From: Leucothrix mucor DSM 2157 | GTDB taxonomy: Bacteria; Pseudomonadota; Gammaproteobacteria; Thiotrichales; Thiotrichaceae | Length of the DNA stretch: 64,000 bases | Assembly (NCBI RefSeq): GCF_000419525.1 | Contig: NZ_ATTE01000001.1 | Span: forward strand, 5,004,001 to 5,068,000 | Direction: 5' to 3' | In this document: in pieces, positions 1 through 64,000 of the stretch | Layout of the letters: every line of letters begins with the position of its first letter | How positions within the stretch are numbered: position 1 is the stretch's first letter | Made by a program: the position numbers and the translations under genes | The notes under the pieces: generated by a model | What the model was told of the DNA's origin: nothing | Database searches by the model: none | What the model saw: the letters and a program-made list of their open reading frames with translations, nothing else

Positions 1-1
1 A

Positions 2-406
2 CGCCTTAATTTCTGGGAGTTGGTCAATCGTATTAAAGCGCTGGATAAAACTGTGCTGCTCACCACTCACTACATGGAAGAAGCCTACAACCTGTGTGAT
101 GAAATTGCGATTATGGATCACGGTAAAATCATTGCCCAAGGCTCTCCGGATGAGTTGTTATCTCAGCACTTTCAGGATGTTATTGTGGAATTACCACAAG
201 CTGATTTCAATGCCGAGGCGACTGCGAAAATTCCTCATCGCGTATTAGATAAAGTCCAGGCGAGCGTGCAAATCGTTACGCAAGACGTTAATGCGACCTT
301 GGCTGAGTTATTGGCACTTGGTGTTTCATTGAAAGGCTTGCAGGTTCGTCCTCGTACCTTGGAAGACTTATTTATACAACTAACCGGCAAGGAGCTTCGG
401 GCATGA
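2..406 (+). CDS. ABC-2 type exporter, ATP-binding subunit (5' truncated by window)
   Basis: Only the C-terminal part of the ATPase is present; the open frame runs in from the left edge, so its start lies outside the window. The visible part holds the H-loop region (TTHYMEEA, about codons 20-27) and the D-E-I-A-I-M-DHGKIIAQG segment that follows it in drug and antibiotic exporters (DrrA/CcmA-like), then a C-terminal extension typical of ABC-2 ATPases (the PRTLEDLF motif near the end). It would energise export through the permease encoded next. The stop codon overlaps the start of the permease gene by 4 bases (ATGA at 403-406), so the two are translationally coupled. Substrate cannot be told from sequence. 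Confidence 0.9.
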   Translation, partial: RLNFWELVNRIKALDKTVLLTTHYMEEAYNLCDEIAIMDHGKIIAQGSPDELLSQHFQDVIVELPQADFNAEATAKIPHRVLDKVQASVQIVTQDVNATLAELLALGVSLKGLQVRPRTLEDLFIQLTGKELRA

Positions 407-1434
407 TTAAGCGTATTTTAGCCATGGTGCATGCTCGTAATCTGGAGTTTGTGCGAGACCGTTCATCGCTGGGTTGGAGTTTATTGCTACCCGTATTGTT
501 GGTGTTTGGATTGGCGTTTATCTTTTCTGATGAAGATAAGGCCTTGTATAAAGTTGCTGTGATCGCGCCAGGCTTAACGCAAAATGCGGCTCCAGATTCT
601 ACTTTGCACCCTGTGCTAGGTTTGGATCATATTCAATTTTATGGTGTTGAAGATCAGGATGCGATCGTGGCCAAAGTAGCACGTCATCAGGTCGATATGC
701 TGTTGGATTTGCGTCCGGAGCAGATGCATTACTGGATCAATCACGACTCCGCAACCGGTTATATTATGCAGCAATTACTGGCAGGCAGTGGCGGCCCGGT
801 TGTTAGCGAAAAAACAGTCACTGGCAAGCAAATTCGTTATGTGGATTGGGTTGTGCCTGGCGTGTTAGGTATGAATATCATGTTCGCCTGCTTATTTGGG
901 GTCGGCTATGTAATTGTGCGTTATCGAAAAAGTGGCTATCTGAAGCGGGTGAGTGCAACGCCGATGAGCTCCATGGAGTTTTTGATGGCGCAGATGTTTT
1001 CCCGTTTGTTCATTGTATTGGTTACCACGAGCATGGTGTATATCGGTACTAACTTTTTTATGGATTTTACTATGGAGGGGAGCTATTTAGCGCTGTTTTT
1101 GGTGTTGATTACAGGTACCTTTGCTTTGCTATCACTGGGATTGTTAGTAGCATCAAGAGTCACTAGTGAAGAGCTGGCAGGTGGTCTGTTGAATATGCTG
1201 ACCTGGCCAATGATGTTGGTATCTGGCGTTTGGTTTTCAATGGAAGGCGCACATCCTTGGCTGCAAAAGCTGGCAGATCTGTCGCCTTTAACCCACATGA
1301 TCGGCGCCGCCAGAAGTATTATGCTGGACGGCGCTTCAATCGTTCAGGTCAGTCATCACCTCATTATTTTGTTAGTGATGGGGATGGTATTTATGACCTT
1401 GGGTGCACGCTTATTTAAATGGTCTGACTCATAA
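403..1434 (+). CDS. ABC-2 type exporter, permease subunit
   Basis: A 343-residue inner-membrane protein with the ABC-2 permease layout: one N-terminal membrane segment (about residues 25-42), a soluble extracytoplasmic stretch of roughly 100 residues, then five hydrophobic segments from about residue 150 to the C-terminus. It forms the membrane channel for the ATPase encoded upstream, with which it shares a 4-base overlap. Family members export drugs, antibiotics or polysaccharide or lipid precursors; the substrate is not evident here. The 3' end overlaps the convergent glycerol kinase gene by 6 bases. Confidence 0.9.
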
Positions 1435-2913
1435 TAAGGTACGTTTTAGTGCTTTATCCCAGCCGTTAAGTAGCTGCCGGCGAGCCGTCTCATTTAAGAC
1501 TGGCTCAAAGGTGGCTTCACATTGCCAGCCTGCTGAAATATCGCTGAGTGAGTTAAATACACCCGTTTGTAATCCCGCCAAACAAGCTGCACCCAAAGCG
1601 GTGGTTTCAGTGACTGCAGGGCGCTGTACACGCAGATGTAAGGTGTCAGCCAGTTGTTGTACCAGCCAGTTGTTTTTCACCATTCCACCATCAACCCTGA
1701 GCAGGCCGGGTGTGACGCCGTCTTCACGCATAGCGCGGAACAAATCATTGGTTTGATAACAAATTGACTCCAGCGTCGCGCGCACAATTTCGGCAGGGCC
1801 AGTGTCACGGGTTAAGCCATATAGTGCGCCACGTGCCTCTGCATCCCAGTGGGGTGCACCCAGTCCGGTAAAGGCTGGCACAAGATAAACGCCTTTATTG
1901 CTATCAAGCCCAGCGGCCATGGCTTCGCTATCGCCCGCCGATTTAATAATGCCCAGCCCATCACGCAACCATTGAATCGCTGCGCCGGCGCTGAATATCG
2001 AGCCTTCGATGGCATAGGTCGTTACGCCATCCAGTTGGTAGGCGATGGTGGTCAGTAGGCGATGATCTGACTGGATCGCTCGGGTACCGGTATTAATCAG
2101 CATAAAGCAGCCCGTGCCATAGGTGCTTTTGATCATGCCAGGCTCAAAGCAGGCTTGGCCGATAGACGCCGCGTGTTGGTCGCCCGCAATGCCTCCGATG
2201 CAGATGGATTCGCCGAATAATTCCTTATCCGTAAAGCCAAACTCGTGAGCGCAATCATGGACCTCTGGCAGAATATTGGCAGGCACATTGAATAGCTCTA
2301 AAAGCTCCTCATCCCATGCGCCATCATGGATGTTATAGAGCATGGTGCGTGAGGCATTGGTGGCATCGGTAGCGTGCACTTTGCCGCCAGTGAGTCGCCA
2401 CAACAAGAAGCTGTCGATGGTACCAAATGCCAACTCACCGTTTGCTGCTTGTTGACGTAAGGCGGGGTCTTGGTCGAGTATCCATGCGACTTTAGTGGCT
2501 GAAAAATAAGGATCAAGCAAGAGCCCCGTTTTATTGGTCACCATCTGCTCATAGCCTTCATCGCGCAAAAAATGGCAGGTTTCAGAGGTACGACGATCTT
2601 GCCAAACGATCGCATTGTAAACGGCTTTACCTGTTTTGCGATTCCATACGACGCTGGTTTCACGCTGATTGGTAATGCCTAATCCGCGAATAGTGCCGCC
2701 CATTTCGTGACTGGCTGCAATGGCTTGTTTACAGACTTGCAACACGGTATCCCAGATCTCATCCGCATCATGCTCAACCCAGCCGTCATGAGGAAATAGC
2801 TGGGTAAACTCGGTTTGTGCGGTAAATAACGGCTTTCCCTTGTCATCAAATAAAACGGCACGGGTGCTGGTAGTCCCCTGATCGATGGCTAATAAGTGTT
2901 GGGGTGTCGACAT
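1429..2913 (-). CDS. glpK: Glycerol kinase
   Basis: Cytoplasmic FGGY-family kinase of 494 residues, the usual length, phosphorylating glycerol with ATP to sn-glycerol 3-phosphate. The N-terminal phosphate-binding loop [13 protein letters not shown], the [10 protein letters not shown] motif, [12 protein letters not shown] and the second-domain [10 protein letters not shown] motif are all present and uninterrupted. It stands alone: glpF and glpD are not next to it in this window. Its 3' end overlaps the convergent ABC permease gene by 6 bases. The start at 2913 gives the canonical [16 protein letters not shown]-terminus, with AGGAAGAATC just upstream as a ribosome-binding site. Confidence 0.97.
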
Positions 2914-3118
2914 GATTCTTCCTCATAGTTTTCAGCGTTTAGCGTTCTATCTTAACGAAGCGAAGCATGCCGCTCAAGCGAATATAAAACCAGCACGGTT
3001 TCCATTTGTCCATATAAAGCTACCCTCGGGCGTCATGGGGCTAATGGCAATGTGAGGCGTCTTGTTATTGTCTGCCAATAACCTAAATTCACTTTGCTGG
3101 TGTAAAAAAGAAATCATA

Positions 3119-4771
3119 ATGAAAATTTATAATCGTCTCAGTTTAGCGACACTTAGTTGTCTGTTCGCCGTTCAATTTACTCACAATGCCTACGCCAGCC
3201 CTTGGCCAACCGCCACGCCAGATAGCGTAACTGTTGGCAGTAATCAGCGTGTGAATTTGCCTGTATTGAGTAACGATATCGGAATTGACTTAAGCTTGAT
3301 TGAAGTGAATACCGTTACAGTGGCGCTGGGTTCGGTGGAAATGTCTGAAGACAAGCAAACTCTGTATTACACCTCTGCCAGTGATTACTCGGGCGAGGAT
3401 GCTTTTTGGTATGCATTTACTGATGATGAAGGTCGTACTAACTCGGCCAAGGTGACATTAGATGTTAGAGCGGCGGCGGTTGTGGAGCCAGAGCCAACTG
3501 ACCCAGTCGATCCGGAACCTGTGGACCCTACACCAGTAGACCCTGTGGATCCTGAGCCAGTTGATCCAACACCAGCGGACCCCGTCGATCCAGAGCCGGT
3601 TGACCCAACACCAACCGATCCTGTAGATCCAGAGCCGACAGACCCTGTCGACCCAGCTCCTGAAGAGCCCGCAGATCCAAACTATATTGGTTGGCCAACA
3701 GCAACTACTGATGTTGCAGAAACCTTAGTTGATCAGCCGATTACCATTGATGTATTGAGTAATGATATTGGCCAATCTCTGGAAATTATCGCAGTTGATG
3801 CTGGAACGGTAAGCGGCGGCGCAGCGGCTATTGATAACGGTAAAGTCACTTACACGCCAAAGGCGGGTTACACGGGCGCAGACTCCTTCTGGTATGCCTT
3901 TACCGATGCGCAGGGGAGAACTAATAGTACTGCTGTAAATATCACTGTCAATTTGCAAGCAGAGCCAGTGCCACCAATTGATGTGCCACCTGTAAACCTG
4001 AATTTCACCCATGTTCGCATGCATTACGGTTTGCTAGATGCTCGCTCGTTTATCTACGGGGAGAATGGCGGTGTTACCGAGATGGTGTTGTCAGAATATG
4101 CTGATGCAGGTGATGACGCGCTAAGAGTTACCAGTGCACCAGCATTAAAAGATGGCCAGCTAATCACCTACCGCGCCAATGACAATGATTACTACACGAT
4201 TCCGGTAAGCTACGTTCAAGGGCGTACCATTCATCTTGAAAGCTCCTTACCCGCATCCGTTAGCTCGGGTATGAATGTATGGAATTTCTATGATAATGGC
4301 TCGCACCCAAATTGGTTTGGCTATACCTCAATCGCTGACTTCGCGTTAAGAAACCTGGATGCCGCCAGTATTAATACCGGCAAGCATGTCATGTTGGGTG
4401 ATAGTTGGTTCCAGTCCGCGGGTATTGAGCAGCGTTTAGCCTCTAAACTCAGTAATGCGACGGTCGTAAACCGTGGCATTGGCGGCAATACCTCAGCCGA
4501 TATGTTGGCGCGCTTCGATGCGGATATAGCATCCAGAAATCCAGACTTTGTTTGGCTAATTGCCGGTACCAATGACTACTATTTAAATGTCACTTTGGAA
4601 GACTACACCGCTAATATGCAGGCGATTATAGAAAAAATTAATGCGCTGGGTGCACAAGCCATTGTGATTGACTCATCGGTTGCGCCATTAATGCTGGGGA
4701 GTGAGGCCTTAACTGACCTATCACATGACTACTCAGTGGCGATTGAGGAACTGTCAGGTGAGGCCGAATAA
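3119..4771 (+). CDS. Secreted SGNH/GDSL hydrolase with two Ig-like repeats and a Pro-Asp repeat linker
   Basis: Starting at the ATG at 3119 gives a clean signal peptide (about 26 residues ending HNAYA); the longer open frame starts 19 codons upstream with no signal character. Order of parts: Ig-like/cadherin-like repeat (about 29-115, VLSNDIG...FWYAFTDDEGRTNS), a linker of 13-residue repeats of the type DPVDPEPVDPTP (three near-identical copies plus decayed ones), a second copy of the Ig-like repeat with the same VLSNDIG and FWYAFTD signatures, and a C-terminal SGNH hydrolase domain (about 420-550). All SGNH blocks are visible: GDSW (Ser429), GIGGNTS (block II Gly), GTND (Asn485) and DLSH (Asp533, His536). 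Probably an extracellular or surface esterase/lipase or carbohydrate esterase; substrate unknown. Confidence 0.85.
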   Translation: MKIYNRLSLATLSCLFAVQFTHNAYASPWPTATPDSVTVGSNQRVNLPVLSNDIGIDLSLIEVNTVTVALGSVEMSEDKQTLYYTSASDYSGEDAFWYAFTDDEGRTNSAKVTLDVRAAAVVEPEPTDPVDPEPVDPTPVDPVDPEPVDPTPADPVDPEPVDPTPTDPVDPEPTDPVDPAPEEPADPNYIGWPTATTDVAETLVDQPITIDVLSNDIGQSLEIIAVDAGTVSGGAAAIDNGKVTYTPKAGYTGADSFWYAFTDAQGRTNSTAVNITVNLQAEPVPPIDVPPVNLNFTHVRMHYGLLDARSFIYGENGGVTEMVLSEYADAGDDALRVTSAPALKDGQLITYRANDNDYYTIPVSYVQGRTIHLESSLPASVSSGMNVWNFYDNGSHPNWFGYTSIADFALRNLDAASINTGKHVMLGDSWFQSAGIEQRLASKLSNATVVNRGIGGNTSADMLARFDADIASRNPDFVWLIAGTNDYYLNVTLEDYTANMQAIIEKINALGAQAIVIDSSVAPLMLGSEALTDLSHDYSVAIEELSGEAE

Positions 4772-4860
4772 TAGCGTATCTCCGTAAAATCTAGCGGTTT
4801 TAAGGAGTTTGCCCGCAGTTTCCTGTGATACAATCGGGCTGAATTCTACGATATTATGCG

Positions 4861-5661
4861 ATGATCATGACAAAGCGACTTTATTTATATTGCGCCTTAG
4901 GGCTATTTTCAGGCGTTGCTTTAGCAGCGGATGATAAGCCCGTTGAAACTCGCATTAATACCGTGAAGCTCGGTGCAACACTGAGCTTCAATTACAGCAA
5001 GCCAATATTTAAAGGAATCGACTCAACCTCCGGGTATAGTTTGGTTCCTTCATTTCGCCTAGGTGGCTCTGCTGACTCCAAGACAAGCTCATCCTCCGCT
5101 AATCCATACCGAGGCCCGTTTAAGTTTGCCCTGAGGCCAAAGGTGAGTGTGTTTAATCTGGGCTATGATGCCAGTGATTCCGCCGCACTAGCCGGTATGA
5201 AAGATCGCGATACCATGTTCAGTGTTGGTTTAAAGCTGAGTACTCGCACGACGATGGGCTCATTCATACTATCTGGTGGCTACGATGTCACCGGTAGGAA
5301 TGATGGCTTTGAAGGCAGTTTGATGTACACCAACTTGGTGTCTGTTCCATCAACGCGTTTGCAGTTTTACCCTGAGGTGGGTGTGAATTACTGGAGTGGT
5401 AAAGTTTCAGACTATTATTTTGGTGTGAACTCGGATGAGGTTATTGCTTCTGGTGCAAACCAGCGAAGTGAATACAGTCTTGATGCGACGACGAATTACT
5501 TTGTGGGCTATCGTGTGGAATACCCGCTAACCAAGCGTTGGTCTTTAACACACAAATTGCATAAGACTTGGTTTGATGACCAGATCCTGGACTCACCGGT
5601 GGTCGATGAAGATAAAGGATCTGATCTGAGAACCAGCTTTGGTATTCGCTTTAGCTACTAG
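4861..5661 (+). CDS. Probable outer-membrane beta-barrel protein, function unknown
   Basis: About 266 residues with an N-terminal signal peptide (cleavage after GVALA) and alternating polar/hydrophobic strands through the rest. The last residues are FGIRFSY, the terminal-aromatic pattern recognised by the BAM machinery, which supports an outer-membrane barrel of roughly 8-12 strands. No family is recognised. The start could be 4861 or the in-frame ATG at 4867; neither has a strong Shine-Dalgarno sequence. It lies 89 bases after the SGNH hydrolase gene, and its stop overlaps the convergent asparaginase gene by 4 bases. Confidence 0.75.
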   Translation: MIMTKRLYLYCALGLFSGVALAADDKPVETRINTVKLGATLSFNYSKPIFKGIDSTSGYSLVPSFRLGGSADSKTSSSSANPYRGPFKFALRPKVSVFNLGYDASDSAALAGMKDRDTMFSVGLKLSTRTTMGSFILSGGYDVTGRNDGFEGSLMYTNLVSVPSTRLQFYPEVGVNYWSGKVSDYYFGVNSDEVIASGANQRSEYSLDATTNYFVGYRVEYPLTKRWSLTHKLHKTWFDDQILDSPVVDEDKGSDLRTSFGIRFSY

Positions 5662-6647
5662 CCAGTATTGAAGCAGGCGCTTATCTGCTGCTGATCATAA
5701 CCACTAGCGAGTGCCAGCATCAAAATGATACGTGCCTTCTGTGCATTGATCAGTCCCGCACCAGTTCCAAATTTAGCTTGTTTGATTGAAAAACCATTCC
5801 CGGTACGCGTTGCAAATACGACGGGAAAGCCTTCAGTTGTTAAGTCTTCTGCTGCAGCTTCCAATGCAGGCGAAGCCCAGCCACCGCCAGATGCGGCAAT
5901 TACAACTCCTTTAGCACCGCGCTCAATGGCCAGCTCCAGAAGATCCGATGAGGCATCTTGATGGCTATATAAAATATCCACCCGTGGCAGTGACGTGATA
6001 TTGCTAATATCAAAGTGTGGTTTGTTGCTGACGTGTGCCGGCTCAAAATAGAAAAGTGGCTTAGCATTCAAGAAAAAGCCTAAAGAGCCTTGCTCAACCG
6101 CCCGGAAGGTATCCAGTGTATTGGCATGCGTTTTCGACGTATAAAACGCAGATTGAATGCGATCATTGAGCACAATCATCGTGCCACGCCCTCGGCCTTT
6201 GCTACTGGCAGCCAATGAAACGCCTTGCAGCAAATTCAGAGGGCCATCGGCGCTAATTGCCGAAGCAGGGCGCATGGCTCCAACCACCACTAAGGGCTGC
6301 GGGTGTGACACGGTCAGATCTAGAAAGAATGCGGTTTCTTCCAGCGTATCTGTGCCATGGGTAATGACGACACCATCGGATAAGTTTTCAGCAAACTGCT
6401 GATTGACTCGTTTGCTGAGATCTAACAGATCGCTGCTACGAATCTCATGGCTACCCACGTTTAACAACTGCTCCCCGGTAATGCTAGCGTATTGCTTCGC
6501 TTCGGGTACCGCATCCAGCAGAGTATCGATCCCAACACTGCCAGCAGTATAAAACAGCAGGTCAGTATTGCTGGTCGAGCCACCGGCGATGGTACCTCCA
6601 GTGGCATAGATTGTAACGCGTGGCAGCGGCTTAGCGTGTGTAGCCAT
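5658..6647 (-). CDS. L-asparaginase (type II-like sequence, no signal peptide)
   Basis: Hydrolyses L-asparagine to aspartate and ammonia. The first active-site motif ATGGTIAGG (nucleophile Thr19 in my numbering) and the second motif VVITHGTDTLEETAFFLDLTV region (Thr-Asp pair in HGTDT) are intact, and VGAMRP follows as in the family. The sequence resembles periplasmic type II AnsB more than AnsA, yet the start at 6647 (MATHAKPLP, preceded by AGGAAA at 8 bases) gives no signal peptide, so the enzyme should be cytoplasmic. The longer frame from 6674 adds nine residues, still without a signal. It sits 11 bases after the DUF1840 gene in an apparent operon with glnS. Confidence 0.92.
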   Translation of the reverse strand: MATHAKPLPRVTIYATGGTIAGGSTSNTDLLFYTAGSVGIDTLLDAVPEAKQYASITGEQLLNVGSHEIRSSDLLDLSKRVNQQFAENLSDGVVITHGTDTLEETAFFLDLTVSHPQPLVVVGAMRPASAISADGPLNLLQGVSLAASSKGRGRGTMIVLNDRIQSAFYTSKTHANTLDTFRAVEQGSLGFFLNAKPLFYFEPAHVSNKPHFDISNITSLPRVDILYSHQDASSDLLELAIERGAKGVVIAASGGGWASPALEAAAEDLTTEGFPVVFATRTGNGFSIKQAKFGTGAGLINAQKARIILMLALASGYDQQQISACFNTG

Positions 6648-6658
6648 GAGGCAGTTTC

Positions 6659-6985
6659 CTAGTTGTAATCCCACATAAGGAATGATTGATTGTCGATTGC
6701 GTGTTTCATCAATTCAATCAGCGGGTAGGCGCGAATACTAATGCCTACTTGCTTGGGTGCATCCTCATCTTCAGTGCTGTTGTCTGCATCCTCTGCTTCT
6801 TCAGCAGCCGCTTGCTCAAGCGCTTTTAGCTCTTGTTGCAAGCTTTGTAGTGCTGCAGGCAAATCCTCGGCGCTAATAGCACTAGGCACTGCCTGACGTC
6901 GCCCCATCATCTTGATCATATCAAGGGCTACTTTTTCAAACATCTCGACGGTGCCGCCACTCTTATTTGTAAATACAACTAACAT
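6659..6985 (-). CDS. DUF1840 domain-containing protein
   Basis: 108 residues, full family length. The N-terminal MLVVFTNKSGGTVEMFEKVA block followed by LIKMMG-type and PSAISAEDLPAALQSLQQEL segments is characteristic of DUF1840. The middle is acidic and coiled-coil-like (EQAAAEEAEDADNSTEDEDA). Function is unknown for the family. The start has a good ribosome-binding site (AGGAGG, 6 bases upstream of ATG). It lies between glnS (35 bases upstream) and the asparaginase gene (11 bases downstream), suggesting one transcript. Confidence 0.88.
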   Translation of the reverse strand: MLVVFTNKSGGTVEMFEKVALDMIKMMGRRQAVPSAISAEDLPAALQSLQQELKALEQAAAEEAEDADNSTEDEDAPKQVGISIRAYPLIELMKHAIDNQSFLMWDYN

Positions 6986-7020
6986 GCGTACCTCCTATTG
7001 GGTTAAATCGGGCCTGAGTA

Positions 7021-8688
7021 TCAGGCTTGCTTCTCCCACGTATCGCGCAAACCAATCACGCGATTAAAGACCAGGGCCTCTGGTTTACTGTAACGAGAGT
7101 CCTGGGTGAAATAACCTTCACGTTCAAACTGAAAACGGTCTTCGATACCGGATTGTGCCAGACTCAGCTCACCTTTACAGTGGCTTAGAATCTCAAGGCT
7201 ATTCGGATTCAATGACTCCATGTAATCTTTGCCGCCCGCATCTGGCGCAGGGTCGTTAAACAGGCGGTCATACAGGCGTACTTCGCAATCAACATTCTCC
7301 GCTGCATCGACCCAATGAATCACGCCCTTTGGCTTAATGCCATCTTCAGGGTCATTACCGACGGTGTTCTCAATAATGCGAGCACGGACTTCAATAATAT
7401 TGCCAGCCTCATCCTTAACCGCTTCATCCGCTTCGATGATATAGGCATTACGCAGGCGAACCCGCTTGCCGATGACTAAGCGCTTATATTTTTTATTGCC
7501 GGTTTCCTGAAAGTCAGACTCATCAATCAACAACTCGCGAGAGAATGGCAGTTCACGAGACCCTAAGTCATCACGGCTCGGGTGGCCCGGTGCTTGCAGC
7601 ATTTCCTGCTTATCTTCAGGGTAGTTGGTCAGGGTGACTTTCAGCGGCTTCAATACGCACATGGCGCGAGCTGCATTGTTGTTTAAGTCTTCGCGAATGG
7701 CGAATTCCAACATGCTGACATCAACAATCCCTTCATTGCGAGAGACGCCGGCTTTGTCGATAAACTCACGAATCGCTTCTGGCGTGTAACCACGACGACG
7801 CATGCCCGAAATAGTCGGCATACGTGGGTCGTTCCAGGCATCCACAACCTTTTCATCCACCAACTGCTTAAGCTTACGCTTACTGGTCACGGTGTAGTTT
7901 ACATTCAGGCGAGAAAACTCGTACTGATGTGGCGTGGAAGGTACTGGCAGGTTAGCCACAAACCAATTGTACAAAGGACGGTGCTCCTCAAACTCCAGCG
8001 TACAGATAGAGTGAGTTACGCCTTCAATCGCATCACCTTGGCCATGTGCATAGTCATAAGAGGGGTAAATACACCATTTATCACCGGTTTGGTGATGACT
8101 TGCTTTCTTAATCCGGTAAATAATTGGATCACGCAAGTGCATATTCGGTGAAGCCATGTCGATTTTAACGCGTAAAGAACAGGCACCTTCCTCAAACTTA
8201 CCCAGTCGCATATCTTCAAACAGTGCCAGATTTTCCTCAACGCTACGCTCACGGAATGGGCTATTAGTACCAGCCTCAGTCAAAGAGCCGCGATACGCGC
8301 GCGCTTGGTCTCGATCTAAATCACACACATAAGCCTTACCCTCTTTAATCAGGTAAATCGCCCACTGATGTAATTGATCGAAATAATCAGACGTGAAGTG
8401 CACATCGCCAGACCATTCAAAGCCCAACCATTTAATGTCGGCTTTGATGGCATCAACGTATTCTTCATCTTCCTTTTCAGGATTGGTGTCATCAAACCGT
8501 AAATTACATTGGCCACCGAATTTCTGAGCCAGTCCAAAGTTTAGGCAGATCGACTTCGCATGGCCGATGTGCAGGTATCCGTTTGGCTCAGGAGGGAAGC
8601 GGGTCTGGATGCTTGGCACAACGCCATTCTCCAAGTCTTCCTTAATTAGTTTTTCGATAAAATTCAGCGGTCTGGTCGTTTCAGTCAT
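7021..8688 (-). CDS. glnS: Glutaminyl-tRNA synthetase
   Basis: Class I aminoacyl-tRNA synthetase that charges tRNA-Gln with glutamine. The HIGH-type motif (PPEPNGYLHIGHAKSICLNF) and the KMSKS-type motif in the GlnRS form (VTSKRKLKQLV) are present, with RFDDTNPEKE and DPRMPTISGMRRRGYTPEAI as in the Escherichia coli enzyme, and the C-terminal anticodon-binding beta-barrels complete. The start at 8688 gives MTETTRPLNF and 555 residues, the normal size; the longer frame begins 19 codons upstream in unrelated sequence. A directly encoded GlnRS is typical of Gammaproteobacteria. It heads the glnS-DUF1840-asparaginase group. Confidence 0.98.
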   Translation of the reverse strand: MTETTRPLNFIEKLIKEDLENGVVPSIQTRFPPEPNGYLHIGHAKSICLNFGLAQKFGGQCNLRFDDTNPEKEDEEYVDAIKADIKWLGFEWSGDVHFTSDYFDQLHQWAIYLIKEGKAYVCDLDRDQARAYRGSLTEAGTNSPFRERSVEENLALFEDMRLGKFEEGACSLRVKIDMASPNMHLRDPIIYRIKKASHHQTGDKWCIYPSYDYAHGQGDAIEGVTHSICTLEFEEHRPLYNWFVANLPVPSTPHQYEFSRLNVNYTVTSKRKLKQLVDEKVVDAWNDPRMPTISGMRRRGYTPEAIREFIDKAGVSRNEGIVDVSMLEFAIREDLNNNAARAMCVLKPLKVTLTNYPEDKQEMLQAPGHPSRDDLGSRELPFSRELLIDESDFQETGNKKYKRLVIGKRVRLRNAYIIEADEAVKDEAGNIIEVRARIIENTVGNDPEDGIKPKGVIHWVDAAENVDCEVRLYDRLFNDPAPDAGGKDYMESLNPNSLEILSHCKGELSLAQSGIEDRFQFEREGYFTQDSRYSKPEALVFNRVIGLRDTWEKQA

Positions 8689-8854
8689 GACGGTAGGATT
8701 CTTCTTCTGTTGGGGTGTCTGGCGCAATGCATTGCACTGCAACATGCCACAGATTATACAGAGGGGGTTATGTTTTTCACACTGTTTTAGGGTAAATCAT
8801 TTTAGGCCTGCGTTAGCGCTTACGTTAAACTTAAGGTCTTTTGGCGAGCTAACC

Positions 8855-9625
8855 GTGAAACGATTACGACTAGAGCTTGAATACCTGTTTTCAGGGATCG
8901 CATTTTATACGCGCCTGCCGATTCCTGCGTGGGTGCCGTACAGTCCAGACCATTTAAATAAATCCCGAAAATACTTGCCGCTGATTGGCTTGCTGGTAGG
9001 GGCTATGGGTGCACTGACTTATAGTTTAAGCACACTGGTCTTGCCGGGCTCTGTCAGCGTGCTGCTATCAATGATTGCCACGGTATTTATCACCGGTGCG
9101 TTTCATGAAGATGGCTTTGCCGATAGTTGCGATGGCTTTGGTGGCGGCTGGAAGAAAGAGCAAATTCTGCGCATTATGAAAGACAGCTGCATCGGTACTT
9201 ATGGTGCAATCGGTCTGCTGTTAAGTTTAGGACTTAAGTATCAATTACTGTTAGCGATCCACCAAGTCTCGCCCGACTTGGTAGTGCTGGCATTACTGGC
9301 GGGGCATTCAATCAGTCGCTTGATGGCCTCAGTGATCATGCAGTGCTCTGTCTACGTTGCCGATTTAGAAAAAAGTAAGTCTTCCTCGGTCACTTCGATG
9401 CGCCTTAGCTTATCGGAAATGCTATACAGCGTGATTCCGGTGATTGTGTTATGGCTGGTGCTACCGGTTCTTTGGTGGAGTACTATCGTTCCAGTCATTA
9501 TCGTTTCGTTTTGGCTATCTCACTATTTTAAAAAGAAAATTGGTGGCTACACGGGGGATTGCTTGGGCGCTATTCAGCAGATTTCAGAGCTTACCTTTTA
9601 TCTGAGCGTGGTCGCATTGCTATAG
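8855..9625 (+). CDS. cobS: Adenosylcobinamide-GDP ribazoletransferase (cobalamin synthase)
   Basis: Inner-membrane enzyme joining adenosylcobinamide-GDP with alpha-ribazole (phosphate) in the last steps of cobalamin assembly. The TRLPIPAWVPYS N-terminus, the GAFHEDGFADSCDGFGGG signature and the MKDSCIGTYGAIGL segment identify it, with several hydrophobic helices and a total of about 256 residues. The GTG at 8855 is the natural start; the open frame extends 96 codons further upstream but only as the shadow of glnS. No other cob gene and no cobalamin riboswitch was seen nearby, so it is a lone salvage/assembly gene in this window. Confidence 0.95.
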   Translation: MKRLRLELEYLFSGIAFYTRLPIPAWVPYSPDHLNKSRKYLPLIGLLVGAMGALTYSLSTLVLPGSVSVLLSMIATVFITGAFHEDGFADSCDGFGGGWKKEQILRIMKDSCIGTYGAIGLLLSLGLKYQLLLAIHQVSPDLVVLALLAGHSISRLMASVIMQCSVYVADLEKSKSSSVTSMRLSLSEMLYSVIPVIVLWLVLPVLWWSTIVPVIIVSFWLSHYFKKKIGGYTGDCLGAIQQISELTFYLSVVALL

Positions 9626-9752
9626 TCTATTCAGTGTAGATTTATCTCTAAATGGACGATCAAAATTTTTCATCGTCACGACGTTTTTTATTTGTTTTCC
9701 GCGTGTTTTTTTTCTTGCTATAAAGCAATTACACCAACCGGAGATATGTAAA

Positions 9753-9977
9753 GTGAGCAAGGACCATAGAGAGACTGACTATTCTGACGATTATGACTGG
9801 GATGTTGACACCGATTTTGATGATCGTGAATCAGACAAAGTGAAAGCCAGTGCCAAGAAAGTTAGTCGTAAGCGTAGTGTAAAACGTCGTCTTGATGATT
9901 ATTTTGAAGGCAAGCGATTGCGTGAAAGAAATCGCACACTTGATTACTTTGATGAGTCATTCGGCAGCGATTACTAA
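9753..9977 (+). CDS. Small charged protein, PA3496 family
   Basis: 74 residues starting at GTG (9753) behind CCGGAGA. The N-terminal half is very acidic (clusters of Asp with aromatic residues), followed by a basic block KKVSRKRSVKRRLDDYFEGKRLRERN. The R-R-x-x-D-D-Y-x-E-x-K-R-L-R-E pattern matches the PA3496 family, annotated as putative envelope-integrity proteins. It has no signal peptide or membrane segment. It is monocistronic, with its own intergenic region upstream and a terminator hairpin directly after the stop. Confidence 0.8.
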   Translation: MSKDHRETDYSDDYDWDVDTDFDDRESDKVKASAKKVSRKRSVKRRLDDYFEGKRLRERNRTLDYFDESFGSDY

Positions 9978-9986
9978 TCAAAAACG

Positions 9987-10020
9987 ATGGGCAGTGAACG
10001 ATCAGTTTGCTGCCCATTTT
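9987..10020 (+). terminator. Rho-independent terminator after the PA3496-family gene
   Basis: Inverted repeat ATGGGCAG (9987-9994) with CTGCCCAT (10010-10017), loop of 15 bases, followed by a short T run. It lies between two convergent genes and overlaps the last codons of the LysR gene by two bases, so it may act in both directions. Confidence 0.75.
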
Positions 10021-10861
10021 AGTTTTCAGTAATCACCTGCATAAACTTGTCGATCAAGGCCTGAGAGCTATTATCAGTGCGATAGACTGCAAATAAGTTA
10101 CGTTCAAATACGGGCGCGCCAGCCACTTCATACAGTGGAATCTGCGCAACGTTATTTGTAATAATTTGCTCGGGTAAATAGGCGGCGCGCCGTTTTATCC
10201 GCAATAAATCCAACGCCATCACGCCATAATTGGTACGGATAGAAGCGGCTGGAAATCCTGTAAATGCTCTTGAGTGTTCATGCTCAAATAGCGCCCCCCA
10301 ATCGACCATCACATAGCCTTTGCCCATTGCATTTTCCAGCAGGGTGTCAGGGTGATTGGCAAATAATTTCAGCTTGAGCGATGCGATATTGACCGACTGC
10401 AATACGCCGGAATTAATGGGGTCAAATACAAAGCCAATATCCAGCGAGCCACTCAAAATCAGCTCTTGCACATTATGCCCCGGATGAATCGTGAGATTGA
10501 GTGCTGTTTCAGGCATTTCCTCGCGAATTTTATCTACCCAGCCTTTTAAAAATAGGTGCCAAGTATCCGGCAAATAACCGAGAGATAAGGACTGTGTGTA
10601 CTCCTCCGGCAGCGCAACCATTTGGCGGGCACGTTCCCAACCACTGACTGTCATCTCCGCATATTTGTGAAAACGATGGCCCGCAGGCGTTGGCTCAATG
10701 GCATGGCGGTCGCGAGTAAATAACTTAACGCCCAGCCGTTCCTCCAGCAGTTTAATTCGGGCGCTGGCCGCTGACTGAGTGATGCACAGCTTCTCTGCAG
10801 ACTTTCCGAAATGTCGTGTCTGGTAAATCTCAAGGAACGTTTTTAAATGAGCGATATCCAT
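10019..10861 (-). CDS. LysR-family transcriptional regulator, HdfR-like
   Basis: 280 residues with the LysR winged helix-turn-helix at the N-terminus (MDIAHLKTFLEIYQTRHFGK, then TQSAASARIKLLEERLGVKLFTRD) and an effector-binding domain behind it. The order and wording of the N-terminal 60 residues are close to HdfR, the flhDC repressor of enterobacteria, although the effector domain is shorter and diverged. It is transcribed away from the ECF sigma gene with 233 bases between them. The target is unknown; no flagellar genes are present in this window. Confidence 0.88.
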   Translation of the reverse strand: MDIAHLKTFLEIYQTRHFGKSAEKLCITQSAASARIKLLEERLGVKLFTRDRHAIEPTPAGHRFHKYAEMTVSGWERARQMVALPEEYTQSLSLGYLPDTWHLFLKGWVDKIREEMPETALNLTIHPGHNVQELILSGSLDIGFVFDPINSGVLQSVNIASLKLKLFANHPDTLLENAMGKGYVMVDWGALFEHEHSRAFTGFPAASIRTNYGVMALDLLRIKRRAAYLPEQIITNNVAQIPLYEVAGAPVFERNLFAVYRTDNSSQALIDKFMQVITEN

Positions 10862-11059
10862 ACAGATTTAATAACCGATAACTGGCTGATTAGGTGGAGG
10901 AATGATATGTTTTTTTATCCACTAAATACATTAGTAAGTAGAAGCATTATACTTTTCTTAAGGCGGCGTTGTTTATTTACTGGTATAAGCGTGTGATAAG
11001 TAACGTTTTTTGGCTGTCAGACTAAGTATATTAAATGCTATGATATCTTTCGGATAATT

Positions 11060-11079
11060 TTTACGGAATATTCCGTAAA
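11060..11079. promoter_or_regulatory. Perfect 20-bp palindrome upstream of the ECF sigma gene
   Basis: The sequence reads TTTACGGAATATTCCGTAAA, a perfect 10+10 inverted repeat with no loop, 15 bases before the sigma factor start codon and just before its GAGG ribosome-binding site. A loopless dyad of this size is better explained as the site of a dimeric DNA-binding protein than as an RNA hairpin. Its position within the likely transcribed leader suggests repression. Confidence 0.6.
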
Positions 11080-11094
11080 TCTAGTGAGGTTTGT

Positions 11095-11691
11095 GTGGGT
11101 CTGTATGACATTTCATTGCTGAATGGAAAAGAGTGTAGTGAGTTACTTAGTCAGTTTGTTGATCAAAATGGCGACAATGGTAGTGCGTTATTCGGTATTT
11201 TAAGCCGATACATTAGCTACTGCAGCCACTCATTCCCCCACATCGGATTTCACGAGCGACAGGACATCCTTCAGGAAGTCGCTGTTAAAATTCTCTGCCA
11301 TGCTGATGATCTGCGCAAAAGTTGCAGCTTGCCACTGCTGTACACCATGGTTAGAAATCAGTGCATCGACCATATGCGCAAACACAAAACCCAATTAAAC
11401 GTCTATCAGCACAGCGCTGAGCCGGAAGAGAATCGTGCCTTGCCACCGCCGGGCACTGACCCCAGTTCGCAAGTCGCCATGCTGGATAATATTGATTGTC
11501 TGGATAAGGTATTCGATCATATTGAGTCACAGCCAACCGGCAAGATGGATCTCTTAATCTACACCCAGTTTGCCCTAGGCTTGAGCTATGCTGAAATCTC
11601 AGTAATGGTTGATCGTACCGTGAGCGCGGTTGGCCGACGTATTTCAATACTGCGCGACAGATTAAAGCAGTTACGCGAAGAGCTGTGCTGA
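11095..11691 (+). CDS. ECF-type RNA polymerase sigma factor
   Basis: 198 residues from a GTG start with GAGG at the correct spacing. Region 2 is recognisable (HERQDILQEVAVKIL ... LYTMVRNQCIDHMRKHK, about residues 50-100), and region 4 is a helix-turn-helix (TQFALGLSYAEISVMVDRTVSAVGRRISILRDRLKQL, about 155-195). Region 3 is missing, as in the extracytoplasmic function group. The next gene, 10 bases downstream, encodes a single-pass membrane protein with a short cytoplasmic tail, the usual arrangement for a sigma factor and its membrane-bound control protein. Confidence 0.9.
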   Translation: MGLYDISLLNGKECSELLSQFVDQNGDNGSALFGILSRYISYCSHSFPHIGFHERQDILQEVAVKILCHADDLRKSCSLPLLYTMVRNQCIDHMRKHKTQLNVYQHSAEPEENRALPPPGTDPSSQVAMLDNIDCLDKVFDHIESQPTGKMDLLIYTQFALGLSYAEISVMVDRTVSAVGRRISILRDRLKQLREELC

Positions 11692-11701
11692 GTTAGCGTT
11701 T

Positions 11702-12820
11702 ATGGACGATAAACAATCCAAAGATAAGCAGCCCTTAGACCGCTATTTACAGGTTTATACCCGCGATGAAGTGAAAGTCTTTTTCGATCGTGCAGTGACT
11801 GAGCTGGAGCGTCGGGATCAAGCGGCTAAAAAAAGAAAAGACCGCTACTGGCTTTGGGGTTTTATCGGCGCTTTAGCCGTGATCGTGGCAGTTGTGCTCG
11901 GGATTAAGCTATCTGGCCAGACCATTGCCGATAAGGCACAACAGTTGGTAGTAAATAATCCTCAATATAAGGTGATCCCTCAAGGTGAAGCGCCGGGTCT
12001 ATACCCAAATATGCTCCCCATCCCCGGGGGAGAAATGGTCATGGGGTGTAGTGTCGGCAAGGATGATATCGTTGGCTGCCGCGACACTGAGTATCCTGCA
12101 CATCTGGTCACCGTTAAATCCTTTGAAATCGCTCAACATGAAGTCACCGTTGCCCAATTCCGCCAGTTTATTCTTGAAACCGATTACCTGACGGATTCTG
12201 AAAAAGAGTTAGTAGGCTGTGTTTCGTTGAATTTAAACCAAGGTAAACCAAGTTGGTATATGGACCCTGAATATTCATGGCACTCGTCCCGCTTTGAAAT
12301 GTCGGAAGAGTCCCCCGTGGTCTGTATCAGCTGGGATGATACGCAAGCTTATATCAAATGGATAAACGCCAAGACGGGTCGCCAATACCGACTACCAACG
12401 GGTGCCGAGTGGGAATATGCCGCCCGCGCGGGTAGCTCCACCGCATTTGCCTGGGGTGATCGGCCACGTCGGAAGTTTGCCAACTACAAAGGCGTTGGCG
12501 GTGCGGATCGTTGGCGATATAGCTCTCCGGTGGGCAGTTTCCCCCCTAATGCCTTTAATCTTTATGATATGGCAGGAAATGTCTGGGAGTGGGTGGAAGA
12601 TTGTTGGCACGAACGTTACGACGGCGCGCCCAAAGATGGTTCCGCTTGGTTAACTCAGTGCGATAAGTTAAACACGCGAACGCGTCGAGGTGGCGCTTGG
12701 GATACTGTTGAAGCCTCCGTACGCCCAGCCATACGCAGTAAGGGCGGCGAAAATGACCGCAGCTATGTCTATGGATTTCGCTTGGCACATGATTTCATCG
12801 ACACTAAATCAAAAAAATAA
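11702..12820 (+). CDS. Single-pass membrane protein with SUMF1/FGE-sulfatase domain, putative sigma-factor partner
   Basis: 372 residues. A charged cytoplasmic N-terminus (1-48), one membrane helix (about 49-70) and an extracytoplasmic SUMF1-type domain (about 100-365) with IPGGEMVMG, EVTVAQFRQF, RLPTGAEWEYAARAG, NLYDMAGNVWEWVEDCW, RRGGAW and YGFRLAHD motifs. The cysteine pair that formylglycine-generating enzymes carry after the GG(A/S)W segment is absent, so sulfatase activation is unlikely; the domain may instead bind a ligand or assist a cell-envelope process. Because it follows the ECF sigma gene by 10 bases, the N-terminus could act as an anti-sigma segment, but it has no recognisable ASD or zinc motif. 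The coupling is inferred from gene order. Confidence 0.85.
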   Translation: MDDKQSKDKQPLDRYLQVYTRDEVKVFFDRAVTELERRDQAAKKRKDRYWLWGFIGALAVIVAVVLGIKLSGQTIADKAQQLVVNNPQYKVIPQGEAPGLYPNMLPIPGGEMVMGCSVGKDDIVGCRDTEYPAHLVTVKSFEIAQHEVTVAQFRQFILETDYLTDSEKELVGCVSLNLNQGKPSWYMDPEYSWHSSRFEMSEESPVVCISWDDTQAYIKWINAKTGRQYRLPTGAEWEYAARAGSSTAFAWGDRPRRKFANYKGVGGADRWRYSSPVGSFPPNAFNLYDMAGNVWEWVEDCWHERYDGAPKDGSAWLTQCDKLNTRTRRGGAWDTVEASVRPAIRSKGGENDRSYVYGFRLAHDFIDTKSKK

Positions 12821-12929
12821 AAATAATTTCACACGCCCCCCTAAGCTTTTTGTTTTTCATACGTCTTTATAAGTAAGCCAGTGCGATGTCCTCCTGAGAA
12901 AAGGAGGTTTGTAAACACCTGTATGAGTT

Positions 12930-13352
12930 GTGAGCTTTATGAAACAGACTACAAAAATAAACGTCGAAAATTCCAGTGAATTAATTCCAAGGCTGTTAAC
13001 CGAGATGATTGGCGCAGATGATCGATTGCATCGTCTGGCTAATCGTATCGATTGGCAGTTTCTTGAGCAGTCATTAGCCTCACGCTTTAACCCGGATATT
13101 GATCCATCTCCGCGCCTGATTATTGGCCTGCTTTATTTGCAAGCGCTTGAGAATCTTAGCTATGATGAGGTTCGCGCGCGATGGGCGTCCTCTCCAGCTT
13201 GGCAGTACTTCTGCGGAGAAACGTTGTACTGTCGTGAGTATCCATTACACCCTGCAGCTCTGAGTATTTGGAGCCGGGAAATTGGCGCTGCCGGCTGTAA
13301 GCTGATGCGTCATGCCTTAACCTTACAACCCATTCGTGAGGTAGTGCATTAA
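12930..13352 (+). pseudogene. IS5-family transposase, N-terminal fragment only
   Basis: 140 codons matching the N-terminal dimerisation region (DUF772) of IS5-family transposases: HRLANRIDWQFLEQ, RLIIGLLYLQALENLSYDE, RWASSPAWQYFCGE, HPAALSIWSREIG. The frame then ends after LQPIREVVH and the catalytic DDE domain is missing; the next gene begins 16 bases later. A dyad (CCTCCT at 12890, AGGAGG at 12902) precedes it. No clear terminal inverted repeats or target-site duplication were found. It is best read as a decayed remnant, though an expressed stand-alone fragment cannot be ruled out. The start may be GTG 12930 or ATG 12939. Confidence 0.75.
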
Positions 13353-13368
13353 ACAATAGAGGAATGCT

Positions 13369-13977
13369 GTGCGCCTGCCGTACTTAACGATTGCTGAGCC
13401 CTGTAGTTTTGAAATAGAACCCATTAAGCACTCACGCTTTCTTGCTTATGCAGCACCGGTTGGTGACGAAGCCGCCGCTCAGGATTTCATTCAAACCATT
13501 CGTATTGATCAACCCGACGCCCGGCATCATTGCTGGGCGTATGTGTTACGGGAACCTGAACGCGTAAAATTCAGCGATGATGGCGAGCCGGGCGGCTCTG
13601 CCGGTAAGCCCATGCTGATGCAGCTACAAGGGCGAGAGGTCTATGACCTTGCGGTAGTCGTTGTGCGTTATTTTGGCGGAACCAAGCTGGGTGTGGGTGG
13701 CTTGATGCGGGCTTACGGCGGCGCAGTTGGTCAGCTGCTGGATCGCGCGACACTGCGAACCGTCACTCCAAGCCTGCCGCTTTGGTTGGAATACGATTAT
13801 GTGGATACCACCAAGGTTGATATGGCACTGGCTGCATTGGAATTAGCACCGGCTGAAACGGTGTATGCCGAGCGCATTCGAGCCCGCTTACAAGTGCCGG
13901 ATACCGAGCTGGAAAGCATTGCTGAAACATTGAAAACTCAAGCCAGCGGCCGCATACATATTCTTCCTTATGATTGA
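13369..13977 (+). CDS. yigZ: YigZ/IMPACT-family protein
   Basis: 202 residues. The UPF0029/IMPACT signature is complete: HHCWAYVLRE, FSDDGEPGGSAGKPML, VVVVRYFGGTKLGVGGLMRAYGGA (about residues 45-122), followed by the C-terminal ferredoxin-like domain. Eukaryotic homologues regulate GCN2; the bacterial function is not settled, with roles in translation or protein handling suggested. GTG start at 13369 with GAGGAA upstream. It lies directly behind the transposase fragment and is probably transcribed from its own or a read-through promoter. Confidence 0.93.
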   Translation: MRLPYLTIAEPCSFEIEPIKHSRFLAYAAPVGDEAAAQDFIQTIRIDQPDARHHCWAYVLREPERVKFSDDGEPGGSAGKPMLMQLQGREVYDLAVVVVRYFGGTKLGVGGLMRAYGGAVGQLLDRATLRTVTPSLPLWLEYDYVDTTKVDMALAALELAPAETVYAERIRARLQVPDTELESIAETLKTQASGRIHILPYD

Positions 13978-14091
13978 TTAGATGACTAAGCAATTTGGGC
14001 AACGCTGGGTGGAGCAGGCTGACTTTCTATGTGTTAAACTTTTCCTGTTCCATAGCATATAACTATAAAATGTTTTTACGAGGGTACTAGG

Positions 14092-14547
14092 ATGAAAGAG
14101 CCTTTGCGGTTGCATGGCTTGCCGGGGTTTTGGTTGCGTTGCTTGCACTCAGCGCTGACCAATAAATTGCAAGCACGCTTAAAGAGTCGGGATGCGGGTG
14201 TTGCGGTGTCGGAATGGGTCACGTTGTCAATTTTGCACGAGCGGCCTGGATTGTCTATTAATGAATTGGCGCATTTGGCGGGCATGCATCAAGCGCCTAT
14301 TTCACGCATTGTTGATAAGCTAACAAAGAAAAACTTGGTGACGCGAGTGACGAGCATCGCCGATCGGCGTTCGGTTAAAGTTGAGCTGACCGCTGAAGGA
14401 ATGGCTTTGCGAGAGAGTTTGTTGGGCGTTGCTGCGGATAATGCAAAAGAGTCGTTTTCCTGCCTGACTGAGGAAGAGTTCAAAACCTTTATGCACACAC
14501 TGCAAAAAGTGTTGAGACACAATAACTTCGACAAAGCTGATTTTTGA
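14092..14547 (+). CDS. MarR-family transcriptional regulator
   Basis: 151 residues with the MarR winged helix: SEWVTLSILHERPGLSINELAHLAGMHQAPISRIVDKLTKKNLVTR, then the wing with the DRRSVKVELTAEG motif (about residues 75-105), flanked by dimerisation helices. Ligand and targets are unknown; none of the neighbours is an obvious efflux pump. ATG at 14092 is preceded by GAGGGTACTAGG. A strong hairpin follows the stop codon. Confidence 0.9.
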   Translation: MKEPLRLHGLPGFWLRCLHSALTNKLQARLKSRDAGVAVSEWVTLSILHERPGLSINELAHLAGMHQAPISRIVDKLTKKNLVTRVTSIADRRSVKVELTAEGMALRESLLGVAADNAKESFSCLTEEEFKTFMHTLQKVLRHNNFDKADF

Positions 14548-14557
14548 CTGTGTAACC

Positions 14558-14596
14558 ACGCGCCGGCTCCGTAATTAACTTATGGGGCCGGCGCGT
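14558..14596. terminator. GC-rich hairpin between convergent genes
   Basis: ACGCGCCGGC (14558-14567) pairs perfectly with GCCGGCGCGT (14587-14596), 19-base loop. There is no T run on either side, so termination would depend on another factor, but the place between the MarR gene and the convergent Lin0512 genes fits a transcription barrier. Confidence 0.5.
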
Positions 14597-14613
14597 TGCG
14601 TATAAGCCTGCGA

Positions 14614-14976
14614 TTAAGCCGGCTTGTACTGACCGTCCGGAATATCCAGTCTGGCTGCAACGGCCGCTGAAGCAATCACCGTCACGGTTTGTTGAACTGG
14701 ATCAGACACATTTAAACCACCAAATACCGTATTCACTTTCACCGACCCAAATGGGATTTGGCTGGCGATGACTTTGGTGTCGACTTTATCCGGCTGCTGA
14801 GTGCCGATAGTAACTTCCACCTGCATACTGTCGTGATCAATACCCATTGAGCGAAACAGTGAAATGGAGCTGTGGTGTAAGGCATCTTGCACGGCGCGTA
14901 CGGCGGCTTTGGTGTAGTCTTCACCGTACAAATCGTTGCCAGTACCCATCTCTAAGATAATTCGTTGCATGGTCAT
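14614..14976 (-). CDS. Lin0512-family protein (second of a tandem pair)
   Basis: 120 residues from the ATG at 14976 (MTMQRIILEMGTGNDLYGEDYTK...). The motif E-M-G-x-G-x-D-L-x-G-x-D-Y-T-K-A-A-x-R-A-V-x-D-A-L, followed by VEVTIGTQQPDKVD and FGSVKVNTVFGGLNV, is the Lin0512 family signature. Function unknown. The start codon overlaps the stop of the upstream paralogue by 4 bases (ATGA), so the two are translationally coupled and are likely to form a heteromer. The longer frame to 15051 runs through the paralogue and is not coding. Confidence 0.85.
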   Translation of the reverse strand: MTMQRIILEMGTGNDLYGEDYTKAAVRAVQDALHHSSISLFRSMGIDHDSMQVEVTIGTQQPDKVDTKVIASQIPFGSVKVNTVFGGLNVSDPVQQTVTVIASAAVAARLDIPDGQYKPA

Positions 14977-15329
14977 GCCAAGCTCTCCTCTGCAAAGTCT
15001 AAATACACCACAGCGGCGGCATTGGCCATTACTGTCGTTTTGGTCCCGCAATCACTCAGAATGTCCAGACCACCTTGCACGACTTCTACGCTGGCTTGGC
15101 CGTAAGGAAATACTGCTTTAACTACGTCCTTGTCAACCAGCTCTGGCTTGGCGACGCCGATACTGACTTCGATCAGCATTTTCTCTTTATCAAAGCCAAA
15201 CGCCGGCGCAATCGTCAGCGAGTTGTGCCATAGGGCATCCTTCACTGCGCGAACCGCTGCTTTTGTATAGTCCTGACCTTGCAGGTCAGTGCCCATACCC
15301 ATTTCAACCACCATCCGTCTTTTTGCCAT
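14973..15329 (-). CDS. Lin0512-family protein (first of a tandem pair)
   Basis: 118 residues from ATG 15329, with AAGGAAATAACC before it. It carries the same backbone as its neighbour (VEMGMGTDLQGQDYTKAAVRAVKDAL, IEVSIGVAKPELVD, QASVEVVQGGLDI), at roughly 35-40 percent identity by eye, so the pair arose by an old duplication. No catalytic motif is known for the family. A pair of diverged, overlapping paralogues suggests two subunits of one complex. Confidence 0.85.
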   Translation of the reverse strand: MAKRRMVVEMGMGTDLQGQDYTKAAVRAVKDALWHNSLTIAPAFGFDKEKMLIEVSIGVAKPELVDKDVVKAVFPYGQASVEVVQGGLDILSDCGTKTTVMANAAAVVYLDFAEESLA

Positions 15330-15471
15330 GGTTATTTCCTTAGTTAGTCGTTTGTCTGCATAGTGCACCAATTTCTACGCCAATGAAACAGCAGCCCATG
15401 ACAGGCATTGTCAGTGCTCGCTTAAGCGAATACCATTGGGCCATTAAGGCTTCAAACACAGGATACGCCGA

Positions 15472-16206
15472 ATGACAATGTTGAGTGTAAATGTTAATAA
15501 AATTGCGCTACTTAGAAACTCACGCGGACGTGATTTTCCAAGTGTGGTGGAGTTTGCTAAAAAGTTTATCGCATTAGGTGCGCAGGGCATTACCGTGCAC
15601 CCGCGTCAGGATGAGCGCCATATTACGCGTCAGGACGCTTATGATCTGGCCGAGTTGCTGGTGGATTATCCGGGCGTTGAGTTCAATATCGAAGGCTACC
15701 CTTCTGAAGAATTTTTGCAGTTGGTTGAAGACTGTAAGCCAGACCAGTGCACACTCGTGCCGGATGCCGTCGATCAGCTAACTTCTGATCATGGCTGGGA
15801 TGTAGCATGGCACAGCGAGTTGCTGGAAATGGTTACCACTCGCCTGAAAAAATCAGGGATTCGGGTTGCCGCCTTTTTAGATCCGGATGTGGAGCAGGTG
15901 CGCCGCGTGGCTAGCACTGGCGTTGATCGTATTGAGTTATACACTGAAGAATATGCCTCTGCCTACGGCACGCGAGAGCAGGCTGCGGTGCTAGCGAAAT
16001 ATGCTGATGCGGCTGCTGAAGCTCAGCGCTTAGAGCTGGAAGTGAATGCCGGACATGATTTAGACAGCCATAACCTAGCAACTTTCCTGACGATTCCGGG
16101 GATTCTGGAAGTGTCGATAGGGCATGTATTAACCGTGGAGTGTATCGAGCAGGGTATGCCAACGGTAATGGCTAAGTATTTGGAAATTTGTCAGGCATCA
16201 GCTTGA
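15472..16206 (+). CDS. pdxJ: Pyridoxine 5'-phosphate synthase
   Basis: 244-residue TIM-barrel enzyme that condenses 1-deoxy-D-xylulose 5-phosphate with 3-amino-2-oxopropyl phosphate in the DXP-dependent vitamin B6 pathway. Diagnostic segments are GAQGITVHPRQDERHITRQD (residues about 34-53), NIEGYP, CTLVPD, DRIELYTEEYA, EVNAGHDLDSHNL and EVSIGHVL. The N-terminal loop reads VNVNKIALLRNSRG rather than the common NIDHVATLRQARG, so this is a diverged PdxJ subtype. It is transcribed alone with the DUF1289 gene 22 bases downstream. The start could also be the ATG at 15478. Confidence 0.93.
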   Translation: MTMLSVNVNKIALLRNSRGRDFPSVVEFAKKFIALGAQGITVHPRQDERHITRQDAYDLAELLVDYPGVEFNIEGYPSEEFLQLVEDCKPDQCTLVPDAVDQLTSDHGWDVAWHSELLEMVTTRLKKSGIRVAAFLDPDVEQVRRVASTGVDRIELYTEEYASAYGTREQAAVLAKYADAAAEAQRLELEVNAGHDLDSHNLATFLTIPGILEVSIGHVLTVECIEQGMPTVMAKYLEICQASA

Positions 16207-16228
16207 TTGTTCAACACGGATTTAAAGC

Positions 16229-16450
16229 ATGACTGATAGCGCCCGCAGCACCCGACGACGCCGAACCAATCGATCCGAGATTGATTACAGTGTGCCTTCA
16301 CCCTGTGTAAAACTCTGTGGATTGAATAATGAAACGGGCCGCTGTGACGGTTGTTTTCGCACGATGGATGAAATCCGCGAATGGATGATTATGTCGCGAG
16401 AGCAAAAGCTAGACGTGCTGGAGCAAGTGGAGGTTCGTAAAGCAGAATAG
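16229..16450 (+). CDS. DUF1289 domain-containing protein
   Basis: 73 residues. SPCVKLCGLNNETGRCDGCFRTMDEIREW contains the four-cysteine pattern C-x3-C-x7-C-x2-C of DUF1289, likely to bind zinc or an iron-sulfur cluster. The N-terminus is basic (RSTRRRRTNR). Function unknown. It follows pdxJ by 22 bases and precedes a strong terminator, so pdxJ-DUF1289 is a likely two-gene unit. Confidence 0.88.
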   Translation: MTDSARSTRRRRTNRSEIDYSVPSPCVKLCGLNNETGRCDGCFRTMDEIREWMIMSREQKLDVLEQVEVRKAE

Positions 16451-16509
16451 GGTGGGTGTTGCTGAAGTTTGCTGAATTTAGCGGGTTGATGGCAATAAGC
16501 TAACCATAA

Positions 16510-16547
16510 AAAAAGCCTGTCAAAGGAGTGATCCTGACAGGCTTTTT
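16510..16547. terminator. Bidirectional Rho-independent terminator
   Basis: GCCTGTCA (16515-16522) pairs with TGACAGGC (16535-16542), preceded by a run of A and followed by five T, giving a U tract in both directions. It separates the DUF1289 gene from the convergent 5'-nucleotidase gene. Confidence 0.9.
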
Positions 16548-16565
16548 GCGTTGGAGCGGAGAGGG

Positions 16566-18830
16566 TTACTCGCCGGTTACGGCTTTGGTCGCAGCTTCTA
16601 CCGCTGCGGCAATTGGATCAACTGCGGATTCATCAACGGCTGGTATTTCAGTTGCAGGCACTTCCTCAGTTTCAACAGCAGGAGCTTCAGTCGCAGGTGC
16701 TTCTTCTGTTACCGTTTCTTCTGTAGCTTCAGCTTCAACAGCAGGAGTCTCAGCCGCCGGTGCCTCTTCAGTTACCACTTCTTCTGTAGCTTCAGCTTCA
16801 ACAGCCGGAGTCTCAGTCGCAGGCGCTTCTTCAGTTACGGCTTCTTCTGCAGCTTCAACAGCAGGAGCCTCCGTCGCAGGTGCCTCCTCAGTTGCCGCTT
16901 CGGCTTCAACGGCTGGAGTTTCAGCAGCAGGTGCTTCTTCAGTTGCCGCTTCTTCTGTAGCTTCAGCTTCAACAGCAGGAGTTTCAGTCGCAGGCGCTTC
17001 CTCCGTTACAGCTTCTTCTGTAGCTTCAGTTTCAACAGCAGGAGTTTCAGTGGCGGATGCTTCTTCAGGCACGGCTTCTTCTGTCGCTTCAGCTTCAACG
17101 GCAGGAGTCTCAGCAGCAGGTGCTTCAACCGCAGCAGCTTCAGGAGCGGCTTCTTCAACAGCGGCTTCCTCAACCACATCCATTTTGTAAACAATTTCAC
17201 CCTTAGGCTCAAATGCATCTGCATCCAGAGGATTGTGCAGTTCTAAATACTCTTTCAGTACATCGGCATCCACAAAGCCAGTATCAACATAGCTTGGCAG
17301 GTCAGAGACTTTAGGATAACCATCACCGCCAGCAGCCGAGAAGCTAGGCATTGATATGCGATAGGTTTTCTCTAAATCCAGTGGCTCGCCACCGATTTTC
17401 ACATCTTCAACACTATCCGCTTTCACGGTCATTGAAATGCCAGCAAACTGCGCATAAGCACCGGTGTCAGTTGGCTTGGTAGCCACTTGAGCTAAATACT
17501 CCAGCACTTCCTTACCGGTCATTTCAACCGACACCAACAGGTTGGCAAACGGCTGAACCGTCAGTACTTCTTTGTAAGTGATGTCGCCAGTTTCGATCGA
17601 TGCGCGCACGCCGCCTGAGTTCATAATACCGAAATCAGCTTTAGCCTTTTCCATCTGTGCCGTCGCAATTAAGCGGCCCAGGTTGGTTTGTCCAAAACGC
17701 ACTTTATTACGCTCACCAACCAGCAGCTTGTTTGTGCTACCGACTTTAATATTGATCTGCTCTTTACCTTTATTGAGGTAAGGGCCAAGCAGCTTTAGCA
17801 TTTCTTTGTTTTGTGCAATCTCGTTAGCAATCAATACGCGCTGAGAATTACCTTCAGCATCTTTGATTTTCTTCTTCAGATTGATCGGAATCAGGCGGTA
17901 AGACTTCAGTGTCACTTCGCCATTTTTGAACTCAAAGTCAGCGCGGCCAACATACTTGCCCCACTCATGCGCTTGCATAATCCAAGTGCCATTTTGATGC
18001 TCAGGAACGCAGGTCGCGCCTGGCTGATAATTGACATCGCGCAGATTTTCCGATTCCATGCAAACCGGCTCTTGAGAGTGGCCACCGATCACTGCCGTAA
18101 TAGCGCCTTCTGGCATTGCCCGTGCCAGCGATACATCGCCCGGTGCATTGTAGCCGTACTTACCGTCGTCATAGTGACCCATGTGCGTCACGGCCAGAAT
18201 CATATCCGGCTTTACTTCTTCCTGAAGTTCAGCAACCACTGCTTTAGCTTCTTCTTTAGGATCGCGGAATTCAACGTTCGCCAAGTACTCAGGATTACCG
18301 ATCTTAGCCGTGTCTTCGGTGGTCAGGCCCATAATCGCAATCTTGATGCCTTGCTTGTCGATTACGCTGTAGGGCTTAAACATGCGCTCGCCGCTATCTT
18401 TGGCGTAGATATTCGCAGATAGGAATGGAAAGCCTGCCCACTCTTGTTGCTTAGCCAATACGTCCAGCGAGTTATCAAATTCATGATTACCGAGTGCCAT
18501 GGCGTCGTAACCAATCTTACGCATACCGACAAAATCCGGCTCGGCATCTTGCAAGTCAGACTCTGGAACGCCGGTATTTATGTCACCACCAGACAGCAGC
18601 AATACACTACCACCTTCAGCCTCAACCTGACGACGAATCGCATTAACCACGGTAAAACGAGCAGGCATTCCATACTCACCGTATTTGTTTTGCCAGAAGC
18701 GGCCGTGATTGTCGTTGGTGTGCAATATAGTGAATTTATAAGTTTTATCATCTTGCCAGTCTTTAGCAATCACGGGATTGATTGCGCAGCAGGTGGCTAG
18801 CACTGGGAGGATGAACGGGCGAACTTTCAT
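16566..18830 (-). CDS. Exported UshA-like 5'-nucleotidase / UDP-sugar hydrolase with long Glu-Ala-Thr-Pro repeat tail
   Basis: 754 residues with a signal peptide (cleavage after NPVIA). The metallophosphoesterase half has all five metal motifs: HTNDNHGRFW, GGDINTG, LGNHEFDN, VTHMGHYDDG and GGHSQEP. The C-terminal substrate domain follows with NSGGVRASIETGDITY and AQFAGISMTV (to about residue 545). Such enzymes dephosphorylate nucleotides or split UDP-sugars in the periplasm. From about residue 550 to the end is a roughly 205-residue low-complexity tail of 20-21-residue units like TEEAPATETPAVEAEATEEA, strongly acidic and Pro-containing, not part of normal UshA (about 550 residues). It has no anchor motif that I recognise. 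The start has AGGAGTCGCC upstream. Confidence 0.9.
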   Translation of the reverse strand: MKVRPFILPVLATCCAINPVIAKDWQDDKTYKFTILHTNDNHGRFWQNKYGEYGMPARFTVVNAIRRQVEAEGGSVLLLSGGDINTGVPESDLQDAEPDFVGMRKIGYDAMALGNHEFDNSLDVLAKQQEWAGFPFLSANIYAKDSGERMFKPYSVIDKQGIKIAIMGLTTEDTAKIGNPEYLANVEFRDPKEEAKAVVAELQEEVKPDMILAVTHMGHYDDGKYGYNAPGDVSLARAMPEGAITAVIGGHSQEPVCMESENLRDVNYQPGATCVPEHQNGTWIMQAHEWGKYVGRADFEFKNGEVTLKSYRLIPINLKKKIKDAEGNSQRVLIANEIAQNKEMLKLLGPYLNKGKEQINIKVGSTNKLLVGERNKVRFGQTNLGRLIATAQMEKAKADFGIMNSGGVRASIETGDITYKEVLTVQPFANLLVSVEMTGKEVLEYLAQVATKPTDTGAYAQFAGISMTVKADSVEDVKIGGEPLDLEKTYRISMPSFSAAGGDGYPKVSDLPSYVDTGFVDADVLKEYLELHNPLDADAFEPKGEIVYKMDVVEEAAVEEAAPEAAAVEAPAAETPAVEAEATEEAVPEEASATETPAVETEATEEAVTEEAPATETPAVEAEATEEAATEEAPAAETPAVEAEAATEEAPATEAPAVEAAEEAVTEEAPATETPAVEAEATEEVVTEEAPAAETPAVEAEATEETVTEEAPATEAPAVETEEVPATEIPAVDESAVDPIAAAVEAATKAVTGE
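16640..17180. repeat. In-frame tandem repeat region, about 60-63 bp units
   Basis: Inside the 3' end of the 5'-nucleotidase gene the DNA repeats units such as GCTTCAACAGCAGGAGTCTC with variable spacers, seven to eight times. The repeats keep the reading frame while differing mostly at third positions, so they are maintained at the protein level but could expand or shrink by recombination. Confidence 0.85.
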
Positions 18831-18980
18831 GGCGACTCCTAAGTATAAAATTAGTAATCATCTTAATACGAATTTTGAGTTTTTTGGAATAAATTATGAG
18901 GACTTGATCTAAATCAATTCGGGTAACCGACCAGCGTGCAACAATACAGTCATCGAATAACAACAGCGGAGCGTCACAGA

Positions 18981-19220
18981 ATGTTTGCAGAACCCCATGA
19001 CTTGCTACACGAATTCCCAGAGCACAAAGCCCGAATTCACGAGTTAAAAATGGAAGATGGCCATTTCGCGAAAATGTTTGAAGAATATGACGAACTTGAC
19101 CATGAGTTACGCCGCATTCAGCAAGAGATCGAAACCCCGTCTGACGAGGTGGTTGAGGAGCTTAAAAAGAAGCGCCTACACCTGAAAGACCAGATGTTTA
19201 GAATGTTGATTGCTGAATAA
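18981..19220 (+). CDS. YdcH-family (DUF465) protein
   Basis: 79 residues from ATG 18981 (MFAEPHDLLHEFPEHKARIH), with GCGGAGC in ribosome-binding position. The sequence E-x-H-x-L-x-x-E-F-P-E-x-x-x-x-I-x-x-L-K-x-x-D-x-H-F and the C-terminal EELKKKRLHLKDQMFRML are standard for DUF465. Small helical hairpin protein of unknown function. The longer frame to 18936 is unlikely. A terminator follows. Confidence 0.88.
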   Translation: MFAEPHDLLHEFPEHKARIHELKMEDGHFAKMFEEYDELDHELRRIQQEIETPSDEVVEELKKKRLHLKDQMFRMLIAE

Positions 19221-19247
19221 ACTGTTTTTTCCTCCTAAGTGTGATTT

Positions 19248-19272
19248 GACCCGGCTTGCTGGGTCTTTTTTT
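19248..19272 (+). terminator. Rho-independent terminator after the YdcH-family gene
   Basis: GACCC (19248-19252) pairs with GGGTC (19261-19265), 8-base loop, followed by seven T. Confidence 0.85.
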
Positions 19273-19384
19273 GTCTGCGATTTGGCTAGGGCAGTGGCTT
19301 AGCGGGTATTTCACTGATAAGAATTTGCAATGCCCCGTGTCACCCCCGATAATGCGCCCCTAATGCTTCAGGAGGCTTGAAAAC

Positions 19385-21208
19385 ATGTCCGCTAATTCTA
19401 TCCAGATCGCTCTGCAATCCCTACCCGATACTACTCAATCCGCGCTGGCCAAACTGGCTGTGCTGCAAGAGGGTGGAAACTTGGTGGTGATTAGCCACGT
19501 GACTCAAGCCGAGTCGGTTGAGGCTGCCAAAGTGATGATGGATGCTGTCGTTGCCGCTGGTTTGGCTGAAGAGCATGACCACACTTATTACCGCTTTGAT
19601 CCTGAATTACTGGCGCATTTAGTGCTGGATGTCGAAGCTGCCCGCCAAGAAGAATCACAGCAACATTGGATGGCAGCAGTCGATCAGTTACTCGCCTTTT
19701 TATATCAGCAGTATTTTGAAGATGAGACCATGGCGCTGCGCTTAGCGGCATTAGAGCGTGCTAATCTGATGGCTTATCTGGAGCATCGTGCGACACCACC
19801 TGTTTTGATGAGCGACAACGCCAGTCAGGTGGTTGAGTTATTACGCCGCATGGAAGCCTTATTAGAGAAGGCCGAAGCTGAAGCCGAGCAGGCACAGGTC
19901 AAAAACTGGATTGCCACGGCAGAAAGTTTGCAGGGTGATTGGAGCCATGTGCGTTTTGAGCATGACCGCCAAAATGTTGAAAACCTATTCCGCATGCGTG
20001 CTTTGCATCCGGCTTCACAAGCTGCGCAAGCCTTGCTGCAACGTTGCCACACCGCTGGCCGTGATGCCTATCCAGGTGCAGTTAACGACTTAGCGCTAGC
20101 CAATATCCTAATGGGCCAAGTGTTAAAAGCAGGTCAAGCGGGCGAACAAGCGCTGGGTTGCTTGCAGGAAGCTCAAGCCTTATTAACACCACATGCCAAG
20201 ACCGACAAAGCAGCCGCAAACCTATTGATTGGTTGCATGATGGAGCAGGGTGATTGCCTGATTGAACAAGGCCAATTGGTTCCGGCAGAAGTGTTGTACT
20301 CACAGTGCATTGAGCAGGCGGAATCCTTCGGTGATTTACGCGGCTCTGCAATTGCACAAACACAGCGTTCATCCATTTACTCAATGATGGAGCGTCCGGC
20401 AGATGCGTTACGCGGTTATGAAAGCGCATTGGAAGTATTTGAAACGCTGGATGACGAAGTCATGATGGCGAATGTATGGCAGCACATTGCCATGCTGCAT
20501 AAAGTGAATCAGGCGATGGATGATGCCAAGCAGGCATTTACGGCGTCCTTGGTATTATTGGAAAGCCAAGGCAATACGCGCGGCATGATCAGTACCTTGC
20601 TGGAGTTGGGTAATTTAAGCGAAGCCACTGCTGAGATCGTGACTGCGGTTGATTACTACCATCAAGCACTGCAAGTGGCTAAAGATGCGGATGATAAATT
20701 CCTGCAATCGGTCGTTGGTAATCGTTTAGCCGATGCGTTGCGTAAGCAGGGCGATTTTGAATTGGCACTGGCTGAGCTGGAAACGGCTGGCACTTTGGGT
20801 CAAGAGTTTGGTCATTCGGCAGAGCCATGGAAGAGCTGGAATACCCTAAGCCTGATCGAAACGGCGCAGAATAATCCAGCGGCAGCCCAAGCGGCTAAGC
20901 AGCGCGCGATTGAAGCCTATGTGTCTTACCGGATTGATGGTGGTGAGAATATGGAGCGTGACGGTCAGCTATGCACCGCTGTTCAAAGTGCCGCTCAGCA
21001 GCAACGCGATGGCGAGTTACGCAAAGTACTGCTTCAGTTAAAAGACGATTTAGGCTGGCAGGATGAGCAAGACCAAGCCCTGTTAGAGGTATTGGCGCAA
21101 TTACTAAATGGTGAGCGTGGCCTGCCGATTCTGGAAAACAAGCAGTTAGGCTACCGATACGCGGCTGAGCTCATGTTGCTGCAAGACCGCCTACCGGAAA
21201 ATAGCTAA
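19385..21208 (+). CDS. Winged-helix plus TPR-repeat protein, function unknown
   Basis: 607 residues, no signal peptide. The first 90 or so residues (LPDTTQSALAKLAVLQEGGNL...AAGLAEEHDHTYYRFDPELLAHL) look like the winged-helix segment that follows the NTPase in STAND (NB-ARC/NACHT) proteins. From about residue 200 onward there are tetratricopeptide repeats (for example GSAIAQTQRSSIYSMMERPADALRGYESAL and VVGNRLADALRKQGDFELALAELETA). No P-loop is present in this gene or just upstream, and ATG 19385 has a strong AGGAGG, so it is a genuine start and not a broken STAND gene as it stands. Likely a protein-interaction scaffold. Confidence 0.7.
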   Translation: MSANSIQIALQSLPDTTQSALAKLAVLQEGGNLVVISHVTQAESVEAAKVMMDAVVAAGLAEEHDHTYYRFDPELLAHLVLDVEAARQEESQQHWMAAVDQLLAFLYQQYFEDETMALRLAALERANLMAYLEHRATPPVLMSDNASQVVELLRRMEALLEKAEAEAEQAQVKNWIATAESLQGDWSHVRFEHDRQNVENLFRMRALHPASQAAQALLQRCHTAGRDAYPGAVNDLALANILMGQVLKAGQAGEQALGCLQEAQALLTPHAKTDKAAANLLIGCMMEQGDCLIEQGQLVPAEVLYSQCIEQAESFGDLRGSAIAQTQRSSIYSMMERPADALRGYESALEVFETLDDEVMMANVWQHIAMLHKVNQAMDDAKQAFTASLVLLESQGNTRGMISTLLELGNLSEATAEIVTAVDYYHQALQVAKDADDKFLQSVVGNRLADALRKQGDFELALAELETAGTLGQEFGHSAEPWKSWNTLSLIETAQNNPAAAQAAKQRAIEAYVSYRIDGGENMERDGQLCTAVQSAAQQQRDGELRKVLLQLKDDLGWQDEQDQALLEVLAQLLNGERGLPILENKQLGYRYAAELMLLQDRLPENS

Positions 21209-21220
21209 ATCATAAGTAAA

Positions 21221-21247
21221 CCGTCAGGGCTATTCGTGCCCTGACGG
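21221..21247. terminator. Hairpin between convergent TPR and KefC genes
   Basis: CCGTCAGGGC (21221-21230) pairs perfectly with GCCCTGACGG (21238-21247) across a 7-base loop. No T run follows; the right arm lies in the last codons of the kefC-type gene. Confidence 0.6.
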
Positions 21248-23098
21248 GTCCCATGCGTGATCGACTGAGGTTTTTGCAATCTTGCGATCGCGTCGTAATA
21301 GCTCCAATACCTCAGTATGCGCAATGCGAGTTTCTGAGATAAAGCGGGTATTATCATCCAGATGCTGCCCGATCCGATCCGTTGACATACGATCGTGCTC
21401 TGCAAAGCGTAATGCCTGACGCCGCGCTTGGTAGGCTCGCATTCCCAAGGCTTCCAGCGCTTTCTCGCCGACTTTGAGCGACGATAAAAACACCTCTCGT
21501 TCGATATAATCCGCTCCTGCTGCTTTTAACTCATGATAATGAATGGCATCAAAGGCACGCGTGTAGATTTTTAAGTGCGGGTAATTGTGCTTAACGATAT
21601 CAATGATCTTGCGGGTTTTTTCCTTATCATCAATGGCAATAATTAACAGCTTGGCTTTGTGCGCCCCAGCGGTATGCAGTAAGTCTTCTCGGCTGGCATC
21701 GCCATAGAAAATCTTAAAGCCAAAGCGCCGTACCCGCTCAATATGTGCCGCGCTATGATCCAGAACGGTGACCGGAATATCATTGGCAATTAGCAGGCGT
21801 CCTGCGACTTGGCCGAAGCGACCGAAGCCGGCAATAATGACCGCATCATCCTGATCTTCCATTTCCTCGTTATTAACGTCGGTGGTGTCTTTGTGTTGGT
21901 ATTTGGGCTGAATGAATTTCTCATTGAGCACTACGAGTATGGGCGTTAGCACCATTGACAGTGCAATGGCTGCGGTCAGAATATCGACCGTGGCTTTGGG
22001 CAGTACCTGGTTCTGCAAACTAAATGAGAGCAGCACAAAGCCAAACTCACCACCTTGCGCCAGCGTAAAGGCAAACCAATATCGTGGGCCGCCTTTAAGG
22101 TCAAACAGACCGCCAAGTAGCAGCAGAATCACCAGCTTGATCAGCACTAGTCCGACTACTACGCCGCAAATCAGCAGTGGCTCTAAGGCTAAGAGTTTGA
22201 AGTCGATACTGGCACCGACCGATATAAAGAACAGACCCAGTAGCAGGGTTTTAAACGGATCAATATTGGCCTCTAACTCGTGGCGGTATTCGCTATCGGC
22301 CAGTACCACGCCGGCGACAAATGCACCCAGGGCTGGTGACAGGCCAACCATATTCATTAATACAGCGATACCCATCACCAGCATGAGCGCCGTGGCGGTA
22401 AATAGCTCACGCAAGCGGCTTTCGGCGATATAGCGGAACAATGGACGAGTTAGAAAACGCCCGGCCAAAATAATGCCTAATACCGTTCCGATAACGATGA
22501 TCGCTTTTTGCCAGCCGGGTAGGTGGAGAATTAAATTAGTACTTTCCGTTGCGTGTGAGGTATCGGTGCCGGTCGTGCTGCCAAGTGTGGCGATTGCGAG
22601 TAGTGGTAGCGCGGCAATGACCGGAATAACGGCAATATCTTGAAATAACAACACCGCAAAGCCTGATTTACCACTTTGGGTTTTCATCAGGTTTTTCTCG
22701 TCCAGTACCTGCAAGGCAATGGCGGTGGATGACAGTGCCAGAATCAGGCCGATGGCGAGTGAGTTTTCCCAGCTCTGCCCAAGGCTATACGCAACCCCAC
22801 CAATCGCAGCGGTGGTAATGACCATCTGTAAGCCGCCAAGCCCTAGAATAGGAATACGCATGCGCCATAAGACGGAAGGTTGCAGTTCGATTCCGATCAG
22901 GAACAGCATCATCACCACGCCGAATTCGGAGAAGTGCATTAAGCGTTCAGCATCGTCGATAAAGCCCATTGCGAACGGGCCAATTAAAGCGCCGGCGATG
23001 AGGTAGCCTAAGACCGAGCCAAGGCCAAGCCGCGTAGCGATCGGGACGGCAATAACACCGGCAGCGAGAAAGATAAAAGCGTGTATCAGTGAATCCAT
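21230..23098 (-). CDS. kefC: KefB/KefC-type glutathione-regulated potassium/proton antiporter
   Basis: 622 residues. The N-terminal 380 form the cation/proton antiporter-2 membrane domain (LGLGSVLGYLIAGALIGPF, MLFLIGIEL, ALSSTAIALQVL, LLFQDIAVIPVI). A TrkA-N nucleotide-binding domain follows (about 405-520, IIAGFGRFGQVAGRLL and FYGDASREDLLHTAGA), then a short cytoplasmic tail. Kef systems are held closed by glutathione and opened by glutathione adducts, lowering cytoplasmic pH during electrophile attack. The ancillary subunit KefF is encoded 3 bases upstream. KefB and KefC cannot be told apart with certainty by reading. Confidence 0.92.
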   Translation of the reverse strand: MDSLIHAFIFLAAGVIAVPIATRLGLGSVLGYLIAGALIGPFAMGFIDDAERLMHFSEFGVVMMLFLIGIELQPSVLWRMRIPILGLGGLQMVITTAAIGGVAYSLGQSWENSLAIGLILALSSTAIALQVLDEKNLMKTQSGKSGFAVLLFQDIAVIPVIAALPLLAIATLGSTTGTDTSHATESTNLILHLPGWQKAIIVIGTVLGIILAGRFLTRPLFRYIAESRLRELFTATALMLVMGIAVLMNMVGLSPALGAFVAGVVLADSEYRHELEANIDPFKTLLLGLFFISVGASIDFKLLALEPLLICGVVVGLVLIKLVILLLLGGLFDLKGGPRYWFAFTLAQGGEFGFVLLSFSLQNQVLPKATVDILTAAIALSMVLTPILVVLNEKFIQPKYQHKDTTDVNNEEMEDQDDAVIIAGFGRFGQVAGRLLIANDIPVTVLDHSAAHIERVRRFGFKIFYGDASREDLLHTAGAHKAKLLIIAIDDKEKTRKIIDIVKHNYPHLKIYTRAFDAIHYHELKAAGADYIEREVFLSSLKVGEKALEALGMRAYQARRQALRFAEHDRMSTDRIGQHLDDNTRFISETRIAHTEVLELLRRDRKIAKTSVDHAWDPSGHE

Positions 23099-23101
23099 GA
23101 C

Positions 23102-23698
23102 TTATCCCTGATTGCTGGTCCAATGATTGAGTGTATGCATCGTTGCTAAGGCTTCTTTGGAAGGGAGCTCCCGCTGTAAATGCCAGAGCACTTGGCGATA
23201 GTTTTCCGCATACTCATCGATCTTGGTATTACTGATATCGTGCGCACCGTGTACGGCAAAGGGCGGTAGGTAGTGCATGCCACAGATGGCAGTCGTTTGC
23301 TCAAAGGGAATGAGGAATTCACCGATGGTGTGATTGTGACGTTTGCCGGGTTGGTAGTTGTGCGCATCGCCACCGGTACTGATAACATTGCCCAGCGTTT
23401 TGCCGTGCAATGTCGTACCTTCGGGGCCGTAGGCATAACCGTATTCCAGCACCAAATCCTGCCATTCTTTAACAATGGCAGGCGCGCTATACCAATAGAA
23501 CGGATGCTGGAACAGGATAATGTCATGCTCTGAGAGCAGGGCTTGCTCTCGCGGAACATCGATCATGAGATCAGGGTACACCTGATACAGATCGTGAACC
23601 GTCACGCCTTCAATGCCTGAGGCCGCTTTCATTAGTCGATACTGGATTCGTGATTTTTCTAGCGCGGGGTGCGCAAATAAAATGAGAATCTGATTCAT
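23102..23698 (-). CDS. kefF: KefF/KefG-type ancillary flavoprotein
   Basis: 198 residues of the flavodoxin-like NAD(P)H:quinone oxidoreductase family: LFAHPALEKSRIQYRLMKAA, VHDLYQVYPDLMIDV, FQHPFYWYSAPAIVKEW, GKTLGNVISTGGDAHNYQ and CGMHYLPPFAVHGAH. The C-terminal part resembles KefF more than KefG. It binds FMN, reduces quinones, and activates the Kef channel. It ends 3 bases before kefC and starts 28 bases after the azoreductase gene. Confidence 0.9.
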   Translation of the reverse strand: MNQILILFAHPALEKSRIQYRLMKAASGIEGVTVHDLYQVYPDLMIDVPREQALLSEHDIILFQHPFYWYSAPAIVKEWQDLVLEYGYAYGPEGTTLHGKTLGNVISTGGDAHNYQPGKRHNHTIGEFLIPFEQTTAICGMHYLPPFAVHGAHDISNTKIDEYAENYRQVLWHLQRELPSKEALATMHTLNHWTSNQG

Positions 23699-23726
23699 TA
23701 AAGCGGGTCCTCAGGCAGGTGTCGCA

Positions 23727-24311
23727 TTAGGTTGTGAGTGCTGCAATCCTCTGTTGGGCGGCTTGCAAGCGGTCCGGCTTAGCCATTAGGCTGTCGGCGG
23801 CAATGACTTCAACATCGAAGATACCAATAAAGCCAAGTAGGTGGCGTAAATACGGCGTGGCGAAGTCAATATCGCTGTCTACCGTTGTGCCACCTGAGGC
23901 CGCTACAATAATGGCTTTCTTGCCTTCTAACAATCCTTTAGGGCCGGCCTCAGTATAATTAAATGTAATGCCAACGCGGCTAATTTGGTCAACCCAAGCC
24001 TTTAGCGCGGCTGGAATTCCAAAGTTATAGATTGGCATACCGAACACTAAGGTATCGCTGTGCATGATTTCTGCGATTAGTGTATCAGAGAGTGCCAGTA
24101 AGTCTTTTTGTGCCGCACTGCGATCAGCTGGCGGCGTGAAATTAGCCCCAATCCAGTCTTCATTGATGGTCGGTACGCCGTCAATGCTAAGGTCGCGGGT
24201 AATTACTTCGCTATCGGGCATGGCGGCAATCAGTTGATCTGTTAGTTGGCGTGATACAGAGCCGGTTTGGCGCATGCTGGCGTCGATTCGTAAAATAGTG
24301 TGAGTGGTCAT
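23727..24311 (-). CDS. azoR: FMN-dependent NADH-azoreductase / quinone reductase
   Basis: 194 residues, normal AzoR length. Motifs: RIDASMRQTGSVSRQLTDQL (FMN phosphate loop), DTLVFGMPIYNFGIPAALKAWVDQI, GLLEGKKAIIVAASGG and YLRHLLGFIGIFDVEVI. AzoR reduces quinones and azo compounds by two electrons and protects against thiol-specific electrophiles. It sits between the pirin and kefF-type genes in the same direction, matching an electrophile-defence operon. Confidence 0.94.
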   Translation of the reverse strand: MTTHTILRIDASMRQTGSVSRQLTDQLIAAMPDSEVITRDLSIDGVPTINEDWIGANFTPPADRSAAQKDLLALSDTLIAEIMHSDTLVFGMPIYNFGIPAALKAWVDQISRVGITFNYTEAGPKGLLEGKKAIIVAASGGTTVDSDIDFATPYLRHLLGFIGIFDVEVIAADSLMAKPDRLQAAQQRIAALTT

Positions 24312-24363
24312 TGTTAGCTCCTAAGTGTGAATAATCTTGAGTTTTTTCTTAAGCTTTCAGTGC

Positions 24364-25065
24364 TTATCGGGGAAGATCGAATAGCAGAATTTCTGCGTCT
24401 GCAATCCCCGCAATCTCTATTGCAACACCGGCTTCAAATGTCATTCCGTCACCTGCGTTAAGTGTGTGCTCGCCAATTTGAGCGGTGCCTTTAGCAAGGT
24501 GCAGATAGCCAATACGGTCGGCTGCCAGCTGATGGCTCACTTGCTGGTCTTTATCTAGCAGCGTGCCGTACATCAGCGCATCGGTGCTGGCACTTAAGGA
24601 GCCATCGCGCCCATCGGGTGACAATAATAGTTTTAGTTGTCCCTGGCGGCTCTCAGGCGCAAAAAACTGCTGTTCATAGTCTGGTTTTACATTCTGCTTA
24701 TTAGGCAGCAGCCAGATTTGCAGAAAGTGAGCGCCATTGCTCTCCGATGGGTTGAACTCCGAATGCGTGATGCCGCTACCAGCAGACATGCGCTGCACAT
24801 CGCCAGGGCGAATCACACTGCCATTGCCCATGCTGTCTTTATGCGCCAGTTCGCCATCCAGTACATAACTGATAATTTCCATATTGTTATGTGGGTGGGT
24901 TGGGAAACCCGCGCTCGGCGTAATGCGGTCATCATTGATCACACGCAGTACAGAAACACCCATGTGCTCAGGGTCGTAATATTCACCAAAGGAAAAAGTA
25001 TGGTGGCTATCTAACCAGCCATTTTTGAAATGGCCGCGTTCGTTTGCTTGTCTGATGGTAGGCAT
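24364..25065 (-). CDS. Pirin-family protein (YhhW-like quercetin 2,3-dioxygenase type)
   Basis: 233 residues of bicupin fold. The metal-binding residues of pirins are in place: FPTHPHNNMEIISYVLDGELAHKDS (His, His) and SGITHSEFNPSE (His, Glu). YhhW-type pirins degrade quercetin and similar compounds in vitro. The start at 25065 is decided by AAGGAGG six bases upstream; the longer frame to 25086 would run through it. First gene of the pirin-azoR-kefF-kefC group, divergent from a LysR regulator. Confidence 0.92.
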   Translation of the reverse strand: MPTIRQANERGHFKNGWLDSHHTFSFGEYYDPEHMGVSVLRVINDDRITPSAGFPTHPHNNMEIISYVLDGELAHKDSMGNGSVIRPGDVQRMSAGSGITHSEFNPSESNGAHFLQIWLLPNKQNVKPDYEQQFFAPESRQGQLKLLLSPDGRDGSLSASTDALMYGTLLDKDQQVSHQLAADRIGYLHLAKGTAQIGEHTLNAGDGMTFEAGVAIEIAGIADAEILLFDLPR

Positions 25066-25116
25066 AGGAACCTCCTTATTAATCATGGGAGCATCTTAAC
25101 GTGTGGCTAAAGTTGC

Positions 25117-25140
25117 AGTAAGGGATATCATGTTCTTACT
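25117..25140. promoter_or_regulatory. Inverted repeat in the pirin/LysR divergent region
   Basis: AGTAAG (25117-25122) and CTTACT (25135-25140) are separated by 12 bases containing a GATATC core. It lies between the divergent start codons of the pirin and LysR genes (25065 and 25165), where a LysR-type regulator would bind to control both. The assignment is by position and symmetry only. Confidence 0.5.
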
Positions 25141-25164
25141 ATATTAACTTGAAGTTGATAATCA

Positions 25165-26058
25165 ATGAGTGGATTTGATGATTTGTTCTGGCTGGTTGAA
25201 GTGGTGGAAGCCGGTACGTTAACGGCAGCCGCAGAAAAGCATGAGATTTCAGCAGCGGCGGTGAGTAAGCGGATACGGCTATTGGAGCAGCGCTTGGGTG
25301 TGCGTTTATTGGTGCGGACTACTCGCCATTTACGAATGACTGAGGCGGGTGAGATTTACTATCAGCGAGGTAAAGCGCTACTGGCTGAGTTTCAGGAGCT
25401 TGAGGATAATGTGGCTTCCACCACGGAGCGCTTATGCGGGCAGATTCGGATTAATGCCCCGATGACCTTTGGCCAACGTCAGCTAGTAAAGCCGATTAGC
25501 GAGTTTATGAAGCAATATCCGGAGGTTGAAATCACGCTGCACTTAGATGACCGCGCCATTGATATTATGGGCAGCGATTATGATCTGGTGATGCGTATTG
25601 GTGTGTTGGAGGACTCATCCTTGGTTGCGCAGCGCGTGGGTGGTACGGCAATGATGTGTTGTGCATCTCCTCGTTATTTAGAGCAAGCTGGTACGCCAGT
25701 CATTCCCGAAGATTTACAGCATCACGAATGCCTGATTTACGAGCAGCAATCGCGGTATTCCAGTTGGGGCTTTGAGCGCGATGGTGAGATCACCAAGGTT
25801 TCGGTTAAAGGAAAGCTATCGTCTAATAATGGCGATGTATTGTGCCAGACTGCCTGTAATGATCAGGGCGTTGTGTTGATGCCATTGTTTATTTTGCAGG
25901 ATGCGTTAAACCGAGGTGAGTTGGTGCAGATATTGCCGAAGTATAGTTTTGAGCCGCTGAATATTTATGCCATGTATCCGACTCGGAATTATTTACCGCT
26001 TAAGGTAAAGCGCTTGATTGAGTTTTTGAAAATGCGGCTGGCGTCAGGATACTTGTAA
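25165..26058 (+). CDS. LysR-family transcriptional regulator, candidate controller of the pirin-azoR-kef operon
   Basis: 297 residues, full length. N-terminal winged helix (FWLVEVVEAGTLTAAAEKHEISAAAVSKRIRLLEQRLGVRLLVRTTRHLRMT) and the effector domain of the group related to DsdC/AaeR-type regulators (IRINAPMTFGQRQLVKPISEF, CASPRYLEQAGTP, CLIYEQQSRYSSWGF). It is divergent from the electrophile-defence operon with 99 bases between starts, the classical layout of a LysR gene and its target. Confidence 0.92.
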   Translation: MSGFDDLFWLVEVVEAGTLTAAAEKHEISAAAVSKRIRLLEQRLGVRLLVRTTRHLRMTEAGEIYYQRGKALLAEFQELEDNVASTTERLCGQIRINAPMTFGQRQLVKPISEFMKQYPEVEITLHLDDRAIDIMGSDYDLVMRIGVLEDSSLVAQRVGGTAMMCCASPRYLEQAGTPVIPEDLQHHECLIYEQQSRYSSWGFERDGEITKVSVKGKLSSNNGDVLCQTACNDQGVVLMPLFILQDALNRGELVQILPKYSFEPLNIYAMYPTRNYLPLKVKRLIEFLKMRLASGYL

Positions 26059-26081
26059 GTAACCCTGAAGAAAATAAACTG

Positions 26082-26201
26082 GAAGCTAGGAAGCTAGGAA
26101 GCTAGGAAGCTAGGAAGCTAGGAAGCTAGGAAGCTAGGAAGCTAGGAAGCTAGGAAGCTAGGAAGCTAGGAAGCTAGGAAGCTAGGAAGCTAGGAAGCTA
26201 G
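26082..26201. repeat. Microsatellite: 15 exact copies of GAAGCTAG
   Basis: Fifteen uninterrupted copies of the 8-mer GAAGCTAG (120 bp), between the LysR stop (26058) and the stop of the convergent YcaQ-like gene (26214). Each unit holds the palindrome AGCT, and two overlapping units contain CTAG. The perfect identity of all units suggests recent expansion by strand slippage. Confidence 0.97.
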
Positions 26202-26213
26202 GGGAGTTACTGA

Positions 26214-27407
26214 CTAATCTGGAAAATTTGCCTGTAGTTCTGGCTTTAAGCTGGCATCTGAAACCTGATTAAAGATCACCTGTTTGGAGCCGTTGAATGC
26301 CATAAAGTGATGTAACTCTTTGCTAAAGGCTGCGATAAGCGCCGCTTTTTTAGTAAGCCATGGCTCCAGCGCAAGATTATGAATATGCAGAATCTGCGTT
26401 TTCCGATCAGCCTTGCAATCCATGCGAGCCACCAAGCGACCATCCCATAAAATCGGTAATACAAAATAGCCAAACTTACGTTTCGCAGCGGGTACATAAC
26501 ATTCAATCTGATAATCAAAATCAAATAATGCCTGCATCCGTTTGCGTTGGATAAGTAAATTATCAAAGGGTGATAGAATTTTGAGTTTACTGCGTGGTAG
26601 CGGCTTATCCAGTAAGTTGAGCGATTCTGGTAACACATAATAATCCACGCCAGTGATATTGATGGTTTGCAGCTCGCCATCCTCCAGCATGTGTTTAAGC
26701 GCTTGAGTAATGAGTGGCTTGGTGTTTTTCAGCAGATAGCTAAACTCCGCCGGCAAGCCAACGCCATGCGCCGATAAAAAGCGACGGATCAAAAACCGCG
26801 CATACTCATCGGGTGAGGGCGGTGTATCGTTGATATCTGCGGGTAAGGTGCGCTCGGTCAGATCATAGACTTTGTGAAAATTCTGCCGATAGGGCGTCAT
26901 TAAGTCACCCTGCATATACAAATATTCCAGCGCTTGCTTGGCGGGTTTACTGTGCCAGTCGCTGGTTTTGGGGCCGGTATGTTCAAAGTCTTTGGCCATT
27001 AACGGGCCTTCAGAGCGAATGCGATCATAGACATAGCGCATCAGCTTTTGATCGCGCGGATACCAGTGATCTAATTTTCCGGTAGCCAGAGCGTGTTTAC
27101 GATGCAGCGAAAAACGATAGTCCCGCATGGGCAAATAAGCTGCCGCATGCCACCAATATTCAAAGACCTGCTTTTGCTCAACCAGCTGTTCTAAATGTTC
27201 AGGCTTGTATGCCGGAACCCGATTCCAAAGTGTATGGTGATGCGCTCGCTCAATCACCGAAATAGTGTCGATTTGGATATAGGCTAGTTGCTCTAAAGCA
27301 TTGAGGGTGTTGGCAATTGCCGAGCCAGACGTTTTGGCTGGCGGCAATTGCTGACTGTGTAGAATGAGTTTACGTGCCTGATCGGGAGAGAGCGATTCAG
27401 TCATCAC
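26214..27407 (-). CDS. YcaQ/AlkZ-family winged-helix DNA glycosylase
   Basis: 397 residues, family length (about 400). The helix-turn-helix glycosylase superfamily marker is present: AYIQIDTISVIERAHHHTLWNRVP (about residues 42-65), with the catalytic Gln-hydrophobic-Asp (Q-I-D) triplet, followed by EYWWHAAAYLPMRDYRF and, near the C-terminus, ILSPFDNLLIQRKR and YFVLPILWDGRLVARMD. YcaQ (AlkX) excises bulky N7-alkylguanine lesions and unhooks interstrand crosslinks. The start is ATG 27407 or 27404. The stop lies 12 bases from the GAAGCTAG microsatellite. Confidence 0.9.
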   Translation of the reverse strand: MMTESLSPDQARKLILHSQQLPPAKTSGSAIANTLNALEQLAYIQIDTISVIERAHHHTLWNRVPAYKPEHLEQLVEQKQVFEYWWHAAAYLPMRDYRFSLHRKHALATGKLDHWYPRDQKLMRYVYDRIRSEGPLMAKDFEHTGPKTSDWHSKPAKQALEYLYMQGDLMTPYRQNFHKVYDLTERTLPADINDTPPSPDEYARFLIRRFLSAHGVGLPAEFSYLLKNTKPLITQALKHMLEDGELQTINITGVDYYVLPESLNLLDKPLPRSKLKILSPFDNLLIQRKRMQALFDFDYQIECYVPAAKRKFGYFVLPILWDGRLVARMDCKADRKTQILHIHNLALEPWLTKKAALIAAFSKELHHFMAFNGSKQVIFNQVSDASLKPELQANFPD

Positions 27408-27413
27408 GTGACC

Positions 27414-28328
27414 TCACTGAGTAGATGCAATCCAGGAAAGAATCACAAACAGCGTGAGCCCGGAAAGTATGGTTTGAATGGTAATAATCTTCGCCATCAC
27501 GCGCTGATCACCGCCGAGTTGACCGGCTAGGATGTAGGAATTAATCGCGGTTGGCATGGCAAACATCATCACCAATACTTGCAATGGAACAGTCTCCAGT
27601 CCGAATGCTGTACCGATTAAGTAAGCCGCAACCGGAAAGACCAGCAGCTTAAAGGCCACTGAAATAACGATCGGATACGACCACCAATCATTAAAGCGAA
27701 TAATTAATCCCGCCCCAACCGATAGCAAGCCTAAGGTCAGCGCAACTTGGCCCAGCAGCTGACAAGATGCCAGCAACCACTCAGGTAGCGAAATGGATAA
27801 TGCGTTGAGCAGCAATCCTGTCACGCAGGCGATAATTAGCGGGTTCTTTAATACCACCGCAATTTTGCCGCCCAGCGAAGCCGATTTATTCAGATAAATC
27901 GTGAAAATAACCACGCACAAGATATTGATCGACAGCACTTTCACACCAACTGCCAGTGCCACCACATCCATCGCAAGAGGCGAAGTAAAGGCAGTAGCCA
28001 CCAAGGTCACAGCAATAAATGTGTTGTAGCGAATAGCACCCTGATAGACCGAGGTAAATACCGCTGGGTCTATCGGTCTGATCTTTTGTACTAGCACCAG
28101 CGCCGCCGTCATTAGCAATAGCAGCAAAATGATGGCGGTGCTGAGCTTAAGCAATGGCACTTCGGCCAAATCCATCGTCGATATTTTGGAGACAAGCAGG
28201 GCTGGGAAAAACACGTAATAGACCATGCGGTCGGAACCGCTCCAAAACGCGTCACTTACAAAGGCTTTGCGTTTTAACGCAAAGCCCAGAAAGATCACCA
28301 AAATAATCGGGATGAGAGTGTTACTCAT
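27414..28328 (-). CDS. AEC-family (auxin efflux carrier type) transporter
   Basis: 304 residues with ten hydrophobic segments and the family wording (IPIILVIFLGFALKR, VYYVFFPALLVSKI, NPLIIACVTGLLLN, MMFAMPTAINSYILAGQLGGD). AEC carriers move organic anions such as malate or malonate, or small solutes. Its start lies 3 bases from the PitA stop and its stop 6 bases before the YcaQ-like start, so the three genes are tightly packed on one strand. Confidence 0.9.
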   Translation of the reverse strand: MSNTLIPIILVIFLGFALKRKAFVSDAFWSGSDRMVYYVFFPALLVSKISTMDLAEVPLLKLSTAIILLLLLMTAALVLVQKIRPIDPAVFTSVYQGAIRYNTFIAVTLVATAFTSPLAMDVVALAVGVKVLSINILCVVIFTIYLNKSASLGGKIAVVLKNPLIIACVTGLLLNALSISLPEWLLASCQLLGQVALTLGLLSVGAGLIIRFNDWWSYPIVISVAFKLLVFPVAAYLIGTAFGLETVPLQVLVMMFAMPTAINSYILAGQLGGDQRVMAKIITIQTILSGLTLFVILSWIASTQ

Positions 28329-28331
28329 GGC

Positions 28332-29909
28332 TTAGTAAGGCATCATCATGCCGCGGATCATGAAGTACAGCATAGCCGCCAGTAAGCCAGAAGCCGGTAC
28401 TGTAATCACCCATGCCGCAGCGATTTTGTACAACATAGAGCGCTGAACCAGTTCCTGCTTGTAAGCCGCTTTCATTTGCTTGCGGTCACGTTTACTCAGG
28501 ATTTGCTCTGGACCATTTGCAGCCTTCATTTGGCGGATGAATTCACCTTTTTCCTGCAGTGGGGTGTCTTCAAATTCCTGCAGCGTGGCAGCCACTAAAA
28601 CCGGATCAGAGTCTTCAGCGTGATGCTCTTTAATCTGAGCGATCATGTGCGCCATATTGGCTTCGAAATACTCACGCAAGAAACCAACACCGAATACACC
28701 ACCAACCGCAATGTGCGTGGAGCTAACCGGTAAACCTAATTGTGTCGCGATAATTACCGTAATGGATGCGGCCATGGCAATACAATACGCACGGGTTTTA
28801 TCCAGCTCAGTGATTTCAGAGCCAACCGTACGAATCAGTTTTGGTCCGTAGAGTGCTAAACCAATGGCAATACCGATGGCACCAATCACCATAATCCAAA
28901 GTGGAATACCAGCTTTACCGGCAACTGCACCAGACATGATCGCTTCATTGATTGCAGCCAATGGGCCGATAGCGTTCGCCACATCATTCGCGCCATGCGC
29001 AAAGCTTAGTAGGGCAGCAGAGAAGATCAATGGAATCACAAACATGTCGTTAACTGATTCGCGATTGTTCTCAAGGCTCAGCGCGGCTTTCTTAATTAAA
29101 GGACGAGCAATAAACACGACTGCAGCGGCAATCACCAGACCAATAATAGAGGCAGTAAGGAAGTCGATTTTCCACAGCTTTTTCAGGCCTTTCATCATCA
29201 GATAAACGCTGAATGCCCACGCCATAATGCCCACTAGCAGCGGGATAATGCGCTCTGAGGCCTTGAGTTTGTCTTTCTGATGGATGACTTGCCGTTCAAT
29301 GGTATACAAGAATGCTGCTGCAATCAGGCCCCCCATTACCGGTGAGATCACCCAGCTGGCGACGATTTGAATCATCTTGTCCCAGTTGGCAATACCCAGT
29401 CCACCAGCTGCGATTCCCGCACCTAATACACCACCAACAATGGAGTGAGTGGTGGAGACTGGCGCGCCAATCATGGTTGCAGCGTTCAGCCACACTGCCG
29501 CCGCTAATAGCGCAGCAATCATTAGCCATACAAATACATCCGGATTATTGATTTGTTCCGGATTGATAATGCCGCTTTTAATGGTGCCAACCACACTACC
29601 ACCGGCAATCAATGCCCCGGCAGCTTCGAAGATGGCGGCGATGACAATAGCGCCCACCAGCGTGATGGCTTTGGAGCCCACCGCCGGGCCGACATTATTG
29701 GCGACATCATTCGCACCGATATTCATTGCCATGTAGCCGCCGATAATGGAGGCGACGATCAGCGTCATGCTATTGGGAACGCCAATAAGCTGCGCCTTTA
29801 CATACAATAGAATACCGATTAGGAAAAGGATGGAGATACTTAAGCGGAAGACATCTTGCCTGCTAAGCAGGTTCAGCCGCGCGATTACAGAGAGTCCGTT
29901 GGAGTTCAT
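28332..29909 (-). CDS. pitA: Low-affinity inorganic phosphate transporter
   Basis: 525 residues with the duplicated PiT signature: MAMNIGANDVANNVGPAVGSKA near the N-terminus and AHGANDVANAIGPLAAI in the second half, each followed by hydrophobic helices, and a cytoplasmic central loop. PitA imports phosphate as a metal-phosphate complex with protons. No phoU-like gene accompanies it here. The 5' side has 121 bases before the convergent terminator of the yhhQ gene. Confidence 0.93.
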   Translation of the reverse strand: MNSNGLSVIARLNLLSRQDVFRLSISILFLIGILLYVKAQLIGVPNSMTLIVASIIGGYMAMNIGANDVANNVGPAVGSKAITLVGAIVIAAIFEAAGALIAGGSVVGTIKSGIINPEQINNPDVFVWLMIAALLAAAVWLNAATMIGAPVSTTHSIVGGVLGAGIAAGGLGIANWDKMIQIVASWVISPVMGGLIAAAFLYTIERQVIHQKDKLKASERIIPLLVGIMAWAFSVYLMMKGLKKLWKIDFLTASIIGLVIAAAVVFIARPLIKKAALSLENNRESVNDMFVIPLIFSAALLSFAHGANDVANAIGPLAAINEAIMSGAVAGKAGIPLWIMVIGAIGIAIGLALYGPKLIRTVGSEITELDKTRAYCIAMAASITVIIATQLGLPVSSTHIAVGGVFGVGFLREYFEANMAHMIAQIKEHHAEDSDPVLVAATLQEFEDTPLQEKGEFIRQMKAANGPEQILSKRDRKQMKAAYKQELVQRSMLYKIAAAWVITVPASGLLAAMLYFMIRGMMMPY

Positions 29910-30030
29910 GGGTAGGTCCCGTATCTGGTTTTGGGTAAGAATCCGCCCTGCATTCGCCGACGTACATGTATGGTGCAGGCTGATTCTTTTGGTGCGGGGA
30001 TTTGTATCATGTAAAACGTTTCGGGGCCAA

Positions 30031-30061
30031 TAAAAAAGCCCTGAACTGAGGCTCAGGGCTT
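30031..30061 (-). terminator. Rho-independent terminator after yhhQ
   Basis: AAGCCCTGA (30036-30044) pairs with TCAGGGCTT (30053-30061). Read on the minus strand it is followed by TTTTTTATT, a proper U tract, 26 bases beyond the stop codon of yhhQ. Confidence 0.9.
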
Positions 30062-30086
30062 AATTAAATTCAACAAAATGAATTTT

Positions 30087-30731
30087 TCAGACTGCTCGTG
30101 GCTCGATCCGTTTTACCAGTGTGTTCATTAACAAGCCGTAGGCTGGAACAAACAACGATAAGCTCACTAATAATTTAATGCCGTAATCAACCGCAGCGAT
30201 TTCAGGCCAGTTGGCCGCCATAAATTCATCGGTGCTTTGATAAAAGGCGATTGCGAAGAACAACAGGGTATCTAAAAAGCCACCAATAACGGTCGATGCC
30301 GCTGGTGCAACCCACCATTGGCGAGTCTGGCGTAATTTACTAAATACAGTGACATCTAATAGCTGCCCCAGTGTGTAAGCCACAAAGCTGGCTAATGCGA
30401 TACGCGCGACAAAGGTATTGAGCTCTGATAGCGCCCCAGTGCCCTGAAATTGTGCTTCAAAGAATAATACAGACAATACATAAGAGATCAGCAGTGCCGG
30501 TAGCATTGCCATAAAAATGATTTTACGGGCAGTCGCCGCACCATAGATGCGAATCGTCAGATCGGTTGCCAGAAAGATAAATGGGAAGCTGATGGCGCCC
30601 CAAGTGGTATGCAGGCCGAATAAAGTCACCGGAATTTGCACTAAATAGTTGCTAATGGCGATGATAAATAAGTGAAATGCGGCCAAGTACCAAACGGTTC
30701 GGTTACTGGCGATAGAGGGTACAGTGTTCAT
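30087..30731 (-). CDS. yhhQ: Queuosine precursor (preQ0/preQ1) transporter YhhQ
   Basis: 214 residues from ATG 30731. Six membrane helices and VUT-family wording: AISFPFIFLATDLTIRIYGAATAR, LSVLFF, FVAYTLGQLLDVTVFSKLRQ, AASTVIGGFLDTLLFF. YhhQ imports queuosine precursors for tRNA modification. The longer frame to 30836 runs through the leader and is not coding. The leader carries a preQ1-I-like riboswitch whose last bases are the ribosome-binding site (AAAGG, seven bases before ATG), which independently supports both the start and the substrate. Confidence 0.95.
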   Translation of the reverse strand: MNTVPSIASNRTVWYLAAFHLFIIAISNYLVQIPVTLFGLHTTWGAISFPFIFLATDLTIRIYGAATARKIIFMAMLPALLISYVLSVLFFEAQFQGTGALSELNTFVARIALASFVAYTLGQLLDVTVFSKLRQTRQWWVAPAASTVIGGFLDTLLFFAIAFYQSTDEFMAANWPEIAAVDYGIKLLVSLSLFVPAYGLLMNTLVKRIEPRAV

Positions 30732-30735
30732 GGTA

Positions 30736-30772
30736 TACCTTTTTGTCAATTGGGGTGCTAGGGAACCCAAGG
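30736..30772 (-). promoter_or_regulatory. preQ1-I riboswitch controlling yhhQ translation
   Basis: On the minus strand the leader reads UUGGG-UUCCCUAGCAC-CCCAA-UUGACAAAAAGGU directly before the start codon. The five-base P1 helix UUGGG/CCCAA, the U-and-C-rich loop, and the A-rich tail ending in AAGG match the class I preQ1 aptamer; the known Thermoanaerobacter tengcongensis form is CUGGG...CCCAG-UUAACAAAACAAGG. The tail includes the Shine-Dalgarno bases, so ligand binding should block translation. Aptamer match is by eye. Confidence 0.82.
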
Positions 30773-30923
30773 TTAATCGAATATGAGGAGCGCGATTATA
30801 CACAGCCAGCGAGTGGGTACAAGCGAAGCCACGCACGATCTGCTGATTGTTTGTGCCAGATCAATGCAAATCGCTCAAATCGGAGTAGAATCAATTTTAT
30901 TAAAACCAAAGGAGATTGGAGTA

Positions 30924-31187
30924 ATGGCAACTAAACGTTTAGAGCAACTACTCGCGCAACTACAACAAGAAGTTGAGGGCTTGGATGCCGGTAAGGTCGG
31001 TGAAAAGGCACGACTGGATGCGTTGATTGCCGAGACTAAGCTGACGTTAGCAGAAGATACCATGGATGCGCAGGCGACCATTCTGGAAGAGTTGCGAACC
31101 AAGATCGCTGAGTTTGAGGTTGAGCATCCTACCGCCACGGGTATTGCGCAGCGGTTAATGCAGACCTTAAGCGATATGGGTATCTAA
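30924..31187 (+). CDS. DUF4404-family protein
   Basis: 87 residues from ATG 30924 (MATKRLEQLLAQLQQEVEGL), with AAAGGAGATTGGAG upstream. Largely helical, coiled-coil-like sequence with the C-terminal motif EFEVEHPTATGIAQRLMQTLSDMGI characteristic of DUF4404. Function unknown. The open frame extends upstream to 30783 but that part overlaps the yhhQ leader. Its stop codon abuts the stop of the convergent HAD gene. Confidence 0.85.
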   Translation: MATKRLEQLLAQLQQEVEGLDAGKVGEKARLDALIAETKLTLAEDTMDAQATILEELRTKIAEFEVEHPTATGIAQRLMQTLSDMGI

Positions 31188-31781
31188 TCAGTTAAACAGT
31201 TCGGGCAGGCTTTGAATGCAAACATCCGCCAGCGATTTGAATTCAAACCTGCCACTCTCATCCACATATAAGGTATGAGTACCTGCTGCACGACCTGAGG
31301 CTAAATCGTGGAAGTAATCACCAACCATCACTGCGTTACTTGGTGTTGCCTGCCACTGGTTGAGTAATTTTAGAATGCCATCGGGTGCCGGTTTTGGTGC
31401 GGCGCATTCTCTACTAAGTAAGTTGTCTGGCGTGAAAAAGCCATCCAAGCCCGCCGCTTTGAGCGTGACTTCAATATTAATCGCGTTATTGCGGGTAAGT
31501 ATGCCGAGCTTGGCACCTTGCTCGGTTAAACGGCTTAGCAATTCAGCCGCACCAGTAGCCGGTTCAGACTGCTTGGCAATCTCCAGCTCGATCTCGTTTA
31601 GGCGAATGTGTAAGAGGGCAGCTTCTTCTGCTGGCAATTCATCCAGTGCTTCTAATATCGGCTGACCGAAAGGTAAGCCTAATTCTTTGCGAATTGCATC
31701 AAAGTCATGCTTGGAGATGGTCAGCGTGCCATCCATGTCGAAAATCCAGTTTGGATGCTGAAAGAGTGCGTGCTGTGCCAT
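31188..31781 (-). CDS. HAD-superfamily phosphatase, Gph-like
   Basis: 197 residues. HAD motif I FDMDGTLT (Asp15/Asp17), motif II ILTRNN (Thr/Arg-Asn), motif III KPAPDG (Lys), motif IV VGDYFHDLASG are all present, with a helical cap between I and II. The order and the MVGDYFHD wording resemble phosphoglycolate phosphatase-type enzymes and small phosphatases of unknown substrate. It converges with the DUF4404 gene with no gap. The upstream spacing holds copy 1 of the RNA family. Confidence 0.88.
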   Translation of the reverse strand: MAQHALFQHPNWIFDMDGTLTISKHDFDAIRKELGLPFGQPILEALDELPAEEAALLHIRLNEIELEIAKQSEPATGAAELLSRLTEQGAKLGILTRNNAINIEVTLKAAGLDGFFTPDNLLSRECAAPKPAPDGILKLLNQWQATPSNAVMVGDYFHDLASGRAAGTHTLYVDESGRFEFKSLADVCIQSLPELFN

Positions 31782-31870
31782 AGTGATTGTCCAGTAAGAA
31801 GAGCATACAGATATGCCACAGTGTGCAGCTTAAAAATAGAATTCAACACAAATCGTAACTGTTTTTTGTC

Positions 31871-31905
31871 TAATTAATAGTCCGTTCATCTGGGATCAGC
31901 ATAAT
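31871..31905 (+). promoter_or_regulatory. Promoter-like block, RNA family copy 1
   Basis: TAATTAATAGTCCGTTCAT followed by CATAAT (-10-like, 31900-31905). The same elements (TTAAT, GTTCAT, and TAGAAT at the same place) precede copies 2 and 3, though the intervening bases differ. A canonical TTGACA is absent in all three, which suggests an activator-dependent or alternative-sigma promoter. Confidence 0.55.
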
Positions 31906-31911
31906 GGGCAT

Positions 31912-32045
31912 CAGCTTCAAGGGGCTACAACGAAACAAAAATAATAATAAAAATCAAAACAATAAAAATAAATTCGTTGGTCATATCGTAAGAAATAGGG
32001 AATTCGTGAATCACTCTCTCCATTCACGAATTCCCATATTCTTCA
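31912..32045 (+). ncRNA. Structured small RNA family, copy 1
   Basis: Start inferred from the -10-like box, end from the 3' hairpin. Parts in order: AGCU-UCAAGG-GGCU mini-hairpin; stem A CAACGAA (31928-31934) with TTCGTTG (31973-31979) enclosing an A-rich loop with AATAATAATAA and AACAATAAAAATAA; conserved GTAAGAAA linker; stem B GGGAATTCGTGA (31998-32009) with TCACGAATTCCC (32024-32035) capped by a CU-rich loop (ATCACTCTCTCCAT) and followed by ATATTCTT. See copies 2 and 3 for covariation. No coding sequence is supported here. Confidence 0.72.
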
Positions 32046-32105
32046 CCGCAGTCTTCGCAATACCTTCAACCGCTTTTCCTACCGTTTCCGGTAAGCTTTA
32101 AATCA

Positions 32106-32417
32106 CTACGCTTTAAGATCAAACACGACAATGCCATCTGCGCCGCCGTCTACCGCTGCGACTAATTTTACAGCTGCTGCCTGATGCTCTGGATGGATTA
32201 AGTAGGCATCGCGCGTAGCTTCATCTTTAAAGTCGATAATAAATCCGCCGTTATAGCCTTTATCCATGCCCACTTCCGGTGACACATTGTCGCCTGCTGC
32301 AAAGCCTAACCAGCCATCAACAACTTGCTCCAGATCCGCAACGGTTTGATACAGCGCTTGGCGCTCATCCGCACTTAAGCTGGCTTTGAATTTCAGTAAT
32401 ACCGCATGCTTAATCAT
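32106..32417 (-). CDS. Dabb-family (stress-responsive A/B barrel) protein
   Basis: 103 residues with the ferredoxin-like Dabb fold pattern: MIKHAVLLKFKASLSADERQAL, then GFAAGDNVSPEVGMDKGYNGGFIIDFKDEATRDAYLIHPEH, the typical central block. Members dimerise; some are stress-induced or act as small cyclases or monooxygenase relatives. Five bases separate it from the upstream unknown gene, so they form a two-gene unit. Confidence 0.88.
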   Translation of the reverse strand: MIKHAVLLKFKASLSADERQALYQTVADLEQVVDGWLGFAAGDNVSPEVGMDKGYNGGFIIDFKDEATRDAYLIHPEHQAAAVKLVAAVDGGADGIVVFDLKA

Positions 32418-32422
32418 AGAGC

Positions 32423-32701
32423 TTAATCCTGATCGAATAATTGAATCGCGAAACCGGTTTTCAGCGCTTCTTTGACTTGCTTGTTTTTCTCGCCAAATTT
32501 GCCGACTTTGTCTTTAGCCAGTTGGCGGCGTTTGTCGACTACGACATCGCTAAAGCCAGATTTGGTGACATAGTAACGGGCCAAATACTCTGCGCCGGCT
32601 AAATCCTGAAAGTCGATATACACAATAAAGGGAGCGGTTGCGCCTTTCTCAAAGCCATCAATGGCTTCTCTGGATTTGGCTGTGACAGAAAAAATGTACA
32701 T
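32423..32701 (-). CDS. Hypothetical protein, small alpha/beta
   Basis: 92 residues, not recognised. It begins MYIFSVTAKSREAIDGFEKGA, with a mixed strand/helix pattern and a basic C-terminal helix (KRRQLAKDKVGKFGEKNKQVKEALKTG). No signal peptide or membrane segment. The gene is close to the Dabb-type gene (5 bases), whose product has a similar size, so they may act together. The upstream ribosome-binding site is weak. Confidence 0.6.
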   Translation of the reverse strand: MYIFSVTAKSREAIDGFEKGATAPFIVYIDFQDLAGAEYLARYYVTKSGFSDVVVDKRRQLAKDKVGKFGEKNKQVKEALKTGFAIQLFDQD

Positions 32702-32824
32702 AAAGTTTGCTCGTATGAAGGGAGTAAAAAGCGCACCACAGGTGTTATAGGTGGTGCTATGGGCGCATCTTACAAGATTTCAGCTAAGATTTCAGAGGAA
32801 GCGGCGAGGGCTTACTGTCACGAT

Positions 32825-33562
32825 CTAGCCATCCATAAAATGCCCAAGGTCTCTTGCGCGTAATTCTTTTTCTGCCATATCGAGAATTTTGGAGTTGATC
32901 TTGCGTCGGGTTAAAGCAATGGCGACAGCGCGCGCTCTTCGGTTCATGGCCGCCGACCCATCTTTAGTGGATGCGACTTCCGCGACGCCAAGCTTTTCAT
33001 AAACGCCTTTCAAGCGACCCTGAACTGCGCGAACAGATATGGAGCGATATTCAGCAATTGCACTATCAGTTAAGCCGATTGCGATATCGACCAGCACTTC
33101 GTATTCTGTGGCATTGAGGTCTAGGTTTTTGTTTGAGCTATTACGTGCAAAGCTTACGGCGCGGTCGATAATGGTCTGGCCTTCAAAAAACACCCCTGCA
33201 ATCGTGCGCTTCAGTAGCTGGCTGGATGTCGACTTGAGCAAGTAGCCATAGTTAGCATCTTCGGGTGCTACGCGAAAAATACCCCGCACATAGGCTTCAT
33301 CGGCATAGTTCGACCAAAACAGAATGGGAGTGCTATGGTCCTTTGCCCAAACGACACGCGCCACATCCACCCCTGTTTTGCCCGGCATTTGTAAATCCAG
33401 AATGACACTGGAAAAGTCCTGATTTTGCAAAAGCGCAATGGCCTCATCACCATCGCAGGCTTCGGTAATTTCCATCGGGCCAAGGTCACTTTCTTTCAGC
33501 GTGTCATGCAAGAAACTGCGATGAAGGTCGTCATCTTCAACAATCAGTACAGAAAAGGTCAT
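32825..33562 (-). CDS. Response regulator, NarL/LuxR type
   Basis: 245 residues. Receiver domain with acidic pocket E9-D10-D11 and phospho-acceptor Asp56 (VILDLQMPGK), then a LuxR-type helix-turn-helix (LNATEYEVLVDIAIGLTDSAIAEYRSISVRAVQGRLKGVYEKLGV). Partner of the histidine kinase encoded upstream, whose stop overlaps this start by 4 bases. The gene pair is divergent from a sugar-transport operon at 34935, the most likely target. Confidence 0.92.
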   Translation of the reverse strand: MTFSVLIVEDDDLHRSFLHDTLKESDLGPMEITEACDGDEAIALLQNQDFSSVILDLQMPGKTGVDVARVVWAKDHSTPILFWSNYADEAYVRGIFRVAPEDANYGYLLKSTSSQLLKRTIAGVFFEGQTIIDRAVSFARNSSNKNLDLNATEYEVLVDIAIGLTDSAIAEYRSISVRAVQGRLKGVYEKLGVAEVASTKDGSAAMNRRARAVAIALTRRKINSKILDMAEKELRARDLGHFMDG

Positions 33563-34785
33563 AAGTTGGTCTTCTTATCTTGAGAAGGCGAAATCGGGGC
33601 GGCCAGAAAAATGCGAGTGCCGGAAGGTTTTAGTGACGTTATTTCAAGCTTTGCACCAAAAAGCGCGGCACGAGTTTGCATATTGTATAAGCCACCTCGG
33701 CTGTGAGCTTTTTTGGTATCTAAGCCGCAGCCATTATCACTGACTGATAGTGTCATTGAGCCATTGTGATGAGATAGCTTCACATTAATCTTGGTTGCTT
33801 GGGAGTGTTTGAAAGCATTATGAATGGCTTCTTGCGCGATGCGATAAAAGCCAAATTCAATATCTTCAGAGCACTCATTTAAGGTGTCAGGGAGCTCCTC
33901 CTCAAAGATCAGCTCAGTATTGGGATAAATGGCGCTTTCTTTTTCGACTTGGTGGCGTACCGCTTCGGCTAAACCAAAGAGTTCCAGCACGGATGGTCGG
34001 GCGGCATCAACAATTCTTCGCAACTCAGCCAGGCAGTGTGAAACCTCTGATTTCAATCCATTGAGCTCAACTTTGTTAAGGGTTTGCTTGTCGCTTATGG
34101 TCCGTGAAATACGCGATAGGTCAGCCAAGGTTTGGTCATGCAACTCCATGCCCATTTGTGCACGCGTTCTTTCTAAATTTCCGGCCAAGGCGCGGGCACC
34201 GCTACGCAATCCTTCCCGCAGTTTTGCTTCATGTTCTGCATCAAGTCGTGCCTGATTGGCTTGGTCGGCTTGGAGTAGGCCGTGCACATAAGGGCTGATT
34301 ATTCGACTGACCACCAAGGCATTGGCGACATCATCTTCGGTATAAGCCGTGGGCGTGGTTCTTGAGAACGACAAGGCGCCGATTACCCGTCCGGAGATCA
34401 CCATGGCCACGTGCAAACGTGCCCGCAGATTCGCTTTAAAAATAGGCACGGTATACATGCCTTCTTGCTGGAATTGCTCATCGAACTGAGCATCCGGCGT
34501 CACGATATAGTTAATGTTGTTGAGAAAAATCTCACGAATAGGGCTGTCGCTGACCGAGCGCGTTGCACCGCCCCATTCAGTATCCATGCCTGTTTCAAAG
34601 GTGCGTAATAACTGACCATCTTCAGATAATATTGCAGCATCAAAATGGTCATGCGCAAGGAAAGGAATCACATCGCCTGAGACTGAGTGAATCACTTCGG
34701 TGAGATCCCATCGACCGGCAACCGCAGTTGCAACATCGAGGATTTGGCTGACGCTTAGGGTGCAATTATTAGTAATTATTGACAT
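33559..34785 (-). CDS. Cytoplasmic histidine kinase with N-terminal GAF-like domain
   Basis: 408 residues, without membrane segments. Residues about 10-165 resemble a GAF sensor domain; the HisKA_3 H-box is MELHDQTLADLSR (His216), and the HATPase_c domain has QEAIHNAFKHSQA (N box) and VSDNGCGLD (G1). HisKA_3 kinases pair with NarL-type regulators, as here (4-base overlap). A soluble GAF sensor suggests detection of a cytoplasmic small molecule. Confidence 0.92.
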   Translation of the reverse strand: MSIITNNCTLSVSQILDVATAVAGRWDLTEVIHSVSGDVIPFLAHDHFDAAILSEDGQLLRTFETGMDTEWGGATRSVSDSPIREIFLNNINYIVTPDAQFDEQFQQEGMYTVPIFKANLRARLHVAMVISGRVIGALSFSRTTPTAYTEDDVANALVVSRIISPYVHGLLQADQANQARLDAEHEAKLREGLRSGARALAGNLERTRAQMGMELHDQTLADLSRISRTISDKQTLNKVELNGLKSEVSHCLAELRRIVDAARPSVLELFGLAEAVRHQVEKESAIYPNTELIFEEELPDTLNECSEDIEFGFYRIAQEAIHNAFKHSQATKINVKLSHHNGSMTLSVSDNGCGLDTKKAHSRGGLYNMQTRAALFGAKLEITSLKPSGTRIFLAAPISPSQDKKTNL

Positions 34786-34825
34786 CGAATCAGGTTAGCA
34801 CAGTAATATTTTTCTGTGAATTCGT

Positions 34826-34850
34826 GAACCCGCGCAAGGCTTGCGGGTTC
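34826..34850. repeat. Hairpin in the divergent region between kinase and sugar operon
   Basis: GAACCCGC (34826-34833) pairs with GCGGGTTC (34843-34850). It lies between the divergent kinase and sugar-operon genes (starts at 34785 and 34935). No T run on either side. It could be part of a leader structure or a protein-binding dyad. Nothing else notable was seen in this 149-base gap. Confidence 0.5.
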
Positions 34851-34934
34851 CCGCAAAAGATGAGCGCCTTGCCCCCTGCTAATCGCAGAACCCCTTTGCT
34901 ACTCTAGCGTTTCAATCGAGGAGAGGGAGGCATA

Positions 34935-35879
34935 GTGTTGGAAACTGTAGACGCGACAGAGGGTAAAAAGGCTTGCACTAGTCAGGATTTGTTATTGCCG
35001 GACGCTAAGTTGGAAAAGCTGCACACCGGAATGACTTGGTGTGAAGGGCCAGTGTATTTTCCAAGCTCCGACACCTTAATGTTTTCAGATATCCCTAATC
35101 ACCAGCTTTTGCAGTGGGTGCCTGATTTAGGTACCAGAGTTGTCAGTCTCGACTCCAACTATACCAATGGCAATACCCGCGATCAGTCGGGTCGGCGCGT
35201 TAGCTGTGAACACCTTAGCAATTCGGTGGTTCGAATTGAAGGAGATGGCTCACGCACTGTTTTAGCCTCAACCTATAATGGAAAACGGCTCAACTCCCCC
35301 AATGATGTGGTCGTTTCCAGCGATGGCGCGGTGTGGTTTACTGATCCATCCTACGGCATTATGAGCGACCATGAAGGCCGTGCGCGTGCGTCAGAGCAAG
35401 AGGGTTGCTTTGTTTATCGTATTGATCCTGTGTCCGGTGAGTGCAAGGTTGTTTGCGATAGCTTAATCATGCCTAATGGCTTGGCTTTTTCAGCCGATGA
35501 GCAAACCCTTTATATTGCCGATTCCAGTCGGTCACATTTTCCCGATGCTAATCACCATGTCTTTGCTTTTGACGTTGAGTCAGGCGGCACGTTGGCTAAT
35601 CAACGAATTTTCTATGAAGTGGAGCATGGCGTACCAGATGGAATGCGGGTTGATGAGTACGACAACCTGTGGTGTTCATCAGCTCGTGGCGTCGAAATAA
35701 TCTCGCCTGACGGCCATCAAATCAATCACATTGCTGTGCCTGAAGTAGTTGCCAATCTGACTTTCGGAGGCCCCGAAGGTAACCGGCTCTTTATCACAGC
35801 AACATCATCGCTTTACGCCATTTATGTCGGTGTCAGAGGTGTGGATTCACCCTTAGCACAGAGCCATAAGAGTAAATAG
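34935..35879 (+). CDS. SMP-30/gluconolactonase-family sugar lactone hydrolase
   Basis: 314 residues from GTG 34935 with AGGGAGG just upstream. Six-bladed propeller motifs: TWCEGPVYFP (metal-binding Glu), LNSPNDVVVSSDGAVWFTDP (Asn/Asp), MPNGLAFSADEQTLYIADSS (Asn), VPDGMRVDEYDNLWCS (Asp). Likely opens a sugar lactone; substrate specificity cannot be read. First gene of the operon with a ribose-type ABC importer, 20 bases before the binding-protein gene. Confidence 0.92.
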   Translation: MLETVDATEGKKACTSQDLLLPDAKLEKLHTGMTWCEGPVYFPSSDTLMFSDIPNHQLLQWVPDLGTRVVSLDSNYTNGNTRDQSGRRVSCEHLSNSVVRIEGDGSRTVLASTYNGKRLNSPNDVVVSSDGAVWFTDPSYGIMSDHEGRARASEQEGCFVYRIDPVSGECKVVCDSLIMPNGLAFSADEQTLYIADSSRSHFPDANHHVFAFDVESGGTLANQRIFYEVEHGVPDGMRVDEYDNLWCSSARGVEIISPDGHQINHIAVPEVVANLTFGGPEGNRLFITATSSLYAIYVGVRGVDSPLAQSHKSK

Positions 35880-35899
35880 CAATCCATTGGAGGATTATC

Positions 35900-36922
35900 A
35901 TGACTAAACGTATCAACGACGAATCAAATAACCGACGTAGTTTTCTTAAAACAGCGATGCTTGGAACGGCAGCGGTCGGTGCGGGTGTTGTATTGCCTTC
36001 GCTGCCTGTCTCAGAAAATATTGGTGTAGCCAATGCGGCTTCAGATGGAAAAGCTAAGATGGCTTTTATTCAATGGCAGCCACACACGGTGCCGAATGCC
36101 TGGAGCAAAGGGATTGAAGAGGTACTCACCGCGCAGCAATCATTTGACTACCAACTGTTGGATGGGCAAAACAAGGTAGAAGTACAGGTGAGCTTGATGG
36201 AAACACTCATCAACGACGGTGCTAAAGTCATCTTCTTACAGCCGATTGATTCAGTCGCATTAGCTCCTTCAATTGCTTCCGCTAAGCGCCGTGGTATTTC
36301 GGTGATTACCCTAAACATCGACGCCACTGAAGAGCATGCCGCACATGTTGAAATGAATCACTACTTTGGTGCGATGGATATAGCACGAGTGATGGGTGAA
36401 AAGATGGGCGGCAAAGGTGAGGTCGCAATTCTCAATGCGCCTCCGGGCATTATTATTCGTGATCAACGCACCAATGGCTTTGTTGAGGGTATGGCTAAAT
36501 ATCATCCGGATATCAAAATCGTGGCTGATGTGAATGCTGAGTGGTCACGCAAAAAAGCGCAGGATGTATTGAGTACCGTACTTGCCTCTAATCCAAACCT
36601 AACAGGGGTTTACGGTGTAAACGATTCTATGGCGCTGGGTGCGGTGGATGTTGCCAAGCAAAAGGGCGTTCTGGATAAGATGACCATCTTCGGAAATGAC
36701 GGCGAGAAAGATGCGCTTGAGTCGATTGAGAAAGGTGAGTTGTCGGGCACTCAATATACCGATGTTTACCAGCAAGGCCGTTTTGCAGCCTCGGTCGCGG
36801 CAGTATTAGCCTCTGGTGGAATTTCTGCCAGAGATTTCCAGTCGCAAGGTAAGCTGTTGATGCCATATACGATTGCCACCGCAGATAATGTTGGCGAAAT
36901 CCAATCTGCACAGCGCTGGTAA
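35900..36922 (+). CDS. Periplasmic sugar-binding protein of a ribose-type ABC importer (Tat signal)
   Basis: 340 residues. The N-terminus has a twin-arginine signal (NRRSFLKTAML, cleavage around VANA), unusual for this binding-protein class. The mature part is a type I periplasmic binding protein (Peripla_BP_4): MAFIQWQPHTVPNAWSKGIEE, IFLQPIDSVALAPSIASAKRRGI, ILNAPPGIIIRDQRTNGFVEGM, GVYGVNDSMALGAVDVAKQKG. It delivers a sugar to the permeases encoded downstream. Confidence 0.93.
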   Translation: MTKRINDESNNRRSFLKTAMLGTAAVGAGVVLPSLPVSENIGVANAASDGKAKMAFIQWQPHTVPNAWSKGIEEVLTAQQSFDYQLLDGQNKVEVQVSLMETLINDGAKVIFLQPIDSVALAPSIASAKRRGISVITLNIDATEEHAAHVEMNHYFGAMDIARVMGEKMGGKGEVAILNAPPGIIIRDQRTNGFVEGMAKYHPDIKIVADVNAEWSRKKAQDVLSTVLASNPNLTGVYGVNDSMALGAVDVAKQKGVLDKMTIFGNDGEKDALESIEKGELSGTQYTDVYQQGRFAASVAAVLASGGISARDFQSQGKLLMPYTIATADNVGEIQSAQRW

Positions 36923-36939
36923 GTTATTGATCTAAATAG

Positions 36940-36972
36940 GGTGGTAAGGGAAACCTTGCCACCTTCGTTTTT
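36940..36972 (+). terminator. Intra-operon attenuator hairpin after the sugar-binding-protein gene
   Basis: GGTGGTAAGG (36940-36949) pairs with CCTTGCCACC (36954-36963) around a GAAA tetraloop, followed by TTCGTTTTT. Located between the binding-protein and permease genes; such structures stabilise or terminate most transcripts, giving more binding protein than membrane components. Confidence 0.75.
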
Positions 36973-36986
36973 GGAGAGCGCTGTCA

Positions 36987-37988
36987 GTGCCTAACAAACT
37001 ATTTAAGCATATACCCAACGCAGGCCTAATCTTTTTCTTTGTTCTGCTAACGTCATTCTTTTGTCTATTTGCCAATAATTTCTCTACCTCGATGAATGCT
37101 GAAAACATTCTTGCCAGTTATTCCTTTATCGCCATCATCGCACTTGGGCAGATGTTTCCGATCACCGCTCGTGGGATTGATCTAAGCACCGGCTCGATTG
37201 TCGCGCTGGCTGGAATGGTGGTTTATGACTGCATGCTGATTTTTGAACTGTCAGGTTGGGTGTCGATCGGGCTGGGTATTTTGGCGGCCACTTTGGCTGG
37301 GGTATTGAATGGCATTTTAATTGTCCGCTTCAATTTGCAGCCATTCGTAGCCACACTGGCCACGCTGGCGGGCTATCGCGGCTTGGTTTATGCCATTTCA
37401 GGTCGCCAACTCTATCCTGAGCTAGCAACAACGCCGCTGCGCGATCCCGCTGTCAAGGCGCTCAATGAATTCTACGATATCGGCAGTTGGACAGGCTTAG
37501 ATCAATTCTTTCAAACACCTTGGATACCCGTCTCGTTTTTCGTATTGCTCGGGGTAATGATTGCTCTATTTGTGCTTCTGACGCTCTCACCTTACGGCAC
37601 TGCACTTAAAGCAACAGGTGGGAACTATGAGGCTGCACGGCTTGCAGGTCTCCCAGTTCGTGCTATCACCATTTCTGCGTATGCAATGTCAGGTTTATTA
37701 GCCGGTATTGGGGCGGTGTTATTGGTGTCACGGCTGACCACCTCAACCGAGTCCCTTGGGATTGGCATGGAATTGACAGCCATTGCCGCTGCAGTGATTG
37801 GTGGAACGCGCCTACAAGGCGGTAAAGGCAATGTATTAGGGCCAGTACTGGGTGCTTTTTTACTCGGAATAATTCTGGTTGGGCTAACCCTCATGGGTAT
37901 TTCGCAATTTGTGCAGCAAATGCTAACCGGTGGTATTTTGCTGGCCGCTGTTGGCTATGATTCTTTTCGGACAAGGAAACAGGCATGA
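36987..37988 (+). CDS. Ribose-type ABC importer, permease 1
   Basis: 333 residues of the BPD_transp_2 (RbsC-like) family with about ten hydrophobic segments and the signature GQMFPITARGIDLSTGSIVALAG near residue 52 and TAIAAAVIGGTRLQGGKGNVLGPVLGAFLLGI near residue 260. GTG start at 36987 with GGAGAG before it. The stop overlaps the ATPase start by 4 bases. Confidence 0.93.
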   Translation: MPNKLFKHIPNAGLIFFFVLLTSFFCLFANNFSTSMNAENILASYSFIAIIALGQMFPITARGIDLSTGSIVALAGMVVYDCMLIFELSGWVSIGLGILAATLAGVLNGILIVRFNLQPFVATLATLAGYRGLVYAISGRQLYPELATTPLRDPAVKALNEFYDIGSWTGLDQFFQTPWIPVSFFVLLGVMIALFVLLTLSPYGTALKATGGNYEAARLAGLPVRAITISAYAMSGLLAGIGAVLLVSRLTTSTESLGIGMELTAIAAAVIGGTRLQGGKGNVLGPVLGAFLLGIILVGLTLMGISQFVQQMLTGGILLAAVGYDSFRTRKQA

Positions 37989-39502
37989 GTAACGAGCTTC
38001 TTCTGGAAACCATTGAAGTGTCCAAGCGCTTCGGTGAATTTGTCGCGCTTAAGTCTGCCAATATCGAAGTACGCGCTGGAAAAGTGCTGGGTTTCGTCGG
38101 CTCAAATGGGGCAGGAAAGTCCACCTTAATTCGGGTAATCACCGGCGCTCATGCACCCAGTAGCGGAACGGTAAAAGTGCGAGGCAAAGTGGTAGAAAAG
38201 GCAGATCCAGCATTGATGCGGTCTTTAGGCATTGCTTGTATTTATCAACATTCCAGCCTCGTTTCAACTTTGAGCGTGATTGATAACATTTTTCTGGGAC
38301 GTCAAATACGCAATCGCTTCGGCTTGGTTAATGGCAAAGCGCAGCGCAAACGTCTGCAGGAGGTTATGACTCAATTTGAGATAACCGTAGACCCTGATGA
38401 AGAAGTGGGAAGACTTACGCCGGTCTCACAAAAGGAAGTTGAAATTCTAAAAGCGCTAGTGGCCAGTGCCGATGTGATTTTAATGGATGAGCCAACTGCG
38501 TGGCTGAGCCTTTCTGAGGTAAAAACGCTGCACACGACGATTCGTAAGCTATCAGCAGCGGGTAAGGGCGTTGTTTATATTTCTCATGTGCTGGATGAGG
38601 TATTTGAGATCTGTGATGACATTACCATTCTCCGGGATGGCACGATGATTTGGACAGGGCCGGAAGCGGATATCGACCGACCTAAGTTAGTTAATCTAAT
38701 GGTGGGCGAGGCATTGGGTGAAGCAAGCCGTGCAGCAATGACAGCTGAGCGCCATCCACGAGGCAATGGAGAAGTACGCCTTGCGACCAAAGGTTTGACG
38801 AAAAATGATGTGTTTCACGATATCTCATTTGAAGCCTATGCGGGTGAGATTCTGTGTTTTGCCGGGTTAATCGGCTCGCGACGCTCTGAAGTGGTCAAAT
38901 GCTTATTTGGTGATGATAAGCCTAACTCCGGAGAGATCTTATCTGAAGGCAAAGCGATTCGTTTCAAATCACCGAGCGCTGCCATTGCGAGTGGTATTTG
39001 TCTGGTACCTGAGGATCGACATGCCGAAGGTCTGTGCCTTCAGCATTCGACACTGGAGAATATTGTGATTCCTTCGCTTGAGACGCTGAGCCAGAAGAGC
39101 ATTTTGAATCGACAATCGATGGCTGATATGTGCGATCGCCAAATCAAAGGGCTGAATATTTTACCGCCTGATCCCCATAAAGTCGTCGGCCGCATGAGTG
39201 GTGGAAACCAACAAAAAGTACTGCTGGGCAAATGGATTGAGAAAAATCCCAAAGTATTAATTTTGGATGAGCCAACCGTTGGTGTGGATGTCGGTGCAAA
39301 AGCGGAGATCTACGCGACCATTCGCAAGCTGCGAGATACCGGTACGGCGGTGATCGTGGTGTCTTCCGACTTAGAAGAGGTGATGACGCTGGCCGACCGC
39401 ATTTTAGTCTTTAACAAAGGGCGCATTACCAGCACGTTTGATGGAGGCGAAGTCGATAACGACACCTTGATACAGGCCATTGGTGGCGAGGAGGTTGCGT
39501 GA
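37985..39502 (+). CDS. Ribose-type ABC importer, tandem ATP-binding protein
   Basis: 505 residues with two ABC domains. First half: Walker A GSNGAGKST, Walker B VILMDEPTAWLS, a variant signature LTPVSQKEVEILKAL. Second half: degenerate Walker A (GSRRSEV), signature MSGGNQQKVLLGKW, Walker B VLILDEPTVGVDVGAK. This asymmetry is standard for RbsA-type proteins. It powers import with two permeases encoded on either side. Confidence 0.95.
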   Translation: MSNELLLETIEVSKRFGEFVALKSANIEVRAGKVLGFVGSNGAGKSTLIRVITGAHAPSSGTVKVRGKVVEKADPALMRSLGIACIYQHSSLVSTLSVIDNIFLGRQIRNRFGLVNGKAQRKRLQEVMTQFEITVDPDEEVGRLTPVSQKEVEILKALVASADVILMDEPTAWLSLSEVKTLHTTIRKLSAAGKGVVYISHVLDEVFEICDDITILRDGTMIWTGPEADIDRPKLVNLMVGEALGEASRAAMTAERHPRGNGEVRLATKGLTKNDVFHDISFEAYAGEILCFAGLIGSRRSEVVKCLFGDDKPNSGEILSEGKAIRFKSPSAAIASGICLVPEDRHAEGLCLQHSTLENIVIPSLETLSQKSILNRQSMADMCDRQIKGLNILPPDPHKVVGRMSGGNQQKVLLGKWIEKNPKVLILDEPTVGVDVGAKAEIYATIRKLRDTGTAVIVVSSDLEEVMTLADRILVFNKGRITSTFDGGEVDNDTLIQAIGGEEVA

Positions 39503-40452
39503 TGAAATCAATGATTCGAAACAATATCGGTGATCTGGCGCTTCCCATTGCGATGGTGGTTTTATGCGCGATATTCACCATTGCAGAACCTGCCTTTTTA
39601 TCCTTAGATAACTTAAATGGCATTTTACGCCAAGTCGCGCTGACTGGGGTTATGGCTATTTTCATGACCTTTGTGATCATGACGGGCGGGATTGATTTGT
39701 CGATTGGTCCGGTGATGGCGTTAGCTGGGCTTGCGGCTTATGCAGTGTATTTTGGTACTGAGCTACCAGTCGGATTCGCACTTGCATTTGGTCTGCTTGC
39801 CGGCGCGGCGGTTGGTGCAATTAACGGCTTTGCGATTGCCGTGTTGCGACTTCCTCCCATTATTATGACACTGGGAATGTTGTCTATTGTGCGTGGCTTT
39901 GCGCTATTAATGGGTGGGCCAGATCTACACCAGATTCGGGATGAGCCTGTTTATACCTTCCTGGGGAATGGTCGTGTTTTCGGTTTATCGGTGTCAGTGT
40001 GGGTATTCCTTGTGCTGACTGCGGTGATGCTATGGGTTCAGAAACGAACGAGCTTTGGATTAATGGTCTCTGCCATTGGGGATAATGCCAGAGCGGTGCA
40101 TTTATCCGGTCGCTCGGTGGCCAAAACAGTATGCCTCGTTTACATCTTCTGCGGGGTGGGTGCTGCCATCGCAGGCATGCTGCTTTCCAGTCAGGTACAT
40201 ACCGCCTCGGCAACCTATGGCGAGTTTGGAACTGAATTAGATGTCATTGCGGCGGTGGTTTTAGGTGGTGCAAGCCTCATGGGCGGTAAAGGTTCTGTGC
40301 TGCGAACTTTCTTTGGAGTGTTATTGCTAGGGGTGATTAATAATGGTTTAAATATTATGAATGTACCTGTAGATCAACAGCTTATGGTCAAGGGTGTCAT
40401 CATTGTCGCGGCTCTGGCGCTCTCAGAATGGGCTCAGCGCGCAAAAACATAA
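39502..40452 (+). CDS. Ribose-type ABC importer, permease 2
   Basis: 316 residues, RbsC-like: FVIMTGGIDLSIGPVMALAGLAAYAV and ELDVIAAVVLGGASLMGGKGSVLRTFFG. A start at ATG 39502 has AGGAGG seven bases upstream; GTG 39499 in the same frame is possible. Two permeases imply a heterodimeric channel. Last gene of the lactonase-ABC operon; followed by the two tandem RNA elements. Confidence 0.93.
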   Translation: MKSMIRNNIGDLALPIAMVVLCAIFTIAEPAFLSLDNLNGILRQVALTGVMAIFMTFVIMTGGIDLSIGPVMALAGLAAYAVYFGTELPVGFALAFGLLAGAAVGAINGFAIAVLRLPPIIMTLGMLSIVRGFALLMGGPDLHQIRDEPVYTFLGNGRVFGLSVSVWVFLVLTAVMLWVQKRTSFGLMVSAIGDNARAVHLSGRSVAKTVCLVYIFCGVGAAIAGMLLSSQVHTASATYGEFGTELDVIAAVVLGGASLMGGKGSVLRTFFGVLLLGVINNGLNIMNVPVDQQLMVKGVIIVAALALSEWAQRAKT

Positions 40453-40476
40453 TGCTTAGTTTCAGTTAATTACAGT

Positions 40477-40511
40477 TAGTTAATATACCGTTCATCCGCC
40501 ACCCGTAGAAT
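40477..40511 (+). promoter_or_regulatory. Promoter-like block, RNA family copy 2
   Basis: TAGTTAATATACCGTTCAT then TAGAAT (40506-40511). Shares the TTAAT, CGTTCAT, and -10-like boxes with copies 1 and 3. Confidence 0.55.
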
Positions 40512-40517
40512 GGGACA

Positions 40518-40656
40518 CAGCTTTAAGGGGCTACAACGAAACAAAATAATAATAATAAAAAAGCCTAACAATAATAAAAAAAGGTTCGTTGTGTTATTCA
40601 GTAAGAAACAGGGAATTCGTGAGTCCTCTCCTTCTCACGAATTCCCGTGTTCTTAC
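40518..40656 (+). ncRNA. Structured small RNA family, copy 2
   Basis: AGCU-UUAAGG-GGCU mini-hairpin; stem A CAACGAA (40534-40540) with TTCGTTG (40585-40591) and an A-rich loop with AATAATAATAATAAAA and AACAATAATAAAA; linker CAGTAAGAAACA; stem B GGGAATTCGTGA (40611-40622) with TCACGAATTCCC (40635-40646), loop GTCCTCTCCTTC, tail GTGTTCTT. Nearly identical to copy 1 in stems but not in loops or linkers. Confidence 0.75.
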
Positions 40657-40920
40657 CTCCCAAAGCATCCCTCTCTGATACACCTCATGCTCCAGTCCAA
40701 CCAATTTTCACACTCTGTCAAAGCATCAATGCAGTTGGTTTTTAGCTGTGAACTCCTCCCATGGTTGCACTATAAAACTCAGATTTCAGGTTTAGCCACC
40801 CGCTAAATAAACTGTGCCAACCTATGAATTCACCCTCAAAAAATGATCTTTTTAGCTAACTGAATCAAGCCTTTCCAGATTGAGGTTTTTGAGACAAATT
40901 AGTCTGAAATTAGTTTTTTG

Positions 40921-40953
40921 GTTAATTAATCGTTCATGCCGAAACCGTAGAAT
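40921..40953 (+). promoter_or_regulatory. Promoter-like block, RNA family copy 3
   Basis: GTTAATTAATCGTTCAT then TAGAAT (40948-40953). Same blocks as copies 1 and 2, with the spacer between TTAAT and GTTCAT shorter by about three bases. Confidence 0.55.
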
Positions 40954-40959
40954 GGTGCT

Positions 40960-41091
40960 CAGCTTCTAGGGGCTACCAACAACTACTAAACAGAAGAATA
41001 AAAAAATCTATAATAATAAAAGTTGTTGTTATTGCTGTAAAAATCAGGGAACCAGTGGGCAGTCCTCGCCTCACGGTTCCCTTTCTTTATT
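40960..41091 (+). ncRNA. Structured small RNA family, copy 3 (diverged)
   Basis: AGCU-UCUAGG-GGCU mini-hairpin; stem A CAACAACT (40977-40984) with AGTTGTTG (41031-41038); A-rich loop with ATAATAATAAA; linker CTGTAAAAATCA; stem B GGGAACC (41047-41053) with GGTTCCC (41075-41081) plus an inner GTG/CAC helix after a bulged A, loop containing AGTCCTC; tail TTTCTTTATT. The stems differ from copies 1 and 2 in both strands and still pair. The 3' tail reaches the stop codon of the convergent GlxA-type gene and would serve as its barrier. Confidence 0.72.
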
Positions 41092-42049
41092 GCTTCCTGC
41101 AGAGACTTGGGCTCACTTGAAAATACAGTTTAAACTGCCGTGAAAAAGCAGCCAATGAACTGAACCCGCTGCGTACCGCAATCGCCTGCATTGGCAACCT
41201 TGTATCCAATACTAAGCGCCTGGCTGACTGTAAGCGTAGCCGCAAATAATATTTGCCAGGTGATGTCTGCAAATTCTGCTTAAACAAATACTCCAACATG
41301 CGTACTGAGAGCCTTAATTGCTCAGCGATCTCACTCACGCTAAGTGGCTCATCAATGTGTTGTTCCATCAGGCGAATGGCTTTGGCAATGCGTGGTTCGG
41401 TGCGCTCCAATGCGCCCAGCGAGACAATTGGTTGTGCATCATTTCCGGTGTGAATACCGTCGTAAATAAAGGCACTGGCTACTTCCAAGCCTAAGTGATG
41501 GCCATAGCGCGAACGAATTAAGTGCAACATAAAATCAAAGCTGGGTGATGCGCCGCCAGTGGTAAACACATTGCTATCGATCACAAAGCGGTCGGGGCGC
41601 ACATTCACCTGCGGAAAGCGCAGTGCAAAATCTTCCAGATCCTCCCAGTGCGTGGTGGCTTTTTTATCCGTGAGCTTTCCGGCGCGAGCCATGATCCAAC
41701 TGCCAGCTTCAATCCCGCCAATCACTTTGAACTGGCGCATATAGCCGCGAAGCTTGATTAGAGTGGCATTATCGACGTGCTTATCTTGATTAAAACCGCC
41801 AATCACAATGAGTACATCGCCCGAGCTATTGGCATTTAAGACGCCATCGGAATGAATGGGTAAACCACAACTGAGGGTTGCCGCTTCTCCGTTTAGGGTG
41901 AGTAACTCCCAACTAAATAACTTGCGACGCGATAAGCGATTGGCCGCGCGCATCACATCCAGCACGCAAGCTAGCGACATCATGGAAGACTCGGGGATCA
42001 CTAAAAAAGTGACTCGCAAGGTCTCATTGCTGGGAGCAAAAATATTCAT
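41087..42049 (-). CDS. GlxA/CdhR-type transcriptional regulator (DJ-1/PfpI + AraC HTH)
   Basis: 320 residues. N-terminal DJ-1/PfpI-like ligand domain (TFLVIPESSMMSLACVLDVMRAANRL...VIGGIEAGSWIMARAG, to about 180) and a C-terminal AraC-type double helix-turn-helix (MEQHIDEPLSVSEIAEQLRLSVRMLEYLFKQ, SGFSSLAAFSRQFKLYFQVSPS). Proteins of this design regulate carnitine and glycine-betaine catabolism (CdhR, GbdR). It is divergent from the carnitine operon with 97 bases between start codons, so it is its likely activator. Confidence 0.92.
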   Translation of the reverse strand: MNIFAPSNETLRVTFLVIPESSMMSLACVLDVMRAANRLSRRKLFSWELLTLNGEAATLSCGLPIHSDGVLNANSSGDVLIVIGGFNQDKHVDNATLIKLRGYMRQFKVIGGIEAGSWIMARAGKLTDKKATTHWEDLEDFALRFPQVNVRPDRFVIDSNVFTTGGASPSFDFMLHLIRSRYGHHLGLEVASAFIYDGIHTGNDAQPIVSLGALERTEPRIAKAIRLMEQHIDEPLSVSEIAEQLRLSVRMLEYLFKQNLQTSPGKYYLRLRLQSARRLVLDTRLPMQAIAVRSGFSSLAAFSRQFKLYFQVSPSLCRKQ

Positions 42050-42146
42050 TTCGTATTTTGGTAAATATGTTGCGTAAAGTGTAAATCATAGCGCATTCCT
42101 CCATGCCATGATTTATCCAGTTCACACTTAACCACGAGATGTCGCC

Positions 42147-43052
42147 ATGAGCTTACAACCCAATAGAAATGTATTTATCACCTGCGCAGTCACCGGAGCG
42201 GGGGCGACCACTGAGCGCTCAAATAAAGTGCCGGTTACGCCTCGCCAAATTGCCGATAGCTGTATTGAAGCGGCTCAGGCTGGTGCGGCGGTCGTGCATA
42301 TTCATGTACGTGACCCTGAAACCGGTGCGCCAGCGCGTGATCCGGCCTTGTATACCGAAGTGGTGGATTACATTCGCGAATCGGGTGTGGATATGGTGAT
42401 TAATCTAACCGCTGGCATGGGCGGCGATTTAACGCTGGGTAGCACTGAAAACCCACTGCCACCGTCGATTGAAGGCACCGACATGATTGGCGCAACGGAG
42501 CGCTTGGTTCATGTAAAACAAATCCTGCCAGAAATTTGTACGCTGGATTGCGGCACCATGAACTTTGGTGAAGGCGATTACATTATGACTAATAGCCCGG
42601 CGATGTTGAAAGACATGGCAGGGCAGATCAAAGCCATGGGTGTACGCCCTGAAATTGAAGCCTTTGATACTGGTCATGTATTGCTGGCGAAATGGTTGCA
42701 GGATCAAGGCTTAATCGAGTCACCGACCATGATTCAGCTATGTATGGGTATTCCTTGGGGCGCGCCGGATGATTTCTCCACCTTTATGGCGATGGTAAAT
42801 GCGGTGCCAGATGACTGGACGTTCTCTGCCTTCTCAATTGGGCGTAATCAACTGCCGTATGTGGCAATGGCGCTCAATGCCGGCGGTAATATCCGTGTCG
42901 GTCTGGAAGATAATATCTGGCTGGATAAAGGCGTATTGGCCAGCAATGCGGACTTGGTCTCTCGTGCCGTCACGATTGCAGAAGCCATGGGCTCTAAGAT
43001 TATGACACCCGCTGAAGTGCGTGAAAAAATGCAATTAGTAAAACGCTGGTAG
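42147..43052 (+). CDS. Beta-keto acid cleavage enzyme (DUF849/BKACE), probable 3-dehydrocarnitine cleavage enzyme
   Basis: 301 residues. BKACE family markers: VFITCAVTGAGATTERSNKVPVTP, AGAAVVHIHVRDPETGAP (Zn ligands His, His), CTLDCGTMNFGE, IEAFDTGHVLLAKWL, GGNIRVGLEDNIWL. Family enzymes transfer an acetyl group from acetyl-CoA onto a beta-keto acid. Its place before L-carnitine dehydrogenase indicates the reaction 3-dehydrocarnitine + acetyl-CoA to betainyl-CoA + acetoacetate. Confidence 0.9.
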   Translation: MSLQPNRNVFITCAVTGAGATTERSNKVPVTPRQIADSCIEAAQAGAAVVHIHVRDPETGAPARDPALYTEVVDYIRESGVDMVINLTAGMGGDLTLGSTENPLPPSIEGTDMIGATERLVHVKQILPEICTLDCGTMNFGEGDYIMTNSPAMLKDMAGQIKAMGVRPEIEAFDTGHVLLAKWLQDQGLIESPTMIQLCMGIPWGAPDDFSTFMAMVNAVPDDWTFSAFSIGRNQLPYVAMALNAGGNIRVGLEDNIWLDKGVLASNADLVSRAVTIAEAMGSKIMTPAEVREKMQLVKRW

Positions 43053-43061
43053 GAGGCTGAC

Positions 43062-44549
43062 ATGATTAGAATTAAACAAGCAGCCATTGTCGGTGGCGGT
43101 GTGATTGGGGCGGGCTGGGTGGCGCGGTTAATCGAAAATGGCATTGATGTAAATGTCTATGATCCTGCGCCGGATGCTCGTCAAAAAGTAGAGGCAGTGC
43201 TGGAGAACAGCCGCCACGCCTATCGCAAATTGACTATGGCACCCCGAGCCAAAGAGGGTGCCATTCAGTATTGTGACAGCCTTGAGCAAGCCGTGGCCTC
43301 GGCGCAATTGATTGTCGAATCCGTGCCTGAACGACTGGACATTAAACAAAGCGTGTATGCACAGATTGAAGAGTTTGCCGCAAATGATGCGCTCATTACC
43401 TCATCCACCTCCGGCATCATGCCGACTGATTTACAAGAGAAGATGAAGCACCCGGAGCGCTTGCTGGTCGTGCACCCATTTAACCCCGTTTACTTGCTTC
43501 CGTTAGTGGAGTTGGTGGGTGGAAAAGACACGTCTAAAGCGATAATCGCAGAGGCTAAAACGTTTTATACCAGCCTTGGGATGCATCCTTTGGTGGTCAA
43601 AAAAGAAATTGAAGCTTTTATCGCCGATCGTTTCTTAGAAGCGGTATGGCGGGAAGCCTTGTGGCTGGTGAAGGATGGTGTCGCGACGACTGAAGATATC
43701 GATGATGCGATTCGCTATGGCTTTGGTTTGCGTTGGGCACAGATGGGCTTATTTGAAACTTACCGAATTGCCGGCGGGGAAGCGGGCATGCGTCACTTCA
43801 TGGAGCAATTTGGGCCCTGCCTGACTTGGCCGTGGACTAAGTTGATGGACGTGCCTGAGTTTAATGATGAATTGGTAGACCTGATTGCTGGTCAGTCCGA
43901 TGAGCAATCTGGTCACTACAGCATCCGTGAGCTGGAGCGTCATCGCGATGATAATCTGATTGCCATTTTACAAGCGCTAAAAGTCAATGACTGGGGCGCG
44001 GGTAAAATTCTCGGCAGTTACGAAAAAATGCGTTACGACCTGACGAGCGCCGATGAAGCCGAAGCGATCGTCGATTACAGCCAGCCGGTTCGCACGCTGG
44101 ATTTGTTGGTGCCGCCAGATTGGACTGACTATAACAACCACATGAATGAGAGCCGCTATCTGGAGTGTTTTTCACAAGCAACCGATGGCTTTTTGCGAAT
44201 GATTGGGGTGGATGCCGATTACGTGGCCGCCGGTAATTCCTACTTTACCGTGGAAACCCATATTCGCCATTTGGATGAAGTGGCCGCGTTGCAGCCGGTG
44301 TATGCCACCACCCAAGTGATTATGGGCAAAGGCAAAAAACTCCACCTGTTTAATCGCTTATTCCATCAAGACGGACGTTTGCTGGCAACTGGCGAGCACT
44401 TATTGCTGCATGTGAATTTAGGTACTCGCAGCTCTTCAGAACCTGAAAGTGCAATCGCCGATAATTTGGTCGCAATCGTTGCCTTGCATTCCAAGTTAGA
44501 CAAACCAGAAGGTGCTGGAAACAGCATTAAACAACCGGAGGCACTATGA
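43062..44549 (+). CDS. lcdH: L-carnitine dehydrogenase fused to a hot-dog thioesterase
   Basis: 495 residues. Residues 1-315 are a 3-hydroxyacyl-CoA-dehydrogenase-like NAD enzyme (AIVGGGVIGAGWVARLIENG, VESVPERLDIKQ, STSGIMPTDLQ, VHPFNPVYLLPLVELVGG) of the L-carnitine dehydrogenase group. Residues about 345-470 form a 4HBT hot-dog domain (LVPPDWTDYNNHMNESRYLECFSQATDGFLR). The fusion makes one chain that oxidises carnitine and, probably, hydrolyses betainyl-CoA to betaine after the BKACE step. Nine bases after the BKACE gene; stop overlaps the next start by 4 bases. Confidence 0.92.
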   Translation: MIRIKQAAIVGGGVIGAGWVARLIENGIDVNVYDPAPDARQKVEAVLENSRHAYRKLTMAPRAKEGAIQYCDSLEQAVASAQLIVESVPERLDIKQSVYAQIEEFAANDALITSSTSGIMPTDLQEKMKHPERLLVVHPFNPVYLLPLVELVGGKDTSKAIIAEAKTFYTSLGMHPLVVKKEIEAFIADRFLEAVWREALWLVKDGVATTEDIDDAIRYGFGLRWAQMGLFETYRIAGGEAGMRHFMEQFGPCLTWPWTKLMDVPEFNDELVDLIAGQSDEQSGHYSIRELERHRDDNLIAILQALKVNDWGAGKILGSYEKMRYDLTSADEAEAIVDYSQPVRTLDLLVPPDWTDYNNHMNESRYLECFSQATDGFLRMIGVDADYVAAGNSYFTVETHIRHLDEVAALQPVYATTQVIMGKGKKLHLFNRLFHQDGRLLATGEHLLLHVNLGTRSSSEPESAIADNLVAIVALHSKLDKPEGAGNSIKQPEAL

Positions 44550-45706
44550 ACTTTGGACTCACTTCCGAACAAGACATGATCGTCGATACTGTTCGCGACT
44601 TTGTTGAAAAAGAAATTTATCCGCATGAAAACGAAGTGGAGCGTACGGGAATAGTGCCTAAAGAAATAGGCATGGAAATCCGTGATAAGTGTTTGGATGC
44701 CGGATTCTTTGCAGCAAACTTGCCGGAGTCGGTGGGTGGTGGCGGCTTAAATCATCTGGATTTCACTTTGCTGGAGCGCGAGTTAGGTCGTGGCTCTATG
44801 GCGCTGGGAGTGTTCTTTGGTCGGCCTTCTGGCATTTTGCTGGGCTGTAATGAGGAACAGCGTGAGCGTTATTTGTTGCCAGCGGTTAAAGGCGAAAAGT
44901 TTGATGCGCTGGCAATGACTGAGCCTGATGCGGGCTCCGATGTACGCGGTATGAAGTGCATGGCCAAACGCGATGGTGGTGATTGGCTAGTGAATGGCAC
45001 CAAACACTTTATTAGTCATGCCAATATTGCCGACTTCATCATCGTATTTATTGCGACAGGTGAGGAGGAAACTCCGCGTGGGCCTAAAAAGCTGATCACT
45101 TGTTTTCTGGTTGATCGCGGTACGCTGGGTTTTGAAATCCTGCCGGGTTATAACTCGGTCAGTCATCGTGGCTATCAAAACTGCATTCTTAAGTTTGAAG
45201 ACTGTCGCTTATCCGATGCCCAAGTCTTGGGCGAAGTGCATCACGGTTTCGATTTGGCCAATCAATGGCTGTATGGCACGCGCTTAACCGTCGCCTCCAA
45301 CTGCGTAGGTCGGGCACGTCGCGTGTTTGAAGAAACCTTGCCCTATGCCGCTGAGCGCAAGCAATTTGGTCAGCAGATCGGGCGTTTTCAGGGCGTGTCA
45401 TTCAAGTTGGCTGACATGATTACTGAGATTGATGCAGCTGATTGGCTCACGCTTTCGGCGGCTTGGCGACTGGATCAGGAGCTACCGGCTAATCGGGAAA
45501 TTGCCAGCGCCAAAGTGTACGCCTCGGAGATGCTGGCCAAAGTCACCGATGAAGCACTGCAGATATTCGGCGGAATGGGCTTGATGAGCGATCTGCCAAT
45601 CGAACGCTTCTGGCGCGATGCGCGGGTTGAGCGGATTTGGGATGGCACCTCGGAGATTCAGCGGCACATTATCTCTCGTGAGTTGCTGCGCCCACTAGGC
45701 TGCTAA
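44546..45706 (+). CDS. Acyl-CoA dehydrogenase, candidate gamma-butyrobetainyl-CoA dehydrogenase/crotonobetainyl-CoA reductase
   Basis: 386 residues, full-length flavoprotein. ALAMTEPDAGSDVRG (FAD contact), NGTKHFISHANIAD, ALQIFGGMGLMSDLPIERFWRD, and GTSEIQRHIISREL with the catalytic Glu are intact. In this operon, beside a CaiD-like hydratase, it is the natural counterpart of CaiA, but running as a dehydrogenase in an aerobe. It is translationally coupled to the carnitine dehydrogenase gene. Confidence 0.9.
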   Translation: MNFGLTSEQDMIVDTVRDFVEKEIYPHENEVERTGIVPKEIGMEIRDKCLDAGFFAANLPESVGGGGLNHLDFTLLERELGRGSMALGVFFGRPSGILLGCNEEQRERYLLPAVKGEKFDALAMTEPDAGSDVRGMKCMAKRDGGDWLVNGTKHFISHANIADFIIVFIATGEEETPRGPKKLITCFLVDRGTLGFEILPGYNSVSHRGYQNCILKFEDCRLSDAQVLGEVHHGFDLANQWLYGTRLTVASNCVGRARRVFEETLPYAAERKQFGQQIGRFQGVSFKLADMITEIDAADWLTLSAAWRLDQELPANREIASAKVYASEMLAKVTDEALQIFGGMGLMSDLPIERFWRDARVERIWDGTSEIQRHIISRELLRPLGC

Positions 45707-45795
45707 CACCGCTCGTGCGTGGCTGCTAAGGGATTGATTATTCTGTTTTTTAAGCCCTGGCAGACCATCTTTCACTCCGTTCGAAGGAGCGTTGT

Positions 45796-48000
45796 ATGAA
45801 ATCCGATTTAAGTCGCTTATTGCGGCCGCGTACGATTGCGGTCGTTGGTGGGGCATTTGCGGCAATGGTAATTCGCCAATGTCGCTTAATGAATTTTGAC
45901 GGTGAAATCTGGCCGGTACATCCAACTAAAGACGCAATCGAAGGCGTGCCAGCATTCCGCAGTATTGATGAATTACCGGCTGCACCCGATGCCACCTTTA
46001 TTGGTGTAAACCGGCATTTAACTTTAGAGATTGTTGCAGCGCTAGCCAAGCGTGGCGCGGGTGGCGCAGTGTGTTATGCCTCTGGTTTTCTGGAAGCGGA
46101 TAGCGAAGGCGCTTCATTGCAAGCGGAGTTAGTGAAAGTAGCCGGTGAAATGCCGATACTTGGCCCCAATTGCTATGGTTTTATTAACTATGTGGATGGC
46201 GCGTTACTGTGGCCAGACCAGCATGGTGGCCGACGTTTAGCGCCGGATGAGCAGGGCGTTGCCATTATCACGCAGTCGTCCAATATTGCTATTAACCTGA
46301 GTATGCAACGTCGCGGTTTACCCATTGCCTTTATGCTAACGGCGGGCAATCAGGCAATGGTGGGTTTATCCGATATGGCATTAGCGGTATTGGATAATCC
46401 GCGAGTGACTTGTTTAGGTATGCACATCGAAGGCTTTGATTCGCTGGCGGGTATGGAAGCGGTAGCCCGAAAAGCCCGCCAATTAAACAAGCCGGTGGTA
46501 ATTTTAAAGGTTGGTAAAAGTGAACAGGCGCAGCAAGCGACGCTCAGCCATACCGCATCCTTAGCGGGCGCTCATGCGGCTTCGCAAGCTTTTATCGAGC
46601 GTTTGGGTTTTGGTCGGGTTGAGACCTTACCCGCGTTTTTGGAAACCTTGAAGTTACTGCATGTGCATGGCGCATTGCTCGGTTATCGCTTGGGATCAAT
46701 GAGCTGCTCTGGCGGTGAGGCGAGCTTGGTGGCCGATGCGGCGCAGGGTAAGAAAATTCACTTTCCTGTGCTGAGTGCCGCTGAGAAATCCGTACTGAAT
46801 GAGGCGCTAGGGCCAATGGTGACGGTGAATAACCCTCTGGATTACCATACTTATGTTTGGGGTGATGTTGCCAAAATGACTCGGGTTTATGCGGGAATGT
46901 TGGCGGTTGATACCGATCTTACCTTGCTGATCATGGATTTGCCCCGTGCCGATCGCTGTACAGCTGAAGGTTGGGAGCCTGCGTTTTTGGCTTTTGAAGC
47001 AGCGGTGGCTGAGACGGTGGCGAAGAAAGTCTGTGCGGTGCTGACGGTTAGTTTGCCGGAAAATATTCCCGAGGCGATTATCCAGCGATTTATGGAGCAG
47101 GGTATTGCGGTGATTGGTGGGATTGAAGAGACGTTAATTGCCGCTGAGGTTGCTGCGAATATTGGCCAAGCTTGGAAGAGGCCTGAAGCCATGCCGGTGA
47201 TGAGTTCAGTAAAGAAAGCCGATCAACTGGCTGCTTGTAATCATAATGATCCATCGGGAGAGTTGTGCAGGAGGAGTCCAGGCGAGTCTCTTAATGAGAC
47301 ATCAGCTGAGCTATGCATTGCCCACACAAACAAACCTCTACCCAAATTATCAAAGCCTGTATCAGTAACACTTGATGAAGCAACCGCCAAAGCCGTCTTT
47401 AAAGCCAATGGCATCGCGGTCCCGCAAGGTCAAACGGTTCACTCATTAAACGAAGCCACTGCCGCCGCCGAGGCCATCGGCTATCCAATCGCCCTAAAAG
47501 CCCTCGGCATAGCCCATAAAACCGAAGCCAACGCAGTACGCCTAAACCTGCAAAACTCGCAGCAGCTCAGCGAAGCATTTGCAGACTTACAGCATTTAAG
47601 TGAGGATCTGTATCTGGAAGCCATGGTACAGCGCCCCGTAGCGGAGTTAATTGTTGGCTTAAGCCGAGATCCGTTATTTGGCTTAGTGATGACGATTGGT
47701 GCGGGTGGCATCCTCGTTGAGTTACTGCAGGATAACGTCACTCTATTATTACCCAGCAGTCGCGAGGTCATTGATGAGGCGCTGGGTAGCCTAAAAGCCG
47801 CCGCTTTATTACGCGGCTATCGTGGCAAACCGGTAGCCGATATGGCCGCGGCGGTGGATGCCATTATCAATATTCAACAATACGCGCTGAGCCATGCGGA
47901 TCAGTTGCAAGAGTTAGATATTAATCCCTTAATGGTCTGTGAAGCAGGGGCTGGCGCGTATGCCGCCGATGCGCTGATCGTTATCAATTCGGATTCATAA
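45796..48000 (+). CDS. ADP-forming acyl-CoA synthetase family protein, probable betaine-type CoA ligase
   Basis: 734 residues: CoA-binding Rossmann domain (1-130; IAVVGGAFAAMVIRQC, NRHLTLEIVAALAKRGAGGAVCYASGF, GPNCYG), succinyl-CoA-synthetase-like domains (SGGEASLVAD, NNPLDYHTYVWGD), a flexible linker (about 470-515), and an ATP-grasp domain (from about 520). It would activate gamma-butyrobetaine or crotonobetaine to its CoA ester, doing the job of CaiC with a different family. The linker region differs in codon habit from the rest. Start supported by GAAGGAG. Confidence 0.85.
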   Translation: MKSDLSRLLRPRTIAVVGGAFAAMVIRQCRLMNFDGEIWPVHPTKDAIEGVPAFRSIDELPAAPDATFIGVNRHLTLEIVAALAKRGAGGAVCYASGFLEADSEGASLQAELVKVAGEMPILGPNCYGFINYVDGALLWPDQHGGRRLAPDEQGVAIITQSSNIAINLSMQRRGLPIAFMLTAGNQAMVGLSDMALAVLDNPRVTCLGMHIEGFDSLAGMEAVARKARQLNKPVVILKVGKSEQAQQATLSHTASLAGAHAASQAFIERLGFGRVETLPAFLETLKLLHVHGALLGYRLGSMSCSGGEASLVADAAQGKKIHFPVLSAAEKSVLNEALGPMVTVNNPLDYHTYVWGDVAKMTRVYAGMLAVDTDLTLLIMDLPRADRCTAEGWEPAFLAFEAAVAETVAKKVCAVLTVSLPENIPEAIIQRFMEQGIAVIGGIEETLIAAEVAANIGQAWKRPEAMPVMSSVKKADQLAACNHNDPSGELCRRSPGESLNETSAELCIAHTNKPLPKLSKPVSVTLDEATAKAVFKANGIAVPQGQTVHSLNEATAAAEAIGYPIALKALGIAHKTEANAVRLNLQNSQQLSEAFADLQHLSEDLYLEAMVQRPVAELIVGLSRDPLFGLVMTIGAGGILVELLQDNVTLLLPSSREVIDEALGSLKAAALLRGYRGKPVADMAAAVDAIINIQQYALSHADQLQELDINPLMVCEAGAGAYAADALIVINSDS

Positions 48001-48015
48001 ATTCAGGAGAAAGGT

Positions 48016-48801
48016 ATGTCTGAGGTAGTAACAAGCCGCCGTGAGGGTGGTATTTTGGAAGTCACGCTGGATCGCCCCAAAGCCAATGCGCTTGATCTGG
48101 CAACCAGCCGCTTATTGGGTGAAGTGTTTCGCGATTTTCGGGATGATCCTGAGTTGCGGGTCGCTATTATTCGCACGGCTGGCGATAAGTTTTTCTGCGC
48201 AGGCTGGGATTTAAAAGCCGCAGCCGGTGGTGATGAGGTTGATGGCAATTATGGCGTTGGAGGCTTTGGTGGCTTGCAGGAGTTACGCGATCTTAATAAA
48301 CCGGTGATTGCCGCCGTTAATGGCATGGCAGTGGGGGGCGGCTTTGAATTGGCCTTATCTGCCGATATGATTTTAGCGACTGAACATAGCAGTTTTGCAT
48401 TACCTGAAATTCGCGCAGGAACTCTGGCCGATGCGGCGACCGTAAAACTCCCTAAGCGCATGCCCTATCACGTTGCGATGGATTTACTCTTCACCGGCCG
48501 TTGGATGGATATTCAGGAAGCCCATCGCTGGGGCTTGGTAAATGAAATCTTAGCCGATGAAGCTGCATTGATGGATCGAGTCTGGGAGCTGGCGCGTCTG
48601 TTGGCTGCTGGCCCACCGCTGGTATTTGCGGCAATCAAAGAAGTGGCGCGCGCCTCCGAAGCGATGGCTTTTCAGGATGCCATGAACAAGATTACAAAAC
48701 GTCAATTTGCAACGGTTGATGTGCTCTACGACAGCGAGGATAATCTTGAGGGCGCAAAAGCCTTCGCTGAGAAGCGAGAGCCAGAGTGGAAAGGCCGTTA
48801 A
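48016..48801 (+). CDS. caiD: Crotonobetainyl-CoA hydratase (carnitinyl-CoA dehydratase), CaiD-like
   Basis: 261 residues, closely following Escherichia coli CaiD along its length: GGILEVTLDRPKANALDLATS, FRDDPELRVAIIRTAGDKFFCAGWDLKAAA, NKPVIAAVNGMAVGGGFELALSADMI and the C-terminal AFAEKREPEWKGR. One catalytic glutamate of CaiD-type hydratases may be altered: the segment after FALPEIRAG reads TLADAATVKLPKRMP where many family members have an acidic or glycine pattern (PDSGGVLRLP in CaiD). Crotonase fold; hydrates crotonobetainyl-CoA to carnitinyl-CoA. 15 bases after the CoA-ligase gene. Confidence 0.9.
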   Translation: MSEVVTSRREGGILEVTLDRPKANALDLATSRLLGEVFRDFRDDPELRVAIIRTAGDKFFCAGWDLKAAAGGDEVDGNYGVGGFGGLQELRDLNKPVIAAVNGMAVGGGFELALSADMILATEHSSFALPEIRAGTLADAATVKLPKRMPYHVAMDLLFTGRWMDIQEAHRWGLVNEILADEAALMDRVWELARLLAAGPPLVFAAIKEVARASEAMAFQDAMNKITKRQFATVDVLYDSEDNLEGAKAFAEKREPEWKGR

Positions 48802-48877
48802 TGACTCGCTGAGCCAATACCATAAGTAATGGAAATGCGAATCAATAACTGTTCTACTAGCGTTTCAATATTTCCCC

Positions 48878-48905
48878 GGCCTGCCATTGCGCAGGCCTCT
48901 TTTAT
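48878..48905 (+). terminator. Rho-independent terminator after caiD
   Basis: GGCCTGC (48878-48884) pairs with GCAGGCC (48891-48897), followed by TCTTTTA. It closes the carnitine operon just before the MFS transporter gene. Confidence 0.8.
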
Positions 48906-48917
48906 GGTAAGACTATT

Positions 48918-50333
48918 TTGACTCCTCAAGCTACTCGTGAATATTATCGGGATGATGCGACGGCACGCTTTAGCGCTCTCATCGTTGTGTGTATCGGCTC
49001 CTTTTTGACGCCTTTATCCTTATCCGCTGCGCTGGTTGCGATCCCTGCCATTGCCGCTGACCTGCATGCTGATGCGGTGTATGTGAGTTGGATTCCTGCA
49101 GTATTTTTGATTAGTAATTTAGTGACTTTATTGCCCGCGGGGCGCGCTGCCGATATCTATGGTCGCAAGAAAATCTACCTGATTGGTAACGTGGTTTTCT
49201 TAATTGGCAGTGTGTGTGCCGGTTTATCCAATAGCATTGAAACCTTGCTGGTATTTCGGGTAGTGCAGGGCGTGGGCGCAGCCATGTTCTTTGGCTCCGG
49301 CATGGCCATTATCAGTAGTGTGTATCAGGATGGCGGGCGAGGTGCGGCGCTTGGCTGGGTGGTCGCCTCGGTGTACTTAGGCTTGAGCGGCGGGCCGGTG
49401 ATTGGTGGCTATATTACGGATCACTTTGGCTGGCATTATGTCTTCTTTATGCTGATCCCGTTTGTGCTGCTGGGTATGATTTTGATCGTACTTAAGCTAA
49501 AAGGCGAATGGCTTAGCCACGAGCCGCAAAAGTTGGATTGGACTGGCGCGGGTTTGTTTTCGCTGTGGATTGTGAGTCTGTTTATTGGTCTGACGAATCT
49601 GCCAACGATGACGTCATGGATTGCCCTTCCCATCTCTGCTGTGCTGCTTTATCTATTTGTGACTCACTGCAATCGTATCCCGCAGCCACTGATTAAGCTC
49701 AAAGTGGTCTGGAGCAATAAGAATATTTCCTACGCCATTATCGCCTCGATTTTTATGTATTCCAGTAGTTATGGATTGCAGTTTTTGATGGGTTTATACC
49801 TGCAATACAATCGCGGATTATCGCCCACTGAGGCGGGTAAAATGCTGTTAGTACAAGCGCTGATGATGGCGATACTGGCCCCAATTAGTGGGCGCTTATC
49901 CGACCGTTATCCACCCAATAGCATTGCAGCAGTGGGTTGCTTATTGGTGGCTTCCAGCTTTGTGGTGGTGCTGCAGTTGGATAATGAGTCATCGATGAAT
50001 TTGGTGCTACTGGCGCTTGGCCTGTTGGGGCTTGGTTTCGGTATGTTCTCCACTCCGAATAATAATGGCGCGCTGAGTAATGTGCCGGAAGCCAGCTTAG
50101 GCATTGCCTCGGCGATTATGAATCTGTCACGGATGATTGGTCAGTTACTGGGTACCGCATTGGTCACGCTGCTCATGTCGTTGTATATTGGCAATAACAA
50201 TATTGATGCTGCGCATTATGACGCCCTGTTATCGGTGTTGATGTGGGTGACGATGGTATCACTGTGTTGTGCCTTGGCAGCGGCTTATGCGTCGTTTGCT
50301 ATGTCGAGGTTTAAAGCGAAAGCGGCGGCTTAA
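48918..50333 (+). CDS. MFS transporter, DHA2-like (14-helix type)
   Basis: 471 residues. MFS signature AGRAADIYGRKKIYLIG in the loop between helices 2 and 3, VVQGVGAAMFFGSGMAIIS in helix 4, and SGGPVIGGYITDHFGWHYVFFMLIPF (motif C). The second half has LMAILAPISGRLSDRYPP. No ATG is available near the N-terminus; TTG 48918 gives MTPQATREYY. It may export toxic compounds, or move a carnitine-related solute; substrate unknown. Six bases before the racemase-family gene. Confidence 0.88.
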   Translation: MTPQATREYYRDDATARFSALIVVCIGSFLTPLSLSAALVAIPAIAADLHADAVYVSWIPAVFLISNLVTLLPAGRAADIYGRKKIYLIGNVVFLIGSVCAGLSNSIETLLVFRVVQGVGAAMFFGSGMAIISSVYQDGGRGAALGWVVASVYLGLSGGPVIGGYITDHFGWHYVFFMLIPFVLLGMILIVLKLKGEWLSHEPQKLDWTGAGLFSLWIVSLFIGLTNLPTMTSWIALPISAVLLYLFVTHCNRIPQPLIKLKVVWSNKNISYAIIASIFMYSSSYGLQFLMGLYLQYNRGLSPTEAGKMLLVQALMMAILAPISGRLSDRYPPNSIAAVGCLLVASSFVVVLQLDNESSMNLVLLALGLLGLGFGMFSTPNNNGALSNVPEASLGIASAIMNLSRMIGQLLGTALVTLLMSLYIGNNNIDAAHYDALLSVLMWVTMVSLCCALAAAYASFAMSRFKAKAAA

Positions 50334-50338
50334 TTATT

Positions 50339-51031
50339 ATGAAAACAATCGGTTTGTTAGGTGGCATGAGTTGGGAAAGTACGGTGGGCTACTACCGCAT
50401 GATCAATGAAGGCGTGAAGCAATCGCAGGGTGGATTGCACTCAGCGAAGATTGCGATGGTGAGCGTCGATTTCGCTCCGATCGAAGCCATGCAACATGCG
50501 GGCGATTGGGATGGTACGGCTGAACTCTTGTCACAAGCGGCAAAAAACATTCAGGCCGCCGGAGCGGATTGTTTGCTGATTTGTACTAATACCATGCATA
50601 AAGTCGCCCCGCAGATTGCAGCGGTTTTAGATATTCCATTGCTTCATATTGCAGATGCGACCGCTGAAGTCTTGGTGGCTGAGGGGATTAAAACGGTTGG
50701 CCTGCTCGGCACTGGATTCACCATGGAAGAGGGTTTCTATAAAGACCGCCTGAGTGAAAACTATGGCTTAGAGGTGGTTATTCCCAATCCCGAAGACCGG
50801 AAAATTATCCATGATGTGATCTATCAGGAGCTGTGTTTGGGTAAAACTGAAGCGGCTTCTAAGCTGGAGTATTTGCGGATTATTCAAGCGCTAAAAGCGC
50901 AGGGTGCTGAGGCGGTGATTCTGGGTTGTACTGAGATTGGCATGCTGGTTGAGCAAGCGGATACGGATGTGAAGCTGTTTGATACAACAGCAATTCATGC
51001 GGCTAAAGCGGTTGAGTTTGCGGTGGCTTAA
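50339..51031 (+). CDS. Aspartate/glutamate racemase-family protein
   Basis: 230 residues with both active-site cysteines: LLICTNTMHKVA (first Cys) and VILGCTEIGMLVE (second Cys), and the GLLGGMSWESTVGYYRMINEGV start typical of this family. Interconverts enantiomers of an acidic amino acid, or a related hydantoin/aspartate derivative. It follows the MFS gene by 5 bases and is probably co-transcribed. Confidence 0.9.
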   Translation: MKTIGLLGGMSWESTVGYYRMINEGVKQSQGGLHSAKIAMVSVDFAPIEAMQHAGDWDGTAELLSQAAKNIQAAGADCLLICTNTMHKVAPQIAAVLDIPLLHIADATAEVLVAEGIKTVGLLGTGFTMEEGFYKDRLSENYGLEVVIPNPEDRKIIHDVIYQELCLGKTEAASKLEYLRIIQALKAQGAEAVILGCTEIGMLVEQADTDVKLFDTTAIHAAKAVEFAVA

Positions 51032-51214
51032 TGAGCTACTCCTCGTAAGTAGTGGCTAGTTAATATCCATTAGTGGTTGTAATACCTGAGTTTTTTCAGT
51101 GCATTAGCCTGTAACTGGCAGAGCGACTAATATGGCTGTGGCTTATAGTGCTTTCTATCATGGTTTTGTAGTGATAGGACGAGCTAACCAATCAATCATC
51201 AGGAGTTGCCAATC

Positions 51215-51736
51215 ATGACACGAACCTTTCTATCTTATTCTTGCGGGCTGGCATTACTGTTTAGCGCCACAGCTCAAGCTGATATCGAAGTCCGCTTTTC
51301 TGAAGGGGCTCCAAAAGATCGCTTTATCATTACCAATCAAGGCGAATGCGCAATCAGTAATTTGACGGTGGATCTTGATCTCTCGAAAAGTCAGGGTAAG
51401 TTGATTTTTGATATCACGGCAGCTGGTTCTGGCGTTGAAGTATTTCAGCCATTTGAAATCACAGAAGGGAATATGAAGCTGGCTTCTGGCGCGGCGGTTA
51501 AGGATGGCGATTCCTCGTTATCACTTCAGATTGAATCCATCAATCCCGGTGAGCGCGTGAGCTTTACCATTGATGTGGATGATACGTTACCGGTGAGTTC
51601 ATTGGGAATGATTCGGGTAGCTGGCTCGGAAATTCAGGGTGGGGAAGTGACTATTAAAAGTGCTGAGATACCTAAGACAAGCGCGGTATTTGGGAATAAT
51701 AGTCGAGCGATGGTTGCTGTGCCTAAGTGTGCTTAA
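51215..51736 (+). CDS. Exported protein of unknown function
   Basis: 173 residues from ATG 51215, nine bases after AGGAG; the open frame also allows TTG 51206. Signal peptide with cleavage after TAQA, followed by a mature beta-rich domain (RFIITNQGECAISNLTVDLDLSKSQGKLIFDI...GERVSFTIDVDD) with two cysteines in the mature part (one near the start, one at the C-terminus: VPKCA), which could form a disulfide. Not recognised. Converges with the toxin gene with 3 bases between stops. Confidence 0.75.
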   Translation: MTRTFLSYSCGLALLFSATAQADIEVRFSEGAPKDRFIITNQGECAISNLTVDLDLSKSQGKLIFDITAAGSGVEVFQPFEITEGNMKLASGAAVKDGDSSLSLQIESINPGERVSFTIDVDDTLPVSSLGMIRVAGSEIQGGEVTIKSAEIPKTSAVFGNNSRAMVAVPKCA

Positions 51737-51739
51737 CGC

Positions 51740-52225
51740 TCACTTTCCCTGTCGAATTTGCTTCAAAATATCAAGCGAGATGCGATAGCCATTTTTTCGG
51801 ATCTCCTCAATCAAGCGCTCGGCACTGTCAATAAACTGCATATCTTCAGCAATGCTTAGTATACGTACTAAGCCAGCAATTTGTAGACTCAGTGCCAAGG
51901 CTTGTTTGCGGGCTAGTCGATCATCGATGATTAGCAATGAACCAGATGATTCCAGTGCCAGCCTGATAGCCTGTTTTTCGCCATCACCTAAACTGCGTTG
52001 CAATTTGATTTCGGCTGTTCCTGCCGTTGGCGCATCAGGGACTAGCATGCCGCTATCGATAGCAGCCTGAATTCGTTTACTGCCTTCTTTTGAGTCGCTC
52101 AGGCATTCACGTTCCACGGCATCGGGTATTACGACGCTGCCGAATAACGCTTCCAAAATGGCTAGTTGATCAACTTTGGCTAGTGCGATCAGTGGCCCTG
52201 CATCAGAAATTACGACTGTAGCCAT
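51740..52225 (-). CDS. DUF3368 PIN-like toxin
   Basis: 161 residues. PIN-domain features: VVISDAGPLIALAKVDQ (first Asp), DAVERECLSD, LGDGEKQAIRLALESSGSLLIIDDRLARKQA (acidic residues Glu, Asp, Asp). DUF3368 proteins are the nuclease partner of UPF0175 antitoxins. The start overlaps the antitoxin gene end by 16 bases, so they are translated together. Likely RNase toxin, not demonstrated. Confidence 0.88.
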   Translation of the reverse strand: MATVVISDAGPLIALAKVDQLAILEALFGSVVIPDAVERECLSDSKEGSKRIQAAIDSGMLVPDAPTAGTAEIKLQRSLGDGEKQAIRLALESSGSLLIIDDRLARKQALALSLQIAGLVRILSIAEDMQFIDSAERLIEEIRKNGYRISLDILKQIRQGK

Positions 52226-52548
52226 GCGCTAACATCCTGTGCCTCTTTGTCAGTCGTTTCATCGATTTTAACGATCTCAATTTCCAGCTCGTCTAAATGC
52301 TGGATGAAGTCACTTAGGTGTAGGCCACTGACTTTAGCTGCCGCTCCGAGCGATAACACGCCATCACGAAATAATACTGATGCGAGTGCCGGACGCAGGC
52401 TCTCTACGGTATTAATTAATGATTTATCCAAGTGCATTAATACGGAGTCAGGCTCATTTCCTTTGAGTATGAGCACCGGTTCTTCAATAGCTTGCCGTAA
52501 TGCCAGTGATGGATTTTTCTTAAGATTGCGAACATTAGTAGCGTACAT
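52210..52548 (-). CDS. UPF0175-family antitoxin
   Basis: 112 residues from ATG 52548 (MYATNVRNLKKNPSLALRQA), preceded by TTGGAGC. The N-terminus resembles Phd-type antitoxins; the C-terminal segment ASVLFRDGVLSLGAAAKVSGLHLSDFIQHLDELEIEIVKID is the UPF0175 helix-turn-helix block. Neutralises the DUF3368 toxin encoded downstream and probably represses the shared promoter. Its upstream region holds the GCGCAA array. Confidence 0.87.
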   Translation of the reverse strand: MYATNVRNLKKNPSLALRQAIEEPVLILKGNEPDSVLMHLDKSLINTVESLRPALASVLFRDGVLSLGAAAKVSGLHLSDFIQHLDELEIEIVKIDETTDKEAQDVSAWLQS

Positions 52549-52616
52549 GGTATGCTCCAATTTAGTGTGGTTCACCTAGTGTAGTCCACGCTTTGAATCT
52601 GAAGCAAGCAAATAAT

Positions 52617-52770
52617 TTGCGCGCAGCTATTGCTTGGTTTCGCGCAACAATTAAGGGCTTTTGCGCAATTAAAAAAGTTTTCGCGCAACATTTACGATCT
52701 TTCGCGCAATTAAATCCCGTTTCACGCAAGTTTAAAATATTTCGCGCAATAAAAAGCGGCTACACGCAAT
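52617..52770. repeat. Eight-copy GCGCAA/ACGCAA array, 20-21 bp spacing
   Basis: Eight sites with core (G/A)CGCA(A/G), mostly preceded by TTTC or TTC, at 52621, 52642, 52663, 52683, 52704, 52724, 52744 and 52764; distances 21, 21, 20, 21, 20, 20, 20. All are direct repeats with AT-rich spacers that are not conserved. The mean spacing is two helical turns, which places all sites on one face of the DNA. It overlaps the terminator of the ABC operon at its right end and lies upstream of the antitoxin gene. Confidence 0.85.
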
Positions 52771-52790
52771 ATCAATACGCATAGCCGCTT
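52750..52790 (-). terminator. Rho-independent terminator of the glycosylglycerate ABC operon
   Basis: AAGCGGCTA (52754-52762) pairs with TAGCCGCTT (52782-52790). On the minus strand the right-hand end is followed by TTTTATT. It lies 24 bases after the stop of the ATPase gene. Confidence 0.85.
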
Positions 52791-52813
52791 GGCGTTACTT
52801 TTACTTCCCCAGA

Positions 52814-53881
52814 TTAAATCGGCGTAGTAATCGTTTCACCTTTCGCATCAAACCAGTACACCATCTCATCGCGACATTGCAGTTGCACTGCTTCACCCGT
52901 GCGGTATTCCCGCTCAGGATCAGCACGCACGACAATCGTCCCAACATCCGGCACATCGACATGCACAAAGCTGTCACTACCCAGCAATTCCGCGATTCCA
53001 ATCACACCGCTGATATGGCCTTTCTCGACAATATCAATGTGTTCAGGGCGAATACCCAGCTGCGTTGCCGTTTCTGGTTTCTCACAGCCACGCGCCGTCG
53101 TAATTTCAGAGCCATCACCCAGTAACACAGACGTTGCCGAGCCCGGTTTACAGTCCACAATATTCATACGAGGCGAGCCAATAAAGGTCGCGACGAACAT
53201 ATTAGATGGGTTGCGATACAGCTCCAACGGCTTACCAACCTGCTCAATGGTTCCGGATGAGAACACCACGATACGATCTGCCAAAGTCATTGCTTCGACC
53301 TGATCATGGGTTACATAGATCATGGTGGCTTTGAGCTGATGGCGCAGTCTGGCAATCTGTACCCGCATGTCGACCCGTAGCGCAGCATCCAAGTTAGAGA
53401 GCGGCTCATCAAACAAGAAAGCTCGTGGATTACGGACAATGCTTCGTCCGATGGCCACACGCTGGCGCTGCCCACCAGAAAGGTCTTTTGGCTTACGGTC
53501 CAGCAAGCTATCCAGTTTCAGAATATCTGAGGCAGCTTTAACTTTCGCGTCAATTTCCGCTTTTGGCTTACCCGCAACTTTCAGAGGAAAGCCCATGTTC
53601 TCGCCAACCGTTTTGTGCGGGTAAAGCGCGTAAGACTGGAACACCATCGACAAGCCACGCTCTGAGGCGGAGAGGGCGGTGACATCCTCATCATCAATCA
53701 GAATCTGACCGTCAGAGGCTTCTTCCAAGCCTGCAATCAGGCGTAACATGGTGGATTTACCGCAGCCCGAAGGCCCGACAAATACCACAAACTCGCGGTC
53801 TTCAATGGTGAAGTCGACACCTTTGATAACGTGAATATCACCAAAGCTCTTGTGTATGTTTTGTAGTTTAATCTTGGCCAT
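52814..53881 (-). CDS. Sugar ABC importer, ATP-binding subunit (UgpC/MsmK type)
   Basis: 355 residues. Walker A GPSGCGKST, signature LSGGQRQRVAIGR, Walker B AFLFDEPLSNLDAALR, then H-loop VTHDQVEAM and a C-terminal TOBE regulatory domain (about 235-355). MalK/UgpC-type ATPase of the importer encoded in this operon. Last gene; its start overlaps the glycoside hydrolase gene by 14 bases. Confidence 0.95.
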   Translation of the reverse strand: MAKIKLQNIHKSFGDIHVIKGVDFTIEDREFVVFVGPSGCGKSTMLRLIAGLEEASDGQILIDDEDVTALSASERGLSMVFQSYALYPHKTVGENMGFPLKVAGKPKAEIDAKVKAASDILKLDSLLDRKPKDLSGGQRQRVAIGRSIVRNPRAFLFDEPLSNLDAALRVDMRVQIARLRHQLKATMIYVTHDQVEAMTLADRIVVFSSGTIEQVGKPLELYRNPSNMFVATFIGSPRMNIVDCKPGSATSVLLGDGSEITTARGCEKPETATQLGIRPEHIDIVEKGHISGVIGIAELLGSDSFVHVDVPDVGTIVVRADPEREYRTGEAVQLQCRDEMVYWFDAKGETITTPI

Positions 53882-55160
53882 GATCTGCCTCCTGCATTAC
53901 CCAATCCAAATAAACGGAAGCGGTCCACGTAAAGTCTTTACCGCCAAGTCCATCACCGGTAATCGGGTTAAAGTATTCGTAAAAACTGCTCTGTGCGATC
54001 AAATCCTCAGAGTCCTTGCGAATGCGCTTTGCACGCTCATGCTCGCCCACTTCGCTAAAGCCTAAGCCGATGCGGTTGTTGATTACGTGCCACACCGGTC
54101 CACGCCAATAACGCTTCGCATCAAAATCCGCATGCTCAGGGTCAAAGCTCGGTACCATAAATTTCACCTTATTGGCGATGCGATCAAACTGATCCATCAA
54201 GTGACCATGGTGTAAGTCGTTGTGCATGCTGGCGTAGCAAGACAAGAAGCTCGCCGCTGACACACTGTCGATTGGCTGTTGCAGTACCGGATCGTACGCT
54301 GTGTAAGCTTGTACTTTCGGATTCCACAAGTTAATCCAACCCAGCTCCAGCGTATTAATGTGCGACTGGATTAGCTCGATTGAGTCGGTGTCTTCCGGTA
54401 AGTACTTGTTCAGCAGCACGATCAGATCGCGGTTGGCGCGCAATAAGAACGCCGTCATACCAGGGTCAACCATGCGGAATGGGGAGTTTTGTCCCAGATA
54501 CGCTTGTGGCCAATGGCGGTCGCGACCAAATTTCACCAAAGTGAGGTAGCGGTCATACTGTTCTTTAGTCGGGCGCTGGCTGCTGTCTACATGGTCTAAG
54601 TCGCGACGGGTATACGGTGGCAGGTCAGCAATTTCAACGCGTGCCATGCCCTGATCCCAATCGGTGAGGTTGTCACGGCCAGATTCCCAGGGGTGGATAA
54701 TTTGGATGCCGAGTGATTGTGGATCAAGCCGCGCTTTCATAAACCAGTCATGCCAGCGGACTAAGCGACGCAACATGTCGTACATGCCGTTAACATCGCG
54801 ATAAGGCCCAGCCTCATCCAACTGACGAACCACGCTCGCCAATACCGGCGGCTGAGTGATACCAGAGGTTTCAATAAATTGACCGGTATTCCAGATATCC
54901 GGACCGGGGAAATAACCATCATGATCACCACGGAACATGATGTGAGGAATCATGCCATCCGGCCATTGTGAAGAGGCCAGTTGCATGACTTCCTGCCAAG
55001 CACGGTGTTGGTTAATAAACCGATAACCTAAGGCGGCAAAGGCCGAGTCCCAGTTAAATTGCACGGGATACAAACCATGGGTTGGCAACGAGTATGTGCC
55101 ACGGTCGTTTTGTTTTAGCACGTCAATGGCGCGCTGATACAGTGAGTTTGAAGTTGCCAT
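53868..55160 (-). CDS. GH63 glycosylglycerate hydrolase (mannosylglycerate/glucosylglycerate hydrolase type)
   Basis: 430 residues from ATG 55160, with AAAGGATAAT upstream. GH63 MGH/GgH-type motifs: GLYPVQFNWDSAFAALGY (Trp-Asp), IIHPWESGRDNLTDWD (candidate catalytic Asp163), FDAKRYWRGPVWHVINN, SFYEYFNPITGDGLGGKDFTWTAS (candidate catalytic Glu395). Such enzymes hydrolyse mannosylglycerate or glucosylglycerate to sugar plus glycerate. No signal peptide, so it is cytoplasmic and acts after import. Sits between permease and ATPase genes, which is direct evidence for the transporter's substrate. Mannosyl or glucosyl cannot be decided by reading. Confidence 0.88.
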   Translation of the reverse strand: MATSNSLYQRAIDVLKQNDRGTYSLPTHGLYPVQFNWDSAFAALGYRFINQHRAWQEVMQLASSQWPDGMIPHIMFRGDHDGYFPGPDIWNTGQFIETSGITQPPVLASVVRQLDEAGPYRDVNGMYDMLRRLVRWHDWFMKARLDPQSLGIQIIHPWESGRDNLTDWDQGMARVEIADLPPYTRRDLDHVDSSQRPTKEQYDRYLTLVKFGRDRHWPQAYLGQNSPFRMVDPGMTAFLLRANRDLIVLLNKYLPEDTDSIELIQSHINTLELGWINLWNPKVQAYTAYDPVLQQPIDSVSAASFLSCYASMHNDLHHGHLMDQFDRIANKVKFMVPSFDPEHADFDAKRYWRGPVWHVINNRIGLGFSEVGEHERAKRIRKDSEDLIAQSSFYEYFNPITGDGLGGKDFTWTASVYLDWVMQEADHGQD

Positions 55161-55161
55161 A

Positions 55162-56391
55162 TTATCCTTTAACGCTACCAGCGGTGAGCCCTTGCACAAG
55201 GAAGCGTTCCGCCCATAAGAAAATTACCAGAATTGGTGCCGTGGCTATCACAGCGCCAGCCATTAAATGTTGTCTCGGGACTTCCGAGGAGTTCAGCGAT
55301 ACCACACCACGTGATAGGGTGAACTTTTGCGGGTCATCCAAAAACATAAACGCAAACAGAAATTCATTCCAAGCAATCATAAAGACGTACAAAGCAACGG
55401 ATGCCATGGCCGGCAAGCTGAGCGGCAGGGTAATGGTTAAGATCACGCGTAGGCGTGAACAGCCATCCATCATGCCGGCTTCTTCAAGCTCGCGAGGCAA
55501 GCCACGGAAGTAACCTTGCAGCATATACAGCGCCACTGGCAGTGTGGTTGCAGGGTAGACCAGTAACAGGCCGGTGAGGCTATTACGCAGGCCTAATTGT
55601 GAGAACACGGCGTATAGCGGGATAACCAATACAATCGCTGGCACCAGATAAATCATCAGGATTGAGCGAGACAGCACCACGCGACCAGGGAAGTTTAAGC
55701 GAGAGACCGCATAAGCACCCGGAATGGCAAAGGCCAGTGTAATGATGACGGTGAGTACGGAGACTAGCGCTGCATTCCACAAGTACACATCGAAGTTAAA
55801 CTTGGTGAACAGCTCAATGTAAGAGCGGAACAAGTCAGGCATCGACTGGCTGAAGTCTGGCATTAAATCCAAAGGATTCATTAGCAGGGCTTGCTGGCTT
55901 TTCAAACTACTCATCACCAGTACATACAGCGGTAATAACACCATGACGCCGAAGAACAGGAAGCCGAAGTAGCGCATGGAGGTGATAAACGACAGCTCCA
56001 GATTGCGGCGCTTAATGCTATTGCGATCCAGTTTGGCCAGTATGTTTTGCATCATCCAGCTTTGCACAACCGCAAAACCAATCAAGGCCAGTAGCTGCCA
56101 GAGCGTGCTTTCGCCAAATGACAGGGTAAAGGGCTGAAACAAGGAAAACAGCAATACCCCAATGGCGTGAACGGCAATGGTAATCAGGCGATGGCGTTGA
56201 TCTCGCTGAATAATCGGGCGTAAACCAATCCAGGCGGCACCGACTATTCCGGTCAATAGAAACGCCCAAAGCACGGGTTTAATCGCAAGGCCGGTTAACA
56301 AGGCCAGCGTCACGGCAATGGTGATACCGGTGAGAATAGACCAGATAGCACCGGTCAATAGCGCATAAAGCGGCGTGAAGACCTTAATCAT
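55162..56391 (-). CDS. Sugar ABC importer, permease 2 (MalG-like, with N-terminal extension)
   Basis: 409 residues. The C-terminal 280 are a standard MalG-type permease (EAA loop: LPRELEEAGMMDGCSRLRVILTITLPLSLPAM). The first 120 residues add three or four extra hydrophobic segments (VFTPLYALLTGAIWSILTGI, ...) not found in MalG (about 290 residues). The start overlaps the permease 1 stop by 4 bases and has AGGAGGAAGG upstream. The function of the extension is unknown. Confidence 0.9.
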   Translation of the reverse strand: MIKVFTPLYALLTGAIWSILTGITIAVTLALLTGLAIKPVLWAFLLTGIVGAAWIGLRPIIQRDQRHRLITIAVHAIGVLLFSLFQPFTLSFGESTLWQLLALIGFAVVQSWMMQNILAKLDRNSIKRRNLELSFITSMRYFGFLFFGVMVLLPLYVLVMSSLKSQQALLMNPLDLMPDFSQSMPDLFRSYIELFTKFNFDVYLWNAALVSVLTVIITLAFAIPGAYAVSRLNFPGRVVLSRSILMIYLVPAIVLVIPLYAVFSQLGLRNSLTGLLLVYPATTLPVALYMLQGYFRGLPRELEEAGMMDGCSRLRVILTITLPLSLPAMASVALYVFMIAWNEFLFAFMFLDDPQKFTLSRGVVSLNSSEVPRQHLMAGAVIATAPILVIFLWAERFLVQGLTAGSVKG

Positions 56392-57656
56392 AATCCTTCC
56401 TCCTTCGGAATGCTGCGGAAGTACAGCAACGACAGAATCAATAACAGTGCAAAGATGACCACAGCAACCGCCGCACCAGCACCCAAGTTACTTAAGGCGA
56501 AGGCTTGCTCGTACACGTCCACGGTGAGGGTACGGGTTCCAGCGTTACCACCAGTGAGCAGGAAGATGTCGTCGAATTTGTTAAACGTCCAGATAAAGCG
56601 GAGCAGGAACAATACCGCGATAATTCCGAACAACTGAGGCAGTGACAAGTGCCAGAACTGTTGGAGTGGCGATGCCCCATCCATTTCAGCGGCTTCGTAC
56701 ATATCGGTCGGGATAGATTGCATCCGCGCCATAATGAACATGAAAGCCAGTGGGAAATAACGCCAGATCTCAAAGGCGATAACCATTGAGAGTGCGACTG
56801 GGAAGTTGAACTCCATGCCCAGAAATTCAATCGGTGTACTGCGAATTCCAAAGAAGTTAATGGATTGCTCAATGACGCTCATTTGCTTGAGCAGGGCGTT
56901 GACCGCACCGGAGTAGGGGTCAAACAGTACCAGCCACGTAAACGCCATGGCGATAACGGGAGCCACATAGGGGAATAGAAATAATCCCCGCGCCACTGCG
57001 CGACCACGGAACTCTTTTTGTAGTAATTGGGCGGCAAATAAACCCATCACCAGCGCACCGATCGTGCCACCAAAGGTGTAAATCAGCGTGACCCACAGCA
57101 CATCCCAAAAATGGGCACCATCGAAGACTTTCGCAAAGTTCTCAGTGGTGAAATCAAGGTTGGTCAGTACATTGTCTGAGCCACCACCCATGCTCGGTTC
57201 GAGTGATTTAAGCGGTATCGGGTTGTTGATATAGGCTTCACCAGCCGTCACTGGGATCTTTAAGCGCTCGCTAAATTTGGCGGGGATATCACCAAACTCA
57301 CAGCTTAACTGAGAGGCGGCTAGTTGGCAGCGGCTATCCAGCTCAGTAATCGTAATGCCATCCGGTAGTGTGGTCCGGAGTGAAGCGTCTGTTACTTGCT
57401 TTTGTTGCGAACTGTTGCGTATTCGAAATTCGAGGGTTGCGGTGTCTCCAACGTTTTCCAGTGAGCCACGCAAGCGGGTATTGACCGTTGCTTCGGGCGC
57501 ACGTAGATCATTTAAAGTAACCGGCTTCACGCTAATCCAGAAGGTCGCTACCAAGGGTAGCAACACGATCGCGAAGACGATGAAAATGGTTGGCAGCAGC
57601 ATACTGTAGGCGAGTTTTGCCTCGCGCCGCGCCATTGGTCCGGCTGTAGTACTCAT
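56388..57656 (-). CDS. Sugar ABC importer, permease 1 (MalF-like) with inserted extracytoplasmic Ig-like domain
   Basis: 422 residues from ATG 57656 (MSTTAGPMARREAKLAY); ATG 57635 is an alternative. After the first membrane helix (about 17-40) lies an extracytoplasmic segment of about 130 residues. It contains GDTATLEFRIRNSSQQ, LPDGITITELDSRCQLAASQLSCEFGDI and SERLKIPVTAG, which resembles DUF11-type Ig repeats rather than the MalF P2 domain. The remaining helices and the EAA loop (PTDMYEAAEMDGASPLQQFWHLSLPQL) are those of a MalF-type permease. Confidence 0.88.
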   Translation of the reverse strand: MSTTAGPMARREAKLAYSMLLPTIFIVFAIVLLPLVATFWISVKPVTLNDLRAPEATVNTRLRGSLENVGDTATLEFRIRNSSQQKQVTDASLRTTLPDGITITELDSRCQLAASQLSCEFGDIPAKFSERLKIPVTAGEAYINNPIPLKSLEPSMGGGSDNVLTNLDFTTENFAKVFDGAHFWDVLWVTLIYTFGGTIGALVMGLFAAQLLQKEFRGRAVARGLFLFPYVAPVIAMAFTWLVLFDPYSGAVNALLKQMSVIEQSINFFGIRSTPIEFLGMEFNFPVALSMVIAFEIWRYFPLAFMFIMARMQSIPTDMYEAAEMDGASPLQQFWHLSLPQLFGIIAVLFLLRFIWTFNKFDDIFLLTGGNAGTRTLTVDVYEQAFALSNLGAGAAVAVVIFALLLILSLLYFRSIPKEEGL

Positions 57657-57710
57657 GCTATGAATGCTCGTGATTGGGTAGGGGTTAACCTGTAAAAGTT
57701 GGGGTGGCAA

Positions 57711-57757
57711 GTCCGGTGTGTGAAGCCGGACCTACCCACTCAGGCCTGGTAGCCTGA
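57711..57757 (-). promoter_or_regulatory. Two hairpins between binding-protein and permease genes
   Basis: GTCCGG (57711-57716) pairs with CCGGAC (57726-57731), and TCAGGC (57740-57745) pairs with GCCTGA (57752-57757). On the minus-strand transcript they follow the solute-binding-protein gene and precede the permease gene; no T run. Typical mRNA-stabilising or attenuating elements that raise binding-protein levels over the membrane subunits. Confidence 0.6.
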
Positions 57758-57777
57758 TCGCTCGTTAAATCAATGGC

Positions 57778-59133
57778 TTAATCGATTTTACCTAGCTCTT
57801 CGTTCATCGCTTTAACGGTTGCGGCTGCATCGCGGGCACCATCAACGTATTCACGCACTAAACGATTGATCACTTGTGAGTTGATGATCTTAGAAGCAGC
57901 ACCCAGCTGACCTTCTTTTACACCCCAGCGATCAGCTGTTGCCAAGCCTTCTGTGATTGAAGCGATGGTTTCTGCATCGTACAACTCAGACAGTGGCTTT
58001 TTACGATCAACACCCACTGGCAGCTTTGCCCAAGCGTCTAAGAACTTAGTCGGCTCATCTTTAGTACCGCGACGGATTGGGAATTTACCCTCTGGCGCGA
58101 TAGCTAACGTGTTGGTGTAGCCTTCATCCATTGAGAAGCTGATGAATTTCTCTGCTGCTTCAGTATCGGCGTCATTGGTTACACCAAAGTAACGGATATC
58201 CGCCCATGCTGCGCCATCTGGGTTGCTAGGGCCCATAAAGCGAGTCACTACGCCCGTTTTGGATGCCAGTTCAGTAGACTCAGGATCGCTGTTCAAGGTT
58301 GGTGGCGCAGAGTCACGCAAACCCGCCAGTTCATCCAGAATAAACGGAGACCAGATGATCATCGCTGCTTTACCCGCAAAATACATTTCACGAGACTGCT
58401 TCCAGTAGAGGTCACCCGGAGGAGAGGCTTTTACCAAGGTCTTGTAGAAGTCTAATACTTCAGTGGTTTTCTTCTCATCCAGCGGCGAGAAGCCATCGTT
58501 GTTTACGGGTGATACGCCATTGGCCAGGAACACATGCTCCAGTACTTGGCTCATGAAGTTTTCATCAATCTTAGTCGGTGCAACAAAGCCGTAAAGCTCA
58601 GGTGGGTTGTGCAGCGCTTCGATAGCTTTAGCGATGCTTGCGTAGCTGGTTGGAGCCTCAAGGCCTTTCTCTTTGAACAGGTCTTTACGGTACAGCACTA
58701 ACTGAGTCCAGCCATCAACCGGAACGGCTGCGTAGCCTTCTGGTAGCTTAGCCATATTCAGTGCGCCCGGTGCGAACGTATCCACGCCCAGTGCATTGAT
58801 CAGGTCAGTGTTGATTTCGGTATCCAAAATACCGGCTTCACTCCATGGCAGTGCGTACTGCAGCGGGAAGTAAATCACATCCGGTAGATCGCCAGCAGCC
58901 AATGCAGCCGTTGCACGAGTTCCCAGATCTTTCTCAGTCACTGGAATGATTTGTACTTCAATGCCGCTAGTGGCTTTGAATTTATCCGCAGTTTCTTGCT
59001 GCTTGGCTAGGCGCTCAGGTTGCTCTTCTGTGGTCCAAAAGCGCAGTGTGTCAGCAGATGCCATGCTGCTCATCATCAGCGTGGCGGCCAGTGCCAGTGC
59101 AATTTTCTTCATCGATGGTTTCATACTCGTCAT
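57778..59133 (-). CDS. Extracellular solute-binding protein of the glycosylglycerate importer
   Basis: 451 residues, signal peptide with cleavage around SMASA. Type 1 solute-binding protein (SBP_bac_1): DTLRFWTTEEQPERLAKQQETADKF, PVTEKDLGTRATAALAAGDLPDVIYFP, VDGWTQLVLYRKDLFKEKGLEAP. ATG 59133 has AGGAGG nine bases before it. Second gene of the operon, after the LacI gene (34 bases). Its substrate is inferred from the GH63 gene in the same operon. Confidence 0.92.
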   Translation of the reverse strand: MTSMKPSMKKIALALAATLMMSSMASADTLRFWTTEEQPERLAKQQETADKFKATSGIEVQIIPVTEKDLGTRATAALAAGDLPDVIYFPLQYALPWSEAGILDTEINTDLINALGVDTFAPGALNMAKLPEGYAAVPVDGWTQLVLYRKDLFKEKGLEAPTSYASIAKAIEALHNPPELYGFVAPTKIDENFMSQVLEHVFLANGVSPVNNDGFSPLDEKKTTEVLDFYKTLVKASPPGDLYWKQSREMYFAGKAAMIIWSPFILDELAGLRDSAPPTLNSDPESTELASKTGVVTRFMGPSNPDGAAWADIRYFGVTNDADTEAAEKFISFSMDEGYTNTLAIAPEGKFPIRRGTKDEPTKFLDAWAKLPVGVDRKKPLSELYDAETIASITEGLATADRWGVKEGQLGAASKIINSQVINRLVREYVDGARDAAATVKAMNEELGKID

Positions 59134-59167
59134 CTCTTATTTCCTCCTAAAGTGTCAAGAGACTTGC

Positions 59168-60193
59168 TCAATCGATTCTACGGTCAGAATCACGTTCAAT
59201 CAGTTGTAGCGGTAATAACATATGCTCCGGTTCGCAATCGGGCGTTTCCAGCAAGCGTAATAACATGCGGGACACTTGCTCACCGGCATCTTTCAGCGGT
59301 TGGCGTAAAGTGGTTAATGAGGGCGACACATAAGCCGCCAAGTGGAAATCGCCATAACCAATCACGGCAATATCCGGGCCCACTCTCAGGCCATGTTGCT
59401 GAATGGCATTCATCGCGCCAATCGCCATGGCATCACTGCCACAAAAAATCGCATCGGGAATGGATTTGGTATCTTTTAACCACGCCTCGGTAATTTTAAA
59501 CCCGGAGGCTTCGCTCATATCGCCTTCTTGCAGTTGCAAGCTAATGCCTTCGCTGCGCTCAATAATGTGTTTGTAGCCTTGTACCAGTAGGCGCGAGAAG
59601 TTAAACATTTCTGGCGGCGTGATCAGTGCCAGACGTTTGCGGTCTTGCGCGATAAAGCGCTTAGCGACTAACTTGGCGCCAGCCAGCATATCCATATCAA
59701 ACCAGCTGTAGCTTTTGGAGCGGCTGGTGCGGCCATGGCACACAAAGGGAATGTTATTGTCTTGCAGTAACTTGATGCGCTCATCCTGTGGTCGGGTACG
59801 GGCAACGATAAAGGCATTTGCCTTATTCTCACGTAACAGACGACGGTAAACCTCAATTTCAGAGCGTTCACAAGCGGGCATGGTAATGAGTAGGTCGCGT
59901 TCGGCGGCGGTGAGGGTGTCACCAATACCGGCAATAAAGCTGGCAAAGAACGGATCGGAAAAACGGTGTACGCCCGGTGGCATAACATAGGCAACGGTAT
60001 CGACGCGGGATTTACCACGGGCCAGTTGCTGAGCCACACGAGAAGGGCGGTAATTGAGTGCTTCGGCAGCAGCTTGTACGCGTTGACGAGTGGTGGGGCT
60101 AATATCCTGATAATTATTCAGCGCGCGCGATACGGTGCTAGGCGTAAGCCCTACATGTTCAGCCAACTGCTTCAGATTGATATTTGATGCCAT
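59168..60193 (-). CDS. LacI-family regulator of the glycosylglycerate operon
   Basis: 341 residues from ATG 60193, with GGAGGAGG upstream. N-terminal LacI helix-turn-helix (NINLKQLAEHVGLTPSTVSRALNNYQDISPTTRQRV), hinge helix (SRVAQQLARGKS), and a type I periplasmic-binding-protein-like effector domain (DPFFASFIAGIGDTL, FCGSDAMAIGAMNAIQQHG). First gene of the operon lacI-SBP-permease-permease-GH63-ATPase. Two LacI-type operators lie at its promoter, so autoregulation with the whole operon is likely. Confidence 0.94.
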   Translation of the reverse strand: MASNINLKQLAEHVGLTPSTVSRALNNYQDISPTTRQRVQAAAEALNYRPSRVAQQLARGKSRVDTVAYVMPPGVHRFSDPFFASFIAGIGDTLTAAERDLLITMPACERSEIEVYRRLLRENKANAFIVARTRPQDERIKLLQDNNIPFVCHGRTSRSKSYSWFDMDMLAGAKLVAKRFIAQDRKRLALITPPEMFNFSRLLVQGYKHIIERSEGISLQLQEGDMSEASGFKITEAWLKDTKSIPDAIFCGSDAMAIGAMNAIQQHGLRVGPDIAVIGYGDFHLAAYVSPSLTTLRQPLKDAGEQVSRMLLRLLETPDCEPEHMLLPLQLIERDSDRRID

Positions 60194-60213
60194 CTGGACC
60201 TCCTCCATTCGAA

Positions 60214-60246
60214 AATGTGCTCCGAAAGCGATTTTGATATTACCGA
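60214..60246. promoter_or_regulatory. Twin LacI-type operators upstream of the lacI gene
   Basis: AAGCGATT (60216-60223) and AATCGCTT (60237-60244), both fitting the LacI-family core AANCGNTT and forming the arms of a larger inverted repeat CGAAAGCGATTT...AAATCGCTTTCG. Centres are 21 bases apart (two helical turns). Only about 20 bases upstream of the LacI start codon. Confidence 0.7.
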
Positions 60247-60318
60247 AATCGCTTTCGTAGATCAATACTATTTTGCGACTAATCTAATACGCTATTGTTT
60301 TTTGGTGTGGAAAATAAG

Positions 60319-60347
60319 ACAGGGAACTGCAATGAGTCCCCTGTCGG
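60319..60347. repeat. Hairpin between lacI promoter and DUF2789 gene
   Basis: GACAGGGA (60319-60326) pairs with TCCCCTGTC with one bulge, 11-base loop. No T run. May be a barrier between the DUF2789 transcript and the lacI promoter. Confidence 0.5.
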
Positions 60348-60360
60348 TTAGCGAGTGTTG

Positions 60361-60381
60361 AGCCGCGTTTTCGCGGCTTTT
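60361..60381. terminator. Hairpin downstream of the DUF2789 gene
   Basis: AGCCGCG (60361-60367) pairs with CGCGGCT (60372-60378) around TTTT. The T run TTTTA follows on the plus strand; on the minus strand, where the neighbouring genes lie, there is no U tract, so its efficiency as a terminator there is doubtful. Confidence 0.5.
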
Positions 60382-60392
60382 AGCAATGATAT

Positions 60393-60623
60393 TTAGCGCA
60401 GCATGGCGTTTAAGTGATCGACTACTTCTGCCCAATCGGCATCTTCAGTAATCGACTCTTTTAGAAAAGCGGCCTGTGAGTCGCTCCAGCAGTCGGCTTC
60501 GTGCAGCTCTACGCTGGCAGGAATCGGCTTGTGGGATGAGACAAATTGCTCAATCGCTGCATCGTCATCGGCTAAGCCCAGCTGGGCGAATAATGAATTG
60601 AGAGAATGTACGGGTGAATCCAT
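60393..60623 (-). CDS. DUF2789-family protein
   Basis: 76 residues from ATG 60623, with AAGGAGATAATC in place as ribosome-binding site. Sequence runs HSLNSLFAQLGLADDDAAIEQF, then SHKPIPASVELHEADCWSDSQAAFLKE and DADWAEVVDHLNAML, the typical DUF2789 pattern. Function unknown; small cytoplasmic helical protein. The longer frame to 60677 is not supported. Divergent from the phosphatase gene with 296 bases between. Confidence 0.9.
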   Translation of the reverse strand: MDSPVHSLNSLFAQLGLADDDAAIEQFVSSHKPIPASVELHEADCWSDSQAAFLKESITEDADWAEVVDHLNAMLR

Positions 60624-60919
60624 GATTATCTCCTTAGTTGTGTCTATAAAGTCAGCCGAACTTTCATATTGGTGCAAGCTCGGCTTCGGTAAAACGCGGT
60701 CACTTTCGGTAATGCTGCGCTGATCTTATCGGAATGTAAACTGCCTGCATAAATTTGCGGGTATAAAGCAGGCACGCCCATTTGGTTTAAAGTGTGATAG
60801 CATTAACCGACCCCGCACTGAGCCTAAGGCGACTATTTATTAGTGCTCAGCGCAGTGTGAAAGGTCTGGAGGAAATGCAATAAAAACAACTTATTAGCCG
60901 CTTCCGGAGGTATGGTTTT

Positions 60920-61699
60920 ATGCAGAAAAACTGTTTGGTCTTTACAGACCTGGACGGAACCTTGCTCGATCATCACAATTATAGTCACGCCGCCGCACAA
61001 ACTGCGCTGGACGCGCTGGCTGCTTTGCACATCCCCGTTATATTAAACTCCAGCAAAACCCTCAGCGAAATTGAATTTATCGCAGCCGATATCGGGCTCG
61101 ACTCTCCTCGTATTGCCGAAAATGGCAGCTTAATTGCTTACCCAAAAACCGGTGAAATTAAGATATTGGGCGCAGACTATGCTTCGATTTGCGACTGCCT
61201 CAAGCGCTTGCGCGACACTTACGATTATCAATTTACCGGCTTTAATGACTGGAGCGCGGAAGATATTGCCGAGGTAACCGGTTTAGATATTGACGCGGCG
61301 GCTCGGGCCAAACAGCGCGAAGCCAGCGAGCCGTTAATTTGGCAGGATAATGCGGAGGAGCTGGAAGCATTTAAAGCGCAATTAGCTGAAAACGGCTTGA
61401 GCTTAAAACGCGGCGGGCGTTTCTGGCATGTCATGGGGCAGGCCGATAAAGTGATGGCGATGCAGTATCTGGTCGATGCGCAGCAAGCAAGGCAATCTGA
61501 AAAGCCCTTAGTGATCGCGCTGGGCGATGGGCCCAATGATAAAGATATGCTGGCAGCGGCCGATATTGCAGTCATTGTGTACAACCCCGATGGCACCGTG
61601 TTTGATCTGCCGGAGCGCGATACGCAACGCCAAATTCGCACCAAACTGGCTGGCCCCACCGGCTGGAATGCCACGATTATGCAGTTACTTAACGAATAA
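60920..61699 (+). CDS. Mannosyl-3-phosphoglycerate phosphatase-family HAD enzyme
   Basis: 259 residues. HAD motif I VFTDLDGTLLD (Asp10, Asp12), motif II NSSKT, the MPGP-type cap, and the C-terminal motif ALGDGPNDKDMLAAADIAVIV. MPGP-family enzymes remove phosphate from mannosyl- or glucosyl-3-phosphoglycerate. Starting ATG 60920 is preceded by CCGGAGG. The next gene (21 bases downstream) encodes the matching synthase; together they make glycosylglycerate, opposite to the hydrolase operon. Confidence 0.92.
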   Translation: MQKNCLVFTDLDGTLLDHHNYSHAAAQTALDALAALHIPVILNSSKTLSEIEFIAADIGLDSPRIAENGSLIAYPKTGEIKILGADYASICDCLKRLRDTYDYQFTGFNDWSAEDIAEVTGLDIDAAARAKQREASEPLIWQDNAEELEAFKAQLAENGLSLKRGGRFWHVMGQADKVMAMQYLVDAQQARQSEKPLVIALGDGPNDKDMLAAADIAVIVYNPDGTVFDLPERDTQRQIRTKLAGPTGWNATIMQLLNE

Positions 61700-61720
61700 T
61701 AAATCAACTTAAGGGAATTT

Positions 61721-62935
61721 ATGTCTGACTTTAAACAAAATGGACCAATAACCACGTTACATCGTCTGCCGGGTTATTCGTTAGAAAAGATTGAGAATGA
61801 CTTGCGTCGATTTGCGAAGCGCTCGCCCATGACGCTGATTTTGCCTTCCTTGTTCTCCGAGCTGGAAGGTCCAGCTTTGGCCAATATTCTCGAAGAGCTG
61901 AAAGGTGCTGATTACATTAATGAAATCGTGATTGGTTTGGATCAGGCTAATGAGGAGCAGTTTCATTACGCCAAAGAGTTCTTCTCCTGCCTGCCACAAA
62001 AAACACGCATTTTATGGAATGACGGCCCACGCCTGCGCGCCATTGCCGATGAGTTAGAGGCCCGTAAACTAGGACCAAGTCAAGCCGGTAAAGGTCGCAA
62101 TGTGTGGTACTGCATGGGCTATATTCTTTCGGAAAATAACAGCAAGGCCGTAGCGCTGCATGACTGCGATATTCTGACCTACACCCGTGATATTCCGGCG
62201 CGCTTGTTCTATCCCATTGTAAACCCCGCACTCGATTTTGAGTTTTGCAAAGGCTATTACACGCGGGTGAATGATAAGGGGCAGTTGAGTGGTCGCGTCA
62301 CGCGTTTGTTTGTTCAGCCTCTAATTACCTCGCTGCAAAAAGTGTTGGGTCATACGGAGTATCTCGACTTTTTAGATGCCTTCCGCTATCCACTATCCGG
62401 TGAGTTTTCCTTAAGTACTGACCTGATTAATGCCATGCGCATTCCCAGTGATTGGGGGCTTGAGGTCGGGATTTTGTCGGAGGCTTATCGCAATACCACC
62501 AGCCGCCGTGTCTGTCAGGTAGACATTGCCGATAACTACGATCATAAGCATCAGGAAATGGGTGAGGAAGACCATAAAGGCGGCCTCTCTCGCATGAGTT
62601 ATGAAATTGCTAAGGCGATTTTCCGTAAGCTCGGCACCGAAGGCACGATTATGGATAAGGCCTTTTTCAGAGCATTGAAAGCGGTTTATCTGCGTGAAGC
62701 CTTGGATATGCTGGAGCGTTATGATGCGGATGCGCATATCAACGGGCTAACGCTTGACCTACATGCTGAAGAAAAGTCGGTAGAGTTTTTCTCTGGTAGC
62801 ATTTTAGATGCCGGTGAAAAGTACCTGAAAAACCCACTCGAAACGCCATTTATTCCAAATTGGATGCGGGTATTTAGTGCAGTGCCTGATTTGCCAGAGC
62901 GCTTGTTAGAAGCGGTTAAGCAGGATAATGCTTAG
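61721..62935 (+). CDS. Glycosyl-3-phosphoglycerate synthase (GT81/GpgS-like glycosyltransferase)
   Basis: 404 residues. GT-A fold signs: MTLILPSLFSELEGPALANIL, EIVIGLDQANEEQ, GKGRNVWYCMGYILSEN and the metal-binding DCD (Asp148, Asp150) in ALHDCDILTY. The C-terminal half has RYPLSGEFSLSTDLINAMRIPSDWGLEVGIL, as in glucosyl-3-phosphoglycerate synthases, and DIADNYDHKHQ. It would transfer a sugar from a nucleotide sugar to 3-phosphoglycerate. The HAD phosphatase upstream completes synthesis. Glucose is more likely than mannose from the GpgS-like features, but this is not decided. Confidence 0.85.
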   Translation: MSDFKQNGPITTLHRLPGYSLEKIENDLRRFAKRSPMTLILPSLFSELEGPALANILEELKGADYINEIVIGLDQANEEQFHYAKEFFSCLPQKTRILWNDGPRLRAIADELEARKLGPSQAGKGRNVWYCMGYILSENNSKAVALHDCDILTYTRDIPARLFYPIVNPALDFEFCKGYYTRVNDKGQLSGRVTRLFVQPLITSLQKVLGHTEYLDFLDAFRYPLSGEFSLSTDLINAMRIPSDWGLEVGILSEAYRNTTSRRVCQVDIADNYDHKHQEMGEEDHKGGLSRMSYEIAKAIFRKLGTEGTIMDKAFFRALKAVYLREALDMLERYDADAHINGLTLDLHAEEKSVEFFSGSILDAGEKYLKNPLETPFIPNWMRVFSAVPDLPERLLEAVKQDNA

Positions 62936-63016
62936 ATTTTAATGAATGGTTAGGGCGTTTTTTAAATACCGCATCAGTCGGTTTTTAGCTGCTAAGCCAT
63001 CATTGAGCAAAAAATA

Positions 63017-63079
63017 GGGAAGTAGCTGATTCATTTCAGCACTTCCCGAGCCTCGGCCAACTCTCTGTTGGCCTTTTTT
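63017..63079 (+). terminator. Two hairpins, the second a Rho-independent terminator
   Basis: First hairpin: GGGAAGT (63017-63023) with ACTTCCC (63041-63047), continuing with GCTGA/TCAGC inside. Second: GGCCAAC (63055-63061) with GTTGGCC (63067-63073) and a T run (63074-63079). Ends the phosphatase-synthase transcript. Confidence 0.88.
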
Positions 63080-63430
63080 ATTTCATAAATTTTCCACCTT
63101 GTTTGTTACATTCTAACGGGCCATTTGAAGGTTTTATTTTGTTTAAAATAAAGTCAAATCATCATTGTTATTTTATGTTCTTTTTGGCCCCGTTATTGGT
63201 GTTTTATTCCTCGTTTTTATGGCTATAGACTAAAGCTGAGCTGCTGGCTAAGAAAAAATAGTGGGCTTTATGTCATCTAAAAACGCTTAAAAATCACCCG
63301 AAATACATCCCTGAAATAACCTATTCATTACCCGAAAATCGATGGTTTTTTATTGTTGATTTGTTCTCGGTAAAAAACTTTTTGTTGATTTTTACAAAAT
63401 GGTAATGTAATTTTGTCGCCGAAATTAATC

Positions 63431-63563
63431 TTACAAATATTACAAATTAAGGTTTGCTTGTGGCAAGTTAACCAATTTTAAACGTTAAGAGTGTGTTCCT
63501 GGCGTTGAAAAACGTGATTTTGTAAGCGTTACAAATGTTACAAATGTTACAAATATTGCAAAT
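63431..63563. repeat. Direct 9-bp repeats TTACAAATR in the porin leader
   Basis: Two copies (TTACAAATA TTACAAATT, 63431-63448) and four in-line copies (GTTACAAAT at 63528, 63537, 63546, then ATTGCAAAT at 63555). The second block ends about 20 bases before the start codon, so it lies in the transcript leader or overlaps the promoter. Confidence 0.8.
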
Positions 63564-63585
63564 TTACATAGGATGGGGAAATCAA

Positions 63586-64000
63586 ATGAAGTTAGTAACA
63601 CTAGCAGCCGCGATCGCGGTAGCGTCTCTCTCTGTGTCTGCTCAGGCATACGAATTCAAAATTTCAGGTGATATCAATATAGGCTATTTCTCTAAGGCTG
63701 ATGAAGTTCAGGAGAATGGTTCGGAGCTTAACTTTGATGTAAAAACCAAAAAACACAATGGCGTGGTATTTATGGCTCATACTGAACTAGATATCAACGG
63801 TATCTACAGTGACGATGATGAGCCTCGTTTTGAAGAAATTCGTGCCGGTGCCAAAGGTAAGTTTGGTGAAATTTGGTTTGGTGACCAGAGCAACGCTTGC
63901 GACAAACTCCAGAAGGGTGGTGATTTTCATAAATTGCTGGGCGCGAGCACCAATGGCTGCAAAAACACCCCAAAAGGCACCGTGCTTTATATGCGCAAGT
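63586..64000 (+). CDS. Gram-negative porin (3' truncated by window)
   Basis: The first 138 codons. Signal peptide MKLVTLAAAIAVASLSVSAQA, then YEFKISGDINIGYFSKADE, a typical first strand of trimeric porins (general/OmpC-type), FMAHTELDINGIY, EIRAGAKGKFGEIWFGDQ. Starts at ATG 63586 with GGATGGGG upstream. The frame runs off the right edge. Outer-membrane diffusion channel. Confidence 0.88.
   Translation, partial: MKLVTLAAAIAVASLSVSAQAYEFKISGDINIGYFSKADEVQENGSELNFDVKTKKHNGVVFMAHTELDINGIYSDDDEPRFEEIRAGAKGKFGEIWFGDQSNACDKLQKGGDFHKLLGASTNGCKNTPKGTVLYMRK

Follow-up and report, generated by a model that had tools for sequence, protein, structure and literature searches.

The window analysed here is a stretch of 64,000 bases from the genome of Leucothrix mucor DSM 2157 (G000:C1:5004001-5068000; genome size 5,185,674 bases). 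It contains three copies of an element between genes, all on the + strand, at 31871-32045 (copy 1), 40479-40656 (copy 2) and 40921-41094 (copy 3). Copy 1 is flanked by a HAD hydrolase gene and a Dabb-domain gene, and copies 2 and 3 are enclosed by an ABC permease gene and an AraC-type regulator gene.

Copy 1 starts with a PhoP-type box, the hexamers ATTAAT and GTTCAT spaced 11 bp (31873..31889), followed after 10 bp by the -10 element CATAAT (31900..31905). The box was placed by the columns of 27 distinct promoters and the published Pseudomonas aeruginosa consensus, and the -10 element by the same columns and the sequence spacing. The 5' end of the RNA is predicted at a hairpin with a YNMG-type tetraloop, AGCUU-CAAG-GGGCU (31913..31926; alignments and folding). 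Stem A, CAACGAA/UUCGUUG, surrounds an A-rich loop of AAN repeats (31928..31979; alignments, folding and loop word count). The 3' terminator-like hairpin occupies 31990..32043, with the core at 31998-32035 and the loop CACUCUCUCC (folding and inverted repeats); in its predicted fold an A-tract is paired with the U-rich tail.

Copies 2 and 3 both carry the box GTTAAT-N5-GTTCAT with the -10 element TAGAAT (40479..40511 and 40921..40953; promoter pattern and promoter columns). Their 5' hairpins are AGCUU-UAAG-GGGCU (40519..40532) and AGCUU-CUAG-GGGCU (40961..40974), placed by alignment and folding. Stem A, with an A-rich loop inside, lies at 40534..40591 in copy 2 and, as CAACAACU/AGUUGUUG, at 40977..41028 in copy 3 (alignment, folding and loop word count). 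The terminator-like hairpin of copy 2 (40601..40656; folding, inverted repeats and C/U-run count) has the anti-Shine-Dalgarno-like loop UCCUCUCCUU, and that of copy 3 (41046..41082; folding) is GGGAACC/GGUUCCC with a U-rich tail. Copies 1 and 2 have weak U-tracts.

RNA structure and extent of the family

Folding from the predicted start gave the 5' hairpin, stem A and the 3' hairpin in all three copies, the same shared elements that the initial annotation had described. The folding z-scores were -5.75, -6.44 and -2.42 for copies 1, 2 and 3, and 0/200, 0/200 and 5/200 shuffles folded as well or better; copy 3 is the weakest predicted fold of the three. When copy 3 was folded from 40945, 16 bases further upstream, the MFE structure had no 5' hairpin and extended stem A differently. 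An automatic hairpin picker, which chose poor windows for several copies, was used for copies 1 and 2 only. The family RNA is predicted to be ~130 nt long, with a 5' tetraloop hairpin, stem A around the A-rich AAN-repeat loop, and a terminator-like hairpin that is often C/U-rich across the family. The 5' hairpin loops of ordinary copies are CAAG, UAAG, CUAG, CCAG, UCAG, UUAG and UUCG, all of the class that we take to be named YNMG; G3e, G3f and copies of the G4b type have different, longer 5' hairpins.

The compensatory changes proposed at the outset can be read from the sequence. Between copies 1 and 3, two pairs of stem A are compensated (CAACGAA/TTCGTTG in copy 1, CAACAACT/AGTTGTTG in copy 3), and stem B changes from GGGAATT/AATTCCC to GGGAACC/GGTTCCC as claimed. 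Both core stems covary across the family, in the alignment A7 and in an alignment by MAFFT and RNAalifold. In A7, which has 30 distinct rows and was fitted to the covariance model, 11 of the 12 pairs change on both sides, those in the 5' hairpin partly from copies with alternative hairpins. Its cells pair in 94.1% of cases versus 76.8% after shuffling (0/500 shuffles as high), and in slid controls pairing drops to 24-49%. RNAalifold recovered both helices from a MAFFT alignment of 14 chosen copies out of 31, with the alternative-5'-hairpin, tRNA-linked and own8-type copies left out. Compensatory changes fell at 5/11 pairs, every one in stem A; three pairs of the 5' hairpin vary on one side and two are invariant.

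The initial annotation had taken the element for a three-copy family. The three copies in the window are real, but the count is too low, since model searches found 8 copies in the same genome at E<=0.001 and a weak candidate, own9 (E=0.0077). BLAST with copy 1 had returned four matches there, including itself and two new copies, with copy 3 absent from the list. Built from 6 copies, the covariance model R1 found 8 in the L. mucor genome and, at E<=1, 3 to 6 matches per genome in the six genus mates; at E<=0.001 it found 26 of the 31 copies counted below, the 6 founders included. The model R2 found 31 copies at E<=0.001 in 7/7 genus genomes (8, 3, 2, 6, 5, 4 and 3 in G000 to G006), a recovery that is partly by construction because R2 was built from these same 31 copies. 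Further homologues in relatives, which the initial annotation had made one test of its claim, are present throughout the genus.

Outside the genus, R2 had no match at E<=0.001 in 69 relatives (76 genomes searched) or in the 273 other genomes of a 274-genome class sample; the filters used for searches of >40 genomes lose weak matches. Weak R2 matches from other genera (G021, G042, G060, G046, G023 and G050; E 0.0125 to 0.086) are not counted; by eye, five of the six, G023 being the exception, retain the box, AAU repeats and a -10-like element. The member-like sequences own9, G3g, G3h, G6d and G6e (R2 E 0.0077 to 0.07) are also uncounted, and G27a, G27b and G2c (R1 E 0.02 to 0.9), by eye without family features, were dropped before the counts. 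The BLAST matches L010, L011 and L012 and 17 of 21 loci from a genome-wide motif scan (exceptions L017, L019, L021 and L030) were judged chance by eye. The promoter pattern also led to an sRNA-like locus, L149 (G003:C46 near 59.6 kb), with box, AAN loop, stem A and terminator and without the usual 5' hairpin; neither covariance model listed it.

Because homologues were found and the stems covary, chance is excluded, and the element is a structurally supported RNA family of the genus Leucothrix, as the conserved-RNA reading had it. The exclusion of a protein also stands: copies 1 and 2 have a frame that starts with an ATG at the -10, but that ATG occurs in only 12 of 31 copies and the frame of copy 3 stops at the sixth codon. 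Nor was a known family recognized, with 0 matches at the gathering score in the window (Rfam 15). The lowest sub-threshold E-value, 0.017, was to CrcZ (RF01675), whose model scored 17.4 and 6.7 bits against a cut-off of 95. A literature search found nothing on small RNAs in Leucothrix, and papers found on Thiothrix, sRNA and Hfq seem unrelated. The family is apparently uncatalogued.

Several copies occupy corresponding positions across species. One copy precedes tRNA-Thr(TGT) in four species (G000, G002, G003 and G006); it was not found in the incomplete genomes G001, G004 and G005. Sequences with a box and AAU repeats precede tRNA-Thr in 3 of the 4 g5 loci read (L119, L121 and L126; not L120). 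The pair of copies 2 and 3 has a tandem pair in G005 as its positional counterpart and is linked through common neighbours to pairs in G001 and G004. Copies 1, own4 and own5 are recent duplicates by sequence: copy 1 matches own4 over 185 bp at 92%, and own5 (G000:C1 near 2189.6 kb) over 284 bp at 82% (window 31838-32121). The latter similarity exceeds the RNA itself, so the duplication carried flanking DNA. Own4 and own5 lie ~1 kb apart with a DUF4360 gene (L079:3259-3870) between them.

The 3' parts differ among subfamilies, and the A-rich loop held in a stem is the common module. A diverged subfamily (L080, L007, L098 and L099, with L115 and L118 by eye) differs in its 5' part and is longer in its 3' part. 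Near it, in L. mucor, G004 and G005, lies a gene of the Zn_protease type (PF05618 in L080); the G001 copy has other neighbours in common with these three.

The promoter and the candidate regulator

What the initial annotation called a promoter-like block is a PhoP-type box, set 10 bases ahead of the -10. The columns of 27 distinct promoters (31 copies) read RTT(A/C)A-N6-RTTCA(T/G)-N10-TAGAAT in nearly every copy, and TT and A do not vary in either half-site; in the G4e type the -10 is shifted one base further on. The P. aeruginosa PhoP consensus published in PMC3156716 is GTTCAGNNNNNRTTCAG, and the family box matches it. A Tor box was the first guess, and the PhoP box was put in its place after this consensus. 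The perfect dyad GCGTTCAC/GTGAACGC in L007 had suggested an RNA hairpin in the promoter block; this reading was dropped because by eye most copies have no dyad, whereas all 27 distinct promoters share the direct repeat.

In the L. mucor genome the full pattern has 2 exact matches, both family members, and 7 matches at <=1 mismatch, 5 of them family members, with 0 in the reversed control. Outside this genome the pattern is less specific. At <=1 mismatch, the numbers versus the reversed control were 5 vs 4 in G003, 5 vs 2 in G006, 9 vs 3 in G050, 4 vs 0 in G002, 6 vs 2 in G010 and 2 vs 0 in G045. Nine exact matches in 7 genomes comprise 4 counted members, 2 more sRNA-like loci and 3 that are not. 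The half-box TTCAT-N5-GTTCAT had 5 matches in the L. mucor genome, one of them a family member, vs 4 in the reversed control.

A second conserved element, approximately (C)TGAA(C/T)-N4-GCTTTC, was found upstream of the PhoP box in 14/31 copies with a regular expression. In the window it lies at 40860-40882; other copies have it 68-71 bp upstream of box 2. Its distance to the PhoP box is thus near-constant, and it contains an inverted TGAAC half-site. A PhoP-type box also stands just upstream of two similar-looking small secreted proteins, exact before L134 (G006:C34:100554) and with one mismatch in the -10 before L148 (G000:C1:2270646); these genes are possible further members of the regulon.

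The L. mucor genome has 18 Trans_reg_C matches, 17 of them in genes of single-regulator size. The gene L163, with a histidine kinase gene next to it, is preceded by a perfect box, ATTCAGCTTATATTCAG, the only one at <=1 mismatch in 18,275 bases before these 17 OmpR-type regulator genes; the 16 others have none within ~1 kb upstream. Between the box and the regulator gene are ~750 bases, which include a small unassigned open frame. It was missed by a 300-base upstream scan and found with an operon-wide scan, which was then run on all 17. The L163 protein shares 94-99% identity with its counterparts in four genus mates and 73-80% with those in three g5 genomes and one g2 genome; no homologue was matched in G001 and G005, both incomplete. 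A perfect box precedes the PhoP-like regulator in 5/5 Leucothrix loci read, letter-identical in 4/4 mates, and a one-mismatch box lies upstream of the homologue in 4/4 loci of two other genera. Position thus ties the box to the regulator. The best NCBIfam family of L163 is PhoP (NF008078) at 206.3 bits, under the equivalog cut-off of 336, and RppA is next at 201.2 bits, 5 bits below.

Proposed function and alternatives

Words of the type AANAANAA number 5.3 per loop versus 2.2 in mononucleotide shuffles across 28 distinct loops, which are related and only roughly delimited; taken by themselves, the window copies give p values of 0.06 to 0.26. The CrcZ-type motif AAnAAnAA is present in unpaired RNA among these 28 loops, and Hfq is encoded in the L. 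mucor genome. The distal site of Hfq prefers ARN repeats, according to PMC4347634. In the 62 nt that follow stem A, 15/28 copies have C/U runs of at least 8 (3.0 expected), a count that takes in U-rich tails, and 10/28 have anti-Shine-Dalgarno 5-mers (4.3 expected); the tRNA-linked and own8-type copies have no C/U runs. The conserved linker was downgraded as a pairing seed, its A-tract pairing with the terminator tail in copies 1 and 2. A CsrA sponge was also rejected, GGA being found in the 5' hairpin region of only 4/31 copies (own8, G3e, G3f and G4d).

Sequence comparison established the family, its covariation, its promoter and the presence of a box at the operon of the regulator itself. 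From these we infer transcription, activation by PhoP, Hfq binding, pairing, targets and any signal such as low Mg2+. The favoured reading is a family of sibling trans-acting sRNAs of ~130 nt, PhoP-activated and Hfq-bound, that would pair with mRNAs. The PhoP-type response regulator L163, phosphorylated by the neighbouring sensor kinase, would bind the two hexamers 11 bp apart and recruit RNA polymerase to a -10 element without an evident -35. The RNA would start at the 5-bp hairpin, whose YNMG tetraloop cap may shield the 5' end, and end at the terminator-like hairpin. Stem A would present ~35-45 nt rich in AAN repeats to the distal face of Hfq, and the Hfq-bound RNA would repress mRNAs through pairing, for which many copies have a C/U-rich terminator loop suited to ribosome-binding sites. 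The probability of this full mechanism is put at about 0.6, and is kept there because of the small margin over RppA, the pattern controls and the circularity of R2. The alternatives below partly overlap with it, and the likelihoods need not sum to one.

The copies might instead act as a CrcZ-like sponge, in which their AAN loops jointly titrate the Hfq distal face without mRNA pairing, so that A-rich mRNAs would be freed while the regulator is active. The common A-rich loop beside varying 3' parts, the enrichment of AANAANAA in the loops, the dose raised by 8 copies and the CrcZ model giving the lowest sub-threshold E-value in Rfam are all consistent with this. CrcZ, however, is ~400 nt long (model length 398), the family has one loop per RNA, and the C/U-rich terminator loops in many copies suggest pairing, so a sponge alone is considered unlikely.

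The same sRNAs may be driven by another regulator of the OmpR/PhoB type, such as PhoB or a TorR-like protein. Tor and Pho boxes are similar, and half-sites are alike across this regulator family. An NCBIfam scan covered 14 of the 17 regulators (L169, L172 and L173 were left out, as was the 1043-aa L167); L156 and L159 pass the PhoB cut-off of TIGR02154, and L163 is under that for PhoP. Against these points, the box at <=1 mismatch stands only before the PhoP-like operon among the 17 genes and is identical in all five Leucothrix loci of L163, and the TorR cut-off of 275 bits was passed by none of the 14 regulators scanned (highest listed 195.4). A different regulator is accordingly judged rather improbable. 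A search with TIGR00975 for PstS, for comparison with a Pho box, found none and so did not count against PhoB.

A non-autonomous MITE- or REP-like repeat whose arms resemble RNA stems would explain the dispersed, near-identical copies, such as copy 1 with own4 and own5, but it is very improbable given the promoter conserved at the 5' end, the covarying stems, the corresponding positions across species (as at tRNA-Thr in 4 species), the lack of a transposase among 12 flanking proteins scanned in the L. mucor genome, and the inverted repeats of at least 10 nt, which are the internal stems of the RNA with none terminal, in line with the initial view that this is no transposon.

Relation to known small RNAs

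The E. coli gene MgrR is a single gene and is contained in Rfam, whereas the Leucothrix family has 8 sibling copies, an A-rich loop held by a stem and no Rfam match at the gathering score in the window. They would be alike in PhoP-type control, MgrR being a PhoP/PhoQ-dependent sRNA of Hfq class II according to PMC6239178, and the family having, on sequence, a PhoP box before the -10. The AANAANAA-type A-rich motifs of the family loops are also found in CrcZ and CrcY of Pseudomonas, where they suit the Hfq distal site (PMC4347634). The family differs from CrcZ in length (~130 nt vs ~400 nt) and in its score of 17.4 bits vs the RF01675 cut-off of 95. CrcZ also has several A-rich motifs that are spread out, and a CbrB/sigma-54 promoter in place of the PhoP-type box.

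Cuckoo RNAs are sibling sRNAs with anti-Shine-Dalgarno loops. The Leucothrix family resembles these and the meningococcal sibling sRNAs (PMC5362039) in having several paralogous copies, many with C/U-rich loops. Both belong to other lineages, and the likeness is one of general features. Neither is known to have an AAN loop or a PhoP box. The general type of the Leucothrix sRNAs is a known one, but the family is new, and it is probably PhoP-activated and Hfq-bound.

It would add a structurally supported sRNA family, without a Rfam match, to little-studied marine bacteria. If the proposed control is true, PhoP-type sRNA control would reach well beyond the known enterobacterial examples. Because 5 of the 7 promoter-pattern matches in the L. 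mucor genome are family members, sRNAs may be a large arm of the regulon. Tentatively, this could be a dispersed PhoP regulon grown by gene amplification, in which 8 or 9 siblings with a common promoter, a Hfq-docking loop and exchangeable 3' ends would together form a stress-controlled Hfq sponge and individually repress mRNAs. Eight siblings with one 5' module and varied 3' modules would make it possible to test directly whether Hfq docking is separable from target choice.
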